A stretch of DNA of 58,864 bases, taken from positions 1 through 58,864 of the forward strand of contig JARLHL010000080.1 in NCBI GenBank assembly GCA_031292275.1. The letters run 5' to 3'. The position numbers were made by a program, and so were the translations under genes. This document shows, piece after piece, positions 1-58,864 of the stretch. The first letter of the stretch is position 1. Every line of letters begins with the position of its first letter. Source of the DNA: Desulfocapsaceae bacterium (GTDB lineage Bacteria; Desulfobacterota; Desulfobulbia; Desulfobulbales; Desulfocapsaceae). The notes under the pieces were generated by a model. That model saw only the letters and a list, made by a program, of their open reading frames with translations, made no database searches and was not told where the DNA came from.

Positions 1-1
1 A

Positions 2-1894
2 AGCTGTCTGCCTGCGGCCTATCACTCTGTTTACCGTCTGCCTCATGACCGCGCTCTGGCCTGTCGCCAGGATGAGGGAAAGTCCTGTGTCCTGTTTGAT
101 GAAAAGACAGGGAAGGTCCTGAGTCCCGAATATGCCCTCTGGAAGACGTATGACGCTGGTGCGAGGCAATACGAAGTGTGCGGCGGAAGCGAGGCAAAGC
201 CTGCCTGCAGCTTTATCAACGAGGCAGGGCAGCCGGCCGCTGCCAAGGCCACAGGCGCGCCGCTTATGCTTGCCGTTGTCGATGGCTCGGTGCGGCGCAG
301 CGATACCAATGCCGTGCTGTTGAGCAAGGAGCAGCTGACCGGCATGCTGTATCCGATGTTTTTGAACGACCGCTTTATTGTCGTTCAGAAAAGGCCAGCC
401 GATGTCTGGACCTCGTCTGATGATACTCTTGATAAGGATCATGAAAATGCGGAAACGCTGCTCATGGACACCGATGGCCGGAAATATCTGTTTAAAGGGT
501 GGTGGAAGTTTGTCAGCTTAAATCAGGATCTGGTTTTTGCAAATCAATTTGTCAACATCGCATCAAGTGGAAAAAAATCGGATTGGGAATGGTCGCGATC
601 CTGGCAATTGCTGAATGTGAAAACCCGTGCGAACATGCTGCCGGAATACAGGTTCTCCTCAGATCCGCGAGAGAATCAGAGTGTCTTTCGTATAGACTGT
701 TCCGATGCAGACCATAGGGTTTGCTCAAAGTCGGGCGTTCTCGGGGGCGATGGCCGCTGGTTGCTCAAACCCGAATATGACGATGTCCTGCCCTTGGATC
801 TGTATCAACCGGAGACCTACGAGGGGCTCGAGGCTACAGGCAACCCGTTGCTGGCAGGGGCCTATGCCGTAAAGCAGAACAATATGGCCGGTATCGTTGA
901 TTCGCGCGGACGGATCCTGCTTGCGCCGATGTATCCCAGGATTCGCGCCTTGCCGAAACAGGGGCTCTTGTTTGTCGTTGAGAATGCGCAGGGTGAACAG
1001 GTCCTGGTCGATGGGAAGGGGACGCCTGTCGCCAGTTATACCAAAATTTTTCCGCAGAAGTTGCAGGATTTCACCGGGCCTTCATCGCTCCTGTGGCCCT
1101 GCGGCAACCAGGAGTTCCCCTTTGCCGAGCCAGATGAGCTGCCGGGCAGGAAGGATGGCGGATTTTTAGGAAAAGTGTGTTCCGATAACGATCTGCGCCC
1201 CCAGTTCACCCAGGCGATGATCAGCTTTCATGGATATATGGCGGAGATGAGCGACCCGAGCCGGGCAATGCCGGTTGAGGCGCAGGTCAACGACCGGCTT
1301 AAGGCCTGTCCGGATCAGGCCTGCATCAAGGCCGCACTCGATACCCTGATCTCCTGGCCCGCGGAAGATGCCCAAAAGAATGCCTCGGCGTCTTTGACCA
1401 GGCTTGACAATCCGGACGCGCCGCCGTCGACGGCTGGAATCAGCAGCGCCTTGCGCGCTTCAATCATGCAGAAGATCAAGCCGGAAGGTGAGGTGTCGAT
1501 GACGCCTTTTGCGACGGACAAGGCTGGTTTGAACAGGGTGATTGTCAATGAGATGACGTCCGCCCATAACCAGGAGTTCTGGATCTTCGATGTCCATGAT
1601 CCCAGGCATCCTGTGCTTTTACTGAACCATTACGCAGACTATCTCGGCGGGGTGGAAAGTAATGTTGCGTTGCTGCGTACACAGCAGCATGTCAGCTGTT
1701 GCGAGCACGCGATCCAGATTTTTGAATACAAAAAAACACCTAAGGCGCACTACGCCCTGAAGCTGAGCTGCACCCAGTATTATTTGACACAGCCCGGCAG
1801 TGATGACTCGCGCGCCCTGCTGTTCTGCGGCCCTCCCAATGAAAGCGCTGAACAGGAGGCCACTGGGCATAAAGCAAAAATAACGGCTCAGTGA
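2..1894 (+). CDS. WG-repeat-like hypothetical protein, 5' end outside window
   Basis: The reading frame is open from the first bases of the window, so the protein is truncated at its N-terminus; 630 residues are visible. A GTG at 176 could be read as a start but has no ribosome binding site and the frame continues upstream. The middle shows motifs like WG (KWG) repeats: GDGRWLLKPEYDDV and, 40 residues on, AGIVDSRGRILLAPMY. Such repeats occur in secreted or envelope proteins of unknown role. The C-terminal half holds a short segment, RLKACPDQACIKAALDTLIS, that resembles the Cys-containing start of LprI-type domains; this is weak. No membrane segment is evident in the visible part. The gene is followed 16 bases later by an unrelated decayed fragment. 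Function is not known. Confidence 0.7.
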   Translation, partial: SCLPAAYHSVYRLPHDRALACRQDEGKSCVLFDEKTGKVLSPEYALWKTYDAGARQYEVCGGSEAKPACSFINEAGQPAAAKATGAPLMLAVVDGSVRRSDTNAVLLSKEQLTGMLYPMFLNDRFIVVQKRPADVWTSSDDTLDKDHENAETLLMDTDGRKYLFKGWWKFVSLNQDLVFANQFVNIASSGKKSDWEWSRSWQLLNVKTRANMLPEYRFSSDPRENQSVFRIDCSDADHRVCSKSGVLGGDGRWLLKPEYDDVLPLDLYQPETYEGLEATGNPLLAGAYAVKQNNMAGIVDSRGRILLAPMYPRIRALPKQGLLFVVENAQGEQVLVDGKGTPVASYTKIFPQKLQDFTGPSSLLWPCGNQEFPFAEPDELPGRKDGGFLGKVCSDNDLRPQFTQAMISFHGYMAEMSDPSRAMPVEAQVNDRLKACPDQACIKAALDTLISWPAEDAQKNASASLTRLDNPDAPPSTAGISSALRASIMQKIKPEGEVSMTPFATDKAGLNRVIVNEMTSAHNQEFWIFDVHDPRHPVLLLNHYADYLGGVESNVALLRTQQHVSCCEHAIQIFEYKKTPKAHYALKLSCTQYYLTQPGSDDSRALLFCGPPNESAEQEATGHKAKITAQ

Positions 1895-1910
1895 AAAGAC
1901 TTTTGTCTGA

Positions 1911-2301
1911 AGGATACTTCCATCTTTCTCTCTGAGCGGTACCAGCCATAACGGCCATCTTGGGCCGTATAGTACCGGCTGGGATGGCAACAGCCTCACC
2001 AAATCAGGGGATGGTACGCTCACCCTCAGCGGCCAGACTGCCTGGACGGGCAACACCTACCTGAATGGCGGCACCCCGGTTCTGGACGGCAGCGCCGGCG
2101 GTGCGCGACTGGTCGGCGACGTTGTCGTCCGGAGCGGCAGTACCTTCAAGCTCGTCAGCGGTGCCACCCTGACCGGTCAAATCGACCCCACCGACGTCGT
2201 CATTGCAGGGCCTGCCAGACACCGGCGCCTCGGTGATTGACAGCCTGACGCTCGTGAGTGGCGGCAGCTACAAGACACTCACCATCAACGGCAAAGCCTG
2301 A
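1911..2301 (+). pseudogene. Autotransporter passenger beta-strand repeat remnant, frameshifted
   Basis: No start codon or ribosome binding site is present, but the translated frame from 1911 reads like passenger-associated repeats of type V autotransporters: LTKSGDGTLTLSG, then WTGNTYLNGGTPVLDG, then VVRSGSTFKLVSGATLTG. The frame meets a stop at 2238-2240. A different frame continues the same kind of sequence across about 2205-2215 (GLPDTGASVIDSLTLVSGG) to a stop at 2299-2301, so a single-base shift has split it. No beta-barrel translocator domain follows. This is the debris of a much larger adhesin-like gene, or of a recombination with one elsewhere in the genome. Confidence 0.65.
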
Positions 2302-2609
2302 AACTGATCGAGACTTTCATATAAACCGGGAAGAACAAAAAAGGTGCCGCTGTGCCTTCTCCATCCGCGATAGCCTGGGCGTGAGACAGAAGCGTAATGA
2401 TATCGAATTCTTAATTCTGATACCAGTGGGATCCATTGACAAGGATGCTGTGTCTTCTTAGTTTTTCCTCTACCTACTCCCATTTCTTTCGGCAGTCCGC
2501 CATGGGGACGGCGTGGTTCTGTGCCGGGGGATGCAAGGAAGGCCGTCCGATCAGCCTGTTGCAAGGAGACAGGCGTTTATTGAATATCAGCTTCCCGGAG
2601 GTATCACTC
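2302..2609. other. Intergenic stretch, no gene seen
   Basis: This 308-base stretch separates the autotransporter remnant from the small Cys-rich gene. An ORF starting at 2436 runs in frame into that gene, but the start with a good ribosome binding site is at 2610, so the upstream part is probably the untranslated leader. No RNA gene or repeat was recognised. Confidence 0.4.
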
Positions 2610-2822
2610 ATGACATATACATGCCAAAACTGCGGTGTTGAGGCAGAGGATTCAAGCACCCTCTGCAAACCCGTACAAGAAGAATTGACAGGTAAATTCT
2701 GCGGGATATCCGCAGCCCAGATCTGTTCGGATAAACTTGATGCGATGAAGTTTTCATGCGATTCCTGCGGCAGGGTGTCGCCGGACGCGGAACATCTCTG
2801 CAACCCCACTCAGATCACTTGA
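2610..2822 (+). CDS. Small Cys-rich (zinc-ribbon-like) protein, 70 aa
   Basis: The ATG at 2610 follows GGAGGT at 2598-2603 with ideal spacing, which decides the start over upstream in-frame ATGs. The protein has two similar halves, each with C-x2-C then a third Cys in a short LCNP or LCKP motif: TCQNCG...TLCKP near the N-terminus and SCDSCG...HLCNP near the C-terminus, plus two Cys in the middle. Paired C-x2-C knuckles suggest a bound metal, probably zinc. Similar tiny proteins are common in deltaproteobacteria; their function is not established. The gene stands alone and is followed directly by a strong intrinsic terminator, so it is probably a monocistronic transcript. Confidence 0.7.
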   Translation: MTYTCQNCGVEAEDSSTLCKPVQEELTGKFCGISAAQICSDKLDAMKFSCDSCGRVSPDAEHLCNPTQIT

Positions 2823-2861
2823 GTCCTCTCTGAGAACTCATTTTCGGAAATCCAGACAAGG

Positions 2862-2921
2862 ACGGCCTTGCCGGTCCGAAGCCCTTAACAGGGGCGGGGA
2901 TCGGCAGAGGCCGTTTTTTTT
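2862..2921 (+). terminator. Rho-independent terminator after the small Cys-rich gene
   Basis: Arms 2862-2873 (ACGGCCTTGCCG) and 2902-2914 pair over 12 bp with one bulged G, closing a 28-base loop, followed by eight T at 2914-2921. It lies between convergent genes and could also slow transcription coming from the other side, although the T tract favours the plus strand. Confidence 0.75.
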
Positions 2922-2925
2922 ATCC

Positions 2926-4710
2926 TCAGGTAAATTCAGGTTCGCCTTTAATATCCAACTGCAGGAGTTGGTACCATCGGACGAAGGAATCAATGAAGAT
3001 CAAGGCCATCATCAGCATAAGGACGGCCGAGATGACACAGAGCAGATAAAGCCCCTTGGGGTAAAAGTTGTCGACAATATTCAGATAGCCTGCCGACATT
3101 GTCACCGGCACCATGAAGAGCCCCGGGACGGCTGTTATCCAGGCGTATCGGGCCCGGCCCATCCGGATGATCATCGATGTGCCTATGATCAGGGCGCAGG
3201 TGGCCAGCAGCTGGTTGGCCATGCCGAAGATCGGCCAGATGGTGGAGATATTGCCGGTATAAACGAGATAGCCCCAGGAAAAGGTGAAGATGAGGCTGGT
3301 CAGGGCGGTCCCAGGCATCCAGGAGGTGTCGGCCATTTTCGGGAAGATCTTCCCCAGCATCTCCTGAAGCATGTATCTGCCGACCCTGGTGCCTGCATCA
3401 ACGGCGGTCAGGATGAAGACTGCCTCAAACATGATGGCAAAGTGATACCAGTAGGCGGTAAGGTTCTTGAAGATCGGAATGCCCGAAAAGATATAGGCCA
3501 TGCCGACGGCAAGCGATACTGCCCCGCCGGGCCGTCCCTGCAGCTGTTCCTGGACGGCAGTAGCCAATTGGGGCAGATGGACCGGGGTCATGCCGAGAGC
3601 TGCGAAGGAGGCCGGGGCGGCATTGATCGCAAAATAGTCGGCTGGCACCAGCACACAGGCGGCCATCAGGGCCATGATGGCGACAAATCCCTCGACGAGC
3701 ATGGCTCCGTAGCCGACAAAGAGGATGTCTCCCTCGCTGGCGATCATCTTGGGTGTGGTCCCGGTGCCGATGATGGCATGGAAGCCGGAAAGGGCGCCGC
3801 AGGCGATGGTGATGAACAGAAAGGGGAAGACCTTGCCGGGGATGACCGGGCCTCCGCCGGCGGCAAAGCTGGTGATGCTGTCCATCTGCAACTGGGGATG
3901 GACGAAGAGGATGCCGATGACCAGGGCTGCGATGGTGCCGATCTTCAGGTAGGTCGAGAGGTAATCACGCGGACAGAGCAGGAACCAGACGGGGAGTACC
4001 GAGGCGAAAAATCCGTAGATCGGGATAAAAAGGGCCAGCTGGTGTTTGTTGTAGTTGAACCAGGTGGCAATGGCGGGATTGTCTGCCACAAAGGGACCTG
4101 CAAAGATGGCCAGGGCCAGCAGGGCAACACCCATGATGCTGGCTCCCATGACATCTCCAGGGCGGATCTTCTCGATATAGACCCCCATCAGCATGGCAAT
4201 GGGCATGGTGCTGGCGACGGTGAAGGTCCCCCAGGGACTCTGGAAGAGGGCGTTGACGACGGCGATGGAAAGCCCGGCCAGGGTCAGGATCAGGATGAAG
4301 AGGATCGAGAAGGAGGCGATGAGACCCGCCCGTTTGCCGATCTCCGCTTCGGCGATCAGGCTCAGGCTCTTGCCCTTATGGCGGACCGAGGCGTAGAGGA
4401 CCACCATGTCGTGCACAGCGCCGCCCACCACGCAGCCGATGATGATCCAGAGGGTACCCGGAAGATATCCGAACTGGGCCGCCAGCACCGGACCGAGAAG
4501 AGGGCCTGCTGCGGCGATGGCCGCAAAGTGATGGCCGAAGACCAGATACCTGTTGGTCTTATGATAATCCTTGCCGTCCTCCATGGCCACCGCAGGAGTC
4601 GGTCGGCTGGGATCGAGCTTGAGCACCGTCCTGCCGATCCACAATCCGTAAAATCTGTAGGCAATGGCGAAAATACCCAGTGCCGCGAACACAATCGTTA
4701 AAGAATTCAT
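2926..4710 (-). CDS. cstA: CstA-family carbon starvation / pyruvate-type transporter
   Basis: The 594-residue, highly hydrophobic protein has many predicted membrane segments. It carries the conserved CstA signature near residue 60 (GHHFAAIAAAGPLLGP followed by a VGGAVHDM segment) and the family's C-terminal block WPIFGMANQLLA. CstA proteins are inner-membrane carriers induced on carbon starvation; characterised members move pyruvate or peptides. Enterobacterial CstA has about 700 residues, so this is one of the shorter forms. The start at 4710 is preceded on the minus strand by GGGGGAG at about ten bases; an in-frame ATG seven codons upstream (4731) lacks such a site. The gene is monocistronic, convergent with the Cys-rich gene. 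Substrate cannot be told from sequence. Confidence 0.9.
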   Translation of the reverse strand: MNSLTIVFAALGIFAIAYRFYGLWIGRTVLKLDPSRPTPAVAMEDGKDYHKTNRYLVFGHHFAAIAAAGPLLGPVLAAQFGYLPGTLWIIIGCVVGGAVHDMVVLYASVRHKGKSLSLIAEAEIGKRAGLIASFSILFILILTLAGLSIAVVNALFQSPWGTFTVASTMPIAMLMGVYIEKIRPGDVMGASIMGVALLALAIFAGPFVADNPAIATWFNYNKHQLALFIPIYGFFASVLPVWFLLCPRDYLSTYLKIGTIAALVIGILFVHPQLQMDSITSFAAGGGPVIPGKVFPFLFITIACGALSGFHAIIGTGTTPKMIASEGDILFVGYGAMLVEGFVAIMALMAACVLVPADYFAINAAPASFAALGMTPVHLPQLATAVQEQLQGRPGGAVSLAVGMAYIFSGIPIFKNLTAYWYHFAIMFEAVFILTAVDAGTRVGRYMLQEMLGKIFPKMADTSWMPGTALTSLIFTFSWGYLVYTGNISTIWPIFGMANQLLATCALIIGTSMIIRMGRARYAWITAVPGLFMVPVTMSAGYLNIVDNFYPKGLYLLCVISAVLMLMMALIFIDSFVRWYQLLQLDIKGEPEFT

Positions 4711-5268
4711 AAATATTGCTCCCCCATGCATATGAATTGACAGTGAATGGAACTTCAGGTTTCAGGACGTTTTTAAGCAAAGCGCGCGGTGGACTGCGGC
4801 TTTGGCGATGAACTCGGGCGCAGGGATGGAGAAAGGGATAATGGCGGGTCAGAGGTGAATGCATACAAGCGGTTGAGCCTCCCTCAGCCGGGCCGGCGAA
4901 AAGCTTGGACTGCTGCGTCACGCGCTGCGGTATTTCCTATTTATCTTATCTGTTTATACAATGATATGATGCGGGAATGCAAGTTTATTCAACCGGTTCT
5001 GTGATTTTACCATGGCTGTAACGTCATGACGGTGGACCCTGTGCCAGTTGCCGGGTTCCTCTATCGTCCTTACAATCTCTCAACAGACGGCAGAGATTGG
5101 CCGCAGTCGGGAGGCTGGCCGGCATGGAAAAGTTTTTGTCTCTGTTTTATTGAAATCAACATGGCTGGACCGGATTGGCCAGGCGTAACGAGATATGAAA
5201 GCGTACCACTCCGGCACGGCAGGGCGGTTGTTTCTGATGATCTTTCATGAAAAATAATGGAGGGCGTT
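4711..5268. other. Divergent intergenic region, no gene recognised
   Basis: About 560 bases lie between the starts of cstA (minus) and the DinB-like gene (plus). It must hold the promoters of both. Short ORFs here have no ribosome binding site and no recognisable product. An AT-rich patch at 4930-4990 is the most promoter-like part, but no clear -35/-10 pair was found. Confidence 0.4.
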
Positions 5269-5763
5269 ATGTCCATGGGAACGGGAACGGAACTGGCGCA
5301 GGGCATTCGGCAGAAGATAGGCGAGCTGAAAAAAATCTGCAGCGGGATCGATGAGGCCGCAGGCTCTCGGGCGCCGGCCGGGAGATGGACTCCCAAGGAG
5401 GTCCTTTCTCACCTTTTGGGGCCTGCAGAATCCTGTCATGTCCCTCTGCTGCAGCGCTTTATAGAGGAGGAAAAGCCAACGATCGCCATTGATCCGGGAA
5501 ATCCCCACTATTCGGAAGAGCGGGCGAAGATGACCTTTGCCCAGCTCCTCATGGAGGTTGAGAAGGAGTATGAGCGTATGGCCGTATTCGCAGCGACTCT
5601 GTCCGATACGGACTTGGCCCGAAGGGCCCATCTCCCCGCCTTGAAGGAGTCGCCGCTGGGGGACTCGCCGTCACTGGAGGGCTTGATCAAAGGACTGGGG
5701 CAGTTCCACGTGCAGATGCATATCGATCAGATCCGGGAAATTCTTTTGCAGAACAGGGGCTGA
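5269..5763 (+). CDS. DinB-like metal-dependent four-helix-bundle protein
   Basis: This 164-residue protein has the features of the DinB/YfiT superfamily: a helical bundle, a W-T-P-K-E-V-L-x-H-L motif near residue 40, and a C-terminal GQFHVQMHIDQI segment. The His of the first motif and the two of the second would form the usual three-His metal site. Members act as thiol-dependent transferases or have no known substrate. The start at 5269 follows GGAGGG at 5259-5264; an ATG at 5257 overlaps that site and is less likely. The gene stands alone with the UspA gene 290 bases downstream. Substrate is unknown. Confidence 0.7.
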   Translation: MSMGTGTELAQGIRQKIGELKKICSGIDEAAGSRAPAGRWTPKEVLSHLLGPAESCHVPLLQRFIEEEKPTIAIDPGNPHYSEERAKMTFAQLLMEVEKEYERMAVFAATLSDTDLARRAHLPALKESPLGDSPSLEGLIKGLGQFHVQMHIDQIREILLQNRG

Positions 5764-5768
5764 AGCCG

Positions 5769-5865
5769 AGAGGATCCGCATCCCGATGCCGCTGCCGGGA
5801 ATTGTTCTTCGCGGGGGCCGGTGCCAGCGTTGCGCAGGCTCCAGGCGAGGGGATGCGGATCCTCT
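5769..5865. repeat. Perfect 16-bp inverted repeat with 65-bp spacer
   Basis: AGAGGATCCGCATCCC at 5769-5784 is exactly the reverse complement of 5850-5865. It begins five bases after the DinB-like stop codon. There is no T tract, so a simple intrinsic terminator is unlikely; the shape (about 97 bp with matched ends) resembles a very small palindromic or MITE-like repeat unit. Confidence 0.6.
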
Positions 5866-6055
5866 GCCCGCCTACTGCTCGATGGAGTTTCTGCAAGGAT
5901 CACCGTCCTTGATGCCCCCCAGGTTTCAATAGTTTTCAAACCTCTTGGATATCCCGACTTTATCTTGACATATGCTCTCTTGTATAGGTAGTCTGTGAGT
6001 CAGATTCGGAAGGTTCGTTGAGACGTGTATCATTCCTATCAAGGGAGGTTATTGT

Positions 6056-6448
6056 ATGAAGATTCTCGTGGGCTACAGAGGAACCAACGTCGGCAGGGAT
6101 CTCCTTGAGCAGGCCGTCAGGCAGGCCAGGGCCTATAATGCGGAGGTGCATGTGATCACCTCCCTCTATGGCGGCTCGATGACCGAGACTGAGACCATCA
6201 AGGAGGCGGAGGAAAACCTCGTCAACGCAAAGCAGTTTCTTGATTCCCAGGATGTGAAAAATCAGACTCACCTGCTGGTCAGAGGGAACCATCCCGGCGA
6301 GGATGTTGTCCTGTATGCCAAAGAGAACGATATCGATGAGATAATCATTGCGGTGAAGAGCCGGTCGAAGGTCGGCAAGATACTCTTCGGCTCCACTGCC
6401 CAGTATGTTATTCTCAAGGCTGAATGTCCCGTTCTTTCAGTTAAATAA
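6056..6448 (+). CDS. UspA-family universal stress protein
   Basis: This single-domain 130-residue protein begins MKILVGYRG and ends with the conserved Usp C-terminal block: IIIAVKSRSKVGKILFGST, then AECPVLSVK. That block forms the nucleotide-binding loop and last strand of the Rossmann-like fold; the small residues and ST after G suggest an ATP-binding type. Usp proteins are cytoplasmic stress or energy-limitation factors that act as dimers. The ATG follows GGGAGG at suitable spacing. A TTGACA lies at 5965-5970 but no good -10 at proper distance was found. It precedes the FAD oxidoreductase by 118 bases, possibly as one transcript. Confidence 0.85.
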   Translation: MKILVGYRGTNVGRDLLEQAVRQARAYNAEVHVITSLYGGSMTETETIKEAEENLVNAKQFLDSQDVKNQTHLLVRGNHPGEDVVLYAKENDIDEIIIAVKSRSKVGKILFGSTAQYVILKAECPVLSVK

Positions 6449-6566
6449 ACCGGCATATCCGGAGTCAGGCCGGCCGGCTGCAGAACAGTATGAAAGCGTG
6501 TCATTCCTCGTTCGGGAGGCAGATTCACTTTTTTGCTGACTGCCCGACGCTATGTCCGGAGAGCAG

Positions 6567-7679
6567 ATGAAAAAACAGCTGGTGCTCATCGGAGGCGGCC
6601 ATGCCCATTTGCTGACCCTGGCCAACCTGCACACCTTTATTGACAAGGGCTTTGGGGTTACCGTCATACAGCCGTCGGCCTATCATTATTACAGCGGCAT
6701 GGGGCCGGGGATGCTGGGCGGGACCTATGCCGCCGATGATATCCGGTTTGCGACCCGTCGGCTTGTCGAGGCCAAAGGCGGCCGCTTTATCCTGGATAAG
6801 GCCCATACCATCGATCCCGAGAGGCAGGTAGTCCGTCTGGAGGGGACACATGAGGACATCCCCTATGATGTCCTGTCCTGTAATGCCGGCTCCTCCGTGC
6901 CGCGGGACGTGATAACCGGAAATGGCCGGAATATCTTTACCGCCAAGCCCATCGAGGACCTTCTGGCAGCCCGGAACACCATAGTGGAGCAGGCTGCGAA
7001 CGCCAGGATCACCGTTGCGGTCATCGGCAGCGGCCCCTCATCGCTTGAGATTGCCGGCAATGTGCATCAGCTGTGCCGGCAGAGGAAGCTGAACATGCCT
7101 GTCATCAGGCTCTTCAGTGGCAGGGGATTTTTGGCCGGAAAACCTGCGCGACTTCGCCGTCTGGCCCGGAAAATTCTTGAGCGCAAGGGCATCGAGATCC
7201 TGGAAAACGGCTATGTCCGCAGGATCGAGGACGGGCGGATTATTTTGGAGAACAGCCGGGAGTACAGGGCCGATATCCTATTTTCGGCAGTGGGGGTCAG
7301 ACCCTCGCCGATCTTCATCCGTTCAGGTCTGCCGGTGGGCCCGGACGGAGGCCTGGAGGTCAATGCCTCTCTCCAGTCCATCGCTCATCCCCAGATCTTC
7401 GGCGGGGGCGACTGTATCCACTTTCAGGCTGCACCCCTGGACAAGGTCGGGGTCTATGCCGTGAGGCAGAACCCGGTCCTGTACAGAAACCTGCTGGCCG
7501 CCCTTGAAGGCCGGCCGCTGGAAAAATTTTCTCCCGGCGGCAAATATCTTCTCATCTACAACCTTGGCGACGGCGAAGGGATCTTGTCCAAATACTCCAT
7601 CACCTTTGCCGGCAGGCTTGCCTTTCTTATCAAGGATAGAATCGATCGCAGATTTATTGCAACATTCCAGGAAAGTTGA
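6567..7679 (+). CDS. FAD/NAD(P)-binding oxidoreductase of the SelD-N-terminal-associated family
   Basis: The 370-residue protein starts with a dinucleotide-binding motif followed at once by His-Ala-His (LVLIGGGHAHLL). It has a second nucleotide-binding glycine motif near residue 155 (VAVIGSGPSSLEIAG) and a C-terminal flavin motif FGGGDCI. GGGHAHLL is typical of the pyridine-nucleotide-disulfide oxidoreductase family found fused to selenophosphate synthetase in some organisms and related to type-II NADH and sulfide:quinone oxidoreductases. No redox-active CxxC pair is visible, so disulfide chemistry is unlikely. The start at 6567 follows GGAGAG with only three bases spacing; an ATG at 6552 is an alternative but has no binding site. 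Electron acceptor is unknown. Confidence 0.75.
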   Translation: MKKQLVLIGGGHAHLLTLANLHTFIDKGFGVTVIQPSAYHYYSGMGPGMLGGTYAADDIRFATRRLVEAKGGRFILDKAHTIDPERQVVRLEGTHEDIPYDVLSCNAGSSVPRDVITGNGRNIFTAKPIEDLLAARNTIVEQAANARITVAVIGSGPSSLEIAGNVHQLCRQRKLNMPVIRLFSGRGFLAGKPARLRRLARKILERKGIEILENGYVRRIEDGRIILENSREYRADILFSAVGVRPSPIFIRSGLPVGPDGGLEVNASLQSIAHPQIFGGGDCIHFQAAPLDKVGVYAVRQNPVLYRNLLAALEGRPLEKFSPGGKYLLIYNLGDGEGILSKYSITFAGRLAFLIKDRIDRRFIATFQES

Positions 7680-7925
7680 GCGGCATATGCTGTCTTAGCT
7701 GGCCGTGGCCTGATTTTTTTTAAGTGTTGCCGATCGTGATAGGGACTCCTTATTCAGATGGTAAGGCCCACCGTCGAGCCTGACTATCACCTGTCTCCGC
7801 AGCGTCCGCGCAGAGGTCTTTCTCTTTGAATAGTACTGGTTTCCTTCTTCTTTTTGCTGTAGTCTCAGGCACTCCGAACTGTTGTCCGGGGGATGAGTTG
7901 AAACTGCGTCAATCAAGGGATGAGG

Positions 7926-8777
7926 ATGAAGAGCGTAACAGATCCTTGCTGGTCAGAGGCGAGGCTGACCGATGTTGTCGAACAGGTCCGCAGGAGCCAT
8001 GGTCTGGACCTCTCTCCTTTCAATAGAGTCTTTCTGACCAAATCACTGATCAAACGGCAGGCGGCCGTTTCAGCCGAGTGCGTCGACGACTATTTCGGGC
8101 TTCTGGGGGAGAGTCTTCCGGAGGCCATGGCACTCCAGCTCTCTCTTTTTATCATCTATAGTGAATTCTTTCGAAATCCCCTGGCCTTTTCCCTGCTGGA
8201 GAAGGTCTTCCTGCCCCAAATCCTGGACGAAAAAGAGCGGTCTGGACACGGCGAGATCCGGGTCTGGTCGGCAGGCTGTGCCACCGGCCAGGAGGCCTGG
8301 TCCGTGGCCATCCTCCTGAATGAGCTGCAGCGGAAGAGCGTGTCTTTCCGCCTGATTGCCACCGACCGATCAGAACCGGCCCTGGCCCAGGCGCGGGCAG
8401 GCGTCTACAGCGCCGAGGCCCTGGGAAATGTGAGAATGAGACATGTTAAAAGATATTTTTCCAGACAGGGCGAGTCTTTTGTCGTCGATCCGGGGCTGGC
8501 CGAATGGGTGAACTTCTCCGTCTATGATCTCCTGGACGAATCGACCATCTGCCCGCCGGAAAGTATTTTCGGGAACTTCGATTTGGTGCTGTGCTGTAAT
8601 GTCCTTTTTTATTACCGGCCGCAGATGCAGCAGCGGATACTGCAGAAGATCCGCCGCTGCCTTACTCCCGGCGGCTATCTGGTCACTGATGAGGCCGAAC
8701 GGGGGATAGTCGAGACTGCCGGCGGTTTTCTGCCGGCGGCGCAGCTGGCGTCGGTCTTCGGGAAGATGAGCAAATAG
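7926..8777 (+). CDS. cheR: CheR-type chemoreceptor/sensor methyltransferase
   Basis: The 283-residue protein has an all-helical N-terminal CheR domain (residues about 10-75) and a SAM-binding domain. SAM-binding and catalytic-site motifs are visible: EFFRNP near residue 80, then VWSAGCATGQEAWS, IATDRS, and LVLCCNVLFYY near 225. CheR transfers methyl from S-adenosylmethionine to glutamates on receptors. AAGGGA at 7915-7920 is five bases before the ATG at 7926; the ATG at 7920 overlaps it. No chemoreceptor, CheA or CheB is next to it. The two hybrid kinases downstream are the likely partners, one of which has a chemoreceptor-like periplasmic helical bundle and HAMP domain, so its methylation is conceivable (inference). 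Confidence 0.85.
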   Translation: MKSVTDPCWSEARLTDVVEQVRRSHGLDLSPFNRVFLTKSLIKRQAAVSAECVDDYFGLLGESLPEAMALQLSLFIIYSEFFRNPLAFSLLEKVFLPQILDEKERSGHGEIRVWSAGCATGQEAWSVAILLNELQRKSVSFRLIATDRSEPALAQARAGVYSAEALGNVRMRHVKRYFSRQGESFVVDPGLAEWVNFSVYDLLDESTICPPESIFGNFDLVLCCNVLFYYRPQMQQRILQKIRRCLTPGGYLVTDEAERGIVETAGGFLPAAQLASVFGKMSK

Positions 8778-8787
8778 TGGTGGAGCA

Positions 8788-8856
8788 ATGCTGAACAACA
8801 TGAAGATATCTCTGTCGGCTGGACTCTGGCATCGGCAGGGCGGGAGGGGCAGGTGA
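8788..8856 (+). CDS. 22-codon leader ORF overlapping the hybrid kinase start
   Basis: An ATG at 8788 with a GGTGGAG ribosome binding site just upstream opens a 22-codon frame. Its TGA stop at 8854-8856 overlaps the GTG start of the kinase (8853). It starts ten bases after the cheR stop. The overlap could couple translation of the kinase to that of cheR or this leader. The peptide has no recognisable motif; coding status is uncertain. Confidence 0.35.
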   Translation: MLNNMKISLSAGLWHRQGGRGR

Positions 8857-11810
8857 AGCTGAAAAATATGAAAATCGGCACCCAGCTGCACCTGGGCTTG
8901 GACCTGATATTTGCCGGCGTGCTGTTCCTGGGCCTGCTGGCCTGGGCCCAGAATAACCAGCTGTGGATGCAGACCGGAACACTCTACGACCATCCCTACA
9001 AGGTGGGCCGGGCCATCGGCCAGCTCAAAACGGATGCAGCTGATATCCAGCGCGAGATGCGGGATATCCTGCTGGCAGGGAGTGACCGGGAGAGGGAGAT
9101 CGCCCTGGAAAGGATTGAGATCGAGAAGGCCGACATTGTCCGTCAGTCCGTTATACTCAATGACCGCTATCTGGGGCCGAAAAAAGATCTCACGGATTTG
9201 GGGGATGCAATGGCCCGTTGGCATGCCTATCACGATGAGACCATCCGGCGGCTGAGGGCTGGAGAGAGGGATCTGGCGCTTTCCCGGACCAGGACTGCCA
9301 ACAGTGAAGGGGGCGTGACGGAGACCCTGATGGCGTATATCAAGACCGTGGACGACTTTTCACGCAGCAAGGGCGAACAGCTGTATAGTCAGGCCACGGA
9401 ACAGACCGACAGTCTGAATCGCAGGCTGGTCATGATCGCCCTGGCAATCCTGATGGTCACCTTTTGGGTCTATCTGCTCCTGTTGAGAAATCTCAAAGCC
9501 CCGCTGAAGCAGCTGACAGCTGCTGCGGAGCGGTTCCGGCAGGGGCGGCTGGATGCCCGCAGCGGTTATGCTTCCGCCAATGAGTTCGGTGAGCTCTCGG
9601 CGGCCTTTGATGCCCTGGCCGACGCTGTCGAGACCCAGAGGCTCATCAATGAGCAGGCCGCCCAGCTTGCAGGCGTCATGCTCCGGGCGGTAGATGTCCA
9701 TGACTTCTGCCGCGAGCTTATTCGGGAACTGGCGGGACAGACCGGCTCTCAGATCGGGGCTGTCTATCTCCTGAACCAGCAAAAGACTGAGTTTGTCCTC
9801 TTTGACTCCATCGGTCTGGATCAGGGGATGCGCACAGCCTTTTCCGCCACTGTCTTTGAAGGAGAGTTCGGTTCGGCTTTAGCCAGCGGCACGATGCAGC
9901 GGATCCGCCGGATACCTGCAGATACACGGTTTGCCTTTGCCACCGCCGCCGGCAGTTTTCTGCCCAGAGAGATCATCACCCTGCCGCTGCTTGCCGGCCA
10001 GGAGACGGTGGCGGTGATCTCCCTTGCCGGCCTGCGCGGCTACGGCGACAATGAGATTATGCTGCTGGAGACGATCCAGGGGACCCTGACAGCCCGGATG
10101 AACGGGGTGCTGGCCTTCAGTCAGATCCAGGATCTTGCCATGCAGCTGGAGCAGCATAACCGTGAGTTGAATGCGCAGAGGCAGGAGCTTTTAGCCCAGG
10201 CAGACGAACTCACCCATCAGAATACCGAGCTGGCCATGCAGAAGAAGCAGCTGGATGCGGCCAGCAGGCTCAAGAGCACCTTCCTCTCCAATATGAGCCA
10301 TGAGCTGCGGACGCCTCTCAACTCCGTCATCGCCCTGTCGGGGGTGCTGAGCCGCCGGCTGGCCTCCATCATCCCCGGAGAAGAGGCGGAATATCTGGAG
10401 GTGATCGAACGTAATGGCAGAAATCTCCTGAGTCTGATCAACGACATCCTCGATCTTTCCCGTATCGAGTCAGGTCGGGAGGAGCTAAGCCTGGCCCGGT
10501 TTTCCCTTCGGGGCCTGGTGGAAGAAATTGTGGAGATGCTGGCTCCCCTGGCTCAAGAGAAGAATATTTCGCTTCTTAATCAAGTAGATGAAACTCTGCC
10601 GGTCCTCATATCGGATCCCGGTAAGGTCCGGCATATCCTACAGAATCTGATCGGCAATGCGGTGAAATTCACTGCCTCCGGCATGGTTTCGGTCTCAGCC
10701 GGTCTGGCCGACAATGAGGTCCGGGTGGCGGTCCGTGATACCGGCATCGGTATTGCTGCAGATCAGATTCCCCGCATCTTCGATGAGTTCCGGCAGGCCG
10801 ACGAAGGCACTGCCAGGAAGTACGGCGGTACCGGCCTGGGGCTGGCTATTGCCCGGAAATATACAACTCTTCTGCGCGGCAGCATCAGGGTTGAAAGCAC
10901 CCCGGGAGAGGGATCGGTGTTTACCCTGGTCTTGCCTCTGGTTGATTCGCTGCCTGATCAGGACCGGAGAGAGAAAACTGAGCCCGCGTACGATGAATCT
11001 GCCTTGCAGGCCGTTCCTGCTGGGGACGGACAATGCATCCTGCTGGTGGAGGACAGCGAGCCGGCGACGATTCAGCTACAGGATATCCTTAACGAGAAAG
11101 GGTATCAGGTTCTGGTGGCCAGAAATGGCCGGGAGGCGCTGGCGATAATAGACCGCAGTCAGCCGGCCGCTGTAATCCTTGATCTGATGATGCCGGAGAT
11201 GGACGGTTTTGAGGTGTTGAGGCAGATCCGGAGCGGAGCGCAGACCTTCCCCTTGCCGGTCCTGATCCTGACTGCGAAACATGTAAGCAGGGAAGAACTC
11301 AATTTTCTTAAAGGAAATCATATCTACCAACTGATTCAGAAGGGTGATGTCGGAAAGACCGAACTGCTGGCGGCAGTGGCCAGGATGGTGGCGCCGCCTC
11401 CCGAAAAGACACTGCCGCGGATCGGCAGAAAACGCGCAGGCAGCAGGCCGGTCGTTCTGGTGGTGGAAGATAACCCTGACAATATGCTGACGACCAGGGC
11501 CCTTCTGGAAGACTGCCAGGTCATTACTGCCGAAAACGGCCTGGAGGCCCTGGAGCAGGCACGGCTGCATCAGCCCGATCTGATCCTTATGGACCTGCAT
11601 CTGCCCGTCATGGATGGTTTTGCCGCCCTGGCTGAAATCCGGAAAGATGTAATGCTGCGCCATCTCCAGGTCATAGCCCTTACCGCCAGTGCGATGAATG
11701 GCGACCGGGAGTCGATCCTGGCCCATGGCTTCGACGGCTACATTTCCAAACCTATTGACGAGGGCCACTTCAGAGAGACTTTGCACAAGATTATTTATGG
11801 AAACGCATGA
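8853..11810 (+). CDS. Membrane hybrid histidine kinase (sensor-HAMP-GAF-HisKA-HATPase-REC-REC)
   Basis: The 985-residue protein has a membrane segment at about 12-32, a helical periplasmic region like the four-helix bundle of chemoreceptors to about 190, a second membrane segment at 192-212, HAMP to about 265, a GAF domain at about 275-430 and a coiled coil. Then comes HisKA with SHELRTP (phosphorylated His about 482), a HATPase with DTGIGI and GTGLGLAIA, and two receiver domains with phospho-acceptor Asp near 776 (ILDLMMPEMDG) and 912 (LMDLHLPVMDG). The start is GTG, five bases after GGAGG at 8843-8847. Its last 14 bases overlap the next kinase gene, so the two are co-translated and probably act in one phosphorelay. 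The signal sensed is unknown. Confidence 0.9.
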   Translation: MKLKNMKIGTQLHLGLDLIFAGVLFLGLLAWAQNNQLWMQTGTLYDHPYKVGRAIGQLKTDAADIQREMRDILLAGSDREREIALERIEIEKADIVRQSVILNDRYLGPKKDLTDLGDAMARWHAYHDETIRRLRAGERDLALSRTRTANSEGGVTETLMAYIKTVDDFSRSKGEQLYSQATEQTDSLNRRLVMIALAILMVTFWVYLLLLRNLKAPLKQLTAAAERFRQGRLDARSGYASANEFGELSAAFDALADAVETQRLINEQAAQLAGVMLRAVDVHDFCRELIRELAGQTGSQIGAVYLLNQQKTEFVLFDSIGLDQGMRTAFSATVFEGEFGSALASGTMQRIRRIPADTRFAFATAAGSFLPREIITLPLLAGQETVAVISLAGLRGYGDNEIMLLETIQGTLTARMNGVLAFSQIQDLAMQLEQHNRELNAQRQELLAQADELTHQNTELAMQKKQLDAASRLKSTFLSNMSHELRTPLNSVIALSGVLSRRLASIIPGEEAEYLEVIERNGRNLLSLINDILDLSRIESGREELSLARFSLRGLVEEIVEMLAPLAQEKNISLLNQVDETLPVLISDPGKVRHILQNLIGNAVKFTASGMVSVSAGLADNEVRVAVRDTGIGIAADQIPRIFDEFRQADEGTARKYGGTGLGLAIARKYTTLLRGSIRVESTPGEGSVFTLVLPLVDSLPDQDRREKTEPAYDESALQAVPAGDGQCILLVEDSEPATIQLQDILNEKGYQVLVARNGREALAIIDRSQPAAVILDLMMPEMDGFEVLRQIRSGAQTFPLPVLILTAKHVSREELNFLKGNHIYQLIQKGDVGKTELLAAVARMVAPPPEKTLPRIGRKRAGSRPVVLVVEDNPDNMLTTRALLEDCQVITAENGLEALEQARLHQPDLILMDLHLPVMDGFAALAEIRKDVMLRHLQVIALTASAMNGDRESILAHGFDGYISKPIDEGHFRETLHKIIYGNA

Positions 11811-14745
11811 CTTAAATATACTGGCCATCGATGATAACCGGGACAATCTCACCATCCTGAAGGCGGTGGTGATGGACCGCTTGCCCGAAGCCAGGGTCCT
11901 GGTGGCCCTAGATGGCGCTCAGGGACTCGATCTGGCCTTTGCCTATGACCCCGATGTTATCCTTCTCGACATTGTGATGCCGGACATGGACGGCTATGCC
12001 GTCTGCAGAAAGTTGAAATCCGATCTGCGACTGCATGTGATTCCGGTGGTCTTCCTGACGGCCCTGAGGACCGACAGGGAAAGCCGCATCAAGGCCCTGG
12101 AGGCTGGAGCGGATGGCTTCCTTTCCAAGCCTTTCGACGAGGTTGAGCTGATTGCGCAGATAATGGCCATGGTCAAGATCAAGGCCGCGAACAGGAGCAG
12201 GGCGCTTGAAAAGCAGCGCCTGGCAGCCCTGGTCGGCGAACGGACCAGGGAGTTGGAAAGGGAACTGGCGGAGCGTCGGCGGGCGGAAGAGGCGCTCAGG
12301 GAAAATAATAGCAAATTCCTGAGCCTGGCAGACAACCTGCCGGGCTATATGGCCTATATCAACGCGGATACCCTCTGCTATGAATTCGTCAATGCGACAG
12401 TCGTGCGGGCCTTTGGGATCCCTCGGGACAGGATAGTCGGCCGGCCTGTCCGAGAGATCATCGGAGAGGATAACTTCCGGTTTGCCAGCAGATATATTGA
12501 TAAAGCCCTGTCGGGGGAATCGACCTCCTATGAAAACACCTTCAATCTGGTCGCGGGAAGGCGATGGGTTCAGGTGAACTATACCCCGGTTTTCGGGGAA
12601 GATGGTCGTGTCGTCTCCCTGGTCATGCTGGGATATGATATAACCGAACGCAAGCTGACAGAGGATATCCGTAAAACCCATATCAGCTTTCTGGAGAATC
12701 TGGAACGGATTGACCGGGAGATTAAACAGGAGACCGACGTTGAAAAAATGCTCTGGAATGTCGTCGGTCAGGTGTTTGCGATCTTTGACTGTGACCGTGC
12801 CTGGCTCTTTTTCCCCTGTGATCCCGACGAGGCATACTTCCGGATCCCGGTTGAGGTCTGCAGACCCGAATTTCCGGGGGCCTTTGCGCATGATCTGGAT
12901 ATCCCGACCTCTCCTGATCTGGCATGTCATCTGCGACAGGTACTGGCCTCCGACTCTCCGGTGATCTCCATGGCCCGGCCGGAAGGCAGCATGAAGGCAT
13001 CGCTTGCCGAACAATTCGGCATGCAGTCCAAGATGATGATTGCTCTCTATCCCAAACTCGGCAAGCCCTGGATGCTGGGGATGCATCAGTGTTCCTCCCC
13101 TCGCATCTGGACTGAGGATGAGCAGAAACTCTTCAAAGAGATCGCCCGCCGGGTCTCCGACGGCCTCAGCAGCGTGCTCTTTCTGCGGGAGCTGCAGGAA
13201 AACGAGCAGAAATTCCGGTCCACCTTCGAGCAGGCCGCAGTGGGTATTGCCCATGTCTCTGCCGATGGGCGATGGCTGCGGGTCAATAACCGCCTCTGTG
13301 ATATCCTGGGATATACACGGGAGGAGATTCTCCAAAAGAAATTTGAAGATATTACGTTTATAGATGATTCTAATATAGATTTTGAATATATGGGGCAGAT
13401 TCTGCGCGGAGAGATCCCCACCTTCAGCATTGAGAAGAGATATGTCCGTAAGGATGGATCCATCGTCTGGATCAACCTGACCGTTTCCATGGTCCTGCAT
13501 GCCGCCGGGGAGCCGGCCTATTTCATATCCGTCATTGAAGATATTTCTAAACGTAAAGGGGCCGAGGAGGAGCGTTCCCGGTTGCAGAATCAGCTCAACC
13601 AGGCCCAGAAAATGGAGGCCATTGGACTGCTCGCGGGCGGTATAGCCCATGATTTCAATAACATTCTTGCGGCTATAATCGGCTATGCCGATATGGCCCG
13701 GGACGAAATCAAACCGGATATCAACGGTAACCTCTCTCAAGTATTGGCTTCAGCCAATCGGGCCAAGGAACTGGTCCGGCAGATCCTGAGCTTCAGCAGG
13801 CCGTCAGCCGGGAACTGGTTCCCGGTCAAGGTGCAGCCGCTGGTGATGGAGGCCTTGAAGATGCTGCGTGCATCGATCCCCAGCACCATCAGGATCGTTG
13901 AGAGCATTCATGCCCAATGCGGATCTGTGCTGGCCGACCCGACGCAGATCAGTCAGATCGTTATGAATCTCTGTTCAAATGCCTTTCAGGCAATGGAGCA
14001 GACCGGCGGCATTCTTTCGCTGGCCCTGAATCCTGTTTCCATTACCCGCCGAAAGTCCACTGACGACGGAACACTGGCTCCCGGCGATTACGTTGAACTG
14101 ACAGTGAGCGATACCGGAGCCGGGATCAAATCCGAAATTGTCGACAGGATCTTCGATCCGTATTTTACAACCAAGGAGGTTGGTGAGGGAACCGGTCTGG
14201 GCCTGTCCATCACCCAGGGGATCGTCAAAAGTTACGGCGGCGCCATCAGGGTCGAAAGCTCCGTGGGCAGAGGTACGACTTTCCGTATCTATCTTCCCTG
14301 TATCCGGGACGAAATCAGGGAAGCTGCTCTCAGCCAGGAGATTCCCAGGGGCAGGGGGAATATTCTGTTTGTGGATGATGAGGAGGTCCTGGCCCGGATG
14401 GGCAAGAGCATGCTGGAACGGTTAGGCTATTCAGTGACCGCCTGTACCGGCAGTCTTGACGCCCTGGAGGCCTTTACCAATGATCCCGCTGGGTATGATC
14501 TGGTCATAACCGATCAGACCATGCCGGGCATGACGGGTATGGTCCTGGCCAGGCGTTTGCTGGATATCCGGCCTGATCTCCCGATAATCCTCTGCACCGG
14601 CTTCAGCACCCAGGCCGATGAACAGTCGGTAAAGGCTGTCGGCATCAGGGCATTCGCGTTGAAACCGCTGTCAAAGACCGTGCTCAGCCAACTGGTCAAA
14701 AAGATCCTCGATCCGGACATCGAGGCGCTTTCACACAGGCCGTAG
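11797..14745 (+). CDS. Soluble hybrid histidine kinase (REC-PAS-GAF-PAS-HisKA-HATPase-REC)
   Basis: The 982-residue protein starts [14 protein letters not shown], inside the end of the preceding gene; a longer in-frame extension back to 11698 lies wholly within that gene. An N-terminal receiver (Asp about 58, [11 protein letters not shown]) is followed by a coiled coil, a PAS domain (about 170-285), a GAF-like region (about 300-450), a second PAS (about 470-585) and a NtrB-type HisKA (GGIAHDFNN, His about 618). The HATPase follows ([16 protein letters not shown]), then a C-terminal receiver (Asp about 906, ITDQTMPGM). No membrane segment is seen. With receivers at both ends it can take phosphate from the upstream kinase and pass it on. 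No DNA-binding output regulator is adjacent. Confidence 0.88.
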
Positions 14746-15031
14746 GCCGCAGGTCGGATGGGAGAATACGGCCAATCCGTCCCGCAGCCGCAGGTATGGG
14801 CAGACTTTACACGCCCGGGTAGATGATTATTGTAGGGATTCGTCGATTTTTCAGGCTGCCCCGGCTCCGTGTCTTCAGACTCCCCGTTTGCTGAAAAGTC
14901 TCCCCTGCGAAGGATACTTGCACGGTGCGAATTGTGTGGCGGGTGTCGTTGCCGCGGAACACTCTTCATCTCAAGGCGGCCTGACGGCAGCCGGAGAAGG
15001 GAACGGGTGATAATTTTAGAAACGGGAGAAG

Positions 15032-15409
15032 ATGATGACAAAAACGAAGAAGGGGGCCGGATCAGGCCGGACTGTGGCGAAACTCAAGGAAAAACAGGCA
15101 CAGAAGAGGGAGCAGTCGACAAGCTCGCCGATGATTCAGGCCATGGTCTGGTACAAGGAGGAGGACTATGCAAAACTCCTGAGTCTCTTCGACGATGCCG
15201 AATTGCTGCCGCCGGTCTATCAGGATTGGCTGGTTCGCGCCGAAGAGAAAAAGAGTGAAGTTGAGGCGGCGGGAGACCAGGTGATCAAGGTCTTTATCGA
15301 TCCCGAGACCTTTCCCCAATGGTGTGAGGAGAGAAAGATGCCGCTGGATGCCGAGGCCCGTTCTCAGATGGCCATCGAAGTCGCCCAGGCGCATGCATTC
15401 ACCCTCTGA
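15032..15409 (+). CDS. Hypothetical protein, 125 aa
   Basis: A GGGAGAAG site lies just before the ATG at 15032; the ATG at 15035 is equally usable. The first 30 residues are strongly basic (many Lys and Arg) and probably unstructured. The rest is acidic and helical, with WYKEEDYAKLLSLFDDAELLP and a segment around VFIDPETFPQWCEERKM. I do not recognise a characterised family, though the pattern of a basic tail plus helical body recurs in small deltaproteobacterial proteins. The gene is alone, convergent with folE2, 286 bases after the kinase block. Confidence 0.6.
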   Translation: MMTKTKKGAGSGRTVAKLKEKQAQKREQSTSSPMIQAMVWYKEEDYAKLLSLFDDAELLPPVYQDWLVRAEEKKSEVEAAGDQVIKVFIDPETFPQWCEERKMPLDAEARSQMAIEVAQAHAFTL

Positions 15410-15466
15410 TGCCGTTTGCAGCAGATGCTGCCGGGATCAGATTGAGCTGCATGGGCGAGACCTTCT

Positions 15467-16261
15467 CTATTTCTTGTGTTTGTCGCCCGCTCTGTGATTA
15501 TGGACAAGTTCGTTGCTGTCCACATAGGCATAGGCGCTATGCTTATGAATGGACTCGAAGCTTTCCACGCCGGCAGAGAACCATTTGATATCAGGATGAT
15601 GCAACGCAGTCACCGCAACCTTGCGGACCACGTCCTCGACAAACATGGGATTGTTGTAGGCCTGTTCGGTGACATATTTTTCATCCGGGCGTTTGAGCAG
15701 GGAGTAGAGCTCGCAGGAGGCAGACTGCTCGATGAGTTCGATGAGATCTTCGACCCAGATGAATTTCCTGAATTTTACATTCAGGGTCACCTCGGCCCGC
15801 TGATTGTGGGCCCCGGCCTCACTGATCTCCTTGGAGCAGGGGCATAGGGTTGTTACCGGAACCTGGACCGAAAGGACGAAATCTTCATCGGTGCCGGTCC
15901 CGTCGGTGAAGGTGCATCGGTATTCCATGAGGCCGCGGGTGCCGGTGACGGGTGCCTTTTTCTCAATGAAGTACGGAAAGTCCATGCTCAGTTTGGCGCT
16001 TTCAGCGTTCAGCGTTTCCTGGACTTCCTTGAGCAATTTTGAAAAATTAGTGATGCTGATGGCATCCATGTACTTGTTGAGGGCAGCAGTGAAGACGGTG
16101 ACGCAACTCCCCCGGCGTTCACCCGGCATGCTGACCTGGAGGCTGACTGTGCCCACTGTGTTCTGCAGCCCGCCGCCCTTTTCCCTGACCCGGATAGGGA
16201 GCTGGATGTTTTTTATTCCGACCGTCTGGATGTGTGTGGACATGGTTGAATCTCGTTGCAT
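15467..16261 (-). CDS. folE2: GTP cyclohydrolase I type 2 (FolE2)
   Basis: The 264-residue protein matches the FolE2 (GCYH-IB) family: VGIKNIQLPIRV near the N-terminus, the metal-site motif TTLCPCSKEIS around residue 150, GAHNQRAEV after it, and FVEDVVRKVA near the C-terminus. FolE2 converts GTP to dihydroneopterin triphosphate, the first step to folates, and works with zinc or other metals, unlike FolE. THF made from it would be the methyl carrier used by AcsE in this genome. The start is taken at 16261; no strong ribosome binding site is visible, and an ATG at 16243 is possible, though family members usually have the extra N-terminal residues. Confidence 0.88.
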   Translation of the reverse strand: MQRDSTMSTHIQTVGIKNIQLPIRVREKGGGLQNTVGTVSLQVSMPGERRGSCVTVFTAALNKYMDAISITNFSKLLKEVQETLNAESAKLSMDFPYFIEKKAPVTGTRGLMEYRCTFTDGTGTDEDFVLSVQVPVTTLCPCSKEISEAGAHNQRAEVTLNVKFRKFIWVEDLIELIEQSASCELYSLLKRPDEKYVTEQAYNNPMFVEDVVRKVAVTALHHPDIKWFSAGVESFESIHKHSAYAYVDSNELVHNHRAGDKHKK

Positions 16262-16600
16262 CGGAGAAAGAGTGGTGCAGTCTTGAGTCCTCGCTGTGTC
16301 CTGGGCCCACAGATGATCGATGGCGCGTGCATCAGGATTTTTGGAACAGACTTCCGAAACCTGGGACCCCGGCCATGTGATACTGCTCGCCCTTGGCGTC
16401 GCCCCGGACAATCCGAGCCATCCGGCAGCGATTGCCTGGTTTATTACCCTTTTTTCTCCGCTTGCACAAGGCTCTTTTAAAAGGGAATGAATCCGGGTTA
16501 TTTTTCATGCGTTTCTTGCTGATTCAGTGTAGTTTGTAAAGTTTACATCCGGGAACACTGGTTCTGCCGGATGAAGGCTTCATTTATTGTGCAGAGTAAT

Positions 16601-16993
16601 ATGGATATCATTGACGAAAAGATCCGTCTCGATAAATGGTTATGGGCGGCCCGGTTTTTCAGGACGCGTGCCATGGCCTCCCAGGCCGTGGCCGGTGGAA
16701 AGGTGCAGGTCAATGATCAGCGGGCCAAGCCATCGCGACTGGTGCAGATTGGCGATGGGCTGCGGATAACCCATGGCGAATTCACCTCCACCGTGCAGGT
16801 CCGGGCGGTTTCTGATAAACGCCGTCCGGCGGCAGAGGCTCGACTGCTCTATGAGGAGTCTGCCGAAAGCATCAAGGCCCGGGAAGAAGAGCAAGCCCTC
16901 AGGAAAATGATCCGTGCCGGACAGACTGCGCCCGCGGGGCGTCCTGGCAAGAGGGATAGGCGAAAAATCAGGGAATTTATCCGAAAAGAATAA
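16601..16993 (+). CDS. S4-domain RNA-binding heat-shock protein 15-like
   Basis: About 130 residues with an N-terminal S4 domain: IRLDKWLWAARFFRTR, then AGGKVQVND, then IGDGLRI. A basic C-terminal tail follows (GRPGKRDRRKIREFIRKE). This architecture and length match Hsp15 (HslR), which binds stalled 50S subunits carrying peptidyl-tRNA. The start at 16601 fits the family; an in-frame ATG at 16571 would add ten residues without better signals. It is divergent from folE2 and 130 bases ahead of the purine genes. Confidence 0.8.
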   Translation: MDIIDEKIRLDKWLWAARFFRTRAMASQAVAGGKVQVNDQRAKPSRLVQIGDGLRITHGEFTSTVQVRAVSDKRRPAAEARLLYEESAESIKAREEEQALRKMIRAGQTAPAGRPGKRDRRKIREFIRKE

Positions 16994-17121
16994 GAGCGTA
17001 TCCTCAAGACCCGGTGTGATCCCTTCATCGGTAGCCTAAAATTTATTCGCAGATACGCATCTCAAGATGCACAGTTCGTTCGTTATGGTTTCGGAACAAT
17101 TTTTAGAAGGAGAATGAGGAA

Positions 17122-17745
17122 ATGGCTCATACAATCAAGCGGGCTTTGATCAGCCTGACCGATAAAACAGGCATCGACGGCTTTGCAAAAGAGCTTGCCG
17201 CCTTGGGCATCGAGATTCTCTCCACCGGGGGAACTGCCAGAAAGATCCGCGAGGCCGGAGTAAACGTCATTGATGTTGCTGAGTTTACCGGTTTCCCGGA
17301 GATGCTTGACGGCCGGGTCAAGACGCTGCATCCCAGGATTCACGGCGGGATTCTCAATCAGCGGGAGAATGCCGACCATCAGCAGCAGTGCGCCAGGCAT
17401 GGCCTGCAAGATATTGATCTTGTCGCCGTCAACCTCTACGCCTTCGAAAAGACCGTCGCCGATCCCAACTGCAGTCTGGCCGACGCCATTGAAAATATCG
17501 ATATCGGCGGCCCGACCCTGCTCAGGGCCTCGGCGAAAAATTTCCACGATGTGACGGTCATCGTCGATCCTGCCGATTATCCGCAGGTCATACGCGAGAT
17601 CAAAGAGACGGGCGATACCACGCTGGCAACCCGATTTTATCTGGCCGCCAAGGTCTTTGCCCTGACGTCTTCATATGATACGAAGATCTCGAAGTGGCTG
17701 GAGAAAGTGGATGTGAAGACAAACATATATTTTACCGGAGTGTGA
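17122..17745 (+). CDS. purH: Stand-alone IMP cyclohydrolase (PurH N-terminal domain only)
   Basis: The 207-residue protein aligns with the N-terminal MGS-like half of bifunctional Pur[54 protein letters not shown] and [18 protein letters not shown]. It ends soon after, at the natural domain border, with an intact stop. The second half of PurH, which formylates AICAR (about 300 more residues), is absent. The protein should close FAICAR to IMP in the last step of purine synthesis; AICAR formylation must come from another gene. It starts the cluster purH-purN-pyrR-U32, with only three bases to purN. Confidence 0.88.
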
Positions 17746-17748
17746 TGT

Positions 17749-18330
17749 ATGCTGAATATGGCGGTTCTCCTGTCAGGCAGCGGCAGGACACTCGATAATT
17801 TTCATGAGCAGAGCAGGGCGGGCAGGATGGCCGGAAAGATCCAGGTGGTCATCTCCAACATCTCAAGCGCCCTTGGCCTGAAGAAGGCGCAGAATTATGG
17901 GTATCCGGCCTTTCATGCCTCAGACAGTCCGGCTACAAACGCCATCCTCAAGGATTTCGATATCGATATCATCTGTCTTGCCGGATATCTGAAGCTGTAC
18001 GACCCGCCCTTGGCCCTGACCCGATCGGTGATCAACATCCACCCCTCGCTGATCCCCGCCTTCTGCGGCGACGGTTTTTACGGTTCCCGGGTGCACAGGG
18101 CCGTAAAAGAACGGGGCTGTACGGTGACCGGCTGTACCGTCCATTTCGCCGATGAGTTTTATGACCAGGGGCCCATTATTCTGCAGAAGAGCGTCAACCT
18201 AGGCTATGAGGATTCCGTAGACGAAATCGCAGCCAAGGTCTTCGCGGCGGAATGCGAGGCCTTTCCTGAAGCCATCAACAGGGTTGATGAGAAGGGGATC
18301 GATTTTTTCTGGAGGCGGGTACAGCGATGA
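17749..18330 (+). CDS. purN: Phosphoribosylglycinamide formyltransferase
   Basis: The 193-residue protein carries the PurN landmarks: MAVLLSGSGRTLDNF at the start, ICLAGYLKL, the folate and catalytic motif NIHPSLIPAF around residue 98, and GCTVHFADEFYDQGPII near 135, whose Asp is catalytic. It transfers formyl from 10-formyl-THF to GAR in purine synthesis. The start is three bases after the IMP cyclohydrolase stop. Its own stop overlaps the pyrR start by four bases (ATGA), indicating coupled translation. Confidence 0.9.
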   Translation: MLNMAVLLSGSGRTLDNFHEQSRAGRMAGKIQVVISNISSALGLKKAQNYGYPAFHASDSPATNAILKDFDIDIICLAGYLKLYDPPLALTRSVINIHPSLIPAFCGDGFYGSRVHRAVKERGCTVTGCTVHFADEFYDQGPIILQKSVNLGYEDSVDEIAAKVFAAECEAFPEAINRVDEKGIDFFWRRVQR

Positions 18331-18863
18331 GGGCGACGACACGTATTATCATGACCTCCCAGGACATGGAACTGGCCCTGAGGAGGATCGCGCTGCAGAT
18401 CCTTGAAAAAAATCACTCCGCCGAGCAGCTGGCCATTGTCGGCATCCACACCTGCGGGGTCTATCTGGCAGACAGGCTCAGGGCGATCATCTCACGGCAG
18501 GCTGGAATTCCGATACTCTCGGGCAGCCTCGATATCAACCTCTACCGTGACGACTGGAGTCTTATCAGTCAGAATCCGCTGGTGAAGACCACGGATATCC
18601 CCTTTGCGGTCGAGCAGCGGGAGATTCTCCTCGTGGATGACGTCATCTTTACCGGGCGGACTATCCGGGCGGCCATGGATGCCCTGATGGATTACGGCCG
18701 CCCCTACTCTATCCATCTTGCGGTCCTGGTGGACCGGGGAGGCAGGGAGCTGCCGATCCAGCCTGATTACGTCGGCATGAGTACCGCCGTTCTCGCTGAT
18801 GAGCGGATCCAGGTCATGCTGCAGGAACATGGCGGCATCGATCAGGTCGTCATAGAGAGTTAA
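18327..18863 (+). CDS. pyrR: PyrR, bifunctional pyrimidine regulator / uracil phosphoribosyltransferase
   Basis: The 178-residue protein has the type I phosphoribosyltransferase fold with a PRPP loop near residue 100 (ILLVDDVIFTGRTIRAA), a KNHSAEQLAIVGIHTCG segment and an LVDRGGRELPI loop near 140, all typical of PyrR. PyrR binds UMP or UTP and, in Gram-positive bacteria, attenuates pyr operons through RNA binding; many Gram-negative homologues keep only enzyme activity. No pyr genes or PyrR-binding leader are seen here, so which role applies is unknown. ATGA overlap with purN; three bases to the next gene. Confidence 0.88.
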   Translation: MRATTRIIMTSQDMELALRRIALQILEKNHSAEQLAIVGIHTCGVYLADRLRAIISRQAGIPILSGSLDINLYRDDWSLISQNPLVKTTDIPFAVEQREILLVDDVIFTGRTIRAAMDALMDYGRPYSIHLAVLVDRGGRELPIQPDYVGMSTAVLADERIQVMLQEHGGIDQVVIES

Positions 18864-18866
18864 TGC

Positions 18867-21089
18867 ATGGAACTTCTGGCGCCGGTCGGTACCCTCGAAA
18901 ATTTTCAGGCAGCAATGGATGCCGGCGCCGATGCGGTCTATGTGGGCGCTCCGGGCTTCAATGCCAGAAACCTGGCCAGGGACCTGGGCCTGGAAGAGGT
19001 CGGGGCAATGATCCGCCACTGCCATGATCGGGGGAAAAAACTCTATGTTGCCGCCAACAGTCTGATCCTGGAAAGCGAGATTCCCCGGGCCATTGAGACG
19101 CTGGCGCTGCTCGAGTCACTGGGCCCCGATGCCCTGATCGTCCAGGACCTGGGCCTGATACGTCTGGTCCGGGAGTATTTTCCGGCCCTGCCCCTGCATG
19201 CATCCACCCTGATGGTCGCCCATAACGCCGATGCAGTCCGGATGCTGGCCAGCCTGGGCTGCCGGCGGGTGGTGCTGGCCCGCGAGCTGACCATAAAGGA
19301 GATTGCCGCGGTGGCCGCCGCTGTCGATACCCCGCTTGAGGTCTTTGTCCAGGGTGCCATGTGCTTCTCCTATTCAGGCCTCTGTCTCTTCTCCTCTTAC
19401 CTGGGAGGCAAGAGTGGTCTGCGGGGCCGTTGCGTCCAGCCCTGCCGCAGACGGTACAACTGGCAGAGCAGAGACGGCAAAGGCGGTGGCGGCAAGACTG
19501 CCGGGGGCAGCTACCTGTTTTCCATGAACGATCTCAGCGGCCTTGAGGCGGTGCCCGCCCTTCGCCGTATCGGTGTTGCCGCACTGAAGATCGAGGGCCG
19601 GCTGCGTTCCGCCCACTATGTCTCCCATGTGGTTCGGGCCTACAGACTGCTTTTGGACTCTGCCGAGGGTGATTTCGAGCAGGCGGTTGAAGGGGCGAAA
19701 GTCCTCATCGACCGGGCCATGGGCAGGAAAGTGTCGCCGGGATTCTTTCTCTCTCCGCAGCCGAAGGAGGCCATCAGCCCTTACCATTCCGGTAATACCG
19801 GCCTGCATCTGGGGAGGCTGAAGATCCTTGCTCCCGATGAGGCGGGGGTCTTCGGCAGTCTTGCCCTGAAGGGGCCGGTCGGGTTGGGAGACAGGCTCCG
19901 CCTGCATTTCGAATCCTCCGGGGAGCGCCAGGCCTTCAGCCTGAAGCGTCTGATGCTGCGGAATCAGGAGGTGGAGGAGGCAGAGGCCGGGACTCCTGTC
20001 CGGATCCTGCTGCCGGAGGGCAGCGAGAAGCTTTCAGGAAGGATCGAACTCTATAAGGTCGATGTCCGGCAGGAGAAGGCTGAAGGGAGAGCCCCGGACC
20101 TGGCCGTAGCCCCGGTGAAGCGGGATCTTGGCAAGAGCAGGAACAGACTTGGGCCCCATATCCAGTCCATTCAGGCCCGGGTTCTGGGTACGGAGGAGGC
20201 TGTCCAAACCCTGCAGGGCGGTAATTCTCCGGGGCGAGGCAGGAAATCAGGGCCGCAGAAGAAATCAGGCTCCGGTCTGCCCGTCGAATGGTGGCTGAAG
20301 ACTGATCAGCCCGGCATGATCCTTGGACGGCTGCCTTTTGCCCCTGACCGGCTGCTGCTGACCCTTGACAAAAATATGCTGGGTCAGGCCGGCCGGATCA
20401 GACAGTATCTGGGGGCGCAGGCCAGGAATGTGATATGGGCCCTGCCGCCGGTTCTGCTGGGCGCTGAATTCCAGCGGCTGCGGTCTTCCGTGCATTCCTT
20501 GATGCGTTCGGGCTTCAAGAGCTTCCAGATCGGCCATCTCAGCCAGACCGCCTTCTTCGGCAAGGAGCGGGTGCACCTCTACGGCGACTACACTCTCAAC
20601 CTGATGAACGGCCAGGCAGTCGAGCTTGCAGGTATTGCCGGGCTTGAGGCGGTGCAGCTCTCCATTGAACTGGATCAGCAATCCCTGCAGGACTGCGTCA
20701 AAGGCTATCGGCGGCCAGGGATCGAGGATGGGAAGGGCACCTCTGGCGGGAGGGTACGCCTGGGTCTTATGGTCTACGGGGCCCCGGCCCTTTTTACCGC
20801 TCGCCTGGCCGCCGATCATTTTCAGTATGGCCGTATTTTTATCAGTCCTAAAGAGGAGCCCTTCGTTATCCGGAAAAAGGAGGGAGGGACCCAGACCTTC
20901 GCCACCCGGCCCTTCTCCCTGCTTCCCCACCTGCAGGATCTGAAGGAGATGGGGCTCCAGTACGTCGTTATCGATACGACCGGTCTTGCCCTTGATAAGA
21001 AGGGTCTGCAGGAGCTTGCCGACAGAATGTCGGCAAAGGGACGAGGCCCCAGGCTGTCCGCCTTTAATTATTTCGGCAAACTGGAATAG
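18867..21089 (+). CDS. Peptidase U32-family protein (RlhA/TrhP-like RNA hydroxylation factor)
   Basis: The 740-residue protein starts MELLAPVGTLENFQAAMDAGADAVYVG, the typical start of the U32 family TIM-barrel. A Cys cluster near residues 165-200 (AMCFSYSGLCLFSSYLGG, then GRCVQPCRRRY) fits an iron-sulfur site. KIEGRLRS follows the barrel. The long C-terminal part corresponds to the collagenase-like DUF3656 extension of RlhA-type members. Characterised relatives RlhA and TrhP hydroxylate a cytidine of 23S rRNA or a tRNA wobble uridine, using prephenate-pathway metabolites. The Gly/Lys-rich loop near residue 205 (DGKGGGGKTAGG) is an insertion without obvious role. It is translationally close to pyrR. 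Exact RNA target is inference. Confidence 0.8.
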   Translation: MELLAPVGTLENFQAAMDAGADAVYVGAPGFNARNLARDLGLEEVGAMIRHCHDRGKKLYVAANSLILESEIPRAIETLALLESLGPDALIVQDLGLIRLVREYFPALPLHASTLMVAHNADAVRMLASLGCRRVVLARELTIKEIAAVAAAVDTPLEVFVQGAMCFSYSGLCLFSSYLGGKSGLRGRCVQPCRRRYNWQSRDGKGGGGKTAGGSYLFSMNDLSGLEAVPALRRIGVAALKIEGRLRSAHYVSHVVRAYRLLLDSAEGDFEQAVEGAKVLIDRAMGRKVSPGFFLSPQPKEAISPYHSGNTGLHLGRLKILAPDEAGVFGSLALKGPVGLGDRLRLHFESSGERQAFSLKRLMLRNQEVEEAEAGTPVRILLPEGSEKLSGRIELYKVDVRQEKAEGRAPDLAVAPVKRDLGKSRNRLGPHIQSIQARVLGTEEAVQTLQGGNSPGRGRKSGPQKKSGSGLPVEWWLKTDQPGMILGRLPFAPDRLLLTLDKNMLGQAGRIRQYLGAQARNVIWALPPVLLGAEFQRLRSSVHSLMRSGFKSFQIGHLSQTAFFGKERVHLYGDYTLNLMNGQAVELAGIAGLEAVQLSIELDQQSLQDCVKGYRRPGIEDGKGTSGGRVRLGLMVYGAPALFTARLAADHFQYGRIFISPKEEPFVIRKKEGGTQTFATRPFSLLPHLQDLKEMGLQYVVIDTTGLALDKKGLQELADRMSAKGRGPRLSAFNYFGKLE

Positions 21090-21168
21090 CGGCAGGGGAA
21101 CCCTCGCCCGATGCCGCGGAATGGGCTGGGGAAAGGTTCTTCGCCTCCATTGATCAAAAAAATGCAGG

Positions 21169-21203
21169 AGGCAGGGGAACCATAGCAGGGAGTCCTGCCT
21201 TTC
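21169..21203 (+). terminator. Possible weak terminator hairpin
   Basis: AGGCAGG (21169-21175) can pair with CCTGCCT (21194-21200), or GCAGG (21185-21189) with CCTGC (21194-21198) around a four-base loop, followed by only a short TTT. It sits between the convergent U32 gene and the cNMP-binding gene. Confidence 0.35.
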
Positions 21204-21206
21204 AGG

Positions 21207-22307
21207 TCAATTGACCTTCGGCGTCCGGCCTTCATCCAGCCGGCGCATGCCCTCCATCAGGAGTTTCATGAAATATCCGATTTCCGTGACTTCGAAGTCC
21301 TCCGGCGGGATGCCCGGTGTAAACCTGAAACGTCCCTTATGCTCCTTCAGGATTTCATAAAAGGCTGCCTCGCCGGACACATCGTTATACTTGGCCTTGA
21401 TCAGGGATCCCTGCCGGAATGAAAACCTGGCGGTCCCGCGGGAGAGCTCAGTGATAGTCAGGATTCCGGTCTTATTGTTCATGTTCAGGGTCTGGAATAA
21501 GGCCTCAGACGGTATTTCGCTGAGGTTCCCGATCATCGCCGAAGAGAGATCCTCGGTGCGGATCAGATTCGATTTGTTCAGTCTGCCGGCCATGAGACGG
21601 GAAAAATACAGCTGAACCGCAGGATAGTGCTCCAGTATTTTCTGAAAATTCTCCCGCCCGATGGAGAGAATCGATGTCGGTTCGGCGATCTGGATGGTGG
21701 CGCTGACATTTTCATTGCAGATCAGGCTCATTTCGCCGAAGACGTCGCCTTTGCCCAGCTTGGAGATAGTGATGCCGGCCTCGTTGATGACATTGATGGA
21801 GCCCGAAATGATAATATAGAAGCAGCCGCCCGGATCTCCCTTGCGGATGACGATTGCTCCCTTTTCATAACGGGTCAGCCTGAAAAACTGAACGACTTTT
21901 TCAAGATTTTTCTGCTCGATGTTTTTGAAAAATCCAAAATCACTGATGAGATCAAGAGTGGACGCCAATTCATTGAGGGGGGGATCTGCCGGTTCCAGGA
22001 GGGAGAGGCCCTCCTGCCTGCTGTGCTCCAGGCGAATGGTGCCCGTGCAGCCGCTGCAGCTGATCATGCAGACGGGGACCTTGTCGCCCCGCTCATAATG
22101 CATGATGATCTTGGTCAGATCGCCGATCAGAATTTTGCAGGTCTTCTTCCCCGCCGGTGTATGCGCTATCGTCGTGGTGATAAAGGCGTTTTCTTCTTCA
22201 TTGACGATGGAGATGGCGATGCCGGTGACGATGAATATATCGCCGTAGTCATAAAAAGGGCATTGTCTGCTTTCAATAATTCTAAAAAATACCTTTGGAA
22301 AACCCAT
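21207..22307 (-). CDS. Cyclic-nucleotide-binding regulator with DUF4388 domain
   Basis: The 366-residue protein has three parts. Residues 1-105 are an uncharacterised N-terminal region with CMISCSGCTG. A cNMP-binding beta-roll spans about 120-235 (GAIVIRKGDPGGCFYIIISGSI, then GDVFGEMSLI). A DUF4388 (PATAN) domain spans about 260-350 (LSEIPSEALFQTLNMNNKTGILTI and GSLIKAKY). DUF4388 occurs in deltaproteobacterial and cyanobacterial signalling proteins with receiver or kinase partners. There is no DNA-binding HTH, so it probably acts through protein contacts. The phosphate-binding Arg of classical cAMP sites is not obvious (SATIQIAEP instead of a RxA motif), so the ligand is uncertain. AGGT lies before the ATG. 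Confidence 0.75.
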   Translation of the reverse strand: MGFPKVFFRIIESRQCPFYDYGDIFIVTGIAISIVNEEENAFITTTIAHTPAGKKTCKILIGDLTKIIMHYERGDKVPVCMISCSGCTGTIRLEHSRQEGLSLLEPADPPLNELASTLDLISDFGFFKNIEQKNLEKVVQFFRLTRYEKGAIVIRKGDPGGCFYIIISGSINVINEAGITISKLGKGDVFGEMSLICNENVSATIQIAEPTSILSIGRENFQKILEHYPAVQLYFSRLMAGRLNKSNLIRTEDLSSAMIGNLSEIPSEALFQTLNMNNKTGILTITELSRGTARFSFRQGSLIKAKYNDVSGEAAFYEILKEHKGRFRFTPGIPPEDFEVTEIGYFMKLLMEGMRRLDEGRTPKVN

Positions 22308-22446
22308 ATCTTACCTAAGTGAGGGGCGAAAGGCCACAGTGCTGATTCTCAACCAGCATGGCCGGAGCTGTCCGCCGGCCACAACAAATTAAGAAAGCGG
22401 ATCATTCCTCAACCGAGTGACAGATTTATTTTTGATGCAGAGTTTA

Positions 22447-22522
22447 CACGTATCTAAAAGGTATCTCACCGCAGGGAGATGTGTCAAATCTTAATTTCAA
22501 AAGGGAAATTGTAAGATACGTG
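22447..22522. promoter_or_regulatory. 9-bp inverted repeat in the divergent rpsT control region
   Basis: CACGTATCT at 22447-22455 is the exact reverse complement of AGATACGTG at 22514-22522, with a smaller ATCTC/GAGAT inverted repeat between the arms. The right arm ends seven bases before the -35 box of the rpsT promoter. The position, between a cNMP-domain regulator and rpsT, suggests an operator or a structured upstream element. Confidence 0.4.
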
Positions 22523-22529
22523 ATATTTG

Positions 22530-22558
22530 TTGACATGGGACAGTTTTTCAATTAAAAA
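22530..22558 (+). promoter_or_regulatory. Sigma-70-like promoter of rpsT
   Basis: TTGACA at 22530-22535, a 17-base spacer and TAAAAA at 22553-22558 give a strong -35 and an acceptable -10. Transcription would start near 22565, leaving a leader of about 125 bases before the GTG start of rpsT. Confidence 0.55.
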
Positions 22559-22690
22559 GGTCGTTTCATGTTCTGTGGTGGCAATCGACCGGGAAAAGCT
22601 TCACATTCGCCGGAAGAAACAGGAAACGATTGAAGCGTACCGGGAAGCCCGGCTTGTAATAGAAGAGAGTACAACAGGAGGAAATACTTC

Positions 22691-22963
22691 GTGGCAAATC
22701 ATAAATCCGCTGAAAAAAGAAATCGCCAGTCTCAGGCTCGCCGCCTGCGTAACCGTGTCAATAAGACCCAGATGAAGAATGCCGTACGTAAGGTGAACGA
22801 GGCCGTCCTGGCCGGCGCCATGGAAGAGGCCAAAGAGGCATTGAAAGTTGCTATTCCCGTTATCGCCCGGACCGCGACCAAAGGCAGCCTTCACAAGAAG
22901 AGCGCCTCTCGCAAGGTTTCACGCCTTACCCGGAGTGTCAATAAGATGCAGGCGGCTGTCTGA
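22691..22963 (+). CDS. rpsT: 30S ribosomal protein S20
   Basis: The 90-residue basic protein begins MANHKSAEKRNRQSQARRLRNR and ends with LHKKSASRKVSRLTRSVNK, both diagnostic for S20, which binds 16S rRNA helices at the base of the small subunit. Translation starts at GTG, preceded by AGGAGG eight to nine bases upstream; use of a weak start codon and a long leader is also known for S20 in enterobacteria, where S20 represses its own translation. It is monocistronic, with its own promoter and a strong terminator. Confidence 0.95.
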   Translation: MANHKSAEKRNRQSQARRLRNRVNKTQMKNAVRKVNEAVLAGAMEEAKEALKVAIPVIARTATKGSLHKKSASRKVSRLTRSVNKMQAAV

Positions 22964-23025
22964 GCTGCTTTTGCAACGGCTGGGGGTGATCGCGTAGAAA
23001 TCCCGCTTTCGGCTTTGTGATGGTT

Positions 23026-23063
23026 AAGCCATGAGACCTATAGGTTTCATGGCTTTTTTTTTT
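23026..23063 (+). terminator. Strong Rho-independent terminator of rpsT
   Basis: AAGCCATGAGACC (23026-23038) pairs with 23043-23055 over 13 bp with one G-T wobble and a TATA loop. A run of ten T follows (23054-23063). Confidence 0.9.
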
Positions 23064-23318
23064 GCTGAAGCCCCCATTGAAAGAAGTGTCTCATTATCCA
23101 AGACCGTCGAGATGGTCAGAATTTTATCGTCGGAATATCAGCAATATGTCTGTCGCAAAAAAAAACATATGCCCCGGTCCCGGACAAAAAAAGTCAATGT
23201 TCAGGGTGACCCGGACAATGAATGATTGAAGAACAGATTTGTCAAAAGCAGTATTTTGTTGTACCTTCTGCGGTTTGAAGTCGTTTTTATAAACAATACA
23301 CTGACCTGAGTAAATGAG

Positions 23319-24824
23319 ATGTCTGCGCAGACCTACTCCCCCGATTATGAAACATTCTGCTCCACTCTGACCGGAGCAGGACTTGTTCCCCTCCATCGGC
23401 AGATCATTGCCGACCTGGATACGCCCTTGACCCTCTTTGCCAAGGTTGCAAAGGACTACAGTCATGTCTTTCTCTTCGAGAGCATGGAGGGGGGAGAAAA
23501 ATGGGGACGGTATTCCTTTATCGGCCTTGATCCGCTGGTAACCTTTTCCTCAAAAGGACAGGAGGTCGAGGTGGTGGAGGTCTCCTGTGATGGAAAAAAG
23601 ACTGTCAGAAGCACCACGAATCCGCTTCAGGCCCTCAGGACCCTGGTCGCGGACCTGAGGGCCTTGGAGGACCCCGACCTGCCGCGTTTCTGCGGCGGCG
23701 CCGTCGGCTTCCTCGGTTACGATATGGTCCGCTTCATGGAAAACCTGCCGGATAACCATCCGCCCCTTGATTTCCCCGACTCCTCGTTTATGGTTCCCCG
23801 GATCGTTCTGATACATGACAGTTTCCGGCAGACAGTGACCGTGGTGTGCTGGGTACGGGGGAGCGAAGGGCAGGACAGCCGGAGCCAGTATGACGATGCT
23901 GTGCAGCGGATTGAGGCCATCGTCCGGCAGCTGAAGGGGCCTGTCTCGGCGGATTATTATGAGACCATGGGCCGAAGGGGCGCGGGCAGTCATACTTTCA
24001 CCTCCAATATGAATGCCGCCCAGTTCACGAATATGGTGGAACGGGCCCGGGAGTACATCATGGCCGGGGATATCATCCAGGTCGTGCTGTCCCAGTCGTT
24101 TCATACCCGGACAGAACTGTCGCCTCTGGCCATCTATCGGGCCCTTCGTCATATCAATCCCAGCCCCTATCTCTTTTTTCTGAAGCTTGGCGATCTGGTC
24201 CAGATTGGTTCTTCCCCTGAGATTCTGGTGCGTAAGGAGGGAGATTCCATTGAGCTCCGTCCCATAGCCGGTACCAGGAAACGGGGAGTAACGCCAGTTG
24301 AGGACGCCGTCCTGGAACAAGAACTGCTGGCGGATCCCAAAGAGCGGGCCGAGCACCTGATGCTGGTGGACCTCGGCCGCAACGACGTCGGCAGGATTGC
24401 CAGAGGCGGTTCGGTTACGGTCCGCGATCTGCTGGTCATCGAACGCTACAGCCATGTCATGCATATCGTCTCGGGTGTGCATGGGATCATCGAGGAGGGC
24501 AAGGACCAGTTTGACGTGATCGAGGCCTGTTTTCCCGCCGGTACCGTCAGCGGGGCACCCAAAATAAGGGCGATGGAGATCATCGACGAACTGGAGCCTC
24601 AGCGGCGCGGACCCTATGCCGGCTCTGTCGGTTATTTCGGCTTTTCGGGAAATATGGATTTTTGCATTACCATCCGGACATTCATCATGCGGGGCAAGGA
24701 TCTCTGGGTGCAGGCCGGAGCGGGTATTGTTGCCGATTCCGATCCCCGGAAGGAGTTTGAAGAGACCATTAATAAGTCCATGGGGTTACGTCGCGCCATC
24801 GAACTTGCTGAGAAGGGATTTTGA
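23319..24824 (+). CDS. trpE: Anthranilate synthase component I
   Basis: The 501-residue protein has the N-terminal anthranilate synthase I domain with the tryptophan feedback site region (LFESMEGGEKWGRYSFIG near residue 50) and the chorismate-binding domain with LRPIAGTRKRG and FPAGTVSGAPKIRAMEII. It converts chorismate and ammonia to anthranilate, with TrpG supplying ammonia from glutamine. It leads the cluster trpE-G-D-C-F. The upstream 250 bases contain no Trp-rich leader peptide or attenuator that I can see, so control by trp attenuation is not supported. Two bases separate its stop from the trpG start. Confidence 0.93.
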   Translation: MSAQTYSPDYETFCSTLTGAGLVPLHRQIIADLDTPLTLFAKVAKDYSHVFLFESMEGGEKWGRYSFIGLDPLVTFSSKGQEVEVVEVSCDGKKTVRSTTNPLQALRTLVADLRALEDPDLPRFCGGAVGFLGYDMVRFMENLPDNHPPLDFPDSSFMVPRIVLIHDSFRQTVTVVCWVRGSEGQDSRSQYDDAVQRIEAIVRQLKGPVSADYYETMGRRGAGSHTFTSNMNAAQFTNMVERAREYIMAGDIIQVVLSQSFHTRTELSPLAIYRALRHINPSPYLFFLKLGDLVQIGSSPEILVRKEGDSIELRPIAGTRKRGVTPVEDAVLEQELLADPKERAEHLMLVDLGRNDVGRIARGGSVTVRDLLVIERYSHVMHIVSGVHGIIEEGKDQFDVIEACFPAGTVSGAPKIRAMEIIDELEPQRRGPYAGSVGYFGFSGNMDFCITIRTFIMRGKDLWVQAGAGIVADSDPRKEFEETINKSMGLRRAIELAEKGF

Positions 24825-24826
24825 TT

Positions 24827-25450
24827 ATGATTGTAATTATAGATAATTATGACTCTTTTACCTATAATATCGTCCAGACCATCGCCGCAAACTGTATCCG
24901 AGAAGGCAGGAAGGCCGATATCCGGGTCTTCAGAAACGATGCGATCAGCATTGCCGAAATCGAGGCAATGAACCCTGACCGTCTGCTGGTCTCTCCCGGG
25001 CCCTGTACCCCTGCAGAGGCCGGGATTTCCATTGAGGCCATCCGGCATTTCGGAGGCCGAATTCCGGTTTTGGGGGTCTGTCTCGGCCATCAGTCCATCG
25101 GTGAGGCCTTTGGCGGCCGGACTGTCCGGGCAGGGCGGATAATGCACGGCAAAACCAGCCCGATGCACCATGACGGCAGGGGTATTTTTACCTCCCTGCC
25201 CAATCCCTTCGACGGAATGCGGTATCATTCCCTGGTCATTGAGGAGCAGGGGATGCCTGATTGTCTGGTGGTCACTGCCAGGACTGACCAGGGCGAATTG
25301 ATGGGGGTGCGTCACCGGAGCCTGATGGTCGAGGGCGTTCAGTTTCATCCGGAGTCCATTATGACCCCGGCAGGCATAACGCTTTTGCAGAACTTTATGA
25401 GTCCTGACTATCTTTCCCTGCTCAAGGAAGGACAGAATGCCTATAACTGA
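24827..25450 (+). CDS. trpG: Anthranilate synthase component II (glutamine amidotransferase)
   Basis: The 207-residue class I amidotransferase begins MIVIIDNYDSFTYN. The catalytic Cys is in PVLGVCLGHQSIGEAFGG near residue 87, and the His-Glu pair is in VQFHPESIMT near 175. It hydrolyses glutamine and passes ammonia to TrpE; the same family also serves PabA, but the position inside a trp cluster favours TrpG, perhaps shared with folate synthesis. AAGGGA lies before the ATG at 24827. Confidence 0.93.
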   Translation: MIVIIDNYDSFTYNIVQTIAANCIREGRKADIRVFRNDAISIAEIEAMNPDRLLVSPGPCTPAEAGISIEAIRHFGGRIPVLGVCLGHQSIGEAFGGRTVRAGRIMHGKTSPMHHDGRGIFTSLPNPFDGMRYHSLVIEEQGMPDCLVVTARTDQGELMGVRHRSLMVEGVQFHPESIMTPAGITLLQNFMSPDYLSLLKEGQNAYN

Positions 25451-25457
25451 GGTGGTT

Positions 25458-26513
25458 ATGAACATTAAGGAAGCGATCGGCCGGGTTGTGCTGGGCACCG
25501 ATCTCACTGAAATAGAGATGTACGGAGTTATGAACGGGATCATGAGCGGCGAGGCCACGCCTGCCCAGATCGGCTCCTTCATCACCGCCCTGCGGATGAA
25601 GGGGGAGACTGTCGATGAGATAACCGGCGCCGTCAGGGTCATGCGTGAGAAGGCCACGCATCTCGATACCGGGGTTGATGTGAAGGGGGGAGAGGTCCTG
25701 ATGGATATCGTCGGCACGGGCGGGGATGGTGCCGGATCCTTTAATGTGTCGACTACAACGTCCTTTGTTGTGGCCGCTGCCGGTGTCCCGATTGCCAAAC
25801 ATGGCAATCGGGCTGTGTCTTCCCATTGCGGCAGCGCCGACGTGCTCGAGGCCCTGGGAATAGACTTGAACCTTTCCCCGGCTTCCATGGCCGAATGTGT
25901 CCGTTCGGTCGGCATAGGTTTCCTTTTCGCCCCTATGCTGCATAAGGCGATGAAGTATGCCATCGGTCCCCGCCGGGAAATCGGTATCCGGTCCATATTT
26001 AACATCCTCGGGCCGATGACCAACCCGGCAGGAAGCAATGTCCAGCTCACCGGGGTCTTCTCTCAGGGGTTGACCCGGACGGTGGCTGAGGTCCTGGTTC
26101 GACTGGGCATAAAACGGGCCCTGGTCGTCTGGGGCGAGGGGAATCTGGACGAGTTGACCATAACCGGGACTACGCATGTGGCCGACGGCTATCAGGGCAA
26201 GGTCACCTGCTATACCCTTGAACCTGAGGATTTCGGCCTCTGCCGGGGCACGCTGCATGACATCCGCGGCGGCAGGACCCCCGCGGCGGCGGCACTGCAG
26301 GTCCGTGAAGTCCTGAGCGGGGAAGAAGGACCCAAGCTGGATATGGTGCTGCTGAATGCCGGCGGAGCCCTCTATGCCGCCGGTCGGGTCGCAAGTATCC
26401 AGGCCGGTGTGGACCTGGCCAGGGATATAATTCGGTCCGGCGCAGCCACCGAAAAACTCGAACAGCTGATCCGATTCTCCCGTTCCCTTGTTAAAGCTCA
26501 GCCTCTTGGATAA
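25458..26513 (+). CDS. trpD: Anthranilate phosphoribosyltransferase
   Basis: The 351-residue protein shows the class IV phosphoribosyltransferase motifs: IVGTGGDGAGSFNVST near residue 80, KHGNRAVSSHCGSADVLEALG near 110, and ILGPMTNPA. It attaches anthranilate to PRPP. The start is taken at 25458 because MNIKEAI matches family N-termini and GAGGTGG lies in front; an ATG at 25437, overlapping the trpG end by 14 bases and also with a purine-rich site, is an alternative. It is a separate gene here, not fused to trpG. Confidence 0.92.
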   Translation: MNIKEAIGRVVLGTDLTEIEMYGVMNGIMSGEATPAQIGSFITALRMKGETVDEITGAVRVMREKATHLDTGVDVKGGEVLMDIVGTGGDGAGSFNVSTTTSFVVAAAGVPIAKHGNRAVSSHCGSADVLEALGIDLNLSPASMAECVRSVGIGFLFAPMLHKAMKYAIGPRREIGIRSIFNILGPMTNPAGSNVQLTGVFSQGLTRTVAEVLVRLGIKRALVVWGEGNLDELTITGTTHVADGYQGKVTCYTLEPEDFGLCRGTLHDIRGGRTPAAAALQVREVLSGEEGPKLDMVLLNAGGALYAAGRVASIQAGVDLARDIIRSGAATEKLEQLIRFSRSLVKAQPLG

Positions 26514-26522
26514 TCGCAGGCT

Positions 26523-27299
26523 ATGATCCTTGATACCATCGTCATTAAAAAGAGGCAGGAGGTGGCGGCCCTGCGGGCCGGCGGCATCAGCCTTCCCGAC
26601 CAGTTCAGGGAGAAGACCATTCCACCGCCCCGCGGCTTTCGGCAGGCCCTGCTTGCCTACCCCGGTGTATCGCTGATCGCCGAAGCGAAAAAAGCCTCAC
26701 CCTCCAAAGGGGTTATCTGCGAGGATTTCCGGCCCGTCGAAATAGCGGTCAACTATCAGCGCAGCGGGGCCCAGGCAATTTCGGTGCTTACCGACGTCGA
26801 TTTTTTTCAGGGCAGTCTGCTCTATCTGCTCCAGGTCCGGGAGGCCGTGGACCTGCCGGTCCTGCGCAAGGATTTCATTATCGATGAGGTGCAGATCCGG
26901 GAGGCGGCTGTTCATGGCGCCGATGCCATACTGCTCATTGCGGCCATCCTGGACCGGTATCAGCTGCGGGATATGCAGGCCTGTGCGGGTGAACTGGGTA
27001 TGGATGTCCTGGTGGAGGTCCATAATGAAAGGGAACTGGATCTGGCCCTGGCTGCCGACAGCCGTCTTGTCGGTATCAACAACCGCAATCTGCAGGACTT
27101 CAGCCTTGATATTGAGACCACCTTCCGCCTGAAGAGGCTGATTCCCGGTGATATCCCGGTGGTCAGTGAATCCGGCCTGAAAAGCCGGGAGGATATCAGG
27201 CGTTTGGAGGATGAGGGCATAACTGCCGCGCTGATCGGCGAGACGCTGATGCGGGCCGGAATCGGCACAGACATCTTTCAGAGCTTACGACACGACTGA
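26523..27299 (+). CDS. trpC: Indole-3-glycerol phosphate synthase
   Basis: The 258-residue TIM barrel begins MILDTIVIKKRQEVAAL. The conserved LIAEAKKASPSKGVI carries the catalytic Lys near 56, followed by DVDFFQGSL, LRKDFIIDEVQI and VGINNRNLQDFS. It closes the indole ring in tryptophan synthesis. The start is nine bases after trpD. It is unfused, unlike the TrpC-TrpF fusion of enterobacteria. Confidence 0.93.
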   Translation: MILDTIVIKKRQEVAALRAGGISLPDQFREKTIPPPRGFRQALLAYPGVSLIAEAKKASPSKGVICEDFRPVEIAVNYQRSGAQAISVLTDVDFFQGSLLYLLQVREAVDLPVLRKDFIIDEVQIREAAVHGADAILLIAAILDRYQLRDMQACAGELGMDVLVEVHNERELDLALAADSRLVGINNRNLQDFSLDIETTFRLKRLIPGDIPVVSESGLKSREDIRRLEDEGITAALIGETLMRAGIGTDIFQSLRHD

Positions 27300-27317
27300 G
27301 CAGGGGGAGGCCGGCAG

Positions 27318-27980
27318 ATGGGCAACAGGACGCGGGTCAAAATGTGCGGGACCACCACCGTCGGCGATGCGAAGGAGGCGGTCCTGGCGGGGGTTGATGC
27401 CATCGGCTGCATATTTGCTGAAAAGAGCCCTCGCCGCGTCTCTATTGCCAGGGCCAGGGAGATAGCAGTATCGCTGCCGCCCTTTGTCGATCTGGTCGGA
27501 GTCTTTGTCGATCAAGACATTGAAGAGATTGGGGAAATTATACGGGAGGTCGGGCTTTCCCATGTACAGCTTCATGGAGGCGAGGACCCTGAGCTTTGCC
27601 GACAGATAGGTGAGGCGGTGGCGCCATGCCGGGTGATCAAGGCCTTCAGAATCGGGGCGCACAGCCGAGCAGACGCATTCCGCGATTATACACCGGTGAG
27701 CTGCGGATTTTTGCTGGACACCTATGAAAAGGGGCAGCAAGGCGGAACCGGGAAGATCTTTGACTGGTCCCTCATTGGACTTCTTCAACTCGGCCGGCCT
27801 GTTATTCTGGCCGGCGGTCTGGGCCCCGGAAATGTCGCTGAAGCCATCAGGACAGTCAGACCCTTTGCAGTTGATGTCAATTCCGGCGTCGAGGTTGCAC
27901 CAGGGATCAAAGACTGCATAAAACTGCGCGCACTTATGGATCAGGTCAAGCTGGCAGACAGCATGACCTGCGCTGGGTGA
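27318..27980 (+). CDS. trpF: Phosphoribosylanthranilate isomerase
   Basis: The 220-residue TIM barrel starts with RVKMCGTTTVGDA, whose Cys is the catalytic base. VQLHGGEDP lies near residue 85, LLDTYEKGQQGGTGKIFDWS near 135, where the first Asp is catalytic, and AGGLGPGNV near 170. It performs the Amadori step between TrpD and TrpC. GGGAGG precedes the ATG. It ends the local trp cluster; trpB and trpA do not follow. Its stop codon is only two bases from the opposing rlpA stop, so transcripts must overlap. Confidence 0.93.
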   Translation: MGNRTRVKMCGTTTVGDAKEAVLAGVDAIGCIFAEKSPRRVSIARAREIAVSLPPFVDLVGVFVDQDIEEIGEIIREVGLSHVQLHGGEDPELCRQIGEAVAPCRVIKAFRIGAHSRADAFRDYTPVSCGFLLDTYEKGQQGGTGKIFDWSLIGLLQLGRPVILAGGLGPGNVAEAIRTVRPFAVDVNSGVEVAPGIKDCIKLRALMDQVKLADSMTCAG

Positions 27981-27982
27981 GA

Positions 27983-28855
27983 TTATCTGGCTATCTCGAA
28001 GGCCCCGCGCAGACCCCTCAAATGCAGGATGTCCTCAACCCGGTAGGATCCGTGTAATTCCTGTCCTGCATAGACGCAAACCCGGTAGAGAATGGATTTT
28101 CCGGACAACAACTCCCTGATGACCGTCGTCTGTCCGGTATCCGCATCCGCAAATCTTTTCTGCAATTTGAAGGGATCGGTCTTCTCTTTCAGAGCCCCTA
28201 TCTGAATGTAGAACTCACCCTTGTTGTCGCGGGCATCGGACAGTCCTGCGGGGGCGGCGGACTTGGCCAGCGTGGTTACCCTGACTCGGGCCGTGCCGTT
28301 ATTGACGAGATCGAGTTTCTTGGCGGCGGTGTAGCTTAGATCAATGATTCGGCCTCGGACGTATGGCCCCCTGTCGTTGACCCTGACTATGGTTTTTTTC
28401 CCATTCTCCAGATTGGACACAAGCAACATGGTGTTCATCGGCAGCTGCTTGTGGGCCGCCGTCGGCTCATTCATATCGTAGGTTTCGCCGCTGAAGGTCG
28501 AACGGCCGTTGAAATCGTAGCCGTACCAGGAGGCAAGCCCTGTCTCCTTATACCCTGAAGATGCTGAGGCCGGACTGTATACCTGGTCATTAATGGTGTA
28601 GGTCTGCTGACTCTGAGTGGGTTGGCCGTCTTGAGCCGATACCGGCTCGGCAGGCGCGAACAGAAAAAGGACAAGGAGTCCCGACAGAAACAAAGCCGGA
28701 GAAAAAGATGTTGTCAGGCGCCGCCGGCACCTTGGCGCGGGAGATTTGACGAAATTTGATGTTGATTGTATAACTTGCTGAAATAAGGTGGTATTTTGTG
28801 CGACACGGTAAAGAAAAATTCGCAGTATGAGTGTGATTTTCATGGCCTTCTTCAT
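27983..28855 (-). CDS. rlpA: RlpA-family septal lytic transglycosylase with SPOR domain
   Basis: The double-psi beta-barrel domain spans about residues 105-195: ETGLASWYGYDFNGRSTFSGE, AAHKQLPMNT, and NDRGPYVRGRIIDLS with the catalytic Asp. A SPOR domain at about 215-290 (EFYIQIGALKEKTDPFKLQKRF) binds denuded septal peptidoglycan. RlpA cleaves such glycan strands during daughter-cell separation. The N-terminus is odd: a hydrophobic signal-like stretch (ALFLSGLLVLFLFAPAEPVSA) starts only at about residue 53, after a 50-residue basic lead. The AGGAGG touches the ATG at 28855 with no spacing and is 12 bases from the ATG at 28843, so the true start is uncertain. No lipobox Cys follows the signal stretch. 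Confidence 0.85.
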   Translation of the reverse strand: MKKAMKITLILRIFLYRVAQNTTLFQQVIQSTSNFVKSPAPRCRRRLTTSFSPALFLSGLLVLFLFAPAEPVSAQDGQPTQSQQTYTINDQVYSPASASSGYKETGLASWYGYDFNGRSTFSGETYDMNEPTAAHKQLPMNTMLLVSNLENGKKTIVRVNDRGPYVRGRIIDLSYTAAKKLDLVNNGTARVRVTTLAKSAAPAGLSDARDNKGEFYIQIGALKEKTDPFKLQKRFADADTGQTTVIRELLSGKSILYRVCVYAGQELHGSYRVEDILHLRGLRGAFEIAR

Positions 28856-29588
28856 CCTCCTGCAGTTGGCACTTCATCATGACCGGGGAATTATTGCAGT
28901 TATGCGACGAAATAAGGAGCTGTGGCCAACCCGCTTATACGATGAGCAATAATTCTTGTTGTACCCCATTCTGGAACGGCTGCATCATTTCAGCTTCATT
29001 ACTCTTATTCTGAAGCCGATTTACAACGAGATGCCTGTGGATAAGCTGGTCAAACGCTTTAATTGAGAATAGAATATCAAATCTGGTAACAGACGGTATT
29101 CTCAAGGCCGACAAAAAAACTGTCGGTCAAATGCCGGGGGTATTGAAACGATCGTCTATTCATAAAACGACCGCGTCCTCAGGGCGGAATCGATATTGCA
29201 TATCTGCTGGTCCCGCCGTCGAATTTCTACTTTTATACCATACCTTCCTCATGTTTTCTCCCAAAAAAGTCGCAAATGGGCAAGAAAAATTATTATTAGT
29301 AGTAATTTTAGTGAATTGCAAACTGTATAAATTGCGTATTTCAGGCAGTGAAAACAGGTGTATTTCAGGTTTTTCCTGCAATCGTGCGCTCCTGAACTGG
29401 GCTGACCCCGTTGCGATCATGCGGATGTTCGCATACAGGCCTGGGGCTCATGATTACCATCACCGCAGTCATAAGCAAGGGGAGGGGGCATTTCTTTGCA
29501 GTCGGGAAAAGAGCGGCTGTAAATACCTTGCGATCTCTTCAGAGGACTGCCAGGTGAAGGGCGAACAATGCCAGCGTGGCTGATCAAA
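28856..29588. other. Intergenic region without recognisable gene
   Basis: About 730 bases between rlpA (minus, upstream side) and the end of nadA. An ORF at 29131-29583 has unusual composition and no ribosome binding site and is not believed. A short frame near 29000-29064 ends LILKPIYNEMPVDKLVKRFN and could be debris of a larger gene, but I cannot assign it. The AT-rich stretch 29280-29350 contains TATAAAT. A small perfect hairpin (CCGACA/TGTCGG) lies near 29108-29126. Confidence 0.35.
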
Positions 29589-29626
29589 CTCCACGCAACG
29601 GTTGGCCGTGCCGTCGCCGCGTGGAG
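29589..29626 (-). terminator. Hairpin after nadA, possible terminator
   Basis: CTCCACGC (29589-29596) and GCGTGGAG (29619-29626) pair perfectly over 8 bp, with a further ACGG/CCGT pairing inside. On the minus strand only TTT follows. It lies 21 bases past the nadA stop. Confidence 0.45.
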
Positions 29627-29646
29627 AGTCATGAGGCCAGGCAGGG

Positions 29647-30696
29647 TCAGAGACGGATGCCGCGGGAAAAATCTATCATTCTCCTGATGGGGATACTGGC
29701 TTTGGCGGCCAGTTCTGCGTCCACCAGGATCTCGTTTTGGCCTGTTTCCAGGACTTCCGCCACCTTCTGCAGAGAATTCATCTCCATCCATGGACAATGG
29801 GCGCAACTCTGGCAGGTGGCGCCATCACCCATGGTTGGTGCTTCGATTAATGTTTTTCCCGGCGCTATCTGCCGCATCTTGTTGAAAATTCCGGCATCGG
29901 TTGCAATAATGAATTCCATGTTCGGCATGCTGGCGACCGCCTTGATCAGGGCCGTGGTCGAGCCGACGACATCGGCCTGGCAGATGACGTCCTGAGGAGA
30001 TTCCGGGTGCACCAGCACCGCAGCAGCTGGGTGCAGCCTGCGGATTCGCTGGAGGGCCACGGCTCTGAACTCTTCGTGGACCACACAGGAGCCGGGCCAG
30101 ATGATCATTTCTATCCCGGTCTGATTCTGGATGTACTGGCCAAGATGCCTGTCCGGTGCCCAGATAATCTTTTCGCCGTTCTCTGCCAGATGCTTCACGA
30201 TTGCAAGGGCTATTCCGGAGGTGACAACCCAATCGGAACGTGCCTTTACCCTGGCGCTGGTATTGGCGTAGACAACGACTTTATGGTTGGGGTACTGATC
30301 GCAGAAGTCGGAAAAGAGGTCGATCGGGCAGCAGTCATCCAGGGAGCAGGTGGCGGCCAGGTCGGGCATCAGCACCCTTTTTTCGTTGTTGAGAATCTTT
30401 GATGTTTCACCCATGAAGCGGACCCCGGCCACTACCAGTGTCCGGGCCTCGTGTTCCATGCCGAACCGGGCCATTTCCAGGGAATCGGCTACGCATCCTC
30501 CTGTTTCCTCGGCCAGGTCCTGAATCTTTCCATCGGTGTAATAATGGGCGACAAGGGCCGCATTCTGCTGATGCAGCAGCTCTTTTATATGATTTTTCAA
30601 GGCCTTTTCTTCTTCGCCGGAGAGCTCCTGGATTGGGGGATGCTCGGGGACGGTCACCTTGGGCAGTATCAGCGGTTGTGGTGTTGTCTCATCCAT
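29647..30696 (-). CDS. nadA: Quinolinate synthase
   Basis: The 349-residue protein is a typical NadA. It has [21 protein letters not shown] near residue 50, [21 protein letters not shown] near 93, [21 protein letters not shown] and [11 protein letters not shown]. Three Cys from these last motifs hold the [4Fe-4S] cluster that dehydrates the intermediate. NadA condenses iminoaspartate with dihydroxyacetone phosphate to quinolinate for NAD synthesis. The partner nadB (or aspartate dehydrogenase) and nadC are not in the window. GAGGAAAG precedes the ATG. Confidence 0.94.
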
Positions 30697-31033
30697 GTTC
30701 TTTCCTCAATCGCCGTCAGAGGCGATCCGTCATTATCTCAGGCCGGTAGATTCACGGGGGAATACTCTTCGGGGCGAGATCGTTGCTTGTCGTGATGCGC
30801 ATATGCTTACTGCAGGAGCTCCGTCTTTTTCACCATCCTCTCCATGGGGCAGAAAGGAGCTCTTGCCATCCACGTAAAAGAGACTGAAAATATAGCCTCG
30901 CAGGATATGAAGGTAAAGGAAATAGCAGACCTGCTGAAAAATTATCAAGGGGGGATATCCTGACACCGCTTTCCTGGCCGCCTTCCGTCTGTCGCGACCG
31001 AAAAAGGATTGGGGAGATGCAGGCAATGCTGAA
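30697..31033. other. Intergenic region between xseA and nadA
   Basis: 337 bases between two minus-strand genes. A TTG-started frame of 104 codons overlapping the xseA end is present but does not resemble XseB or any family known to me. It has no repeat or clear terminator; the nadA promoter should lie here. Confidence 0.35.
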
Positions 31034-32371
31034 TCAATTTTTTTCAATGACCTCGCAGCGAATCTGTCCCTGATGCAGACGGATCTCCAGCTGATCCTCG
31101 ATCGTCACCTGAGAACTGTCCGTCACGATTGTCATATCGCTGCTTGAGGCGTCTTTTTTAGTCACGATGGAGTATCCCCTGGCCAGGGTCGCCAGCGGGC
31201 TCACCGCATGCAGCCTGGCCATCTGCTGCGCGAATCGGGCCTTTCGAGCTGCGAGGAGGGCAAGTACCTGCCTCCGTATGGTATCGTTGAGAAAGGCCAG
31301 GCGCTGCTGTCTGAACCGAATTTTTACAAGCGGCGCCTGATCCTGCAGGCGTCCGGTCAGCTCTTCGCAGGCCCTGAGGCGATCCTGCAGAAGGTTTTGT
31401 ATGGCTTGCACCAGGCCTGCCTGGCAGCTGTCCATCCGCAAGGATGCGTTGATGAGGACGGAGCTGAGATTGCCCAGCAGGCGGCGATTAGAGGCAACTC
31501 GGCTTTGGCTGTTTCGTAATTTTCTGCCGATATGGCCTGCCATCTGTTCGCGCAATTTCCGGACGGCGGCGAGCAGACGGATATTATCCGGAATGATCCT
31601 CTCGGCAGCACCCGTGGGCGTGGGGGCCCTGAAATCGGCGCAGAAATCGGCGATCGTAAAATCGATTTCATGCCCGATTCCGGTAATCACCGGGATTGTG
31701 GAGTGATGGATCGCCCTGGCCACACATTCTTCATTGAAGGCCCAGAGATCCTCCAGCGAGCCGCCGCCGCGGCAGAGGACGATTACATCGGCCTTAAGTT
31801 CGCGGTTGACCCGGTTGATTGCCGCAGCTATCTCGTCTGCGGCCCCTTCGCCCTGGACGCGGACAGGAAGGATCCTGATCCGGGCTGAGGTCTTGCGATT
31901 CCTGCAGATTGTCAGAAAATCATGGATGGCGGCTCCTCCGGGAGAGGTGATAACAATGATTTCCTGCGGAAAAGCCGGCAGGAGCTTTTTATGTTCCGCG
32001 GAGAAGAGCCCTTGGGCGATGAGTCGCTGTTTGAGCTGTTCAAACCGGAGCTGCAGAAGTCCGGTCCCAAAAAAATCTACCGTATCGACGATGAGTTGGT
32101 ATTCTCCCCGTGGTTCGTAAACGGATATCCGGCCATGGCAGATGACCTGTTGCCCGTCTTTAATATCCTCCGGCAGAAATTTTCTCTGCCCCTTAAACAG
32201 CACCGCCTTCAATTGGGCGCTGCTGTCCTTCAACGTGAAGTAGAGATGCCCTGAAAAGGGGGATCTCATATTGGAGATCTCGCCGTGAATATGGACAAAC
32301 CGGTAGTTTTCGTCGAAAAGTGCGGCAATCGATTGGGTGAGCTCGGAAACGGATTGGATATGGAGTTGCAT
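31034..32371 (-). CDS. xseA: Exodeoxyribonuclease VII large subunit
   Basis: The 445-residue protein has the N-terminal OB-fold (HIHGEISNMRSPFSGHLYFTLKD near residue 28), then the catalytic domain with PQEIIVITSPGGAAIHD, VLCRGGGSLEDLWAFNEE and PVITGIGHEIDFTIADFCAD. A long coiled-coil C-terminal region follows and the protein ends with ARGYSIVTKKD. ExoVII degrades single-stranded DNA from both ends in repair. The small subunit XseB, often adjacent, is not found beside it. No clear ribosome binding site is visible before the ATG. Confidence 0.92.
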   Translation of the reverse strand: MQLHIQSVSELTQSIAALFDENYRFVHIHGEISNMRSPFSGHLYFTLKDSSAQLKAVLFKGQRKFLPEDIKDGQQVICHGRISVYEPRGEYQLIVDTVDFFGTGLLQLRFEQLKQRLIAQGLFSAEHKKLLPAFPQEIIVITSPGGAAIHDFLTICRNRKTSARIRILPVRVQGEGAADEIAAAINRVNRELKADVIVLCRGGGSLEDLWAFNEECVARAIHHSTIPVITGIGHEIDFTIADFCADFRAPTPTGAAERIIPDNIRLLAAVRKLREQMAGHIGRKLRNSQSRVASNRRLLGNLSSVLINASLRMDSCQAGLVQAIQNLLQDRLRACEELTGRLQDQAPLVKIRFRQQRLAFLNDTIRRQVLALLAARKARFAQQMARLHAVSPLATLARGYSIVTKKDASSSDMTIVTDSSQVTIEDQLEIRLHQGQIRCEVIEKN

Positions 32372-32507
32372 GGATGCCGGGTTTCTTGAGGGTTTGCAGA
32401 GGGAATTACGGATTACAAATGGACATGAATCACAGTATATATTATAATTAAAGATTCAATTGTTTTTTTGAGAATCAAGCGCAGGATATACTCAAGTGGA
32501 GACCATA

Positions 32508-33203
32508 ATGGCAGATGAAACGCCTTTCAATAAGTTGCATGTAGAACCGAGCCTGAAAGGGGACCTTACCGGCCTGCTGGAGCAGCTGAACATCCCCCCG
32601 AAGACGGTCAAGTTTATTCAGAAGAATATCAAAATAATTTACGTTGTTCTTGCCCTTGTAGTCATTGTGAGCCTTTTCTGGTCGGTCTACGATGTCTACA
32701 GCCAGAAGAGGATAAATCAGAGCAGCTCCGCCCTGGTGATGGCAATGAACCAGCCGCCGGCAATGCGGTCTGCAGCCTTGCAGAAGATGATTGCTGATTT
32801 TTCCGGGACTTCTTCGGCGCTTTGGGCGGAGGTGGAGCTGGCTCATATCGATATGAGCAGCGGCAGCTTTAAGACCGCGGTCGCGAAATATGCGGCCGTC
32901 AGAGGAAAGATCAAGGACTCAAACCCGCTTTTCCCCCTGACCACTTTCGGACTTGCCCAGGCTGAGGAGGCGGGAGGGGAGTATGACCGGGCCTTTGCCG
33001 AATATCAGTCTCTGGCAAAGATCGAGGGATACCAACCCATGGGGCTTTTGGGCATGGGGAGAATATATGAAATGAAAGGTGAGAAAGACAAGGCCCTGTC
33101 AGTCTATGAACAGTATATGTCGACCTTTATAGGAGACAACCGTAACGATCCCGAAAAGGTGCTCATCTCTGAAAAAATCGGCAGGCTGAAGGCGATGCCA
33201 TGA
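32508..33203 (+). CDS. Membrane-anchored tetratricopeptide protein (YfgM-like)
   Basis: The 231-residue protein has a short cytoplasmic head, one membrane segment at about residues 47-67 (IIYVVLALVVIVSLFWSVYDVY) and a periplasmic region built of tetratricopeptide-like helices: SALWAEVELAHIDMSSGSFKTA, GLAQAEEAGGEYDRAFAEY, and GMGRIYEMKGEKDKALSVYEQY. This layout matches YfgM, an ancillary factor of the Sec translocon and periplasmic chaperone network. GGAGA at 32498-32502 is five bases before the ATG; the GTG at 32496 overlaps it. It overlaps panC by four bases (ATGA). Confidence 0.75.
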   Translation: MADETPFNKLHVEPSLKGDLTGLLEQLNIPPKTVKFIQKNIKIIYVVLALVVIVSLFWSVYDVYSQKRINQSSSALVMAMNQPPAMRSAALQKMIADFSGTSSALWAEVELAHIDMSSGSFKTAVAKYAAVRGKIKDSNPLFPLTTFGLAQAEEAGGEYDRAFAEYQSLAKIEGYQPMGLLGMGRIYEMKGEKDKALSVYEQYMSTFIGDNRNDPEKVLISEKIGRLKAMP

Positions 33204-34069
33204 AGCTTGTAAAAACAATTAATGAATTACGCAATGTTATTGCGAATTGGCGGTCTGAGGGCAAGACTGTCGGCCTTGTGCCGACCATGGGCTGGTTTCA
33301 TCTCGGCCATCTCTCCCTGATGAAGATGGCCAAGGGAAAGGCGGACAAGGTCGTCGTCAGTCTCTTTATTAATCCCATGCAGTTCGGGCAAGGCGAAGAC
33401 CTGGCCGCGTATCCTTATGATCTCTCCCGTGATATGCATCTTGCCGAAAAAGAGGGCGTCGATCTCCTCTTTGCACCGTCGTCAGAGGAGATGTATCCGG
33501 AGGGTTTTCAGACCAGCATAACCGTAAAAAACCTCTCCCAGGGACTGTGCGGGGCCTCGCGTCCTGTTCATTTTGCCGGCGTGGCCACTGTCGTTGCCAA
33601 GCTTTTCAACATGGTGCAGCCGGATCTTGCAATTTTCGGGAAAAAAGATTTTCAACAGCTGGCGGTGATACGGCAGATGGTCAAGGACCTGAATTTCAAT
33701 ATTGAGATCCTGGGCCACCCTCTTGTTCGGGAGGATGACGGCCTGGCAATGAGCTCTCGGAACAGCTATCTCAATCAGGAGGAGAGGCGGAACGCCCGCT
33801 GTCTGTATAGAGCCATCACCTCCGTTCGGGAAAAGGTGTCAGGTGAGGGGACGGAGCCCTCCGTTGCCCAGCTCACGGATGAGGTGACGCGGATGATAAA
33901 CGCCACCTCTGGATGCGCAGTGGAGTACGTTGAGGTGGTTGATAAAGAAACGCTGCAGAAATCCGCAACCATAAATCGAAACAGTATTATTGTATTGGCC
34001 GTCAAGATTAACGGCAGAGTCCGGCTGATAGATAACGCCCTGTTATACCCGGAGGAGAACGATTCCTGA
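33200..34069 (+). CDS. panC: Pantothenate synthetase
   Basis: The 289-residue protein has the nucleotidyl-transferase HIGH-like motif near residue 30 (LVPTMGWFHLGHLSL), FINPMQFG, the pantoate-binding LCGASRPVHFAGVATVVAKLFN near 115, FGKKDFQQL, and the KMSK-like GLAMSSRN near 180. It joins pantoate and beta-alanine using ATP; the product feeds coenzyme A synthesis, including the CoA used by acetyl-CoA synthase. Coupled by ATGA overlap to the YfgM-like gene, and 100 bases before panD, its substrate supplier. panB is not in the window. Confidence 0.94.
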   Translation: MKLVKTINELRNVIANWRSEGKTVGLVPTMGWFHLGHLSLMKMAKGKADKVVVSLFINPMQFGQGEDLAAYPYDLSRDMHLAEKEGVDLLFAPSSEEMYPEGFQTSITVKNLSQGLCGASRPVHFAGVATVVAKLFNMVQPDLAIFGKKDFQQLAVIRQMVKDLNFNIEILGHPLVREDDGLAMSSRNSYLNQEERRNARCLYRAITSVREKVSGEGTEPSVAQLTDEVTRMINATSGCAVEYVEVVDKETLQKSATINRNSIIVLAVKINGRVRLIDNALLYPEENDS

Positions 34070-34169
34070 GCACATAAAACAAGTATGCAGAGGATGTCAG
34101 CCGGACAAACCGGTGATGAAACGCAGGAAACCATGAGTCTGAACCTTAAACGTATAAAAGTGTAGACCG

Positions 34170-34532
34170 ATGTTGAAACAAATGCTGAGTGCCAAGATCC
34201 ACCGGGCGACCGTAACGCAGGCCAATCTGGATTATGAGGGGAGTCTGACGATCGATAAGGATCTGATGGATGCTGTCGGAATTGCCTCTTTTGAAAGGAT
34301 AAAGATCTACAATATTAATAATGGTGAACGGTTCGACACCTATGCCATCGAAGGACCGCGGGGGTCGGGGATTATCGGTCTGAATGGCGCGGCGGCCCGC
34401 AAGGGGATGGCGGGGGATCTGATCATTATTGTGACCTACGGGATTTATTCGGAAGAGGAATTGAAGGACTATCACCCCCGGATCGTATTGCTCAATGATC
34501 GGAACCAGGTCAAGAAAGTTCTGAGCAGATAG
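34170..34532 (+). CDS. panD: Aspartate 1-decarboxylase
   Basis: The 120-residue proenzyme begins MLKQMLSAKIHRATVTQANLDYEGS. The Gly-Ser bond at residues 24-25 is the self-cleavage site that gives the pyruvoyl group. The body shows RFDTYAIEGPRGSG, where the conserved Tyr helps decarboxylation, and LNGAAARKGMAGD. It makes beta-alanine for PanC. No partner PanM-type maturation factor is seen, as expected outside enterobacteria. Confidence 0.94.
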   Translation: MLKQMLSAKIHRATVTQANLDYEGSLTIDKDLMDAVGIASFERIKIYNINNGERFDTYAIEGPRGSGIIGLNGAAARKGMAGDLIIIVTYGIYSEEELKDYHPRIVLLNDRNQVKKVLSR

Positions 34533-34561
34533 TCTGATTTTTTACTAAACGGAGATGCCAG

Positions 34562-35764
34562 ATGCCTGGATATGAAATTTTTGGTGACGAAGAAAAAAAT
34601 GAAATAGCCGATGTCCTTGAGACAGGGGTGTTGTTCCGCTATGAGTTTGGCGAACAGCGTAATGGGATCTATAAGGTTCGGGAATTTGAAGAGAAATTTG
34701 CGGCCTATTGCGGCGCTGCCCACGCCCAGGCGGTTACTTCCGGGACAGCTGCCCTGAAGGTCGCCCTGACGGCTCTGGGGGTGGGGCCCGGAGACGAGGT
34801 CATCACGCAGGGATTTACCTTCGTGGCCACCTGGGAGGCCATCCTCGAGGTTGGCGCGATTCCGGTGTTTACCGAGGTCGATGAGACCCTGAACATGGAT
34901 CCGGCTGATCTGGAAAAGAAGATCACCGCCAAAACCCGATGCATCATACCGGTCCACATGCTGGGGGCCCAGGCCCGGATTGAGGAAATTGTCGCCATTG
35001 CCCGCAGGCATTCTCTTGCAGTCCTGGAAGATACCGCCCAGGCGGCAGGCGGCAGAATTCAGGGGCGGCATCTCGGCACGTTCGGTAATTGCGGGACTTT
35101 TTCTTTTGATGCCGTCAAGACCATGACCACGGGTGAAGGCGGAATGATTATTACCGGTGAGCGGGATCTCTGGCGGTCGATGTCCGAGTATCACGATCAT
35201 GGTCATGATCATGCCGTCAATCCGGCTGGTCGAGGCGGTGAAGGTCGCAGCTTTATCGGTTTCAACTTCAGGATGATGGAACTTCAGGGGGCGATCGGCA
35301 TAGCCCAATTGGCAAAGCTTGATGCAATGATTGCGGCCCAGCAGAAGACGAAGGCGCTCCTGCGGGAGGCAGCATCGGTGATACCGGGCGTGCAGTTCAG
35401 AAAACTGGTGGATCCGGAAGGCGATTCCGCCACGTTCTTCTGTTTTATGCTCGATAACGCTGAGCGTTGTAGGAGGGTCAACGCGATCCTTGCAGGGCAT
35501 GGCGTCGGAGCCATTAACTTCGGTGAGAATACCTGGCACTTCTATCCGAAATGGGAGCACCTCCTGGCCGGCTCGACGCTGTCCAGATCCGGCTGGCCCT
35601 TCATGGAACCAGGCGGGCGTCGAAGAGTCCTTTATGACAAGGATGTACTGCCCGCCACAGCAGAGCTCATTACTAGGACCCTGGTGTATCAAATTCCGGT
35701 CAAGATGCCAGCAGAGCGACTGGAGAAGATCCGGTCGGCCCTGAAGAGCGCCGCTACCGTCTGA
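34562..35764 (+). CDS. DegT/DnrJ/EryC1/StrS-family PLP aminotransferase
   Basis: The 400-residue protein has the fold-type I motifs of the DegT sugar-aminotransferase family: AVTSGTAALKVAL near residue 60, VGPGDEVITQGFTFVAT, LEDTAQAAGGRIQGRHLG near 158, and FSFDAVKTMTTGEGGMI. The Lys of the last motif forms the Schiff base with PLP. FIGFNFRMMELQGAIGIAQL is the usual hinge. Such enzymes aminate keto-sugars or inositol derivatives for surface glycans or secondary metabolites. No glycan genes are adjacent, so the substrate is unknown. The His-rich YHDHGHDHA loop near 215 is unusual in density. It ends in a 13-bp hairpin. Confidence 0.85.
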   Translation: MPGYEIFGDEEKNEIADVLETGVLFRYEFGEQRNGIYKVREFEEKFAAYCGAAHAQAVTSGTAALKVALTALGVGPGDEVITQGFTFVATWEAILEVGAIPVFTEVDETLNMDPADLEKKITAKTRCIIPVHMLGAQARIEEIVAIARRHSLAVLEDTAQAAGGRIQGRHLGTFGNCGTFSFDAVKTMTTGEGGMIITGERDLWRSMSEYHDHGHDHAVNPAGRGGEGRSFIGFNFRMMELQGAIGIAQLAKLDAMIAAQQKTKALLREAASVIPGVQFRKLVDPEGDSATFFCFMLDNAERCRRVNAILAGHGVGAINFGENTWHFYPKWEHLLAGSTLSRSGWPFMEPGGRRRVLYDKDVLPATAELITRTLVYQIPVKMPAERLEKIRSALKSAATV

Positions 35765-35772
35765 TTCTCTTT

Positions 35773-35806
35773 CATGCAGGACGATCCATGGGTATCGTCC
35801 TGCATG
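35773..35806 (+). terminator. 13-bp perfect hairpin after the aminotransferase gene
   Basis: CATGCAGGACGAT (35773-35785) pairs perfectly with 35794-35806 around an eight-base loop. The tail CCTCTTGTCCCC is pyrimidine-rich but not a clean T tract; a terminator or mRNA-end stabiliser. Confidence 0.65.
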
Positions 35807-36154
35807 CCTCTTGTCCCCCTTAAAAACGTCCTTACCTCATCTCCCGCCTCGTATTCCTTCAGGCTTCCTTGATGGCGATGCCCGTATGTCGCTGGCTGGT
35901 ATAGTCATCCTTTGCACTTTTTGAATATTGTGCTGTGCTAGAGAGGTTGGGGCTATTGTGCCTGACTATGAGATGCATTTTATTTGTGTTGAAATATTGT
36001 GCGTAATGTTCGTTGAGTGCGGCCGAAATGTTGACACACTATTAAATGAAATTTATAAAATGCAGCAGCTTCGGTTATGTGAAGTAGCGTTCAAACAGAT
36101 CAAATCGGGGAGAAGAACGAGTGTAGGTTCATGGGTGACATATTGCAAAAAAAT
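35807..36154. other. AT-rich region next to IS fragment
   Basis: About 350 bases, lower in GC than the flanks. An 89-codon frame (35928-36197, plus strand) has no ribosome binding site, runs into the antisense of the transposase fragment and resembles nothing known. Probably leftover sequence from mobile-element insertion and decay. Confidence 0.35.
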
Positions 36155-36586
36155 TCAGGATTTTTTGCTCCATCCATGTCGGTTTAATAGTCTATAAATC
36201 GTTGATTTAGGGATGATTCGTTCAATTCTTTCCTCGTATGCCTTTTTTATTTCAGCTACCAGAACAATGTTACCCGATGCTGATCTTTTAAAAAATGGCG
36301 CAAGAAATGTTTTCTCTTCCTGGTGAGTTAGATAGTTTCTCCTCCGGCCGCCTCTCCCAACCCCAATAAGTGAGGCCTCTCCCTTTTTTAAATAGTTTGA
36401 CCAGATTTTTTTGACGGTGCCCGGGGTCCACCCCGTTATTCTGGCAATTGTCTTGGCATCAAATCCTAACTCAACCCGCAGCCAGACGCATTGAATTCTC
36501 AGAAAATCAGCTTTGTTCTGAATGGTCTTTAGCAAAATATATAGAGATTCCTTTATGTTGTCGTCAATAGGATATTTCTGCTGCAA
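36155..36586 (-). pseudogene. Truncated IS630-type transposase, HTH half only
   Basis: The 143 residues correspond to the N-terminal DNA-binding half of IS630/Tc1-like transposases. A first HTH reads LGFDAKTIARITGWTPGTVKKIWSNYLK, a Gly/Arg-rich linker reads GVGRGGRRRN, and a second HTH ends with STIYRLLNRHGW. The catalytic DDE domain is absent: the frame stops at 36155 just after an A-rich stretch (GCAAAAAATCC), and none of the three frames beyond gives recognisable DDE sequence. In many IS630 elements a frameshift at such an A run joins two ORFs, but here the second ORF is missing, so this is a dead fragment. It lies 240 bases before the acs operon, on the opposite strand. Confidence 0.75.
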
Positions 36587-36667
36587 CGGGATAACCTCCT
36601 CACTTGGGGATTGAATAAATTTTCTAAAAAGTATAGATTAGTTGATGTTTGCTTGCAACCGGTTTAG

Positions 36668-36789
36668 CCAATCGCTGATTGGGGGTAGTTTTTTTATAAA
36701 AGGATTGATTTTTTAATAAATAAAGAGTTATAGCTCTTGGTATCGTAAAATATCAGATAGCTGAAGGGGTCGCATATCGCCGAAAGGCG
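36668..36789. promoter_or_regulatory. AT-rich leader region of the acs operon with small hairpins
   Basis: The region before acsV contains CCAATC-GCT-GATTGG (36668-36682), a near-palindrome AGAGTTATAGCTCT around 36725-36738, and a GAAA-capped hairpin CGCC-GAAA-GGCG (36778-36789) about 40 bases before the start. No known riboswitch consensus was matched and no clear promoter pair found, but the acs promoter should be here. Confidence 0.3.
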
Positions 36790-36829
36790 GTTTGAAGAAG
36801 AAATTCGTAGAATTTTTCAGGAAACCTTA

Positions 36830-38770
36830 ATGAGTCAGCTGAACGTCAGATTTCTTCCCCACGACAGAACCCTTTCTGTCCCAAAGGGTGAGAGCCTTAT
36901 CCGAGCCGCGATGGCAGCCGGTGTCCATGTCAATGCCTCGTGTGGTGGTGAAGGTGTTTGCGGCAAATGCAGAGTCTTGATAGAGGAAGGGCAGGTCGCA
37001 GACGGGATAAGCGAAAGATTGAGTCGTGCTGATATCGAAAAAGGATACCGCCTTGCCTGTTTGTCGACACTGACCGGTGATACGACAGTTCGAATCCCCG
37101 TTGAATCTTCGATTGATACTACAGCCCTTGCCAGACAGTATACCCCCCGCAGAACTGCTAAAATTCAAATTACGGATATTAATAGTCTCAAGGAGCAGGG
37201 GCTTTTCATTGCCCCGGTTGTGAAAACCTGCCTTGAGCTTCCTCCCCCCACGGCCCAGGATAATTTACCCGATGTCAGCAGGTTGATCCGGGCCCTGAAG
37301 CAGGAAGGAGACTGGCATCGGCTCGAGTTGACCCTTCCGGTGATAAGAAGTCTTCCACGCATACTCAGGGAAAACAATTTTAAAGTCACGGCGACTCTGG
37401 TTAAGGCTGTCAGAAAGAGCGGTATAACGCGCATTATCCATATTCAGCCAGGCGATACAACGGCGGCCAACTATGCCGTGGCCATGGATATCGGCACCAC
37501 CACAATCTTCGGCCAGCTGATGCATCTGGAGACAGGGGAATGTCTGTCCGAGCGTGGAGATTTCAACGGTCAGATAAGTTACGGAGAAGATGTCATCAGC
37601 CGGATCATGTACGCTGAAAAGCCTGGCGGGCTTGAAAAGCTCCAGGAGGTTGTGGTTGCCAGCATCAATAAAATCCTCGCCAGGATGATCTCCCAGGCCA
37701 AGGTGGATCGGGAAAACATCTCGACCATAACTCTGGCCGGGAACACCACGATGACCCAGCTTTTGCTTGGGATAGATCCGCGGTATATTCGCAGAGCCCC
37801 TTATGTGCCGGCATCAACGCATTATCCTCCTTTCATTGCCTCATCCATCGGCATCGATCTCGATGAGCATGCCACTGCCCTGCTTTTCCCGGAAATATCG
37901 AGTTATGTCGGCGGAGATATTGTTGCGGGGGTCATGGGGTCGGGGATGTACCGGAGTGAAGAGCTGGTCCTCTTCCTGGATATCGGCACCAACGCTGAAA
38001 TCGTCATCGGCAATAAGGACTGGCTGGCCTGTACCGCCTGCTCGGCGGGACCCGCCTTTGAGGGCGGCGGGGTCGAATTCGGCATGCGGGCCGCGCAGGG
38101 CGCCATAGAAGATTTTTCCATCGATTCCGTGACATTTGAGCCGATGATCGTCACCGTCGGCAATGTCCGCCCAAAGGGTATATGTGGTTCGGGCCTGATC
38201 ACAATGATTGCGGTGATGTTTGAATCGGGGCTTATCGACAACAGGGGCAAATTCAATCGCAGCCTGGGCACAAAACGAGTCAGGGACAACAATGGGATCT
38301 GGGAGTACGTCATCGCGTGGGCCGATGAAACGCAGATCGGCCGTGACATTGCCCTGACGGAACCGGATATTGATAACCTCATCCGGGCTAAAGGGGCGAT
38401 CTACAGCGGCTGCATGACCCTTTTGGAAGAGGTCGGGCTGTCGGTGGACATGATCGAGCGGATTATCCTTGCCGGCGGCTTCGGCAGTTATATAGATCTT
38501 GAAAAGGCGATGACCATAGGGCTTTTGCCGGAGACTGATCCGGACCGGGTCACCTACATAGGGAATGGTTCTCTTATGGGAGCGAGGATGAGTTCGCTTA
38601 CCAATAAGATACGTCAGGATGTAATCGAGGTGACCAAGAGAATGACCAATTTCGAACTCTCTGAGACTCCATCCTATATGAATAATTATGTGGCCGCGAT
38701 GTTTATTCCCCATACGGAAATTGAAAAATTTCCCCGACTGAAGGAGCGGATGAACAGAAAGAACAAATAA
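36830..38770 (+). CDS. acsV: Corrinoid protein reductive activator (AcsV/RACE)
   Basis: The 646-residue protein has an N-terminal [2Fe-2S] ferredoxin domain with ligands C38, C44, C47 and C77 (NASCGGEGVCGKCRV...RLACLST), a linker, and an ASKHA-type ATPase domain of the DUF4445 family: MDIGTTTIFGQL near residue 222, TLAGNTTMTQLLLG, VLFLDIGTNAEIVIG, ACSAGPAFEGGGVEFGMRA and ILAGGFGSYI. This is the architecture of reductive activators that use ATP to return accidentally oxidised Co(II) corrinoid to Co(I); the substrate here should be AcsC/AcsD. AGGA lies eight bases before the ATG. It is the first gene of the acs operon, 223 bases before acsD. Confidence 0.92.
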   Translation: MSQLNVRFLPHDRTLSVPKGESLIRAAMAAGVHVNASCGGEGVCGKCRVLIEEGQVADGISERLSRADIEKGYRLACLSTLTGDTTVRIPVESSIDTTALARQYTPRRTAKIQITDINSLKEQGLFIAPVVKTCLELPPPTAQDNLPDVSRLIRALKQEGDWHRLELTLPVIRSLPRILRENNFKVTATLVKAVRKSGITRIIHIQPGDTTAANYAVAMDIGTTTIFGQLMHLETGECLSERGDFNGQISYGEDVISRIMYAEKPGGLEKLQEVVVASINKILARMISQAKVDRENISTITLAGNTTMTQLLLGIDPRYIRRAPYVPASTHYPPFIASSIGIDLDEHATALLFPEISSYVGGDIVAGVMGSGMYRSEELVLFLDIGTNAEIVIGNKDWLACTACSAGPAFEGGGVEFGMRAAQGAIEDFSIDSVTFEPMIVTVGNVRPKGICGSGLITMIAVMFESGLIDNRGKFNRSLGTKRVRDNNGIWEYVIAWADETQIGRDIALTEPDIDNLIRAKGAIYSGCMTLLEEVGLSVDMIERIILAGGFGSYIDLEKAMTIGLLPETDPDRVTYIGNGSLMGARMSSLTNKIRQDVIEVTKRMTNFELSETPSYMNNYVAAMFIPHTEIEKFPRLKERMNRKNK

Positions 38771-38993
38771 TCTTTCATAAGGCTGGCCCTGGAATTGTGA
38801 GATATGCCTTCCCTTGTGGGGAGCGCAGTGAATTATAAGGATGCTGAACGTATGAGCGACGACGTCTGTTAAGCGATATGTTTTGGAATCGTTATGAAAA
38901 GGGGAGGTTGAGCTGCTGACCTGTGTGTAGGGACTCAGGCGGTCCGGCAAAAGACCTTCAGGAGACTAATTTTTCACATGTAAGGAGGCTAAC

Positions 38994-40544
38994 GTGGGAT
39001 TTGAAATTAAGAGGGAATCCTATTCTGGCGGCATCAAAGAAATTTCCATTGGAAAGGGATCTTCTGCCATCAAGATTGGCGGAGAAACCTGTTATCCCTT
39101 CTATACTTTCGAAGGGAGCATGCCCAATAAGCCGGTTATCGCAATGGAAATTTGGGATATCGTTCCCGAAGATTGGCCTGAGCCGGTATCCGTGCAATTC
39201 AAGGATGTATTTGCAGATCCGGCCGCTTGGGCCAAAAAATGTGTCACCGATTTCGGTGCAGAGGCAATTGTCCTGCAGCTGAAAAGCGTCGATCCCAACG
39301 ATAAGGATGCCAGTCCGGAATCCGCTGCCGCCACAGTAAAGAAGGTCATGGGGGCAATCAGTGTGCCCCTGATCGTATGGGGATGCGCAAACCCGGCCAA
39401 GGATGAGGCGGTCTTCAAGGCGGTTGCCGAGGCCTGTCAGGGGGAGAATCTTGTCATTGGTCCCGTTGAAGAGAAGAACTACAAGGGGATCGGCGCGGCG
39501 GCAATGGGCTATGGCCATTCCGTCATCTCCTCTTCTCCCATCGACGTCAATCTGGCCAAACAGATCAATATACTTCTCGAAAATCTGGGCATGCCCATGG
39601 ACAGGGTCATAGTTGATCCGACCACCGGCGGTCTCGGCTATGGATTGGAATATTCCTATTCGGTCATGGAGCGACTGACCATGGCCGCGCTGACCCAGGG
39701 AGATGATAAGCTGCAGTATCCGATGGTCAACAACCTCGGCAATGAGGTCTGGAAATGCAAGGAGGCCAGACAGAAGGTCGAGGATGCCCCGCTTCTTGGC
39801 GATCCGGAAAGACGGGGGGTCTTGATGGAGGCCATTGGTGCCGTAGCCTATCTGCTGAGCGGTTCCAACCTCCTTATCATGCGTCATCCCGAGGCAATCC
39901 GACTGGCAAAGGCCTTTATTGCAACCCTTGCCGAAGGCGGTTCCGCAAAAGATGTAGCTCCGATCGCCAAAAAGATGGCGGATGTGAAGATTGACTTTGC
40001 CGCCCTTGCCCCGGCCCTTGACCTGAGCATCGAAGAAGAGAAAAAGAAGGCGGCCCCAGCCGCGGCCAAGAAGGCAGCCCCCGCAGCCGCGGCTAAAGCC
40101 GCTCCAGCAGCAGCCGCTCCGGCCAAGGCTCCTGCTGCCGCCGCTGTAAAGGCCGAAGCCCCCGCCGTAGACCCTGCCGCCGCAGCAGCAGCCAAGGCTG
40201 CGGATGAAGCAAAGGCAAAGGCCGATTCGGATGCCAAGGCCGCCGCAGAGGCTAAAGCCAAAGAGGCAGCAGCAGCCAAGGCCAAGGCCGATGCTGAGGT
40301 CAAAGCCGTTGCTGATGCACAAGCCAAGGCGGATGCCGATGCTAAAGCAGCCGCCGATGTCAAGAATCAGCGTGAGGCTGAAGAGAAGGCCATCAGGGAG
40401 CAGAGGGCCAGAGAGCGTCAGGGGGCGTCTGTCCACGTCGCCGTGGCAACGGTAGTTACCATGACCGCCGCCGCCATCCAGATGACGGAACAGGAAAAGA
40501 TTATCGCGTCATTGAACAGATTCCATAAAAGACATGTCAGCTGA
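38994..40544 (+). CDS. acsD: Corrinoid/iron-sulfur protein small subunit with unusual Ala/Lys-rich C-terminal tail
   Basis: Residues 1-346 match AcsD/CdhD, the TIM-barrel small subunit of the corrinoid protein that holds cobalamin together with AcsC: YPFYTFEGSMPNKPVIAMEI, PLIVWGCANPAKDE, VIVDPTTGGLGYGLEYSYSVMERLT and LMEAIGAVAYLLSGSNLLIMRHPEA. The Moorella protein has about 320 residues. Here a tail of roughly 170 residues follows: an Ala/Pro/Lys-rich part (347-400), an Ala/Lys/Asp/Glu-rich part like TolA helices (about 400-475) and a terminal hydrophobic-then-basic segment ending NRFHKRHVS. Translation starts at GTG with AGGAGG upstream. The tail may tether partners of the complex; its role is unknown. 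Confidence 0.9.
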   Translation: MGFEIKRESYSGGIKEISIGKGSSAIKIGGETCYPFYTFEGSMPNKPVIAMEIWDIVPEDWPEPVSVQFKDVFADPAAWAKKCVTDFGAEAIVLQLKSVDPNDKDASPESAAATVKKVMGAISVPLIVWGCANPAKDEAVFKAVAEACQGENLVIGPVEEKNYKGIGAAAMGYGHSVISSSPIDVNLAKQINILLENLGMPMDRVIVDPTTGGLGYGLEYSYSVMERLTMAALTQGDDKLQYPMVNNLGNEVWKCKEARQKVEDAPLLGDPERRGVLMEAIGAVAYLLSGSNLLIMRHPEAIRLAKAFIATLAEGGSAKDVAPIAKKMADVKIDFAALAPALDLSIEEEKKKAAPAAAKKAAPAAAAKAAPAAAAPAKAPAAAAVKAEAPAVDPAAAAAAKAADEAKAKADSDAKAAAEAKAKEAAAAKAKADAEVKAVADAQAKADADAKAAADVKNQREAEEKAIREQRARERQGASVHVAVATVVTMTAAAIQMTEQEKIIASLNRFHKRHVS

Positions 40545-40616
40545 AAGTTTTTCTCCGTCGCAGAGAAGTCTATACAGTTGACATTTTTAGTAAATACTTT
40601 GAGGAGGGAACCTCTA

Positions 40617-42650
40617 ATGGCAGAAGAAACAAAAACCAGTGCTGTAAAAGCTCCAAAGTTAGCCGACCCAATGGAAGCTTCCATTGAAGTATCAACACAG
40701 GAAATGATTCGGCGTTCCCACAGGCTGCAGGTTGAAACTGTTTTCGACCGGGCGGTCACCATGAAACCATGCGCCATCGGTATGCAAGGAATTTGTTGTA
40801 AAAACTGTGCCATGGGACCTTGCCGTCTCCCTTTGCCCAAGGAAGGAATTGTCGGCGAGGACACCCGTAAAGGGCTGTGCGGCGCCACTGCTAACACCAT
40901 CGCTTCCAGAAACTTTTCCAGAATGGTTGCAGCCGGAGCCGCTGCCCATTCCGATCATGGCCGTGGCGTAGCCGAGGTCTTCCTGGCCGTTGCCAGAAAA
41001 GAGTCCAAAGACTATACCATCAAAGATCCCGACAAGCTTATCCAGATCGCCCCGTATTTTGATGTTGCCACCACCATTGAAGTTGACGGTAAAACTCAGG
41101 ATAGAAATATCGATGAGATCGCCCTTGGTGTTGCTGAGGCCGCAATCAAAGAGTGGGGAAAAAATGAAGGGAATCTTGCTTATCTGAAAAGAGCCCCTAA
41201 ACCCCTTTATGAAAAGTGGGAAAAGGAAGGCGTACTGCCGCGAAGTATCGACAGGGAAATCGTCGAGATCATGCACAGGACCCATATGGGCGTCGATCAG
41301 GACTATAAGAATCTTACCAAACAGTGTACAAGGGCCTCTCTGGCTGATGGTTGGGGCGGATCCATGATAGCCACCGACCTGCAGGACGTCATGTTCGGTT
41401 CGCCGTCTCCTCTGCAGTCCGAGGCCAATCTCGGCATCATGAAAGCAGATCACGTAAATATCATTGTTCATGGGCATGAGCCGCTGCTCTCCGAGATGAT
41501 CGTCGCTGCTGCTCAGTCCCAGGAAATGATCGACTATGCCAAGGAAAAGGGCGCGAAAGGCATCCAGCTGGGCGGCATCTGCTGTACCGCAAACGAGATC
41601 CTGCAGCGTCACGGCATCCCCACCGCAGGGACCTTCCTGCAGCAGGAACTGGCAATCATAACCGGGGCCTGCGACGCGATGATTGTGGATGTACAGTGTA
41701 TCTTCCAGAACCTGGCCAATGTGGCAAAATGTTTTCACACCAAACTCATTACCACCCATCCCATCGCCAAGATGGAGCAGGACAATGTCATTCATATCCA
41801 GTTTGACGAACACTATGCAATGCAGGATGCCAAACGCATTGTGAAGATGGCTATCGACAATTTCCTGAATCGCGGCGCTGATGTTATGATCCCGCAGCAT
41901 AAAGCAACACAGATTGCCGGATTCGGCGTTGAATCCATCCAGTATCATCTTGGTGGAACATTCCGTGGCAGCTACTATACTTTGAATGATAATATCATTA
42001 ATGGCCGCATACGTGGTATCGCCGGCGTGGTTGGATGCAACAACGCCCGGACCCAGCATAACAGCGAGCATATCACGCTGATCAAAGAGCTGATTAAAAA
42101 CGATGTCATCGTTCTCACGACCGGATGCAGTGCCATCGCCTGCGGCATCCATGGTCTGCTCACTCCCGGAGCCGCTGCAGTACATTGCGGACCGGGACTT
42201 GCCGAGGTCTGCGAGACCGTCGGTATTCCTCCCGTTCTTCATCTCGGTTCCTGTGTCGACAACAGCCGGATCCTGCTGGCAGCCACCGAGGTGGTCAAGG
42301 CGGGCGGGCTCGGTAAGGATATCTGCGACCTCCCGGCTGCAGGAAGCGCACCGGAGTGGATGAGTGAGAAGGCTATCTCCATCGGGCAATACTTTGTCGC
42401 CTCCGGCGTATATACCGTTTTCGGATATCATATGCCTTTGGAGGGGGCCCCGGTCTTCAAGAATCATCTGTACAAAGAGATGGAGGCTATCTATGGCGGC
42501 AAATGGGATTGCGAGGCGGATCCGATCAAGCATGCCCACAAGATGATCGCCCATATTGATAAGAAACGGAAAGAGCTGGGCATCGACAAGGCCCGTGACA
42601 GGGTTCTTATGGATATGGCCGACAGGCAGAAGCTTGAGGCAGAGGCCTAA
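40617..42650 (+). CDS. acsA: Carbon monoxide dehydrogenase catalytic subunit (Ni-Fe-S)
   Basis: The 677-residue protein is a CooS/AcsA-type CODH. Near residue 60 it has the B/D-cluster Cys array GICCKNCAMGPCR. Further on are GIQLGGICCTANEI, GACDAMIVDVQCIFQ, VVGCNNARTQ, TTGCSAIACG and LHLGSCVDNSR, which supply C-cluster ligands. It reduces CO2 to CO, or the reverse, at the Ni-Fe-S C-cluster; as a partner of AcsB, CO travels through an internal tunnel. The start at 40617 follows GGAGGG; an upstream in-frame ATG at 40578 lies before this site. No cooC-type nickel insertion ATPase is in the operon. Confidence 0.95.
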   Translation: MAEETKTSAVKAPKLADPMEASIEVSTQEMIRRSHRLQVETVFDRAVTMKPCAIGMQGICCKNCAMGPCRLPLPKEGIVGEDTRKGLCGATANTIASRNFSRMVAAGAAAHSDHGRGVAEVFLAVARKESKDYTIKDPDKLIQIAPYFDVATTIEVDGKTQDRNIDEIALGVAEAAIKEWGKNEGNLAYLKRAPKPLYEKWEKEGVLPRSIDREIVEIMHRTHMGVDQDYKNLTKQCTRASLADGWGGSMIATDLQDVMFGSPSPLQSEANLGIMKADHVNIIVHGHEPLLSEMIVAAAQSQEMIDYAKEKGAKGIQLGGICCTANEILQRHGIPTAGTFLQQELAIITGACDAMIVDVQCIFQNLANVAKCFHTKLITTHPIAKMEQDNVIHIQFDEHYAMQDAKRIVKMAIDNFLNRGADVMIPQHKATQIAGFGVESIQYHLGGTFRGSYYTLNDNIINGRIRGIAGVVGCNNARTQHNSEHITLIKELIKNDVIVLTTGCSAIACGIHGLLTPGAAAVHCGPGLAEVCETVGIPPVLHLGSCVDNSRILLAATEVVKAGGLGKDICDLPAAGSAPEWMSEKAISIGQYFVASGVYTVFGYHMPLEGAPVFKNHLYKEMEAIYGGKWDCEADPIKHAHKMIAHIDKKRKELGIDKARDRVLMDMADRQKLEAEA

Positions 42651-42701
42651 GAAGAAACTTTCAGAAATTGTATTCATATATCCTCAAAGAAGGAGGAAAG
42701 C

Positions 42702-44915
42702 ATGTCAAGATTAGTAGCGTTCGCAGCGATACAGGGTGGCTACAAAGTTGTATCTCAGGTTGAGGGTGACTACGAAAAAGCCCTCCAGACCTACAATGCC
42801 GACACTAAAATTGGTTTTCCGAATACCGCTTATTTCCTGCCGGTTATCTATTCTCTTACCGGTATGAAGGTCGAGACGCTCGAAGACCTGAAAAAGCCGC
42901 TTGCTTTTGCCCGCGGGCTCCTGCCTCCCCATCTCAAAGGCAGCAACCATCTTCCCTATCTGGGACCTCTGCTGGATGCAGGAATGGCCGGCATCTTCGC
43001 TTACGAAATTAAAGAGGCCCTGCGGATTTTAAATGAGCCGGACTTCTATTTCCCCCATGAAGATCCGGATGTCGAAGCTGGAAAGATCTGGGTAGGCCCG
43101 GCCGATGACACCATTCTCAGAAAGCGCGGTGTTGAGTTTGTTGACGGTTCGGCCCCCGGCTTTGCAGCCATTGTCGGGGCCGCACCCAATGCGGAGATCG
43201 CCAAGATGATCGTCGAGGATTATCAGAAGAAGAGCTTGTATATCTTCTGTGCCGCCAACCATAACGGTAAGACTATCATTCAGCAGTGTCTTGACGCCGG
43301 CATGCAGGTTGGGTGGAATACCCGTATCGTCCCCTTTGGCCCCGATATTTCCTCTGCCGTCTTCGCCTTGGGCTTTGCCAACAGGGCCGCCATGGCCTTT
43401 GGCGGTGTGCAGCCGGGCGATTACAGAAAAATGCTGATGTACAACAAAAACCGTATCTTCGCCTTCGTCAACGCCCTTGGCGATGTCGGCACCGAATGGG
43501 CCGTGGCTGCGGCCGGCGCCGTCAACTGGGGATTCCCGACCCTGGCTGATACCGATATTCCGGAGATTCTGCCCACCGGTATCTGCACCTACGAGCATGT
43601 CGTCGCCAACGTTCCTCATAACGAGATCTGTCAGAAATCCGTTGAGGTTCGCGGTCTTAAGATCAATGTAACGGAGATCAACATCCCCTGCGCCTTTGGT
43701 CCTGCTTTTGAGGGCGAGCGCGTTCGCGGCGGCGATCTCTTCTGTCAGATGGGCGGCGGCAAGACCCAGTGTACCGAGCTTGTCAAGATGGCCGAGATGA
43801 ACGAGATCGAAGACGGCAAGGTTGTCGTTGTCGGCAAAGACATCGGCGACATGAAGGAAGGCGAGACCTTGCCGCTGGGTATCTTCGTACAGATAGGCGG
43901 CCGTGAGTTCCAGCCGGATTTCGAGCCGATCATGGAGCGCCAGATTCATCATCTGATCAACTATATCCAGGGTATCATGCATATCGGTCAGCGTGACATC
44001 TCCTGGGTCCGCGTCAGCAAGGCCGCTATTGAGAAAGGATTCACCCTGAAAGATATCGGCGTTGTTCTTCATGCAAAATTCCATCAGGATTTCAAGAAGA
44101 TTGTCGATAAGGTCCAGGTTACGCTCTTCACCAATAAAGAGGATGTCGACAAGATGACGGCGCGGGCAAGGGATGAGTATCATACCCGCGACGCCCGCGT
44201 CGACAATATGACGGACGAGGATGTGGAAACCTTCTACTCCTGTACCCTCTGCCAGTCGTTCGCACCAAGCCATGTCTGTGCGGTAAGTCCAGAAAGAACA
44301 GGACTGTGCGGCGCCTACAACTGGATGGACTGCAAGGCCTCCTATGAGATCAACCCGACCGGTCCCAATCAGCCGATTGAAAAGGGCAAGGTCCTTGATC
44401 CCAAGCTGGGAAGATTTGAAGGCGTTGATAAGTTTGTCAAATCGGCCTCCAAAGGGGCTGTTGAGACCTACAACTTCTACTCCATGGTTCACGCTCCGAT
44501 GACCACCTGCGGATGCTGCGAGTGTATCGCCGCCATGCTTCCTTCCTGCAATGGCATCATGACGGTCGGCCGTGATTATGCGGGCGATACTCCGTCCGGC
44601 ATGAAGTTCACCACCCTGGCCGGCGTTATGGGTGGCGGCGCTTCATCTCCAGGTTTTGTCGGACACTCCAAGTTTAATATCACCCAGAAAAAATTCATCC
44701 TGGGTGACGGCGGACTCTTGAGGCTGGTCTGGATGCCCAAGATTGTGAAGGATGAGATCCGCGACAGGCTCAATGCCCGGGGCAAAGAGATGGGCGTTGA
44801 TAATTTCGCCGACATGATCGCCGACGAGACCGTAGGGGTTACCGAGGAGGAGATCATGCCCTTCCTCCAGGAGAAGGGGCATCCCGCTCTCAGTATGGAA
44901 CCGATCATCGGCTGA
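42702..44915 (+). CDS. acsB: Acetyl-CoA synthase (CODH/ACS alpha-type subunit)
   Basis: The 737-residue protein is a full-length bacterial AcsB with the N-terminal CODH-contact domain that archaeal CdhC lacks. The A-cluster is complete: four Fe-S ligands at C514, C517, C526 and C536 (C-x2-C-x8-C-x9-C), and the nickel-binding Cys-Gly-Cys at 603-605. These spacings match the Moorella enzyme (506, 509, 518, 528, 595 and 597) with a constant offset of eight. It joins CO, the methyl group from AcsC/D and CoA into acetyl-CoA, or cleaves acetyl-CoA in acetate-oxidising sulfate reducers. AAGGAGG precedes the ATG. The A-cluster and its domain order indicate a functional gene. Confidence 0.96.
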   Translation: MSRLVAFAAIQGGYKVVSQVEGDYEKALQTYNADTKIGFPNTAYFLPVIYSLTGMKVETLEDLKKPLAFARGLLPPHLKGSNHLPYLGPLLDAGMAGIFAYEIKEALRILNEPDFYFPHEDPDVEAGKIWVGPADDTILRKRGVEFVDGSAPGFAAIVGAAPNAEIAKMIVEDYQKKSLYIFCAANHNGKTIIQQCLDAGMQVGWNTRIVPFGPDISSAVFALGFANRAAMAFGGVQPGDYRKMLMYNKNRIFAFVNALGDVGTEWAVAAAGAVNWGFPTLADTDIPEILPTGICTYEHVVANVPHNEICQKSVEVRGLKINVTEINIPCAFGPAFEGERVRGGDLFCQMGGGKTQCTELVKMAEMNEIEDGKVVVVGKDIGDMKEGETLPLGIFVQIGGREFQPDFEPIMERQIHHLINYIQGIMHIGQRDISWVRVSKAAIEKGFTLKDIGVVLHAKFHQDFKKIVDKVQVTLFTNKEDVDKMTARARDEYHTRDARVDNMTDEDVETFYSCTLCQSFAPSHVCAVSPERTGLCGAYNWMDCKASYEINPTGPNQPIEKGKVLDPKLGRFEGVDKFVKSASKGAVETYNFYSMVHAPMTTCGCCECIAAMLPSCNGIMTVGRDYAGDTPSGMKFTTLAGVMGGGASSPGFVGHSKFNITQKKFILGDGGLLRLVWMPKIVKDEIRDRLNARGKEMGVDNFADMIADETVGVTEEEIMPFLQEKGHPALSMEPIIG

Positions 44916-44936
44916 TACATTGATCCAGGGAAGGTG

Positions 44937-44970
44937 AAACGGCTGGGTATGCTCTTATTCCCGGCCGTTT
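44937..44970 (+). other. Stem-loop between acsB and acsC
   Basis: AAACGGCTGGG (44937-44947) pairs with CCCGGCCGTTT (44960-44970) over 11 bp with one G-T type mismatch, loop of 12. No T tract follows, so it is more likely an mRNA processing or stability element than a terminator. Confidence 0.55.
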
Positions 44971-45013
44971 AAGAATTGCACCGCCTTGATATAATAATAA
45001 GGAGACAACAGAA

Positions 45014-46357
45014 ATGGCGTTAACTGGTATTCAAATTTTTAAGCTCCTGCCCAAGACAAACTGCAAGGAGTGCGGTGTTCCCACATGTCTGGCCTTTGCC
45101 ATGAATCTTGCATCTGCAAAGGCCGAGTTGGATTCCTGCCCCTATGTTTCCGATGAGGCCCGGGCCCAGCTTGCTGAGGCATCCGCGCCTCCCATTCGCC
45201 CGGTTTCCATCGGCAAGGGTGTCCGCAAGCGGACAGCCGGCGGTGAAACTGTTCTCTATCGGCATGAAAAAACCTTTTTCAACCCAACCCTTTTTGCCGG
45301 CATCATCACCTCCGATACCAGTGCTGTCGATCTGGAAGCAAAATTGAAGGTGTGGAATGCCATCCAATACGAACGGGTCGGGCTCAACCTCCGTCCTGAA
45401 CTGGCTGCCCTGAAGGATGTGAACGGAGACAAGGCCGCCTTTGCCGCTCTTGCCAAGATCATTGCGGAGAAATCCGAGTTCAATCTCCTTCTGATGAGTG
45501 AGGATGTTGAGGCGATTAAAGCCGCTGTTGCCGTCTGCGGCTTTAAACGGCCGCTGATCTATGCAGCAACTGCAGCCAATGCGGATGCCTACGGCGCCGT
45601 TGCACTGGAGAATGATCTTCCGCTTGCCGTGAAGGCCGAATCCATTGACGGCATTATTGCCCTGACCGATAAGCTTGTTGCTATGGGTGTGAAAGATCTG
45701 GTGATTGATCCCGGCGCCCGGGAACTCAAACAGGCCCTTGCTGATCAGGTTGCCATCCGTCGCTCAGCACTGAAGGATAGCAATCGGTCGGTGGGTTTCC
45801 CGACCATCTCCTTCCCCTGTGAGATGGCGTCAAACCTGGATATGGAGGCGCTCATTGCCGCTCTCTATGTCTCCAAGTACGGCGGTATCGTTGTCATGTC
45901 CGATCTGACGACGGAGGTCATGTTCCCTCTGATGCTTGAGCGGCTGAACATCTACACAGACCCGCAGAGACCGATGACGGTCACTGAAGGAATCTTCGAG
46001 CTGGGCAACCCTAACGAGAACTCTCCGGTGCTGGTGACGACCAATTTTGCCCTTACCTATTTTATTGTCTCCGGCGAGATCGAGGCTAGTAAGGTACCGG
46101 CCTGGCTGCTCATAAAGGATTCCGAGGGCCTGTCGGTTCTCACCGCCTGGGCTGCCGGCAAGTTCGGTGGAGATGATGTGGGCGCATTTATTAAAAAGAG
46201 TGGCATAATGGACAAGGTCAAGCATACCGAGGTCATTATCCCCGGTTATGCTGCCGCGATTGCAGGAGACGTGGAAGAGGAGCTTCCCGGCTGGACCGTC
46301 ACCGTTGGTCCGCGTGAGGCCGCCCATCTTGCCGGATTCCTGAAGGCACGGCAGTAG
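45014..46357 (+). CDS. acsC: Corrinoid/iron-sulfur protein large subunit
   Basis: The 447-residue protein starts with the small [4Fe-4S] domain with ligands C17, C20, C25 and C42 (NCKECGVPTC then LDSCPY), the spacing known for AcsC/CdhE. A TIM-barrel domain and a C-terminal corrinoid-binding domain follow (PAWLLIKDSEGLSVLTAWAAGKFGGD near 370, IPGYAAAIAGDVEEELPGW at the end). With AcsD it carries the methyl group from AcsE to AcsB; the Fe-S cluster supplies reactivating electrons, with AcsV as activator. GGAGA lies before the ATG. Confidence 0.95.
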   Translation: MALTGIQIFKLLPKTNCKECGVPTCLAFAMNLASAKAELDSCPYVSDEARAQLAEASAPPIRPVSIGKGVRKRTAGGETVLYRHEKTFFNPTLFAGIITSDTSAVDLEAKLKVWNAIQYERVGLNLRPELAALKDVNGDKAAFAALAKIIAEKSEFNLLLMSEDVEAIKAAVAVCGFKRPLIYAATAANADAYGAVALENDLPLAVKAESIDGIIALTDKLVAMGVKDLVIDPGARELKQALADQVAIRRSALKDSNRSVGFPTISFPCEMASNLDMEALIAALYVSKYGGIVVMSDLTTEVMFPLMLERLNIYTDPQRPMTVTEGIFELGNPNENSPVLVTTNFALTYFIVSGEIEASKVPAWLLIKDSEGLSVLTAWAAGKFGGDDVGAFIKKSGIMDKVKHTEVIIPGYAAAIAGDVEEELPGWTVTVGPREAAHLAGFLKARQ

Positions 46358-46399
46358 GAGAAGGCCCGGTTTATTTACCGATGGGGAAATGTAAGGATA

Positions 46400-46471
46400 A
46401 ATGCAATGAGAGCGGCGGGATATCGAAAATTACGGATTGATATTCCGCCGCCTGACCGTACTGATTGCATT
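46400..46471 (+). other. Nested stem-loop between acsC and acsE
   Basis: GCGGCGGGATATC (46412-46424) pairs with 46439-46451 over 13 bp with one wobble and a 14-base loop. An outer pair AATGCAAT (46400-46407) / ATTGCATT (46464-46471) encloses it. No T tract follows. This second intercistronic stem-loop could set the relative level of acsE. Confidence 0.6.
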
Positions 46472-46513
46472 GCGTGGTTTTAATAACCTGAACAGAGGAA
46501 AGGAGAAACAGAT

Positions 46514-47404
46514 ATGATTCTTTTTGGCGAGAGCCTCAACGTAATTTCCAAGGTGATAGGACGCGCCTACAGGGAACGCGATCCGAAACCGATCCAGGCC
46601 GAGGCCTTAGAGCAAAAGGCAAAGGGCATGGATTATATTGACATTAACCTTGGTCCTGCCAAAAAAGATGGTCATGAGTTGATGCCATGGGTTTGTCAGG
46701 TTGTTCAGGAGGTCGTGCCAGAGATACCTCTTCTGCTTGACACCTCGAATATTGCGGCCATTGAAGAGGGTTTGAAGGTCCTGAAGCCGTGCAGCAAGCC
46801 GCACATTGTCAATTCCATTATGGCTCGTCCTGAACGCTACACTGTGATGCTGCCCATGGCAGCAAAGTATGATGCGGATATCGTGGCCCTGATGTGGGGA
46901 CCTGACGGACTGCCAAGAGACGAGAATGAGCGCGCGGCTCTCTGCGTTGAGCTCCTCTTTGCCGCCAACGAGGCCGGTATCCCCAATGAGAAGATCTGGG
47001 TTGACGGTATTGTTACACCCGTTAATATCCAGCAGATTCAGGCCATCAGTCTGATGAATTTCCAGGCCATGATCGAGGACATTGCCCCTGGCGCCAAGAG
47101 CACCTGCGGGCTTTCCAATATCTCCAACGGACCTCCGGTGCACCTGCGGCCCATCCTCAACACCACCTATATGGTGATGCTTGAGAGGTATGGAATGAAA
47201 TCAGTAATCTCTGATCCGCTGGATGATGGCTTGACCGCTGTGGCCAAAGGCAAACGCCCTGATATCGTCGATGTGATCCAGAAGACCATGGACGGCAATG
47301 CACCCGACCTTGGCTCCATCAGCAAGGAACTCGGTGATTATGTGAAGACTGTAAAGGTCATTCTCGGCGAGACCTTATTCTCGGATTCGTATCTCGATAT
47401 CTGA
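46514..47404 (+). CDS. acsE: Methyltetrahydrofolate:corrinoid/iron-sulfur protein methyltransferase
   Basis: The 296-residue TIM barrel of the pterin-binding family begins MILFGESLNVISKVIGRA and has YIDINLGPAKKDG near residue 40, IPLLLDTSN near 78, KPHIVNSI, WVDGIVTPV and STCGLSNISNGPP, where the last Asn is the catalytic residue in MeTr. It transfers the methyl of 5-methyl-THF to Co(I) of AcsC/D. It is about 30 residues longer than the Moorella enzyme. It closes the acs operon in front of a strong terminator. The methyl-branch genes (formate-THF ligase, folD, metF) are not in the window. Confidence 0.95.
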   Translation: MILFGESLNVISKVIGRAYRERDPKPIQAEALEQKAKGMDYIDINLGPAKKDGHELMPWVCQVVQEVVPEIPLLLDTSNIAAIEEGLKVLKPCSKPHIVNSIMARPERYTVMLPMAAKYDADIVALMWGPDGLPRDENERAALCVELLFAANEAGIPNEKIWVDGIVTPVNIQQIQAISLMNFQAMIEDIAPGAKSTCGLSNISNGPPVHLRPILNTTYMVMLERYGMKSVISDPLDDGLTAVAKGKRPDIVDVIQKTMDGNAPDLGSISKELGDYVKTVKVILGETLFSDSYLDI

Positions 47405-47476
47405 GAGGCTGTTTGACTGGAGTATCTGGTGACGCTGCCCTGTAAAAGGATGGCGCTGCTTTTGAGCAGAGTGGTG

Positions 47477-47518
47477 AAAAAAGGCGTGCAACCTCTTGAG
47501 GGAGCGCGCCTTTTTTTA
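47477..47518 (+). terminator. Bidirectional Rho-independent terminator between acsE and thiH
   Basis: AAAAAAGGCGTGC (47477-47489) pairs with GCGCGCCTTTTTT (47504-47516) over 13 bp with one wobble. The A and T runs at the two sides make it work on both strands, ending the acs operon and, from the other side, the thiG-thiH transcript. Confidence 0.85.
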
Positions 47519-47569
47519 TTTGTACCGGTTTGTTGCTTACACGCCGCTGTGCAGCGATCCGGCCGGTTT

Positions 47570-48679
47570 TCAGCCGATCCTGTCCCAATCCTTGAATACC
47601 GGCTGATAGCCGTGGGCTACGATTGCCGCCGCCACCTCATCAACGCTGCGGTCATCGGTGATCTCGAATTGAGGGGCATGATCCGGTTTGTTTTCGGCAT
47701 ACCCTCCCACCCCGACGCGTGACCCTGCGGAATAACGGGTGGCTCCCAGAGGCATAATCTGATCGCGGAAGGCGGCACTCTCTCTTGTTGAGATAGTTAT
47801 ACCCGCCCGGGGGAGAAAGATGCGCAGGGCCGTTATGAACTGGACATACGTCTTGTCGTCAACCCGGTAATCCGGTTGAAAGCTTCCCTCCGCTTTATTA
47901 AAGCGGGGCAGGGAGATGGCAATCTCGGTTTCTGGATAGGTATCATCCAGGTATTGGGCATGGAGTCCGGCATAGAAGATTTCGCTGCGCGGTTCAGCCA
48001 GCCCGAGCAGCGGCCCGATATTCACGAGGCGGAGACCAGCGAGGGCCGCGCGTTCCGGGGCATCGAGGCGATAGCGGTAGTCCATTTTTTTGCCGGCCAG
48101 ATGGACGCGTCGATAGACCTCTTGATTGTAGGTCTCCTGAAACAGGGTCATGCCATCGGCCCCAGACTGTTGCAAGAGGCGATAGTCTGATACGTCGAGG
48201 GGGTAAATCTCGATTGATACCGAGGCGAAATACCGCGTCAGACAGGCTGTGGCCTCCCTCAGATAGTCCATCGGGGTCAGATGCTGGGCCTCGCCGGTCA
48301 GGAAGAGGACATGCTGCATCCCGGTGCGGGCGATAGCCCGGGCCTCTTGCTCGATTTCTGCCAGGGTTAGTTTGTTTCGGGAAATTGGGTTGTTATGGTT
48401 GAAACCGCAGTAGGCACACTGATTGGAGCAATGGTTGGAGATGTAGAGGGGGATAAATAACTGCATGGTTCGTCCAAAGTGCTGTACCGTCAGCTGGTGC
48501 GCCTTTTGCGCCATGCGTTCGAGATACATCGCTGCCTTGGGGCTGAGCAGGTTCAGAAAATCGATGATCCCGGTTTTTTGCCGGGCCAGACTCCGCTCGA
48601 TGGCCTCTTCGGTCACTTGGTGAAAGAATTTCTCGAAATTGAACCCATTGTACTGCTCGATCATCTGATAAAATGACAT
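47570..48679 (-). CDS. thiH: 2-iminoacetate synthase (thiazole biosynthesis)
   Basis: The 369-residue radical SAM enzyme has the cluster motif CSNQCAYCGF near residue 97. ThiH features follow: LFLTGEAQH, LFQETYNQEVY near 180, and VNIGPLLGLAEPRSE. It splits tyrosine to dehydroglycine for the thiazole ring and needs anaerobic conditions, unlike the ThiO route. The start at 48679 is chosen because MSFYQMIEQYNGF matches the family start and AAAGG lies eight bases upstream; ATGs at 48688 and 48727 are in frame. It follows thiG closely on the minus strand. Confidence 0.92.
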   Translation of the reverse strand: MSFYQMIEQYNGFNFEKFFHQVTEEAIERSLARQKTGIIDFLNLLSPKAAMYLERMAQKAHQLTVQHFGRTMQLFIPLYISNHCSNQCAYCGFNHNNPISRNKLTLAEIEQEARAIARTGMQHVLFLTGEAQHLTPMDYLREATACLTRYFASVSIEIYPLDVSDYRLLQQSGADGMTLFQETYNQEVYRRVHLAGKKMDYRYRLDAPERAALAGLRLVNIGPLLGLAEPRSEIFYAGLHAQYLDDTYPETEIAISLPRFNKAEGSFQPDYRVDDKTYVQFITALRIFLPRAGITISTRESAAFRDQIMPLGATRYSAGSRVGVGGYAENKPDHAPQFEITDDRSVDEVAAAIVAHGYQPVFKDWDRIG

Positions 48680-48710
48680 GACCTTCATCCTTTGGATGTG
48701 AAATGCATCG

Positions 48711-49490
48711 TTACATGGCTTCTTCAAGAAAGCCGGTGAGCGGTGAAGAGGCCCTGGCTACGCCCGATTCCTCGGCCAGTCCGGCCAGGTAGGCAGCCCG
48801 ACCGGCTTTTACCGCAAAATCAAAGGCCCTGCCCATGACTTCAGGGTCTGCCGCTGTGGCAATAGCTGTATTCACCAATACCGCGGCGGCACCAAGCTCC
48901 ATGGCAGCAGCCGCATGAGATGGCCGCCCGATCCCGGCATCGACCACCACGGGCAGGGTGCAGTTTTCAATCAGGAGCTCGATCAGGGATCTGGTCTCCA
49001 GTCCACGATTGGTGCCGATGGGTGCGCCGAGCGGCATCAGCGCGGCTGCACCGGCGGATTCGAGCCGTTTGGCCAAGGTCAGGTCTGGCAGTATGTAGGG
49101 CAGGACCACGAAGCCCTCATTGGCAAGGGTTTCCGTTGCCTTCAGGGTCTCCCAATTGTCCGGCATCAGGTATTTTGTATCGGTGATGACTTCAATTTTA
49201 ATGAAATTGCCGCATCCGGCCTGCCGGGCAATACGGGCTATCCGCACTGCCTGCTCCGCATTCCGTGCACCTGATGTGTTTGGGAGGATGACCACATCCT
49301 TGGGGATAGAGTCAAGAATATTTTCCGATTGGTTTGTGATGTCGATCCGTCTCAGGGCGACGGTGATCATCTGCGAGCCGCTGGCTGCCAGCATTTTCGG
49401 AATGAGGGCATTTGACGCGAACTTTCCTGTACCGGTAAATAAGCGGTTGGTAAAGCTCACTCCTCCCAGCTTTAAGTCATCGTTTGTCAT
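48711..49490 (-). CDS. thiG: Thiazole synthase
   Basis: The 259-residue TIM barrel starts [21 protein letters not shown]. The Schiff-base Lys is in [10 protein letters not shown] near residue 97, and phosphate-binding motifs are [11 protein letters not shown] and [13 protein letters not shown]. It makes the thiazole carboxylate from deoxyxylulose phosphate, ThiS thiocarboxylate and the ThiH product. GGAGA precedes the ATG. It is the first gene after the TPP riboswitch; the sulfur carrier ThiS, usually beside it, was not found in the 236 bases between riboswitch terminator and thiG. Confidence 0.94.
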
Positions 49491-49726
49491 GGTTCAATCT
49501 CCGTTTTTGAGTTCAAGTCTGCCGCTGCCTTGAACGGAAGATCTGAGCACTGTCTGTATGAAAACTACGCATAAATAATGGCCTTGCCCTGCCGAAAAGG
49601 AGGGGCAGTCTGCATAAAATGAATCCGTCTCCTGGCACGGAATGATATGTCTTCACAATTTGTCGAGGCCAGCCAGGTTTGCCCGCTTTCTCGCTGGGAT
49701 TGAGAGAGCAATTCCTCCATCTTTTC

Positions 49727-49894
49727 AAAAAAAAACCGCTTGTCCCTGCAAAAGGGCAAGCGGCTGAAGTTTCCTGAAAAAGGGGAGTTACCCCATGTCT
49801 CGTTGGACTTTTCCGCTTCCCTTCGCCGGTATTAACCGGATCAGGTTCATAGGGTTGGATGGATTCCTCTCAGCAGAACTGCACCCCTAGCGAT
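49727..49894 (-). promoter_or_regulatory. TPP riboswitch with intrinsic terminator controlling thiG-thiH
   Basis: On the minus strand, 49892 down to 49814 has the THI-box consensus in order: GGGGTGC, CTGAGAGG, ACCC, TGAACCTGATC, GGTTAATACCGGCGAAGGGA. It is closed by CGCT/AGCG. Downstream, CCGCTTG repeats pair over 49736-49763 and are followed by nine U (49735-49727), an intrinsic terminator. Binding of thiamine pyrophosphate should favour this terminator and switch off thiG-thiH. Confidence 0.95.
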
Positions 49895-49900
49895 TATTCC

Positions 49901-49929
49901 TCTATAAAAAATATGGGCCGGTTTGTCAA
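49901..49929 (-). promoter_or_regulatory. Sigma-70-like promoter of the thi transcript
   Basis: On the minus strand TTGACA (49929-49924), a 17-base spacer and TATAGA (49906-49901) stand just upstream of the riboswitch; the aptamer begins about nine bases after the -10 box. Confidence 0.75.
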
Positions 49930-50569
49930 CCTTGGTATTCCATAGGAGAAAAACGTCCAAACTTGTCTGCTCGATGCTGGTTGCCTATGCTGAGGAAAAA
50001 AACGTTTATACGGGACATGAGAAATTGACGATCGTTATAGCTCTCATATTAAAAATTATACATTTTTATCGGTATATAAATTTAAAAATTAATTCATTGC
50101 ATGAAGTTTTCCGGTGGGTGTAATGAGCCATGGCGGCACCGGAGAGGGGGAGTCGTCAGGGGCAATGAAAGACGTGAAGGAAGGGAAAATTACAAAAGTC
50201 GGGGAGACAAGGAGAAGGGATTTCGAGATACCTTGACCAGCACGGCAGGGAAAAGAAGGTGGTTATAAAAATCAGACCTCTCGGAGAGGAAGATGAAAGA
50301 GAACCCAACGAGAGGCCCTTAACTGCGGGGAGGTTAGTACCGCAGTATATAAAATATGCTACATGGTGGTATAATAGCAAGGGGCAGAAGATATCCAGAG
50401 TTAAAATTTCCTTTTCTGTCACCACTGCTGTTGCAAAAGAGCAGGCAGTCTCTCTTCTTTACAGGAAAGAGCACAGAGGGAAGAAAAACCTGAACTTATT
50501 CGATTCGCAATTTCGGGATCTACTGTATTGTTGAGCGAGGTTTCCCATTTCAAAATCGATGTATCTTGA
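49930..50569. other. Low-GC region, no gene recognised; start of accessory DNA
   Basis: About 640 bases with a very AT-rich core (50030-50110) and purine-rich blocks (50160-50310). Frames at 50156-50425 (minus) and 50259-50534 (plus, GTG start) overlap each other, have odd composition and no known relatives. I read it as decayed mobile DNA leading into the phage remnant. Confidence 0.35.
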
Positions 50570-50848
50570 AACCGTTTCCGAGGCCGTGGTCTGATCCAGA
50601 TCACTGGCCGTTACAATTACGCAGCCTGCGGGACGGACCTGAATCTTCCTCTGCTTGATCAGCCTGAGTTACTCGAGTCTCCAAAATATGCCGCTCTTTC
50701 TGCCGGCTGGTTTTGGAATCTGAAGAAGCTGAATCAATATGCGGATGACGATGATTTTGAGACGATGACGCGCCGGATCAACGGAGGCCTGAATGGCCTC
50801 GACGATCGCCAAAGTCTTCTCGACGATATAAAGCAGGCCATGGCCTGA
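50570..50848 (+). pseudogene. GH19 chitinase-like phage endolysin, C-terminal remnant
   Basis: From about 50573 the frame reads RGRGLIQITGRYNYAACG, then LLESPKYAALSAGWFWNLKKLN, then TRRINGGLNGLDDRQ, to a proper stop at 50846-50848. These are consecutive motifs of glycoside hydrolase family 19 lysozymes of phages: GRGLIQITGR.NY, SAGWFW and TRRINGG.NG. The frame is blocked by a stop at 50567, and the N-terminal half with the catalytic glutamates is missing, so the enzyme is dead. It marks an old prophage. Confidence 0.75.
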
Positions 50849-51005
50849 AAACAAGCAGGACGGGACGGGGATGTTGAAGCATCCCCCAACCACTCAACCG
50901 TGTAAGCGCACGGTAGGAGGCCGACAGGGTTCACCTGCATGAGTTCCGATGCTTAGGAGCACGCAGGAGGTTGTAGCAGATGGGCCGATAAATTTAAAGA
51001 GAAAA

Positions 51006-51776
51006 ATGAAAGGAATTATTCCGTATTTCGGAGGAAAGTCGCGGCTTGCAAAAACCATCATCAATAAAATCCCTGAGCACACCTGCTATGTAGAGGTATT
51101 TGCAGGAGGAGCCAGTGTCTTCTTTTCCAAAGCTCCGTCGCCGGCAGAGGTCATCAATGATCTGGATAAAGATCTGACAACCCTTTATCGAGCTGTTAAA
51201 CACCACCCGGAAGAACTGTATCGGCAATTCAAGTTTTCTCTGGTCTCGAGGTCCGAGTTTGAACGGGAAAAAGAGGTCAACCCGGAAACCTTGACCGACA
51301 TCCAGCGGGCAGCTCGGTATCTTTATCTGCAGAAATCGGCATTCGGTGGCCATATCACCGGCCAGACCTTTGGAACCAGCACCACCGGCAAGCCAAGGCT
51401 CAACCTGTTGACCATCGAGAACACCCTCGAGGAAGCCTGGCGCCGGCTGATGCATGTCGTTATCGAGTGCAAGGATTTCCGGGATCTGATTCCCCGATAC
51501 GACCGGCCATATACATTCTTCTTTCTGGATCCACCATACTGGTGTATCCCTGGATACAAGCATGATTTTGTCCGGAAGGATTTTCTTGATCTGAAAGAGA
51601 TCCTTCACAAGATAGAAGGCAAGTTTCTTATGACCCTGAATGACACTCCGGAGATTCGGGGAATTTTCAGCGGGTTTGTGGTCGAAGAGACAACCTTAAA
51701 ATACTCGTGCTGCTCAACAACGTCCGCCCGGGCGAAGATCCGGACTGAGCTTCTGATTTCGAACTATGCAGCCTGA
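51006..51776 (+). CDS. D12-class (Dam-like) DNA adenine methyltransferase
   Basis: About 256 residues. The N-terminal SAM motif GIIPYFGGKSRLAKTII is followed by YVEVFAGGASVFFSK, and the catalytic motif FLDPPYW lies near residue 180, in the order typical of alpha-class (D12) N6-adenine methylases. LTDIQRAARYLYLQKSAFGG is also conserved in phage members. It probably methylates a short DNA site; no restriction partner is adjacent, so a solitary phage methylase protecting phage DNA fits. The start at 51006 is chosen from the family N-terminus, with AAAGAG upstream; an ATG at 50949 is in frame. It sits between the endolysin remnant and the tRNA fragment. Confidence 0.85.
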   Translation: MKGIIPYFGGKSRLAKTIINKIPEHTCYVEVFAGGASVFFSKAPSPAEVINDLDKDLTTLYRAVKHHPEELYRQFKFSLVSRSEFEREKEVNPETLTDIQRAARYLYLQKSAFGGHITGQTFGTSTTGKPRLNLLTIENTLEEAWRRLMHVVIECKDFRDLIPRYDRPYTFFFLDPPYWCIPGYKHDFVRKDFLDLKEILHKIEGKFLMTLNDTPEIRGIFSGFVVEETTLKYSCCSTTSARAKIRTELLISNYAA

Positions 51777-51789
51777 CAGGCTACATACT

Positions 51790-51856
51790 GTAGACAATTT
51801 GTAGACAATAAAATAGAAGAGGGTTTCAGGAGTGATTTCCTGAAACCCTCTATTTT
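51790..51856 (-). terminator. tRNA-side terminator hairpin with upstream direct repeats
   Basis: 51810-51831 and 51838-51856 form a 19-bp stem with a three-base bulge and six-base loop. Read on the minus strand it follows the tRNA 3' end by three bases and is trailed by TTCTATTTTATTG. Next to it GTAGACAAT is repeated twice (51790-51798, 51801-51809), 11 bases apart, as integrase arm sites often are. Confidence 0.6.
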
Positions 51857-51858
51857 GT

Positions 51859-51916
51859 TGGTGCCTCGGGTCGGATTCGAACCGACACTTCCTTTCGGAA
51901 ACGGGATTTTAAGTCC
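51859..51916 (-). other. 3' half of tRNA-Leu(UAA): attachment site of an integrative element
   Basis: Read on the minus strand this is the anticodon loop CTTAAAA (anticodon TAA), anticodon-stem 3' side, a long variable arm, a perfect T arm around TTCGAAT, the acceptor 3' side CCGAGGC, the discriminator A and encoded CCA. The 5' half (D arm and acceptor 5' strand) is absent: sequence past 51916 does not continue as a tRNA. A displaced tRNA 3' end beside a tyrosine integrase is the classical att scar; the intact gene should lie at the other end of the element, to the right of the window. Confidence 0.85.
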
Positions 51917-51970
51917 GATTTTTCGCCTTTCACTTACCTTCACGTTAAATCAGTTAATTCTGTTTTTATA

Positions 51971-52066
51971 TTGCATATACAATATCATATCGTGTATAGT
52001 TCTTCATATAGCTTAATTTCATCCCAGCCTGTTTAACCCTTTAAGGGCGGGACAGGGGCGGGACAG
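51971..52066 (+). promoter_or_regulatory. Integrase control region: promoter, palindrome and tandem 11-bp repeat
   Basis: TTGCAT (51971-51976), an 18-base spacer and TATAGT (51995-52000) form a plausible promoter. Downstream, CCCTTTAAGGG (52037-52047) is a perfect palindrome overlapping two perfect tandem copies of GGGCGGGACAG (52045-52055 and 52056-52066). The repeats lie between promoter and int start and could be integrase or repressor binding sites. Confidence 0.5.
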
Positions 52067-52101
52067 AATTAAGACTCCAGGATTATCAAAAGGGGCCCGA
52101 T

Positions 52102-53295
52102 ATGTCAGAATGGATCAAGTGTAACACCACAGGCATTCGTTACCGGCTTCATGCCACCCGTAAGCATGGCGTCGGCTTCGATAAATACTTCACGATCCGA
52201 TACAAGGTTGCAGGCAAGGAGAAATCGGAGGGCTTGGGCTGGGCTACTGAAGGATGGACGGAAAAGAAGGCGGCGGCCGTTCTGTCAGAACTGAAGGCGA
52301 ACCATACCACCGGGACCGGCCCCCGGACCCTGACTGAAAAAAGAGAACTCCAGACACAAACAGAGCAGGAAGAGGCAAAGCGCTTACAGGAAGAGAAGGC
52401 CCGTAATATCACCTTTGGCGAAATTTTCACTGAGCGATATTATCCACAGGTACAGCATAGCACCAAAAACAAGCGTGGAATAGAGCGGGAATCTGAACTT
52501 TATAGGTTATGGATATCCCCCGTCATTGGAGGCCGCCCTATTCGTGAAATCATGCCCCTGCACCTTGAACGGATAAAGAAGAACATGGACAAGGCAGGGC
52601 GTGCGCCACGATCTATTCAGTATTGTCTGGCTATTGTCCGGCAGGTGTTCAATTATGCCAGCAAGAATAACTTGTTCATCGGAAAGAATCCTGCAGGTGC
52701 CACAGGGGGAGTACCGAGGCCAAAGTTTGACAACAGGCGGACCCGTTTTCTTTCCCGGCAAGAAGCGGCTGACTTACTGGCGGAGCTTGCGAAGAAGTCG
52801 GCAGAGATTTACGACATGGCACTTTTCAGTCTTTACACCGGTGCGCGCGCTGGGGAGATATTCAATCTGCAATGGGGTGAGGTTGACCTATTCCAAGGCG
52901 TTACCATGCTGAAGGATACTAAGAGCGGAAAGAATCGGCCCGTATTCCTCACGGATGAGGTCAAGGCTATGTTGGCGCATAGAAGGCCTTCCGATGCACA
53001 GGGAAGCTCCCTGGTGTTTCCTGGCCGTGATGGGGGAAAGCAGGTCAAGGTAAGCATCTTATTTCTTAAAGTCGTAAATTCACTCCAGTTCAATGAAGGC
53101 GTGTCGGATCGACGCCAGCGTGTCAGTTTTCATAGTCTACGCCACACCTACGCCTCATGGCTAGCCACGGATGGCGTTGACTTATATCACATCAAGGAAC
53201 TTATGGGACATTCAAGCATTACGCTCACAGAGCGTTACAGCCACCTTTCTGAATCGGTATTGAAACAGGCCGCATTGAGAATACAAAACGGCTAA
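52102..53295 (+). CDS. int: Tyrosine recombinase (phage-type integrase)
   Basis: The 397-residue protein has an N-terminal arm-binding region (about 1-90), a SAM-like core-binding domain (about 105-200) and the catalytic domain. Active-site residues are all visible: Arg in YTGARAGEI, Lys in KDTKSGKNR, His-x-x-Arg in HSLRHTYASW, His in GHSSITLTERY, and the nucleophile Tyr in ERYSHL. It cuts and rejoins DNA at the tRNA-Leu att site, 190 bases upstream. AAAAGGGG precedes the ATG. Intact, so the element to the right may be mobile. Confidence 0.95.
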   Translation: MSEWIKCNTTGIRYRLHATRKHGVGFDKYFTIRYKVAGKEKSEGLGWATEGWTEKKAAAVLSELKANHTTGTGPRTLTEKRELQTQTEQEEAKRLQEEKARNITFGEIFTERYYPQVQHSTKNKRGIERESELYRLWISPVIGGRPIREIMPLHLERIKKNMDKAGRAPRSIQYCLAIVRQVFNYASKNNLFIGKNPAGATGGVPRPKFDNRRTRFLSRQEAADLLAELAKKSAEIYDMALFSLYTGARAGEIFNLQWGEVDLFQGVTMLKDTKSGKNRPVFLTDEVKAMLAHRRPSDAQGSSLVFPGRDGGKQVKVSILFLKVVNSLQFNEGVSDRRQRVSFHSLRHTYASWLATDGVDLYHIKELMGHSSITLTERYSHLSESVLKQAALRIQNG

Positions 53296-53312
53296 AAAAC
53301 GAAGGGTTAATT

Positions 53313-53519
53313 ATGAAAAAATGGGTCTGGAATAAACTGACTGAAGAAGAGATGATTCAAAAAGGTAAAGATCTTCATCGCATGATGAGAGAGGAAATGG
53401 CAAAGGTTGCGGCGATGACACCCGAAGAGCGAGAAGCGCACCATAAAAAAATTGATGAAGATGGATGTTGTTGTGCTGGTCCCTTGGATCAAGAATTGGT
53501 GGAAAAAGATGTTGATTAG
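53313..53519 (+). CDS. Small hypothetical protein, 68 aa
   Basis: GAAGGG lies before the ATG, 18 bases after int. The protein is helical and charged (TEEEMIQKGKDLHRMMREEM) with a central TPEEREAHHKKIDEDGCCCAGP, including three consecutive Cys, and an acidic end. I recognise no family. Its last 11 bases overlap the next small gene, so the two are translated together and may act as a pair. Confidence 0.5.
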   Translation: MKKWVWNKLTEEEMIQKGKDLHRMMREEMAKVAAMTPEEREAHHKKIDEDGCCCAGPLDQELVEKDVD

Positions 53520-53685
53520 GGATGAAAAAGAATCTTTAAAGCGAAAGGCGGCGGAAGAGGGCAAGAATTCAAATGCTATCCCAAGGAATAAATCAGTGAA
53601 TGAGGAAGTCGAGAAATGGAAGCAAGAACACCCGCTTCCAGACGACCGGGCAAGGGATATCTTCAAACGGTTTTTGAAAAAGTAA
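53509..53685 (+). CDS. Small hypothetical protein, 58 aa
   Basis: The start at 53509 overlaps the end of the preceding gene by 11 bases, with GGTGGAAAAAG as ribosome binding region; a longer frame opens at 53452. The protein is highly charged (DEKESLKRKAAEEGKN, then EEVEKWKQEHPLPDDRARDIFKRFLKK), likely helical, with no known motif. Overlap and shared size recall toxin-antitoxin or anti-repressor pairs, but no such family is recognised. Confidence 0.45.
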   Translation: MLIRDEKESLKRKAAEEGKNSNAIPRNKSVNEEVEKWKQEHPLPDDRARDIFKRFLKK

Positions 53686-53694
53686 TCTATCTTT

Positions 53695-53747
53695 CACCGG
53701 GCTAGGGTAGCTCCCGAAAAGCCTCTCCCCTGGAGGCCCGCCCGGTG
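53695..53747. other. Possible three-way-junction structured element
   Basis: CACCGGGC (53695-53702) pairs perfectly with GCCCGGTG (53740-53747). Between them lie two smaller hairpins: GGG-TAGCT-CCC (53705-53715) and GCCTC-TCCCCTG-GAGGC (53721-53737). The whole 53 bases can fold into a compact three-way junction, followed by GATTCTTTTAAGG. It could be a terminator-like end of the small-gene transcript, a small RNA, or a DNA cruciform site. Confidence 0.5.
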
Positions 53748-53781
53748 GATTCTTTTAAGGGATTCGCGAGGGGCGAAAGGT

Positions 53782-54471
53782 ATGGAATTTATAAGCCTTG
53801 CCGATGTTGTTATGAGTATTCAATCGTGTATCCAGATTGATGTGAAAAACTATTTCAAGGATCGAGAAGACCGGCTTGCATATCGGTTTCGAGAAGCCAC
53901 CAGGAAGTTATACAATGCTTTTTCTGTAGTCCCACCTTCGCAGCATCCAACTTTATTCCAATACAATTCTAACTTGCAGATTGTAACCATCTGTAATGAA
54001 CCGGAAGTTGCAACGAACATTTTACTTGTCGCTCTACATCTGGACAAATCACCCCATACCTATGACGCGGAAAAGATTCAATCACTTGGATTCGATCTAA
54101 AAAGCATTATCGCCTTTCTTAATGATAATGGGCTGATAAAGCATTCACTGAAAGTGAAAGATGCCACCTTACCGGACCCGACCGTACAGTCGGAACAGCA
54201 GTTCCCCAACAAAAAAACTGAACCAACCTCAAAACAATTATCTGAAGAACTGACCAGAAATGTTTTTGTACCGGAGATCTTGCAGCGCCTTGGCTATGAT
54301 CCTTTAAAAAACAACATAACTGCGATACGTCGTCTTATGAAAAGCATTGACCCTTCCCGGAGATTTAATCTTGAAATTCCACCTTCAGGTGGAAAAAAAA
54401 AGAACCGCTGTCTCCCCGAATGGTTTGTCTTGAAGATGATAGAGTCTAAAAACAAGAACACGAAAAAATAG
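53782..54471 (+). CDS. Element-borne hypothetical protein, 229 aa
   Basis: AAAGG precedes the ATG. The N-terminal half is helical (DVKNYFKDREDRLAYRFREATRKLYNAF). The C-terminal half has FVPEILQRLGYDPLKNNITAIRRLMKSIDPSRRFN and a basic end with KKKNRC and KNKNTKK, suggesting nucleic-acid contact. I do not recognise the family. GC content is lower than in the core genes. It is followed by a hairpin and a long regulatory-looking gap, so it probably ends its own transcript. Function unknown. Confidence 0.55.
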   Translation: MEFISLADVVMSIQSCIQIDVKNYFKDREDRLAYRFREATRKLYNAFSVVPPSQHPTLFQYNSNLQIVTICNEPEVATNILLVALHLDKSPHTYDAEKIQSLGFDLKSIIAFLNDNGLIKHSLKVKDATLPDPTVQSEQQFPNKKTEPTSKQLSEELTRNVFVPEILQRLGYDPLKNNITAIRRLMKSIDPSRRFNLEIPPSGGKKKNRCLPEWFVLKMIESKNKNTKK

Positions 54472-54538
54472 TTTGTGTTCTTTGTGTCACCTTTCCCCGC
54501 CTTTTTTGTGTAACCATTACAACATATCCTAAGTCACC

Positions 54539-54566
54539 GGCCATATTGATTTTTTAAGATATGGCC
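54539..54566 (+). terminator. 8-bp hairpin with T-rich loop and tail
   Basis: GGCCATAT (54539-54546) and ATATGGCC (54559-54566) pair perfectly around a 12-base loop and are followed by TTCTATTCTT, 68 bases after the preceding stop codon. Confidence 0.5.
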
Positions 54567-54758
54567 TTCTATTCTTCACTTCCCCCTCTGTGTCACCATT
54601 TGTAGCGGATGTTGTGTCAGCTAACACATTGTAATTACGTATTTTATTCTTTACTCCTAATGTTTTGTGGCGTATTGTTTGCCTATATCAAGCGCCACAT
54701 GTGGTAATTGGCTCGGTTCTGCAGGACCCGGCCAGGCATTAACACCAGGAGTAAAAAA
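54567..54758. promoter_or_regulatory. Control region before the AlpA-like gene with operator-like palindrome
   Basis: TGTGTCAGCTAACACA (54613-54628) is a near-perfect 16-bp palindrome (14 of 16). GTGTCAC occurs nearby at about 54484 and 54593. The AT-rich stretch 54630-54665 after it is promoter-like. AGGAG stands seven bases before the next gene. Probably the switch region for the replication and regulation genes of the element. Confidence 0.4.
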
Positions 54759-55004
54759 ATGGCAACACAGAACGGTAAGGAAGCAGCAATCGACTGTATC
54801 AGGCAGGCGGCGGCAAAATATCCGAGTACGATTATTTGCCGAGATGAGGTCCCGTCTTTTACCGGCGGCGCTCTTTCGGCTGGGTACCTGGCGAACTTGG
54901 ACAGCAAGGGAGAAGGCCCCGCTAATCCCTTTAAGTTTGGGCGGCGGCAATGTTACCCGGTTGACAGCCTGGTCAATTGGTTGATCTCCAGGTTGGAGGT
55001 GTGA
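54759..55004 (+). CDS. AlpA/excisionase-like HTH DNA-binding protein
   Basis: The 81-residue protein has a MerR/AlpA-type winged HTH: IICRDEVPSFTGGALSAGYLANLDSKGEGP as the helix-turn-helix part, and PFKFGRRQCYPVDSLVNWLISRL as the typical wing and last helix (GR...YPV..L..WL). Such proteins act as excisionases or activators of integrase and replication genes in P4-like and other integrative elements. The start at 54759 is set by AGGAG at seven bases; upstream in-frame ATG at 54708 lies in the control region. It starts a tight gene run to the window end. Confidence 0.75.
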   Translation: MATQNGKEAAIDCIRQAAAKYPSTIICRDEVPSFTGGALSAGYLANLDSKGEGPANPFKFGRRQCYPVDSLVNWLISRLEV

Positions 55005-55006
55005 CC

Positions 55007-55345
55007 ATGGAAAACAGAAAAGCAGCTTCACCCCCTCAGGCTGGCACCCTGGGCGAAACTGCTTCAAAACAAGATGCTAATTATACCACAAGCGCACATT
55101 GCCTTCCATGCCTTTCGGCTCGTCACAGAAGGATTCTCAAGGCACTGACCGAAAACCCGGCCGGGCTGCGCTCCTTCGATCTACGTAAACATTGCGGCTG
55201 CATGAACGTCGCGGATGAAGTGATGGCTATGCGGCGGCGAGGGTTTGATATTCCCTGCACCATGGAGCCATATAAAACTGTCGACGGGACTGAATCCAGA
55301 ATTGGCCGATATCGTTTGGTTGGTCAGGGGATGCCCAAAAAATGA
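55007..55345 (+). CDS. Winged-HTH protein (HTH_39-like)
   Basis: 112 residues. After a disordered head, residues 40-105 form a winged helix-turn-helix: SARHRRILKALTENPAGLRSFDLRKHCG, then DEVMAMRRRGFDIPCTM, then the wing GRYRLV. This matches the HTH domain often found next to phage primase genes. The start follows GGAGGTG at five bases, two bases after the AlpA-like gene. The end overlaps the replication gene by four bases (ATGA), implying a regulator of replication or a primase helper. Confidence 0.7.
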   Translation: MENRKAASPPQAGTLGETASKQDANYTTSAHCLPCLSARHRRILKALTENPAGLRSFDLRKHCGCMNVADEVMAMRRRGFDIPCTMEPYKTVDGTESRIGRYRLVGQGMPKK

Positions 55346-57192
55346 ATGGGCAATTTCCCGACTTAAAAAAGCCAGCATTGCAGATGGTGACGGCCGGTTT
55401 TTCGGTCATCCCCACCGGTGCCGACAAGAAGGCATCTATTTCCTGGAAACCACATCAATGTCGGTTGATGAACCCGGCAGAGGTCAATGAGCATTTCGGC
55501 AGCGCCGAGAGATTGGCGATTATCACAGGCTCAGTATCCGGCAACCTCGAATGTCTAGACCTTGACGCTCCTGAGGTATATCAACCCTTCCTCGATCTTC
55601 TGGAGGCCAGGAGACCAGGCCTTGCCGCAAAGCTCTTGAAGCGCCAGACACCCTCTGGCGGCTTCCATCTCGTTTATCGTTGTAGCAGTCCGGTAGGAGG
55701 AAACCTAAAACTTGCTTGCACCAAGGATAATCTGGTCCGGATCGAGACCAGAGGGGAGGGCGGATATTTTCTGTCTGCCCCTTCTCCCGGCTATATTGTC
55801 ATTGAAGGCAGTATGCTGGACTGCCCTATCCTTTCCCCTGAAGAGGTTCAGGCGATCCACAGCACTGCAAAGGCTTTTGACCAACGGCAGCAGCAGGCAC
55901 CGCTGGAACAGAATCAGCACTCCAAAAAATCAGTGGGTGACAGCGACCGGCCAGGAGACCGTTTTAAGGAAGAACATTCTATTGCTGAAATGCTGGCAAA
56001 ATATGGATGGCGCGAAGATCGTAAAACAACTGGCGGCATGGGGTGGACAAGGCCTGGAAAAGAGAAAGGGACCAGTGGGGTATTACTGGAAACTGGAAAT
56101 TTCTATTGTTGGAGTGCTAACGCCTCTCCACTTGAACCTGAAAAATCCTATGATGCGTTCGCAATCTTTGTCTCATATGAGCATGGCGGCGACTTCTCGG
56201 CGGCGGCTCGGTCACTCGGTGGAGGATGCAAAACGGCAGATCAGCAACGAAAAGAATATTCTTCTGTACAGCAGGGATCGGCGGTGGATCAACAGAGAAA
56301 ATTTGTTCCGGTCAGTATTGCCGACTTTCTTTCAATGGAGTTTCCACCCCGCGACCAGCTGTTAGCTCCATGGCTTCCTTCTCAAGGACTTACGATGGTC
56401 TTTGCATACCGTGGGGTAGGCAAGACACATTTTGCTTTAGGTGTTGCTTATGCCGTCAGTTCGGGCGGGTCTTTTCTTGGATGGCAGGCACCGGCACCGG
56501 CGGGAGTTCTCTACATTGACGGCGAAATGCCCGGCCCGGTGATGCAGGAACGCTTAAGCGCGATCATTACCAGTAACGAGAAGGAGCCAGCGGCACCGTT
56601 CATCCTATTGACTCCAGACCTACAACCCGAAGGAATGCCGAGGCTTGACTCAGATGAGGGGCAGGCAGCTATTGAGGGCATTATCACAGATGATATTAAG
56701 CTCATCGTCGTGGACAATATCAGCACACTATCAGGCGCGAAGGAAAACGAGGCTGATGGATGGACCCCAATCCAAGAGTGGGCGCTGCGTCAACGGTCAA
56801 AAGGGCGCTCTGTTTTGTTTGTTCATCATAGCGGCAAGGGTGGGCAGCAGAGAGGCACCAGCAGGCGCGAGGATGTTCTTGATACCGTTATCGCTTTACG
56901 TCGACCGGTTGACTACAAGCCCGACCAGGGTGCCGTATTTGAGATTCATTTTGAAAAAGCCAGGGGCATCTATGGCGATGATGTGCAATCCATCGAGGCC
57001 ACTCTATCAACAGACGACCAGGGGCGCAGGTCTTGGCTTACCCGGAGTGTTGAGGCCGGAAACTTTGACCGCATCGTTCAGATGACCAATGACGGCATGA
57101 AACAAGGAGAGATCGCAGCGGAGCTTAATTTGCATAAATCAAATGTCTCCCGGCATCTCAAGAAAGCGAAGGCCGAAGGATTGGTGAAATAA
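55342..57192 (+). CDS. Replication protein: Prim-Pol domain plus RecA-like ATPase and HTH
   Basis: The 616-residue protein has four parts. An archaeo-eukaryotic-type primase-polymerase domain spans 1-175, with catalytic DLD in LECLDLDAPE and the SGGFHLVYR His motif. A middle domain spans about 215-300 (GWTRPGKEKGTSG, YEHGGDFSAAARSLGG) and is common in phage primases. A RecA-like ATPase spans about 330-535, with Walker A AYRGVGKTH near 355 and Walker B IKLIVVDN near 453. A C-terminal HTH reads KQGEIAAELNLHKSNVSRHLKKA. It should unwind and prime DNA at the element's own origin. The repeat-filled gene follows directly, its start overlapping this stop by one base. Confidence 0.85.
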   Translation: MNGQFPDLKKPALQMVTAGFSVIPTGADKKASISWKPHQCRLMNPAEVNEHFGSAERLAIITGSVSGNLECLDLDAPEVYQPFLDLLEARRPGLAAKLLKRQTPSGGFHLVYRCSSPVGGNLKLACTKDNLVRIETRGEGGYFLSAPSPGYIVIEGSMLDCPILSPEEVQAIHSTAKAFDQRQQQAPLEQNQHSKKSVGDSDRPGDRFKEEHSIAEMLAKYGWREDRKTTGGMGWTRPGKEKGTSGVLLETGNFYCWSANASPLEPEKSYDAFAIFVSYEHGGDFSAAARSLGGGCKTADQQRKEYSSVQQGSAVDQQRKFVPVSIADFLSMEFPPRDQLLAPWLPSQGLTMVFAYRGVGKTHFALGVAYAVSSGGSFLGWQAPAPAGVLYIDGEMPGPVMQERLSAIITSNEKEPAAPFILLTPDLQPEGMPRLDSDEGQAAIEGIITDDIKLIVVDNISTLSGAKENEADGWTPIQEWALRQRSKGRSVLFVHHSGKGGQQRGTSRREDVLDTVIALRRPVDYKPDQGAVFEIHFEKARGIYGDDVQSIEATLSTDDQGRRSWLTRSVEAGNFDRIVQMTNDGMKQGEIAAELNLHKSNVSRHLKKAKAEGLVK

Positions 57193-57611
57193 TGAGTCCA
57201 TTTTATGACAAAGTTGCGAGTTGCGTGGGTATGGGGCGCAACAGCGCAACTTTTGACCTTTTGAGCGCAACTCGCAGCGCAACGACCCCGCAACCACTAA
57301 GCCTGAAAGCCTTAGCCAGTAAGGTTTTAGAGCGCAACGCATACCGCAACATGCACGCAACTTTACCTGACAATGTAGCGCAACTTTTACCCCTAAAAGA
57401 GGCTAAAAAGTTGCGTACCATTTCAGAGTTAGGCAAGACGGGGGACAGTTTACCGGACCCTGGACACCGGCGGCAAATCACATGCCAGGCGTTTGAGTAC
57501 AACGGTGTGATGATGTCCACCAGTTCGTACCATTGCCGGGAATGGCAGGGAGAATACTGCCATGGCTGCGAACTCCAAATACCAACAAAAACCTATGAGG
57601 AATTTTCATGA
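57192..57611 (+). CDS. Hypothetical protein whose gene carries the CGCAAC repeat cluster
   Basis: 139 residues, start overlapping the replication gene's stop by one base, stop overlapping the next start by four. The N-terminal half is a low-complexity run of SAT/RNA/HAT tripeptides (RNSATF, LSATRSATT, ERNAYRNMHATL) produced because the DNA motif CGCAAC recurs in different frames. The C-terminal half has a few conserved-looking residues including four Cys (TCQAFEY, HCREWQGEYCHGCEL), perhaps a zinc site. Similar repeat-laden small ORFs often follow primase genes in proteobacterial integrative elements. The protein may be secondary to the DNA sequence it contains. Confidence 0.6.
   Translation: MSPFYDKVASCVGMGRNSATFDLLSATRSATTPQPLSLKALASKVLERNAYRNMHATLPDNVAQLLPLKEAKKLRTISELGKTGDSLPDPGHRRQITCQAFEYNGVMMSTSSYHCREWQGEYCHGCELQIPTKTYEEFS
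57213..57415. repeat. Iteron-like cluster: 12 copies of CGCAAC / GTTGCG, candidate replication origin
   Basis: CGCAAC starts at 57237, 57245, 57266, 57278, 57289, 57333, 57345, 57356 and 57379; its complement GTTGCG at 57213, 57220 and 57410. By chance about 0.1 copies are expected in this length. Five copies extend to CGCAACTTT (57245, 57356, 57379 and, inverted, 57213 and 57410); most are preceded by AG. The spacing of several copies is 11-12 bases, about one helical turn. Position directly after the replication gene fits an origin. Confidence 0.65.
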
Positions 57612-58252
57612 ACAAAACTGTACAGAAAAAAGCATCACCGCCAGCGGATCAGCAGACGGCGGTCATTTCATACCAGCCTACGCCCCAGGAGGTGAACGCA
57701 ATTGAGTCCTTCCGGGAAATCAGGAAGAAACGGCCCCCGGCACCACGAATGAAGAAAATTGAAGCGCCTGGAAATACAATCATTGATGTCGACCATTCCA
57801 ATCCCCCCGTTGGATACGCACTCCTGTATAACTCTCTCGCCACAACGTCAAAGGATTTCGCGGATGGAGTATTAAGCCAGCTGGGAAACATCTGTCCTGA
57901 AGGTGATGGCATGAGTCTAGACGGCCTCAACTTTGCCCTGGCTGTTATTGATGGGATTAGACCTCAAGACCAACTTGAAACGCTCCTGGTGACGCAGATG
58001 GCGGCTGTCCACTGTGCCACAATGAAGATGGCGAGCCGGTTAGTCAGGGCCGAAAATATGTTCCAACGAGATCACGCAGAGCTTTCCCTGAACAGGTTCA
58101 CTAGGACCTTCGCGGCGCAGCTTGAAGCCTTGAAGAAATACCGGAGCACAGGGCAGCAGACCGTCAAGGTAGAACATGTCCACGTTAATGAAGGAGGCCA
58201 GGCAATTATAGGGACCATAGACCGTAGCAAGGCACCAGGGGAGGGGGAGTAA
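57608..58252 (+). CDS. Conserved hypothetical protein of integrative elements, 214 aa
   Basis: After a disordered, basic head (to about 50), the protein has a helical body: PQDQLETLLVTQMAAVHCATMKMASRL, then LNRFTRTFAAQLEALKKYRSTGQQTVKVEHVHVNEGGQAIIG. This LL..QMAAVH...M...L / LEALKKYR / HVHVNEGGQAI pattern is a recurring but uncharacterised family in proteobacterial prophages and islands. It overlaps the repeat-bearing gene by four bases and is one base from the next gene. Its role is unknown; conserved pairing with the next small Cys protein suggests they act together. Confidence 0.65.
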   Translation: MNKTVQKKASPPADQQTAVISYQPTPQEVNAIESFREIRKKRPPAPRMKKIEAPGNTIIDVDHSNPPVGYALLYNSLATTSKDFADGVLSQLGNICPEGDGMSLDGLNFALAVIDGIRPQDQLETLLVTQMAAVHCATMKMASRLVRAENMFQRDHAELSLNRFTRTFAAQLEALKKYRSTGQQTVKVEHVHVNEGGQAIIGTIDRSKAPGEGE

Positions 58253-58253
58253 C

Positions 58254-58502
58254 ATGAAGCCTTCAATTTACCCCATGCAATCCGTTTACTGCGGAGCAAA
58301 AACCCGTAACGGTGGCAAGTGCAGGAATCATTCTATGATGAATGGCCGGTGCCGGATGCATGGCGGCAAAGCAAAATCCGGCATGGACCATGGCCGCTAT
58401 ACGGAAGGCAACTTTACAAAAGAGGCGATTGCCTCAAGGCGTAAATTTTCGGAACTTATGCGGATGTCTCGGGAATTATTAAAAGGGATAAATAGTAAGT
58501 AA
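58254..58502 (+). CDS. HGGxxxG-motif small Cys-rich protein, 82 aa
   Basis: GAGGGGGAG precedes the ATG. The first half has CGAKTRNGGKCRNHSMMNGRCRMHGGKAKSG, the pattern C-x-A-x-T-R-x-G-x2-C-x10-C-x2-H-G-G found in many small phage and island proteins; the Cys and His probably bind zinc. A GRYTEG turn and a helical end follow. The family usually lies beside the conserved hypothetical encoded just upstream. Biochemical role unknown, possibly nucleic-acid binding. Confidence 0.7.
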   Translation: MKPSIYPMQSVYCGAKTRNGGKCRNHSMMNGRCRMHGGKAKSGMDHGRYTEGNFTKEAIASRRKFSELMRMSRELLKGINSK

Positions 58503-58522
58503 AACCAATATGGAGAAGAACA

Positions 58523-58864
58523 ATGTGCGCAGTTAAATCTATCATTAATGTCCAGGTCAATAGTGCTGAATTCGAGAAGTTTTACAATAAGTTCGAGGAA
58601 TACCAGAAACACCTCGAAGCCATGCCGGACAACTGGTCGGAGGTGGGAGCTGCAGGGAAGAAAACCACTGCCGCCTTCGCCGCCCTCTTTGGGGAGATGG
58701 CCAGCGTGGCCGACTCGTCGAATGAGATCGTCAAGGCATTGAATCTAGCCTCTAAGGCGCAGAAAGAATTCCATAAGTCTACCACGGCATCCGGAGACAG
58801 CATGAAAAAGCTGGTCAAGGATGCAGAAAAACTTTCTAAAGAGATATTCGGAATTGGGAAAGCC
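58523..58864 (+). CDS. Phage tail tape-measure-like protein, N-terminal part, cut by window end
   Basis: GGAGAAG lies before the ATG at 58523; the frame stays open to the last base (114 codons visible). The start INVQVNSAEFEKFYNKFEEYQKHLEAMPDNW followed by long helical, Ala/Ser/Lys-rich sequence resembles the N-termini of tape-measure-like proteins in integrated phage-like elements, which set tail length. Only the N-terminus is seen, so the assignment is tentative; another long coiled-coil protein is possible. Confidence 0.5.
   Translation, partial: MCAVKSIINVQVNSAEFEKFYNKFEEYQKHLEAMPDNWSEVGAAGKKTTAAFAALFGEMASVADSSNEIVKALNLASKAQKEFHKSTTASGDSMKKLVKDAEKLSKEIFGIGKA

Follow-up and report, generated by a model that had tools for sequence, protein, structure and literature searches.

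The 58,864-nucleotide contig JARLHL010000080.1 of a Desulfocapsaceae bacterium, hereafter the window, contains a dense array of short DNA words directly downstream of a gene encoding a RepA-like helicase. Comparison with homologous loci makes it very likely that this array is the target of the C-terminal helix-turn-helix (HTH) domain of the initiator encoded immediately upstream and, most likely, the replication origin of the element that carries both. The comparison supports selection acting on the DNA word and its spacing, as well as the assignment of the helicase to the RSF1010 RepA fold; the reading of the array as an origin is derived from the nature of the partner enzyme and from precedent.

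Twelve exact copies of CGCAAC or GTTGCG, nine on the plus strand and three on the minus strand, are packed into the 203 bp between positions 57213 and 57415, in the strand order - - + + + + + + + + + - and with start-to-start spacings of 7, 17, 8, 21, 12, 11, 44, 12, 11, 23, and 31 bp. The sites occupy all three frames of the open reading frame (ORF) at 57192-57611, and five of the copies read CGCAACTTT. About 0.09 copies per 203 bp are expected from the shuffle mean, which translates into an approximately 130-fold local excess. In the whole window, CGCAAC/GTTGCG occurs 26 times, compared to 25.6 occurrences expected from shuffled sequences; thus, the excess of the word is local and does not reflect general enrichment. 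No other hexamer except poly-A exceeds 7 copies in any of the 203-bp segments sampled every 20 bases, and, within the 4.14-Mb genome, a pattern of three CGCAAC words with gaps of 1-30 yields five overlapping matches, all at the array, with none for the reversed triple-word pattern used as a control. The first-pass annotation of this DNA, which had reported 12 copies within about 200 bases at roughly 100 times the chance level, in both orientations and more than one frame, with five copies sharing one longer sequence, was accurate on all these points.

The array opens with a left inverted quad of two minus-strand words followed by two plus-strand words (57213..57250, both strands), which is capable of forming a hairpin (-15.9 kcal/mol, z -4.8, for single-stranded DNA folding of the window copy). 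Next come two lattice triplets on the plus strand, A (57266..57294; words at 57266, 57278, and 57289) and B (57333..57361; words at 57333, 57345, and 57356), that constitute an imperfect 36-nt repeat, 67 bp apart. The right-hand pair (57379..57415) consists of a plus-strand word at 57379 and the terminal inverted word at 57410, which together form the inverted repeat I2.

The initiator gene (55342..57192, plus strand) lies directly upstream of the ORF with the array and encodes a 616-aa protein that, as initially proposed, combines a Prim-Pol domain (PF09250, aa 12-149), a RepA-like AAA_25 domain with a RecA-like core (aa 320-502), and a C-terminal HTH domain (about aa 577-616). The AlphaFold2 model (85-row alignment, mean pLDDT 92.7) has RSF1010 RepA as its closest fold (Foldseek ranks 1-4), and RSF1010 RepA is also matched by sequence (phmmer, E 8e-6). 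The recognition helix in the model, KSNVSRHLKKAKA, spans aa 599-611 (57136..57174, plus strand), with N601, encoded at 57142-57144, as its third residue. In L151, L108, and L138, relatives whose rep gene is short, the gene just upstream encodes a Toprim_3 domain (the three upstream genes that were scanned were picked by eye among 12 listed); apparently, the primase partner varies, whereas the AAA+HTH portion and the array stay. The original identification of the Prim-Pol protein as the partner of the array, accordingly, stands for its RepA-like AAA+HTH half and falls for the Prim-Pol part.

A tyrosine integrase gene (52102..53295, plus strand) indicates that the element is integrative. A small winged-HTH protein (HTH_39; 55007..55345, plus strand) is encoded directly upstream of the initiator gene, and the array ORF is followed by a 214-aa ORF (57608..58252, plus strand) and an 82-aa ORF with an HGGK motif (58254..58502, plus strand), both syntenic in L030 and L087. 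There are no tRNA genes in the window, and the contig ends at 58864, so that the right end of the element lies outside the view. Upstream of the operon, three intergenic copies of TGTGTCA within 137 bp (54483-54619) are possible regulator sites; the whole window contains 8 copies versus 4.1 expected.

Relatives were searched for with the AAA+HTH half of the initiator, and the resulting set covers 26 of the 257 genomes of the class, the best 80 of 197 loci on genome contigs, and the best 80 of 87 loci on viral contigs. Querying the viral contigs with the single protein retrieved no relative; an alignment query did match. Altogether, a rep gene was identified at 178 loci, of which 166 had enough 3' sequence to be evaluated. 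For each, the densest hexamer in 300 bp was sought from -100 to +700 of the rep stop and compared with 50 dinucleotide shuffles; a locus passed with at least 6 copies and a count above every one of the 50 shuffles, near-duplicate loci being counted. Arrays 3' of the rep gene were detected at 125 of the 166 evaluable loci: the window (1/1), the relatives (11/15), the genome contigs (67/77, from the best 80 of 197), and the viral contigs (46/73, from the best 80 of 87). Among control regions, scored above the same shuffle maximum with no demand for 6 copies, 9/154 upstream and 10/166 gene-internal regions passed, and the corresponding controls for the 77 genome-contig loci gave 2/76 and 1/77. 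The median array starts at +14 from the rep stop. The threshold was missed by 10/77 genome-contig, 27/73 viral, and 4/15 relative loci; at several of the failing genome-contig loci, the top word nevertheless fits the helix (KST and GTTGCA in L114; SRFQL and CGCACA in L157). The layout, which the first-pass annotation suggested would be distinctive for this element class, is widespread rather than confined to this element.

The words found across the relatives include CGCAAC, TGCAAC, GCAACA, CGCACA, GCACCA, GGAAAC, GGAACA, and GGGACA, among others, and most loci have a word core of 5-6 bp with free flanks. Two plasmids, pATHE01 and pANACY.03, encode a distant AAA rep-type gene with a similar array inside its own 3' coding part: the pATHE01 gene, which matches over both AAA and HTH, carries the array on the reverse strand directly after the HTH region, in an HSIHSIHSI... 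tail (L255, 1738-1910), and the pANACY.03 gene, which matches over the AAA part only, carries it at 5961-6182 (L258). No array was found at L024, an AAA+HTH fragment located by CBASS genes on Nitrobacter hamburgensis plasmid 2 (6022-6471), or directly 3' of the gene in the three distant phage relatives inspected (Neferthena and two Manatee Spring phages); one of these phages, MW202711, has ten GGGACA copies about 1.4 kb beyond the gene. At one locus (L079 in G201), the complete array is present in tandem twice 3' of the rep stop, with the spacings unchanged, and, at another (L081 in G146), a stop interrupts the rep gene of a decaying element and GGAAAC copies remain downstream. Relatives of the Prim-Pol N-terminus that continue into other C-terminal domains lack the AAA+HTH partner and were set aside; some of these contain other hexamer clusters inside their coding tails. 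Furthermore, four other Prim-Pol/AAA genes (L025, L031, L041, and L042) have clusters of ACGAAT, GGAACA, GGGACA, and TGCCAA in or near the C-terminal coding part, which suggests that hexamer clusters at such genes extend beyond the RepA-HTH family.

The word of an array changes with the HTH of the adjacent initiator. Among loci at least 38% identical to the nearest query row and with word clusters of 6 or more copies, recognition helices and words pair with few exceptions: [KR]S[NST][VI]xR with GCAAC, KGxVSK with GGAAAC, SRFxL with CGCACA, and HSTxVR with GCACCA; GGGACA pairs with an RDIAEET-type HTH that has a KSx helix. Across 90 loci (L081, which has no HTH, was left out), word similarity correlates with HTH identity once AAA identity is removed (partial rank r 0.56, 0/2000 permutations), and with AAA identity once HTH identity is removed at r 0.12 (17/2000). 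In a leave-one-out prediction open to neighbors of any relatedness, the word was named correctly from the nearest HTH in 69/79 cases and from the nearest AAA domain in 65/79; with neighbors restricted to AAA identity below 60%, the values are 57/67 and 32/67, and, below 50%, 44/54 and 15/54, with 17 for random choice. Prediction from the AAA domain thus collapses at a distance, such that the helicase core carries the word only via close kinship, whereas the HTH carries it beyond. The comparison, accordingly, supports the assignment of the array word to the HTH rather than to the helicase core.

A finer correspondence involves a single residue and a single base. At loci with N601, the base before GCAAC is mainly C in 14/15 cases, the exception being L156, which has N601 and yet mostly T; at loci with S or T at this position, it is mainly T in 16/25 and mainly C in 9/25 (Fisher p 6e-4 for residue 601 versus the first word base). 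Residue 601 requires 13 changes over the 40 rows of the AAA tree, 11 of these forced by well-supported branches, and the number of changes is no smaller than for shuffled labels, that is, the residue is unclustered on the tree. Among 15 greedily chosen nearest pairs, residue and base agree in 13, with one tie (L156/L169) and one contrary pair (L146/L174).

Close relatives show concerted changes of this kind. In L076 and L075, whose AAA domains are 88% identical, the GCAAC cores agree at 64/65 bases, the base before the core at 1/13, and the remainder of the array at 102/182. Weaker cases of the same kind are L097/L098 (cores 80/90, base before 7/16, remainder 59%) and L108/L130 (cores 74/85, base before 4/15, remainder 59%). 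Pairs with the same word hold the base before the core better (10/12 for the window and L030; 11/14 for L110 and L132). Intermediate arrays also exist, with 8 T and 6 C in L099 and 4 T and 6 C in L116. In the three close pairs, the word change amounts to one base replaced at most sites together, along with the HTH; over eight aligned pairs, the cores are kept and the remainder agrees at 36-72%. Conserved cores within a diverged remainder, together with concerted switches, indicate that selection holds the DNA word. Homologs had been proposed as a check for a peptide that is kept while CGCAAC is broken, and the opposite was observed, most clearly in L076/L075. The original view that selection acts on the DNA motif and not on the peptide holds for the words, given the concerted switching, and probably does not hold for the gap at 57300-57335, given the third-position variation described below.

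The arrangement of the words recurs as well, in the strand and spacing order - 8 - 19 + 8 + 21 + 12 + 11 + 44 + 12 + 11 + 22 + 31 -. The twelve positions of this layout were used as a geometry template that was drawn by eye from the array listing, so that the scores of GCAAC arrays are circular and those of the other words only partly independent; near-duplicates were counted, and no score was assigned to two arrays that had fewer than 5 sites. A template score T of at least 7 was reached by 62/125 arrays, with the other 63/125 below T 7; permuted-spacing templates score about 4.5-5 on average. By word, T of at least 7 was obtained for 38/47 GCAAC, 9/12 GGAAAC, 8/13 GGGACA, 3/6 CGCACA, 2/2 GGAACA, 1/1 GAACAA, and 1/2 CGCACC arrays, that is, in 22/33 arrays with GGAAAC, GGGACA, CGCACA, or GGAACA. 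Same-strand sites recur with a period of 11.0 bp where the locus fits the template and of 10.9 bp where it does not; the power of the jitter control stays at or below 0.5, and the same-strand spectrum shows none at 9 or 12 bp, which points to helical phasing rather than a codon multiple. Among the 93 loops of inverted word pairs in the relatives (any minus-strand word followed by a plus-strand word 13-22 bp on), 26 contain CTAG versus 0.98 expected for the same loci; the CTAG-bearing loops are often similar to CCCTAGGG, and the loop in the window has no CTAG. A second binding or nicking site is a possible explanation for the CTAG in these loops. Near-duplicates (L095, L100, L178, L184, L189, and L197) were left out of the helix-word, partial-rank, loop, AT/DnaA, period, and gap-codon analyses, and some of these counts also left out L177, L180, L123, L077, and others.

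In the window, the array occupies the 5' part of a 139-aa ORF (57192..57611, plus strand) that shares one base with the rep stop codon. This ORF has no Pfam match above the cut-off and no PHROG match, and is partly similar to ORFs of L030, L075, L076, and L077; seven array ORFs that were scanned yielded no Pfam match above the cut-off and one weak zinc-ribbon match. At least 43 of the 62 template-fitting arrays lie within one plus-strand ORF, a lower bound given that the test took the best ORF on either strand, and an ATGA overlap precedes 56/125 arrays, near-duplicates being counted in both tallies. Some of the template-fitting arrays lack any frame that stays open throughout, so that coding, although common, is not required. 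The leader peptide spells the word, with ATxxAT and RNxxRN for GCAAC, GNxxGN and ET for GGAAAC, and GT and RD for GGGACA, and the parts of the ORFs beyond the leader differ between elements (by eye, among those listed).

The stretch between the two triplets, SLKALASKVLER (57300..57335, plus strand), encodes a peptide of the SLKALAxKVLxR type. The gap DNA resembles that of the window in 26 of the 56 non-duplicate template-fitting relatives (beyond 199/200 shuffles). In these 26 relatives, picked on DNA similarity alone, the mean entropy of the three codon positions is 0.98, 0.69, and 1.35 (61/5000 permutations as extreme), and the stretch contains no stops. The higher variability of third positions, together with the lack of stops, suggests that this stretch is kept as a peptide; SLKALAxKVLxR, judged by this codon pattern, is probably selected as such. 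The low-complexity label initially given to the ORF is therefore appropriate only in part, as the inter-triplet stretch behaves as coding sequence in the relatives. A previous codon test (40/118 arrays; among differing codon pairs, 2181 synonymous and 887 not) was dropped, as choosing rows by peptide pattern favors synonymous changes and two of the 40 rows (the window and L156) consisted of the rep tail.

In the mechanism that we propose, HTH domains of a RepA-like helicase, presumably hexameric, would bind the 5-6 bp words displayed on one face of the helix in an 11-bp lattice, and the helicase would assemble and be loaded at the array. The inverted quad may extrude as a hairpin, the RecA-like core would unwind the DNA, and the fused Prim-Pol domain would prime synthesis. 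At the same time, the array overlaps the start of the next gene, the leader of which spells the words in three frames and retains SLKALAxKVLxR in the 44-bp gap.

The array could, instead, be an operator bound by the HTH that sets or represses the level of the rep operon, that is, a site of autoregulation. This is unlikely. The match between HTH and word would suit any binding role, and the arrays do lie inside the operon, commonly following the ATGA overlap, but a simple scan for the sigma-70 consensus detected no promoter-like site in the array ORF (other promoter types are beyond such a scan), the binding domain is part of a RepA-type helicase, and about a dozen phased sites in a recurring 200-bp layout with an inverted quad would seem to exceed the usual operator. 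Still less likely is a partition (centromere-like) site or an incompatibility or copy-number site. Clustered, phased repeats beside a DNA-binding ATPase also would suit a centromere, but the ATPase here is of the RepA/DnaB type, fused to Prim-Pol in the window or adjacent to TOPRIM in three relatives, rather than ParA or ParM, and the only partition-type matches of the HTH are weak (KorB below the cut-off and a ParB-like PHROG at E 0.29).

It is highly improbable that the repeats arise at the amino-acid level, through selection on the peptide of a low-complexity protein: the conserved, stop-free gap with its variable third positions speaks for such selection, but the words occupy three frames and two strands, recur with a period of 11 rather than 9 or 12, change together with the HTH such that the peptide is altered, and persist in template-fitting arrays through which no frame is open. 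Chance or a recent tandem expansion of a short repeat, despite local duplications in some arrays (such as that in L079), has a negligible probability given the 125/166 loci with at least 6 copies above all 50 shuffles and the cores kept while the remainder diverged.

The array, as the probable origin of the element, departs from two better characterized origin types. Of the features of a DnaA/DUE-type theta origin, repeats beside the initiator gene are present, but an AT-rich element and an enrichment of DnaA boxes are not: the mean profile over 53 loci has no AT-rich segment (the deepest 25-bp dip lies 6% GC under the locus mean), and DnaA boxes, counted as exact TTATNCACA only, are not enriched in these loci (1 in 53 kb near the array and 13 in 432 kb elsewhere). 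As the array lacks defining features of the DnaA/AT-rich iteron origin as well as of the PICI origin, it is assigned to neither type. The cumulative GC skew of pATHE01 and of two phage records is close to one-directional. The Caldicellulosiruptor literature, in the excerpts available, yielded no origin data for pBAL.

An initiator gene followed by its iterons on the 3' side is a known general plan. In phage lambda, the iterons of ori-lambda lie inside coding sequence, in the gene of the very initiator, O, that binds them; by contrast, the arrays described here are mostly in the next gene, with arrays in the initiator's own gene in pATHE01 and pANACY.03. The alpha protein of phage P4 also has a DNA-binding domain and iterons, but its helicase family and iterons are unlike those here. 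According to the available parts of the sources, P4 alpha is similar in joining a primase to a helicase and in serving the own origin of a satellite (PMC4234260, PMC6092414), but its primase is of the TOPRIM type (PMC4234260), in contrast to the Prim-Pol domain in the window. The crenarchaeal pRN1 protein ORF904 likewise combines an archaeo-eukaryotic primase, a helicase, and a C-terminal winged helix, with a required region just downstream; as the excerpted source describes it, however, the helicase belongs to SF3 and the region is a 100-nt stem-loop, with no iterons (PMC4234260).

Further likenesses are found in the SaPI/PICI rep-ori module and in RSF1010. In the portions of the papers at hand, the C-terminal domain of SaPI Rep and SCCmec Cch2 binds iterons directly 3' of the gene (PMC7581432), and Gram-negative PICIs have iterons 3' of rep (PMC6092414), so that the elements share a helicase initiator whose gene is immediately followed by short iterons, an adjacent or fused primase, and an integrative lifestyle (PMC7581432, PMC6092414). 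The SaPI Reps, however, are described in these portions as related to DUF927 or Primase_Cterm/D5, in contrast to the RecA-like AAA_25 of the RSF1010 RepA type here; the SaPI/PICI origins have an AT-rich region between two iteron sets, whereas the 43-44 bp inter-triplet gap here is not AT-rich; and the 11-bp lattice and the frequent overlap of the array with coding sequence set the present arrays apart. The C-terminal domain decides origin specificity in SaPI/PICI, and such a role of the HTH, for which the pairing with the word across relatives is strong comparative support, is probable here. RSF1010 (IncQ), with its RepA-RepB'-RepC/oriV system, provides the closest solved helicase fold and the same division of labor, with a separate iteron binder, a helicase, and a primase, and priming at stem-loops, as far as the consulted part of the source goes (PMC4234260). 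Unlike RSF1010, where a separate RepC binds the iterons, the word-matching and probably iteron-binding HTH is fused to the helicase here, the primase is fused as well in the window (Prim-Pol), and the words are 5-6 bp long. Listings of open-licence PMC papers showed no prior description of a RepA-HTH family that has arrays of its own, of the helix-word correspondence, or of the exchangeable-word 11-bp layout, nor of a quad with CTAG or a coding leader shared with the array.

A more far-reaching joint proposal, which we advance tentatively and consider rather doubtful as a whole, is that these loci represent a widespread class of replicons in which the origin doubles as a gene start, the HTH reads a 200-bp, 11-bp-phased lattice by a recognition code of a simple kind (such as KSN for CGCAAC, KST or KSS for TGCAAC, KGxVSK for GGAAAC, SRFxL for CGCACA, and HSTxVR for GCACCA), the origin itself encodes a replication factor, SLKALAxKVLxR, and concerted switches of word and HTH produce mutually incompatible replicons on one chassis.

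From sequence alone, the present analysis links an initiator family found on integrated elements to the DNA that it probably targets; this link could serve to locate origins and to predict their words from the HTH. Close relatives that differ at residue 601 and in one base are natural experiments on how initiator and origin change together without loss of replication. If confirmed, the findings would provide compact replicons whose specificities can be read and kept apart, as well as a clear instance of one stretch of DNA serving both as an origin and as a coding leader.
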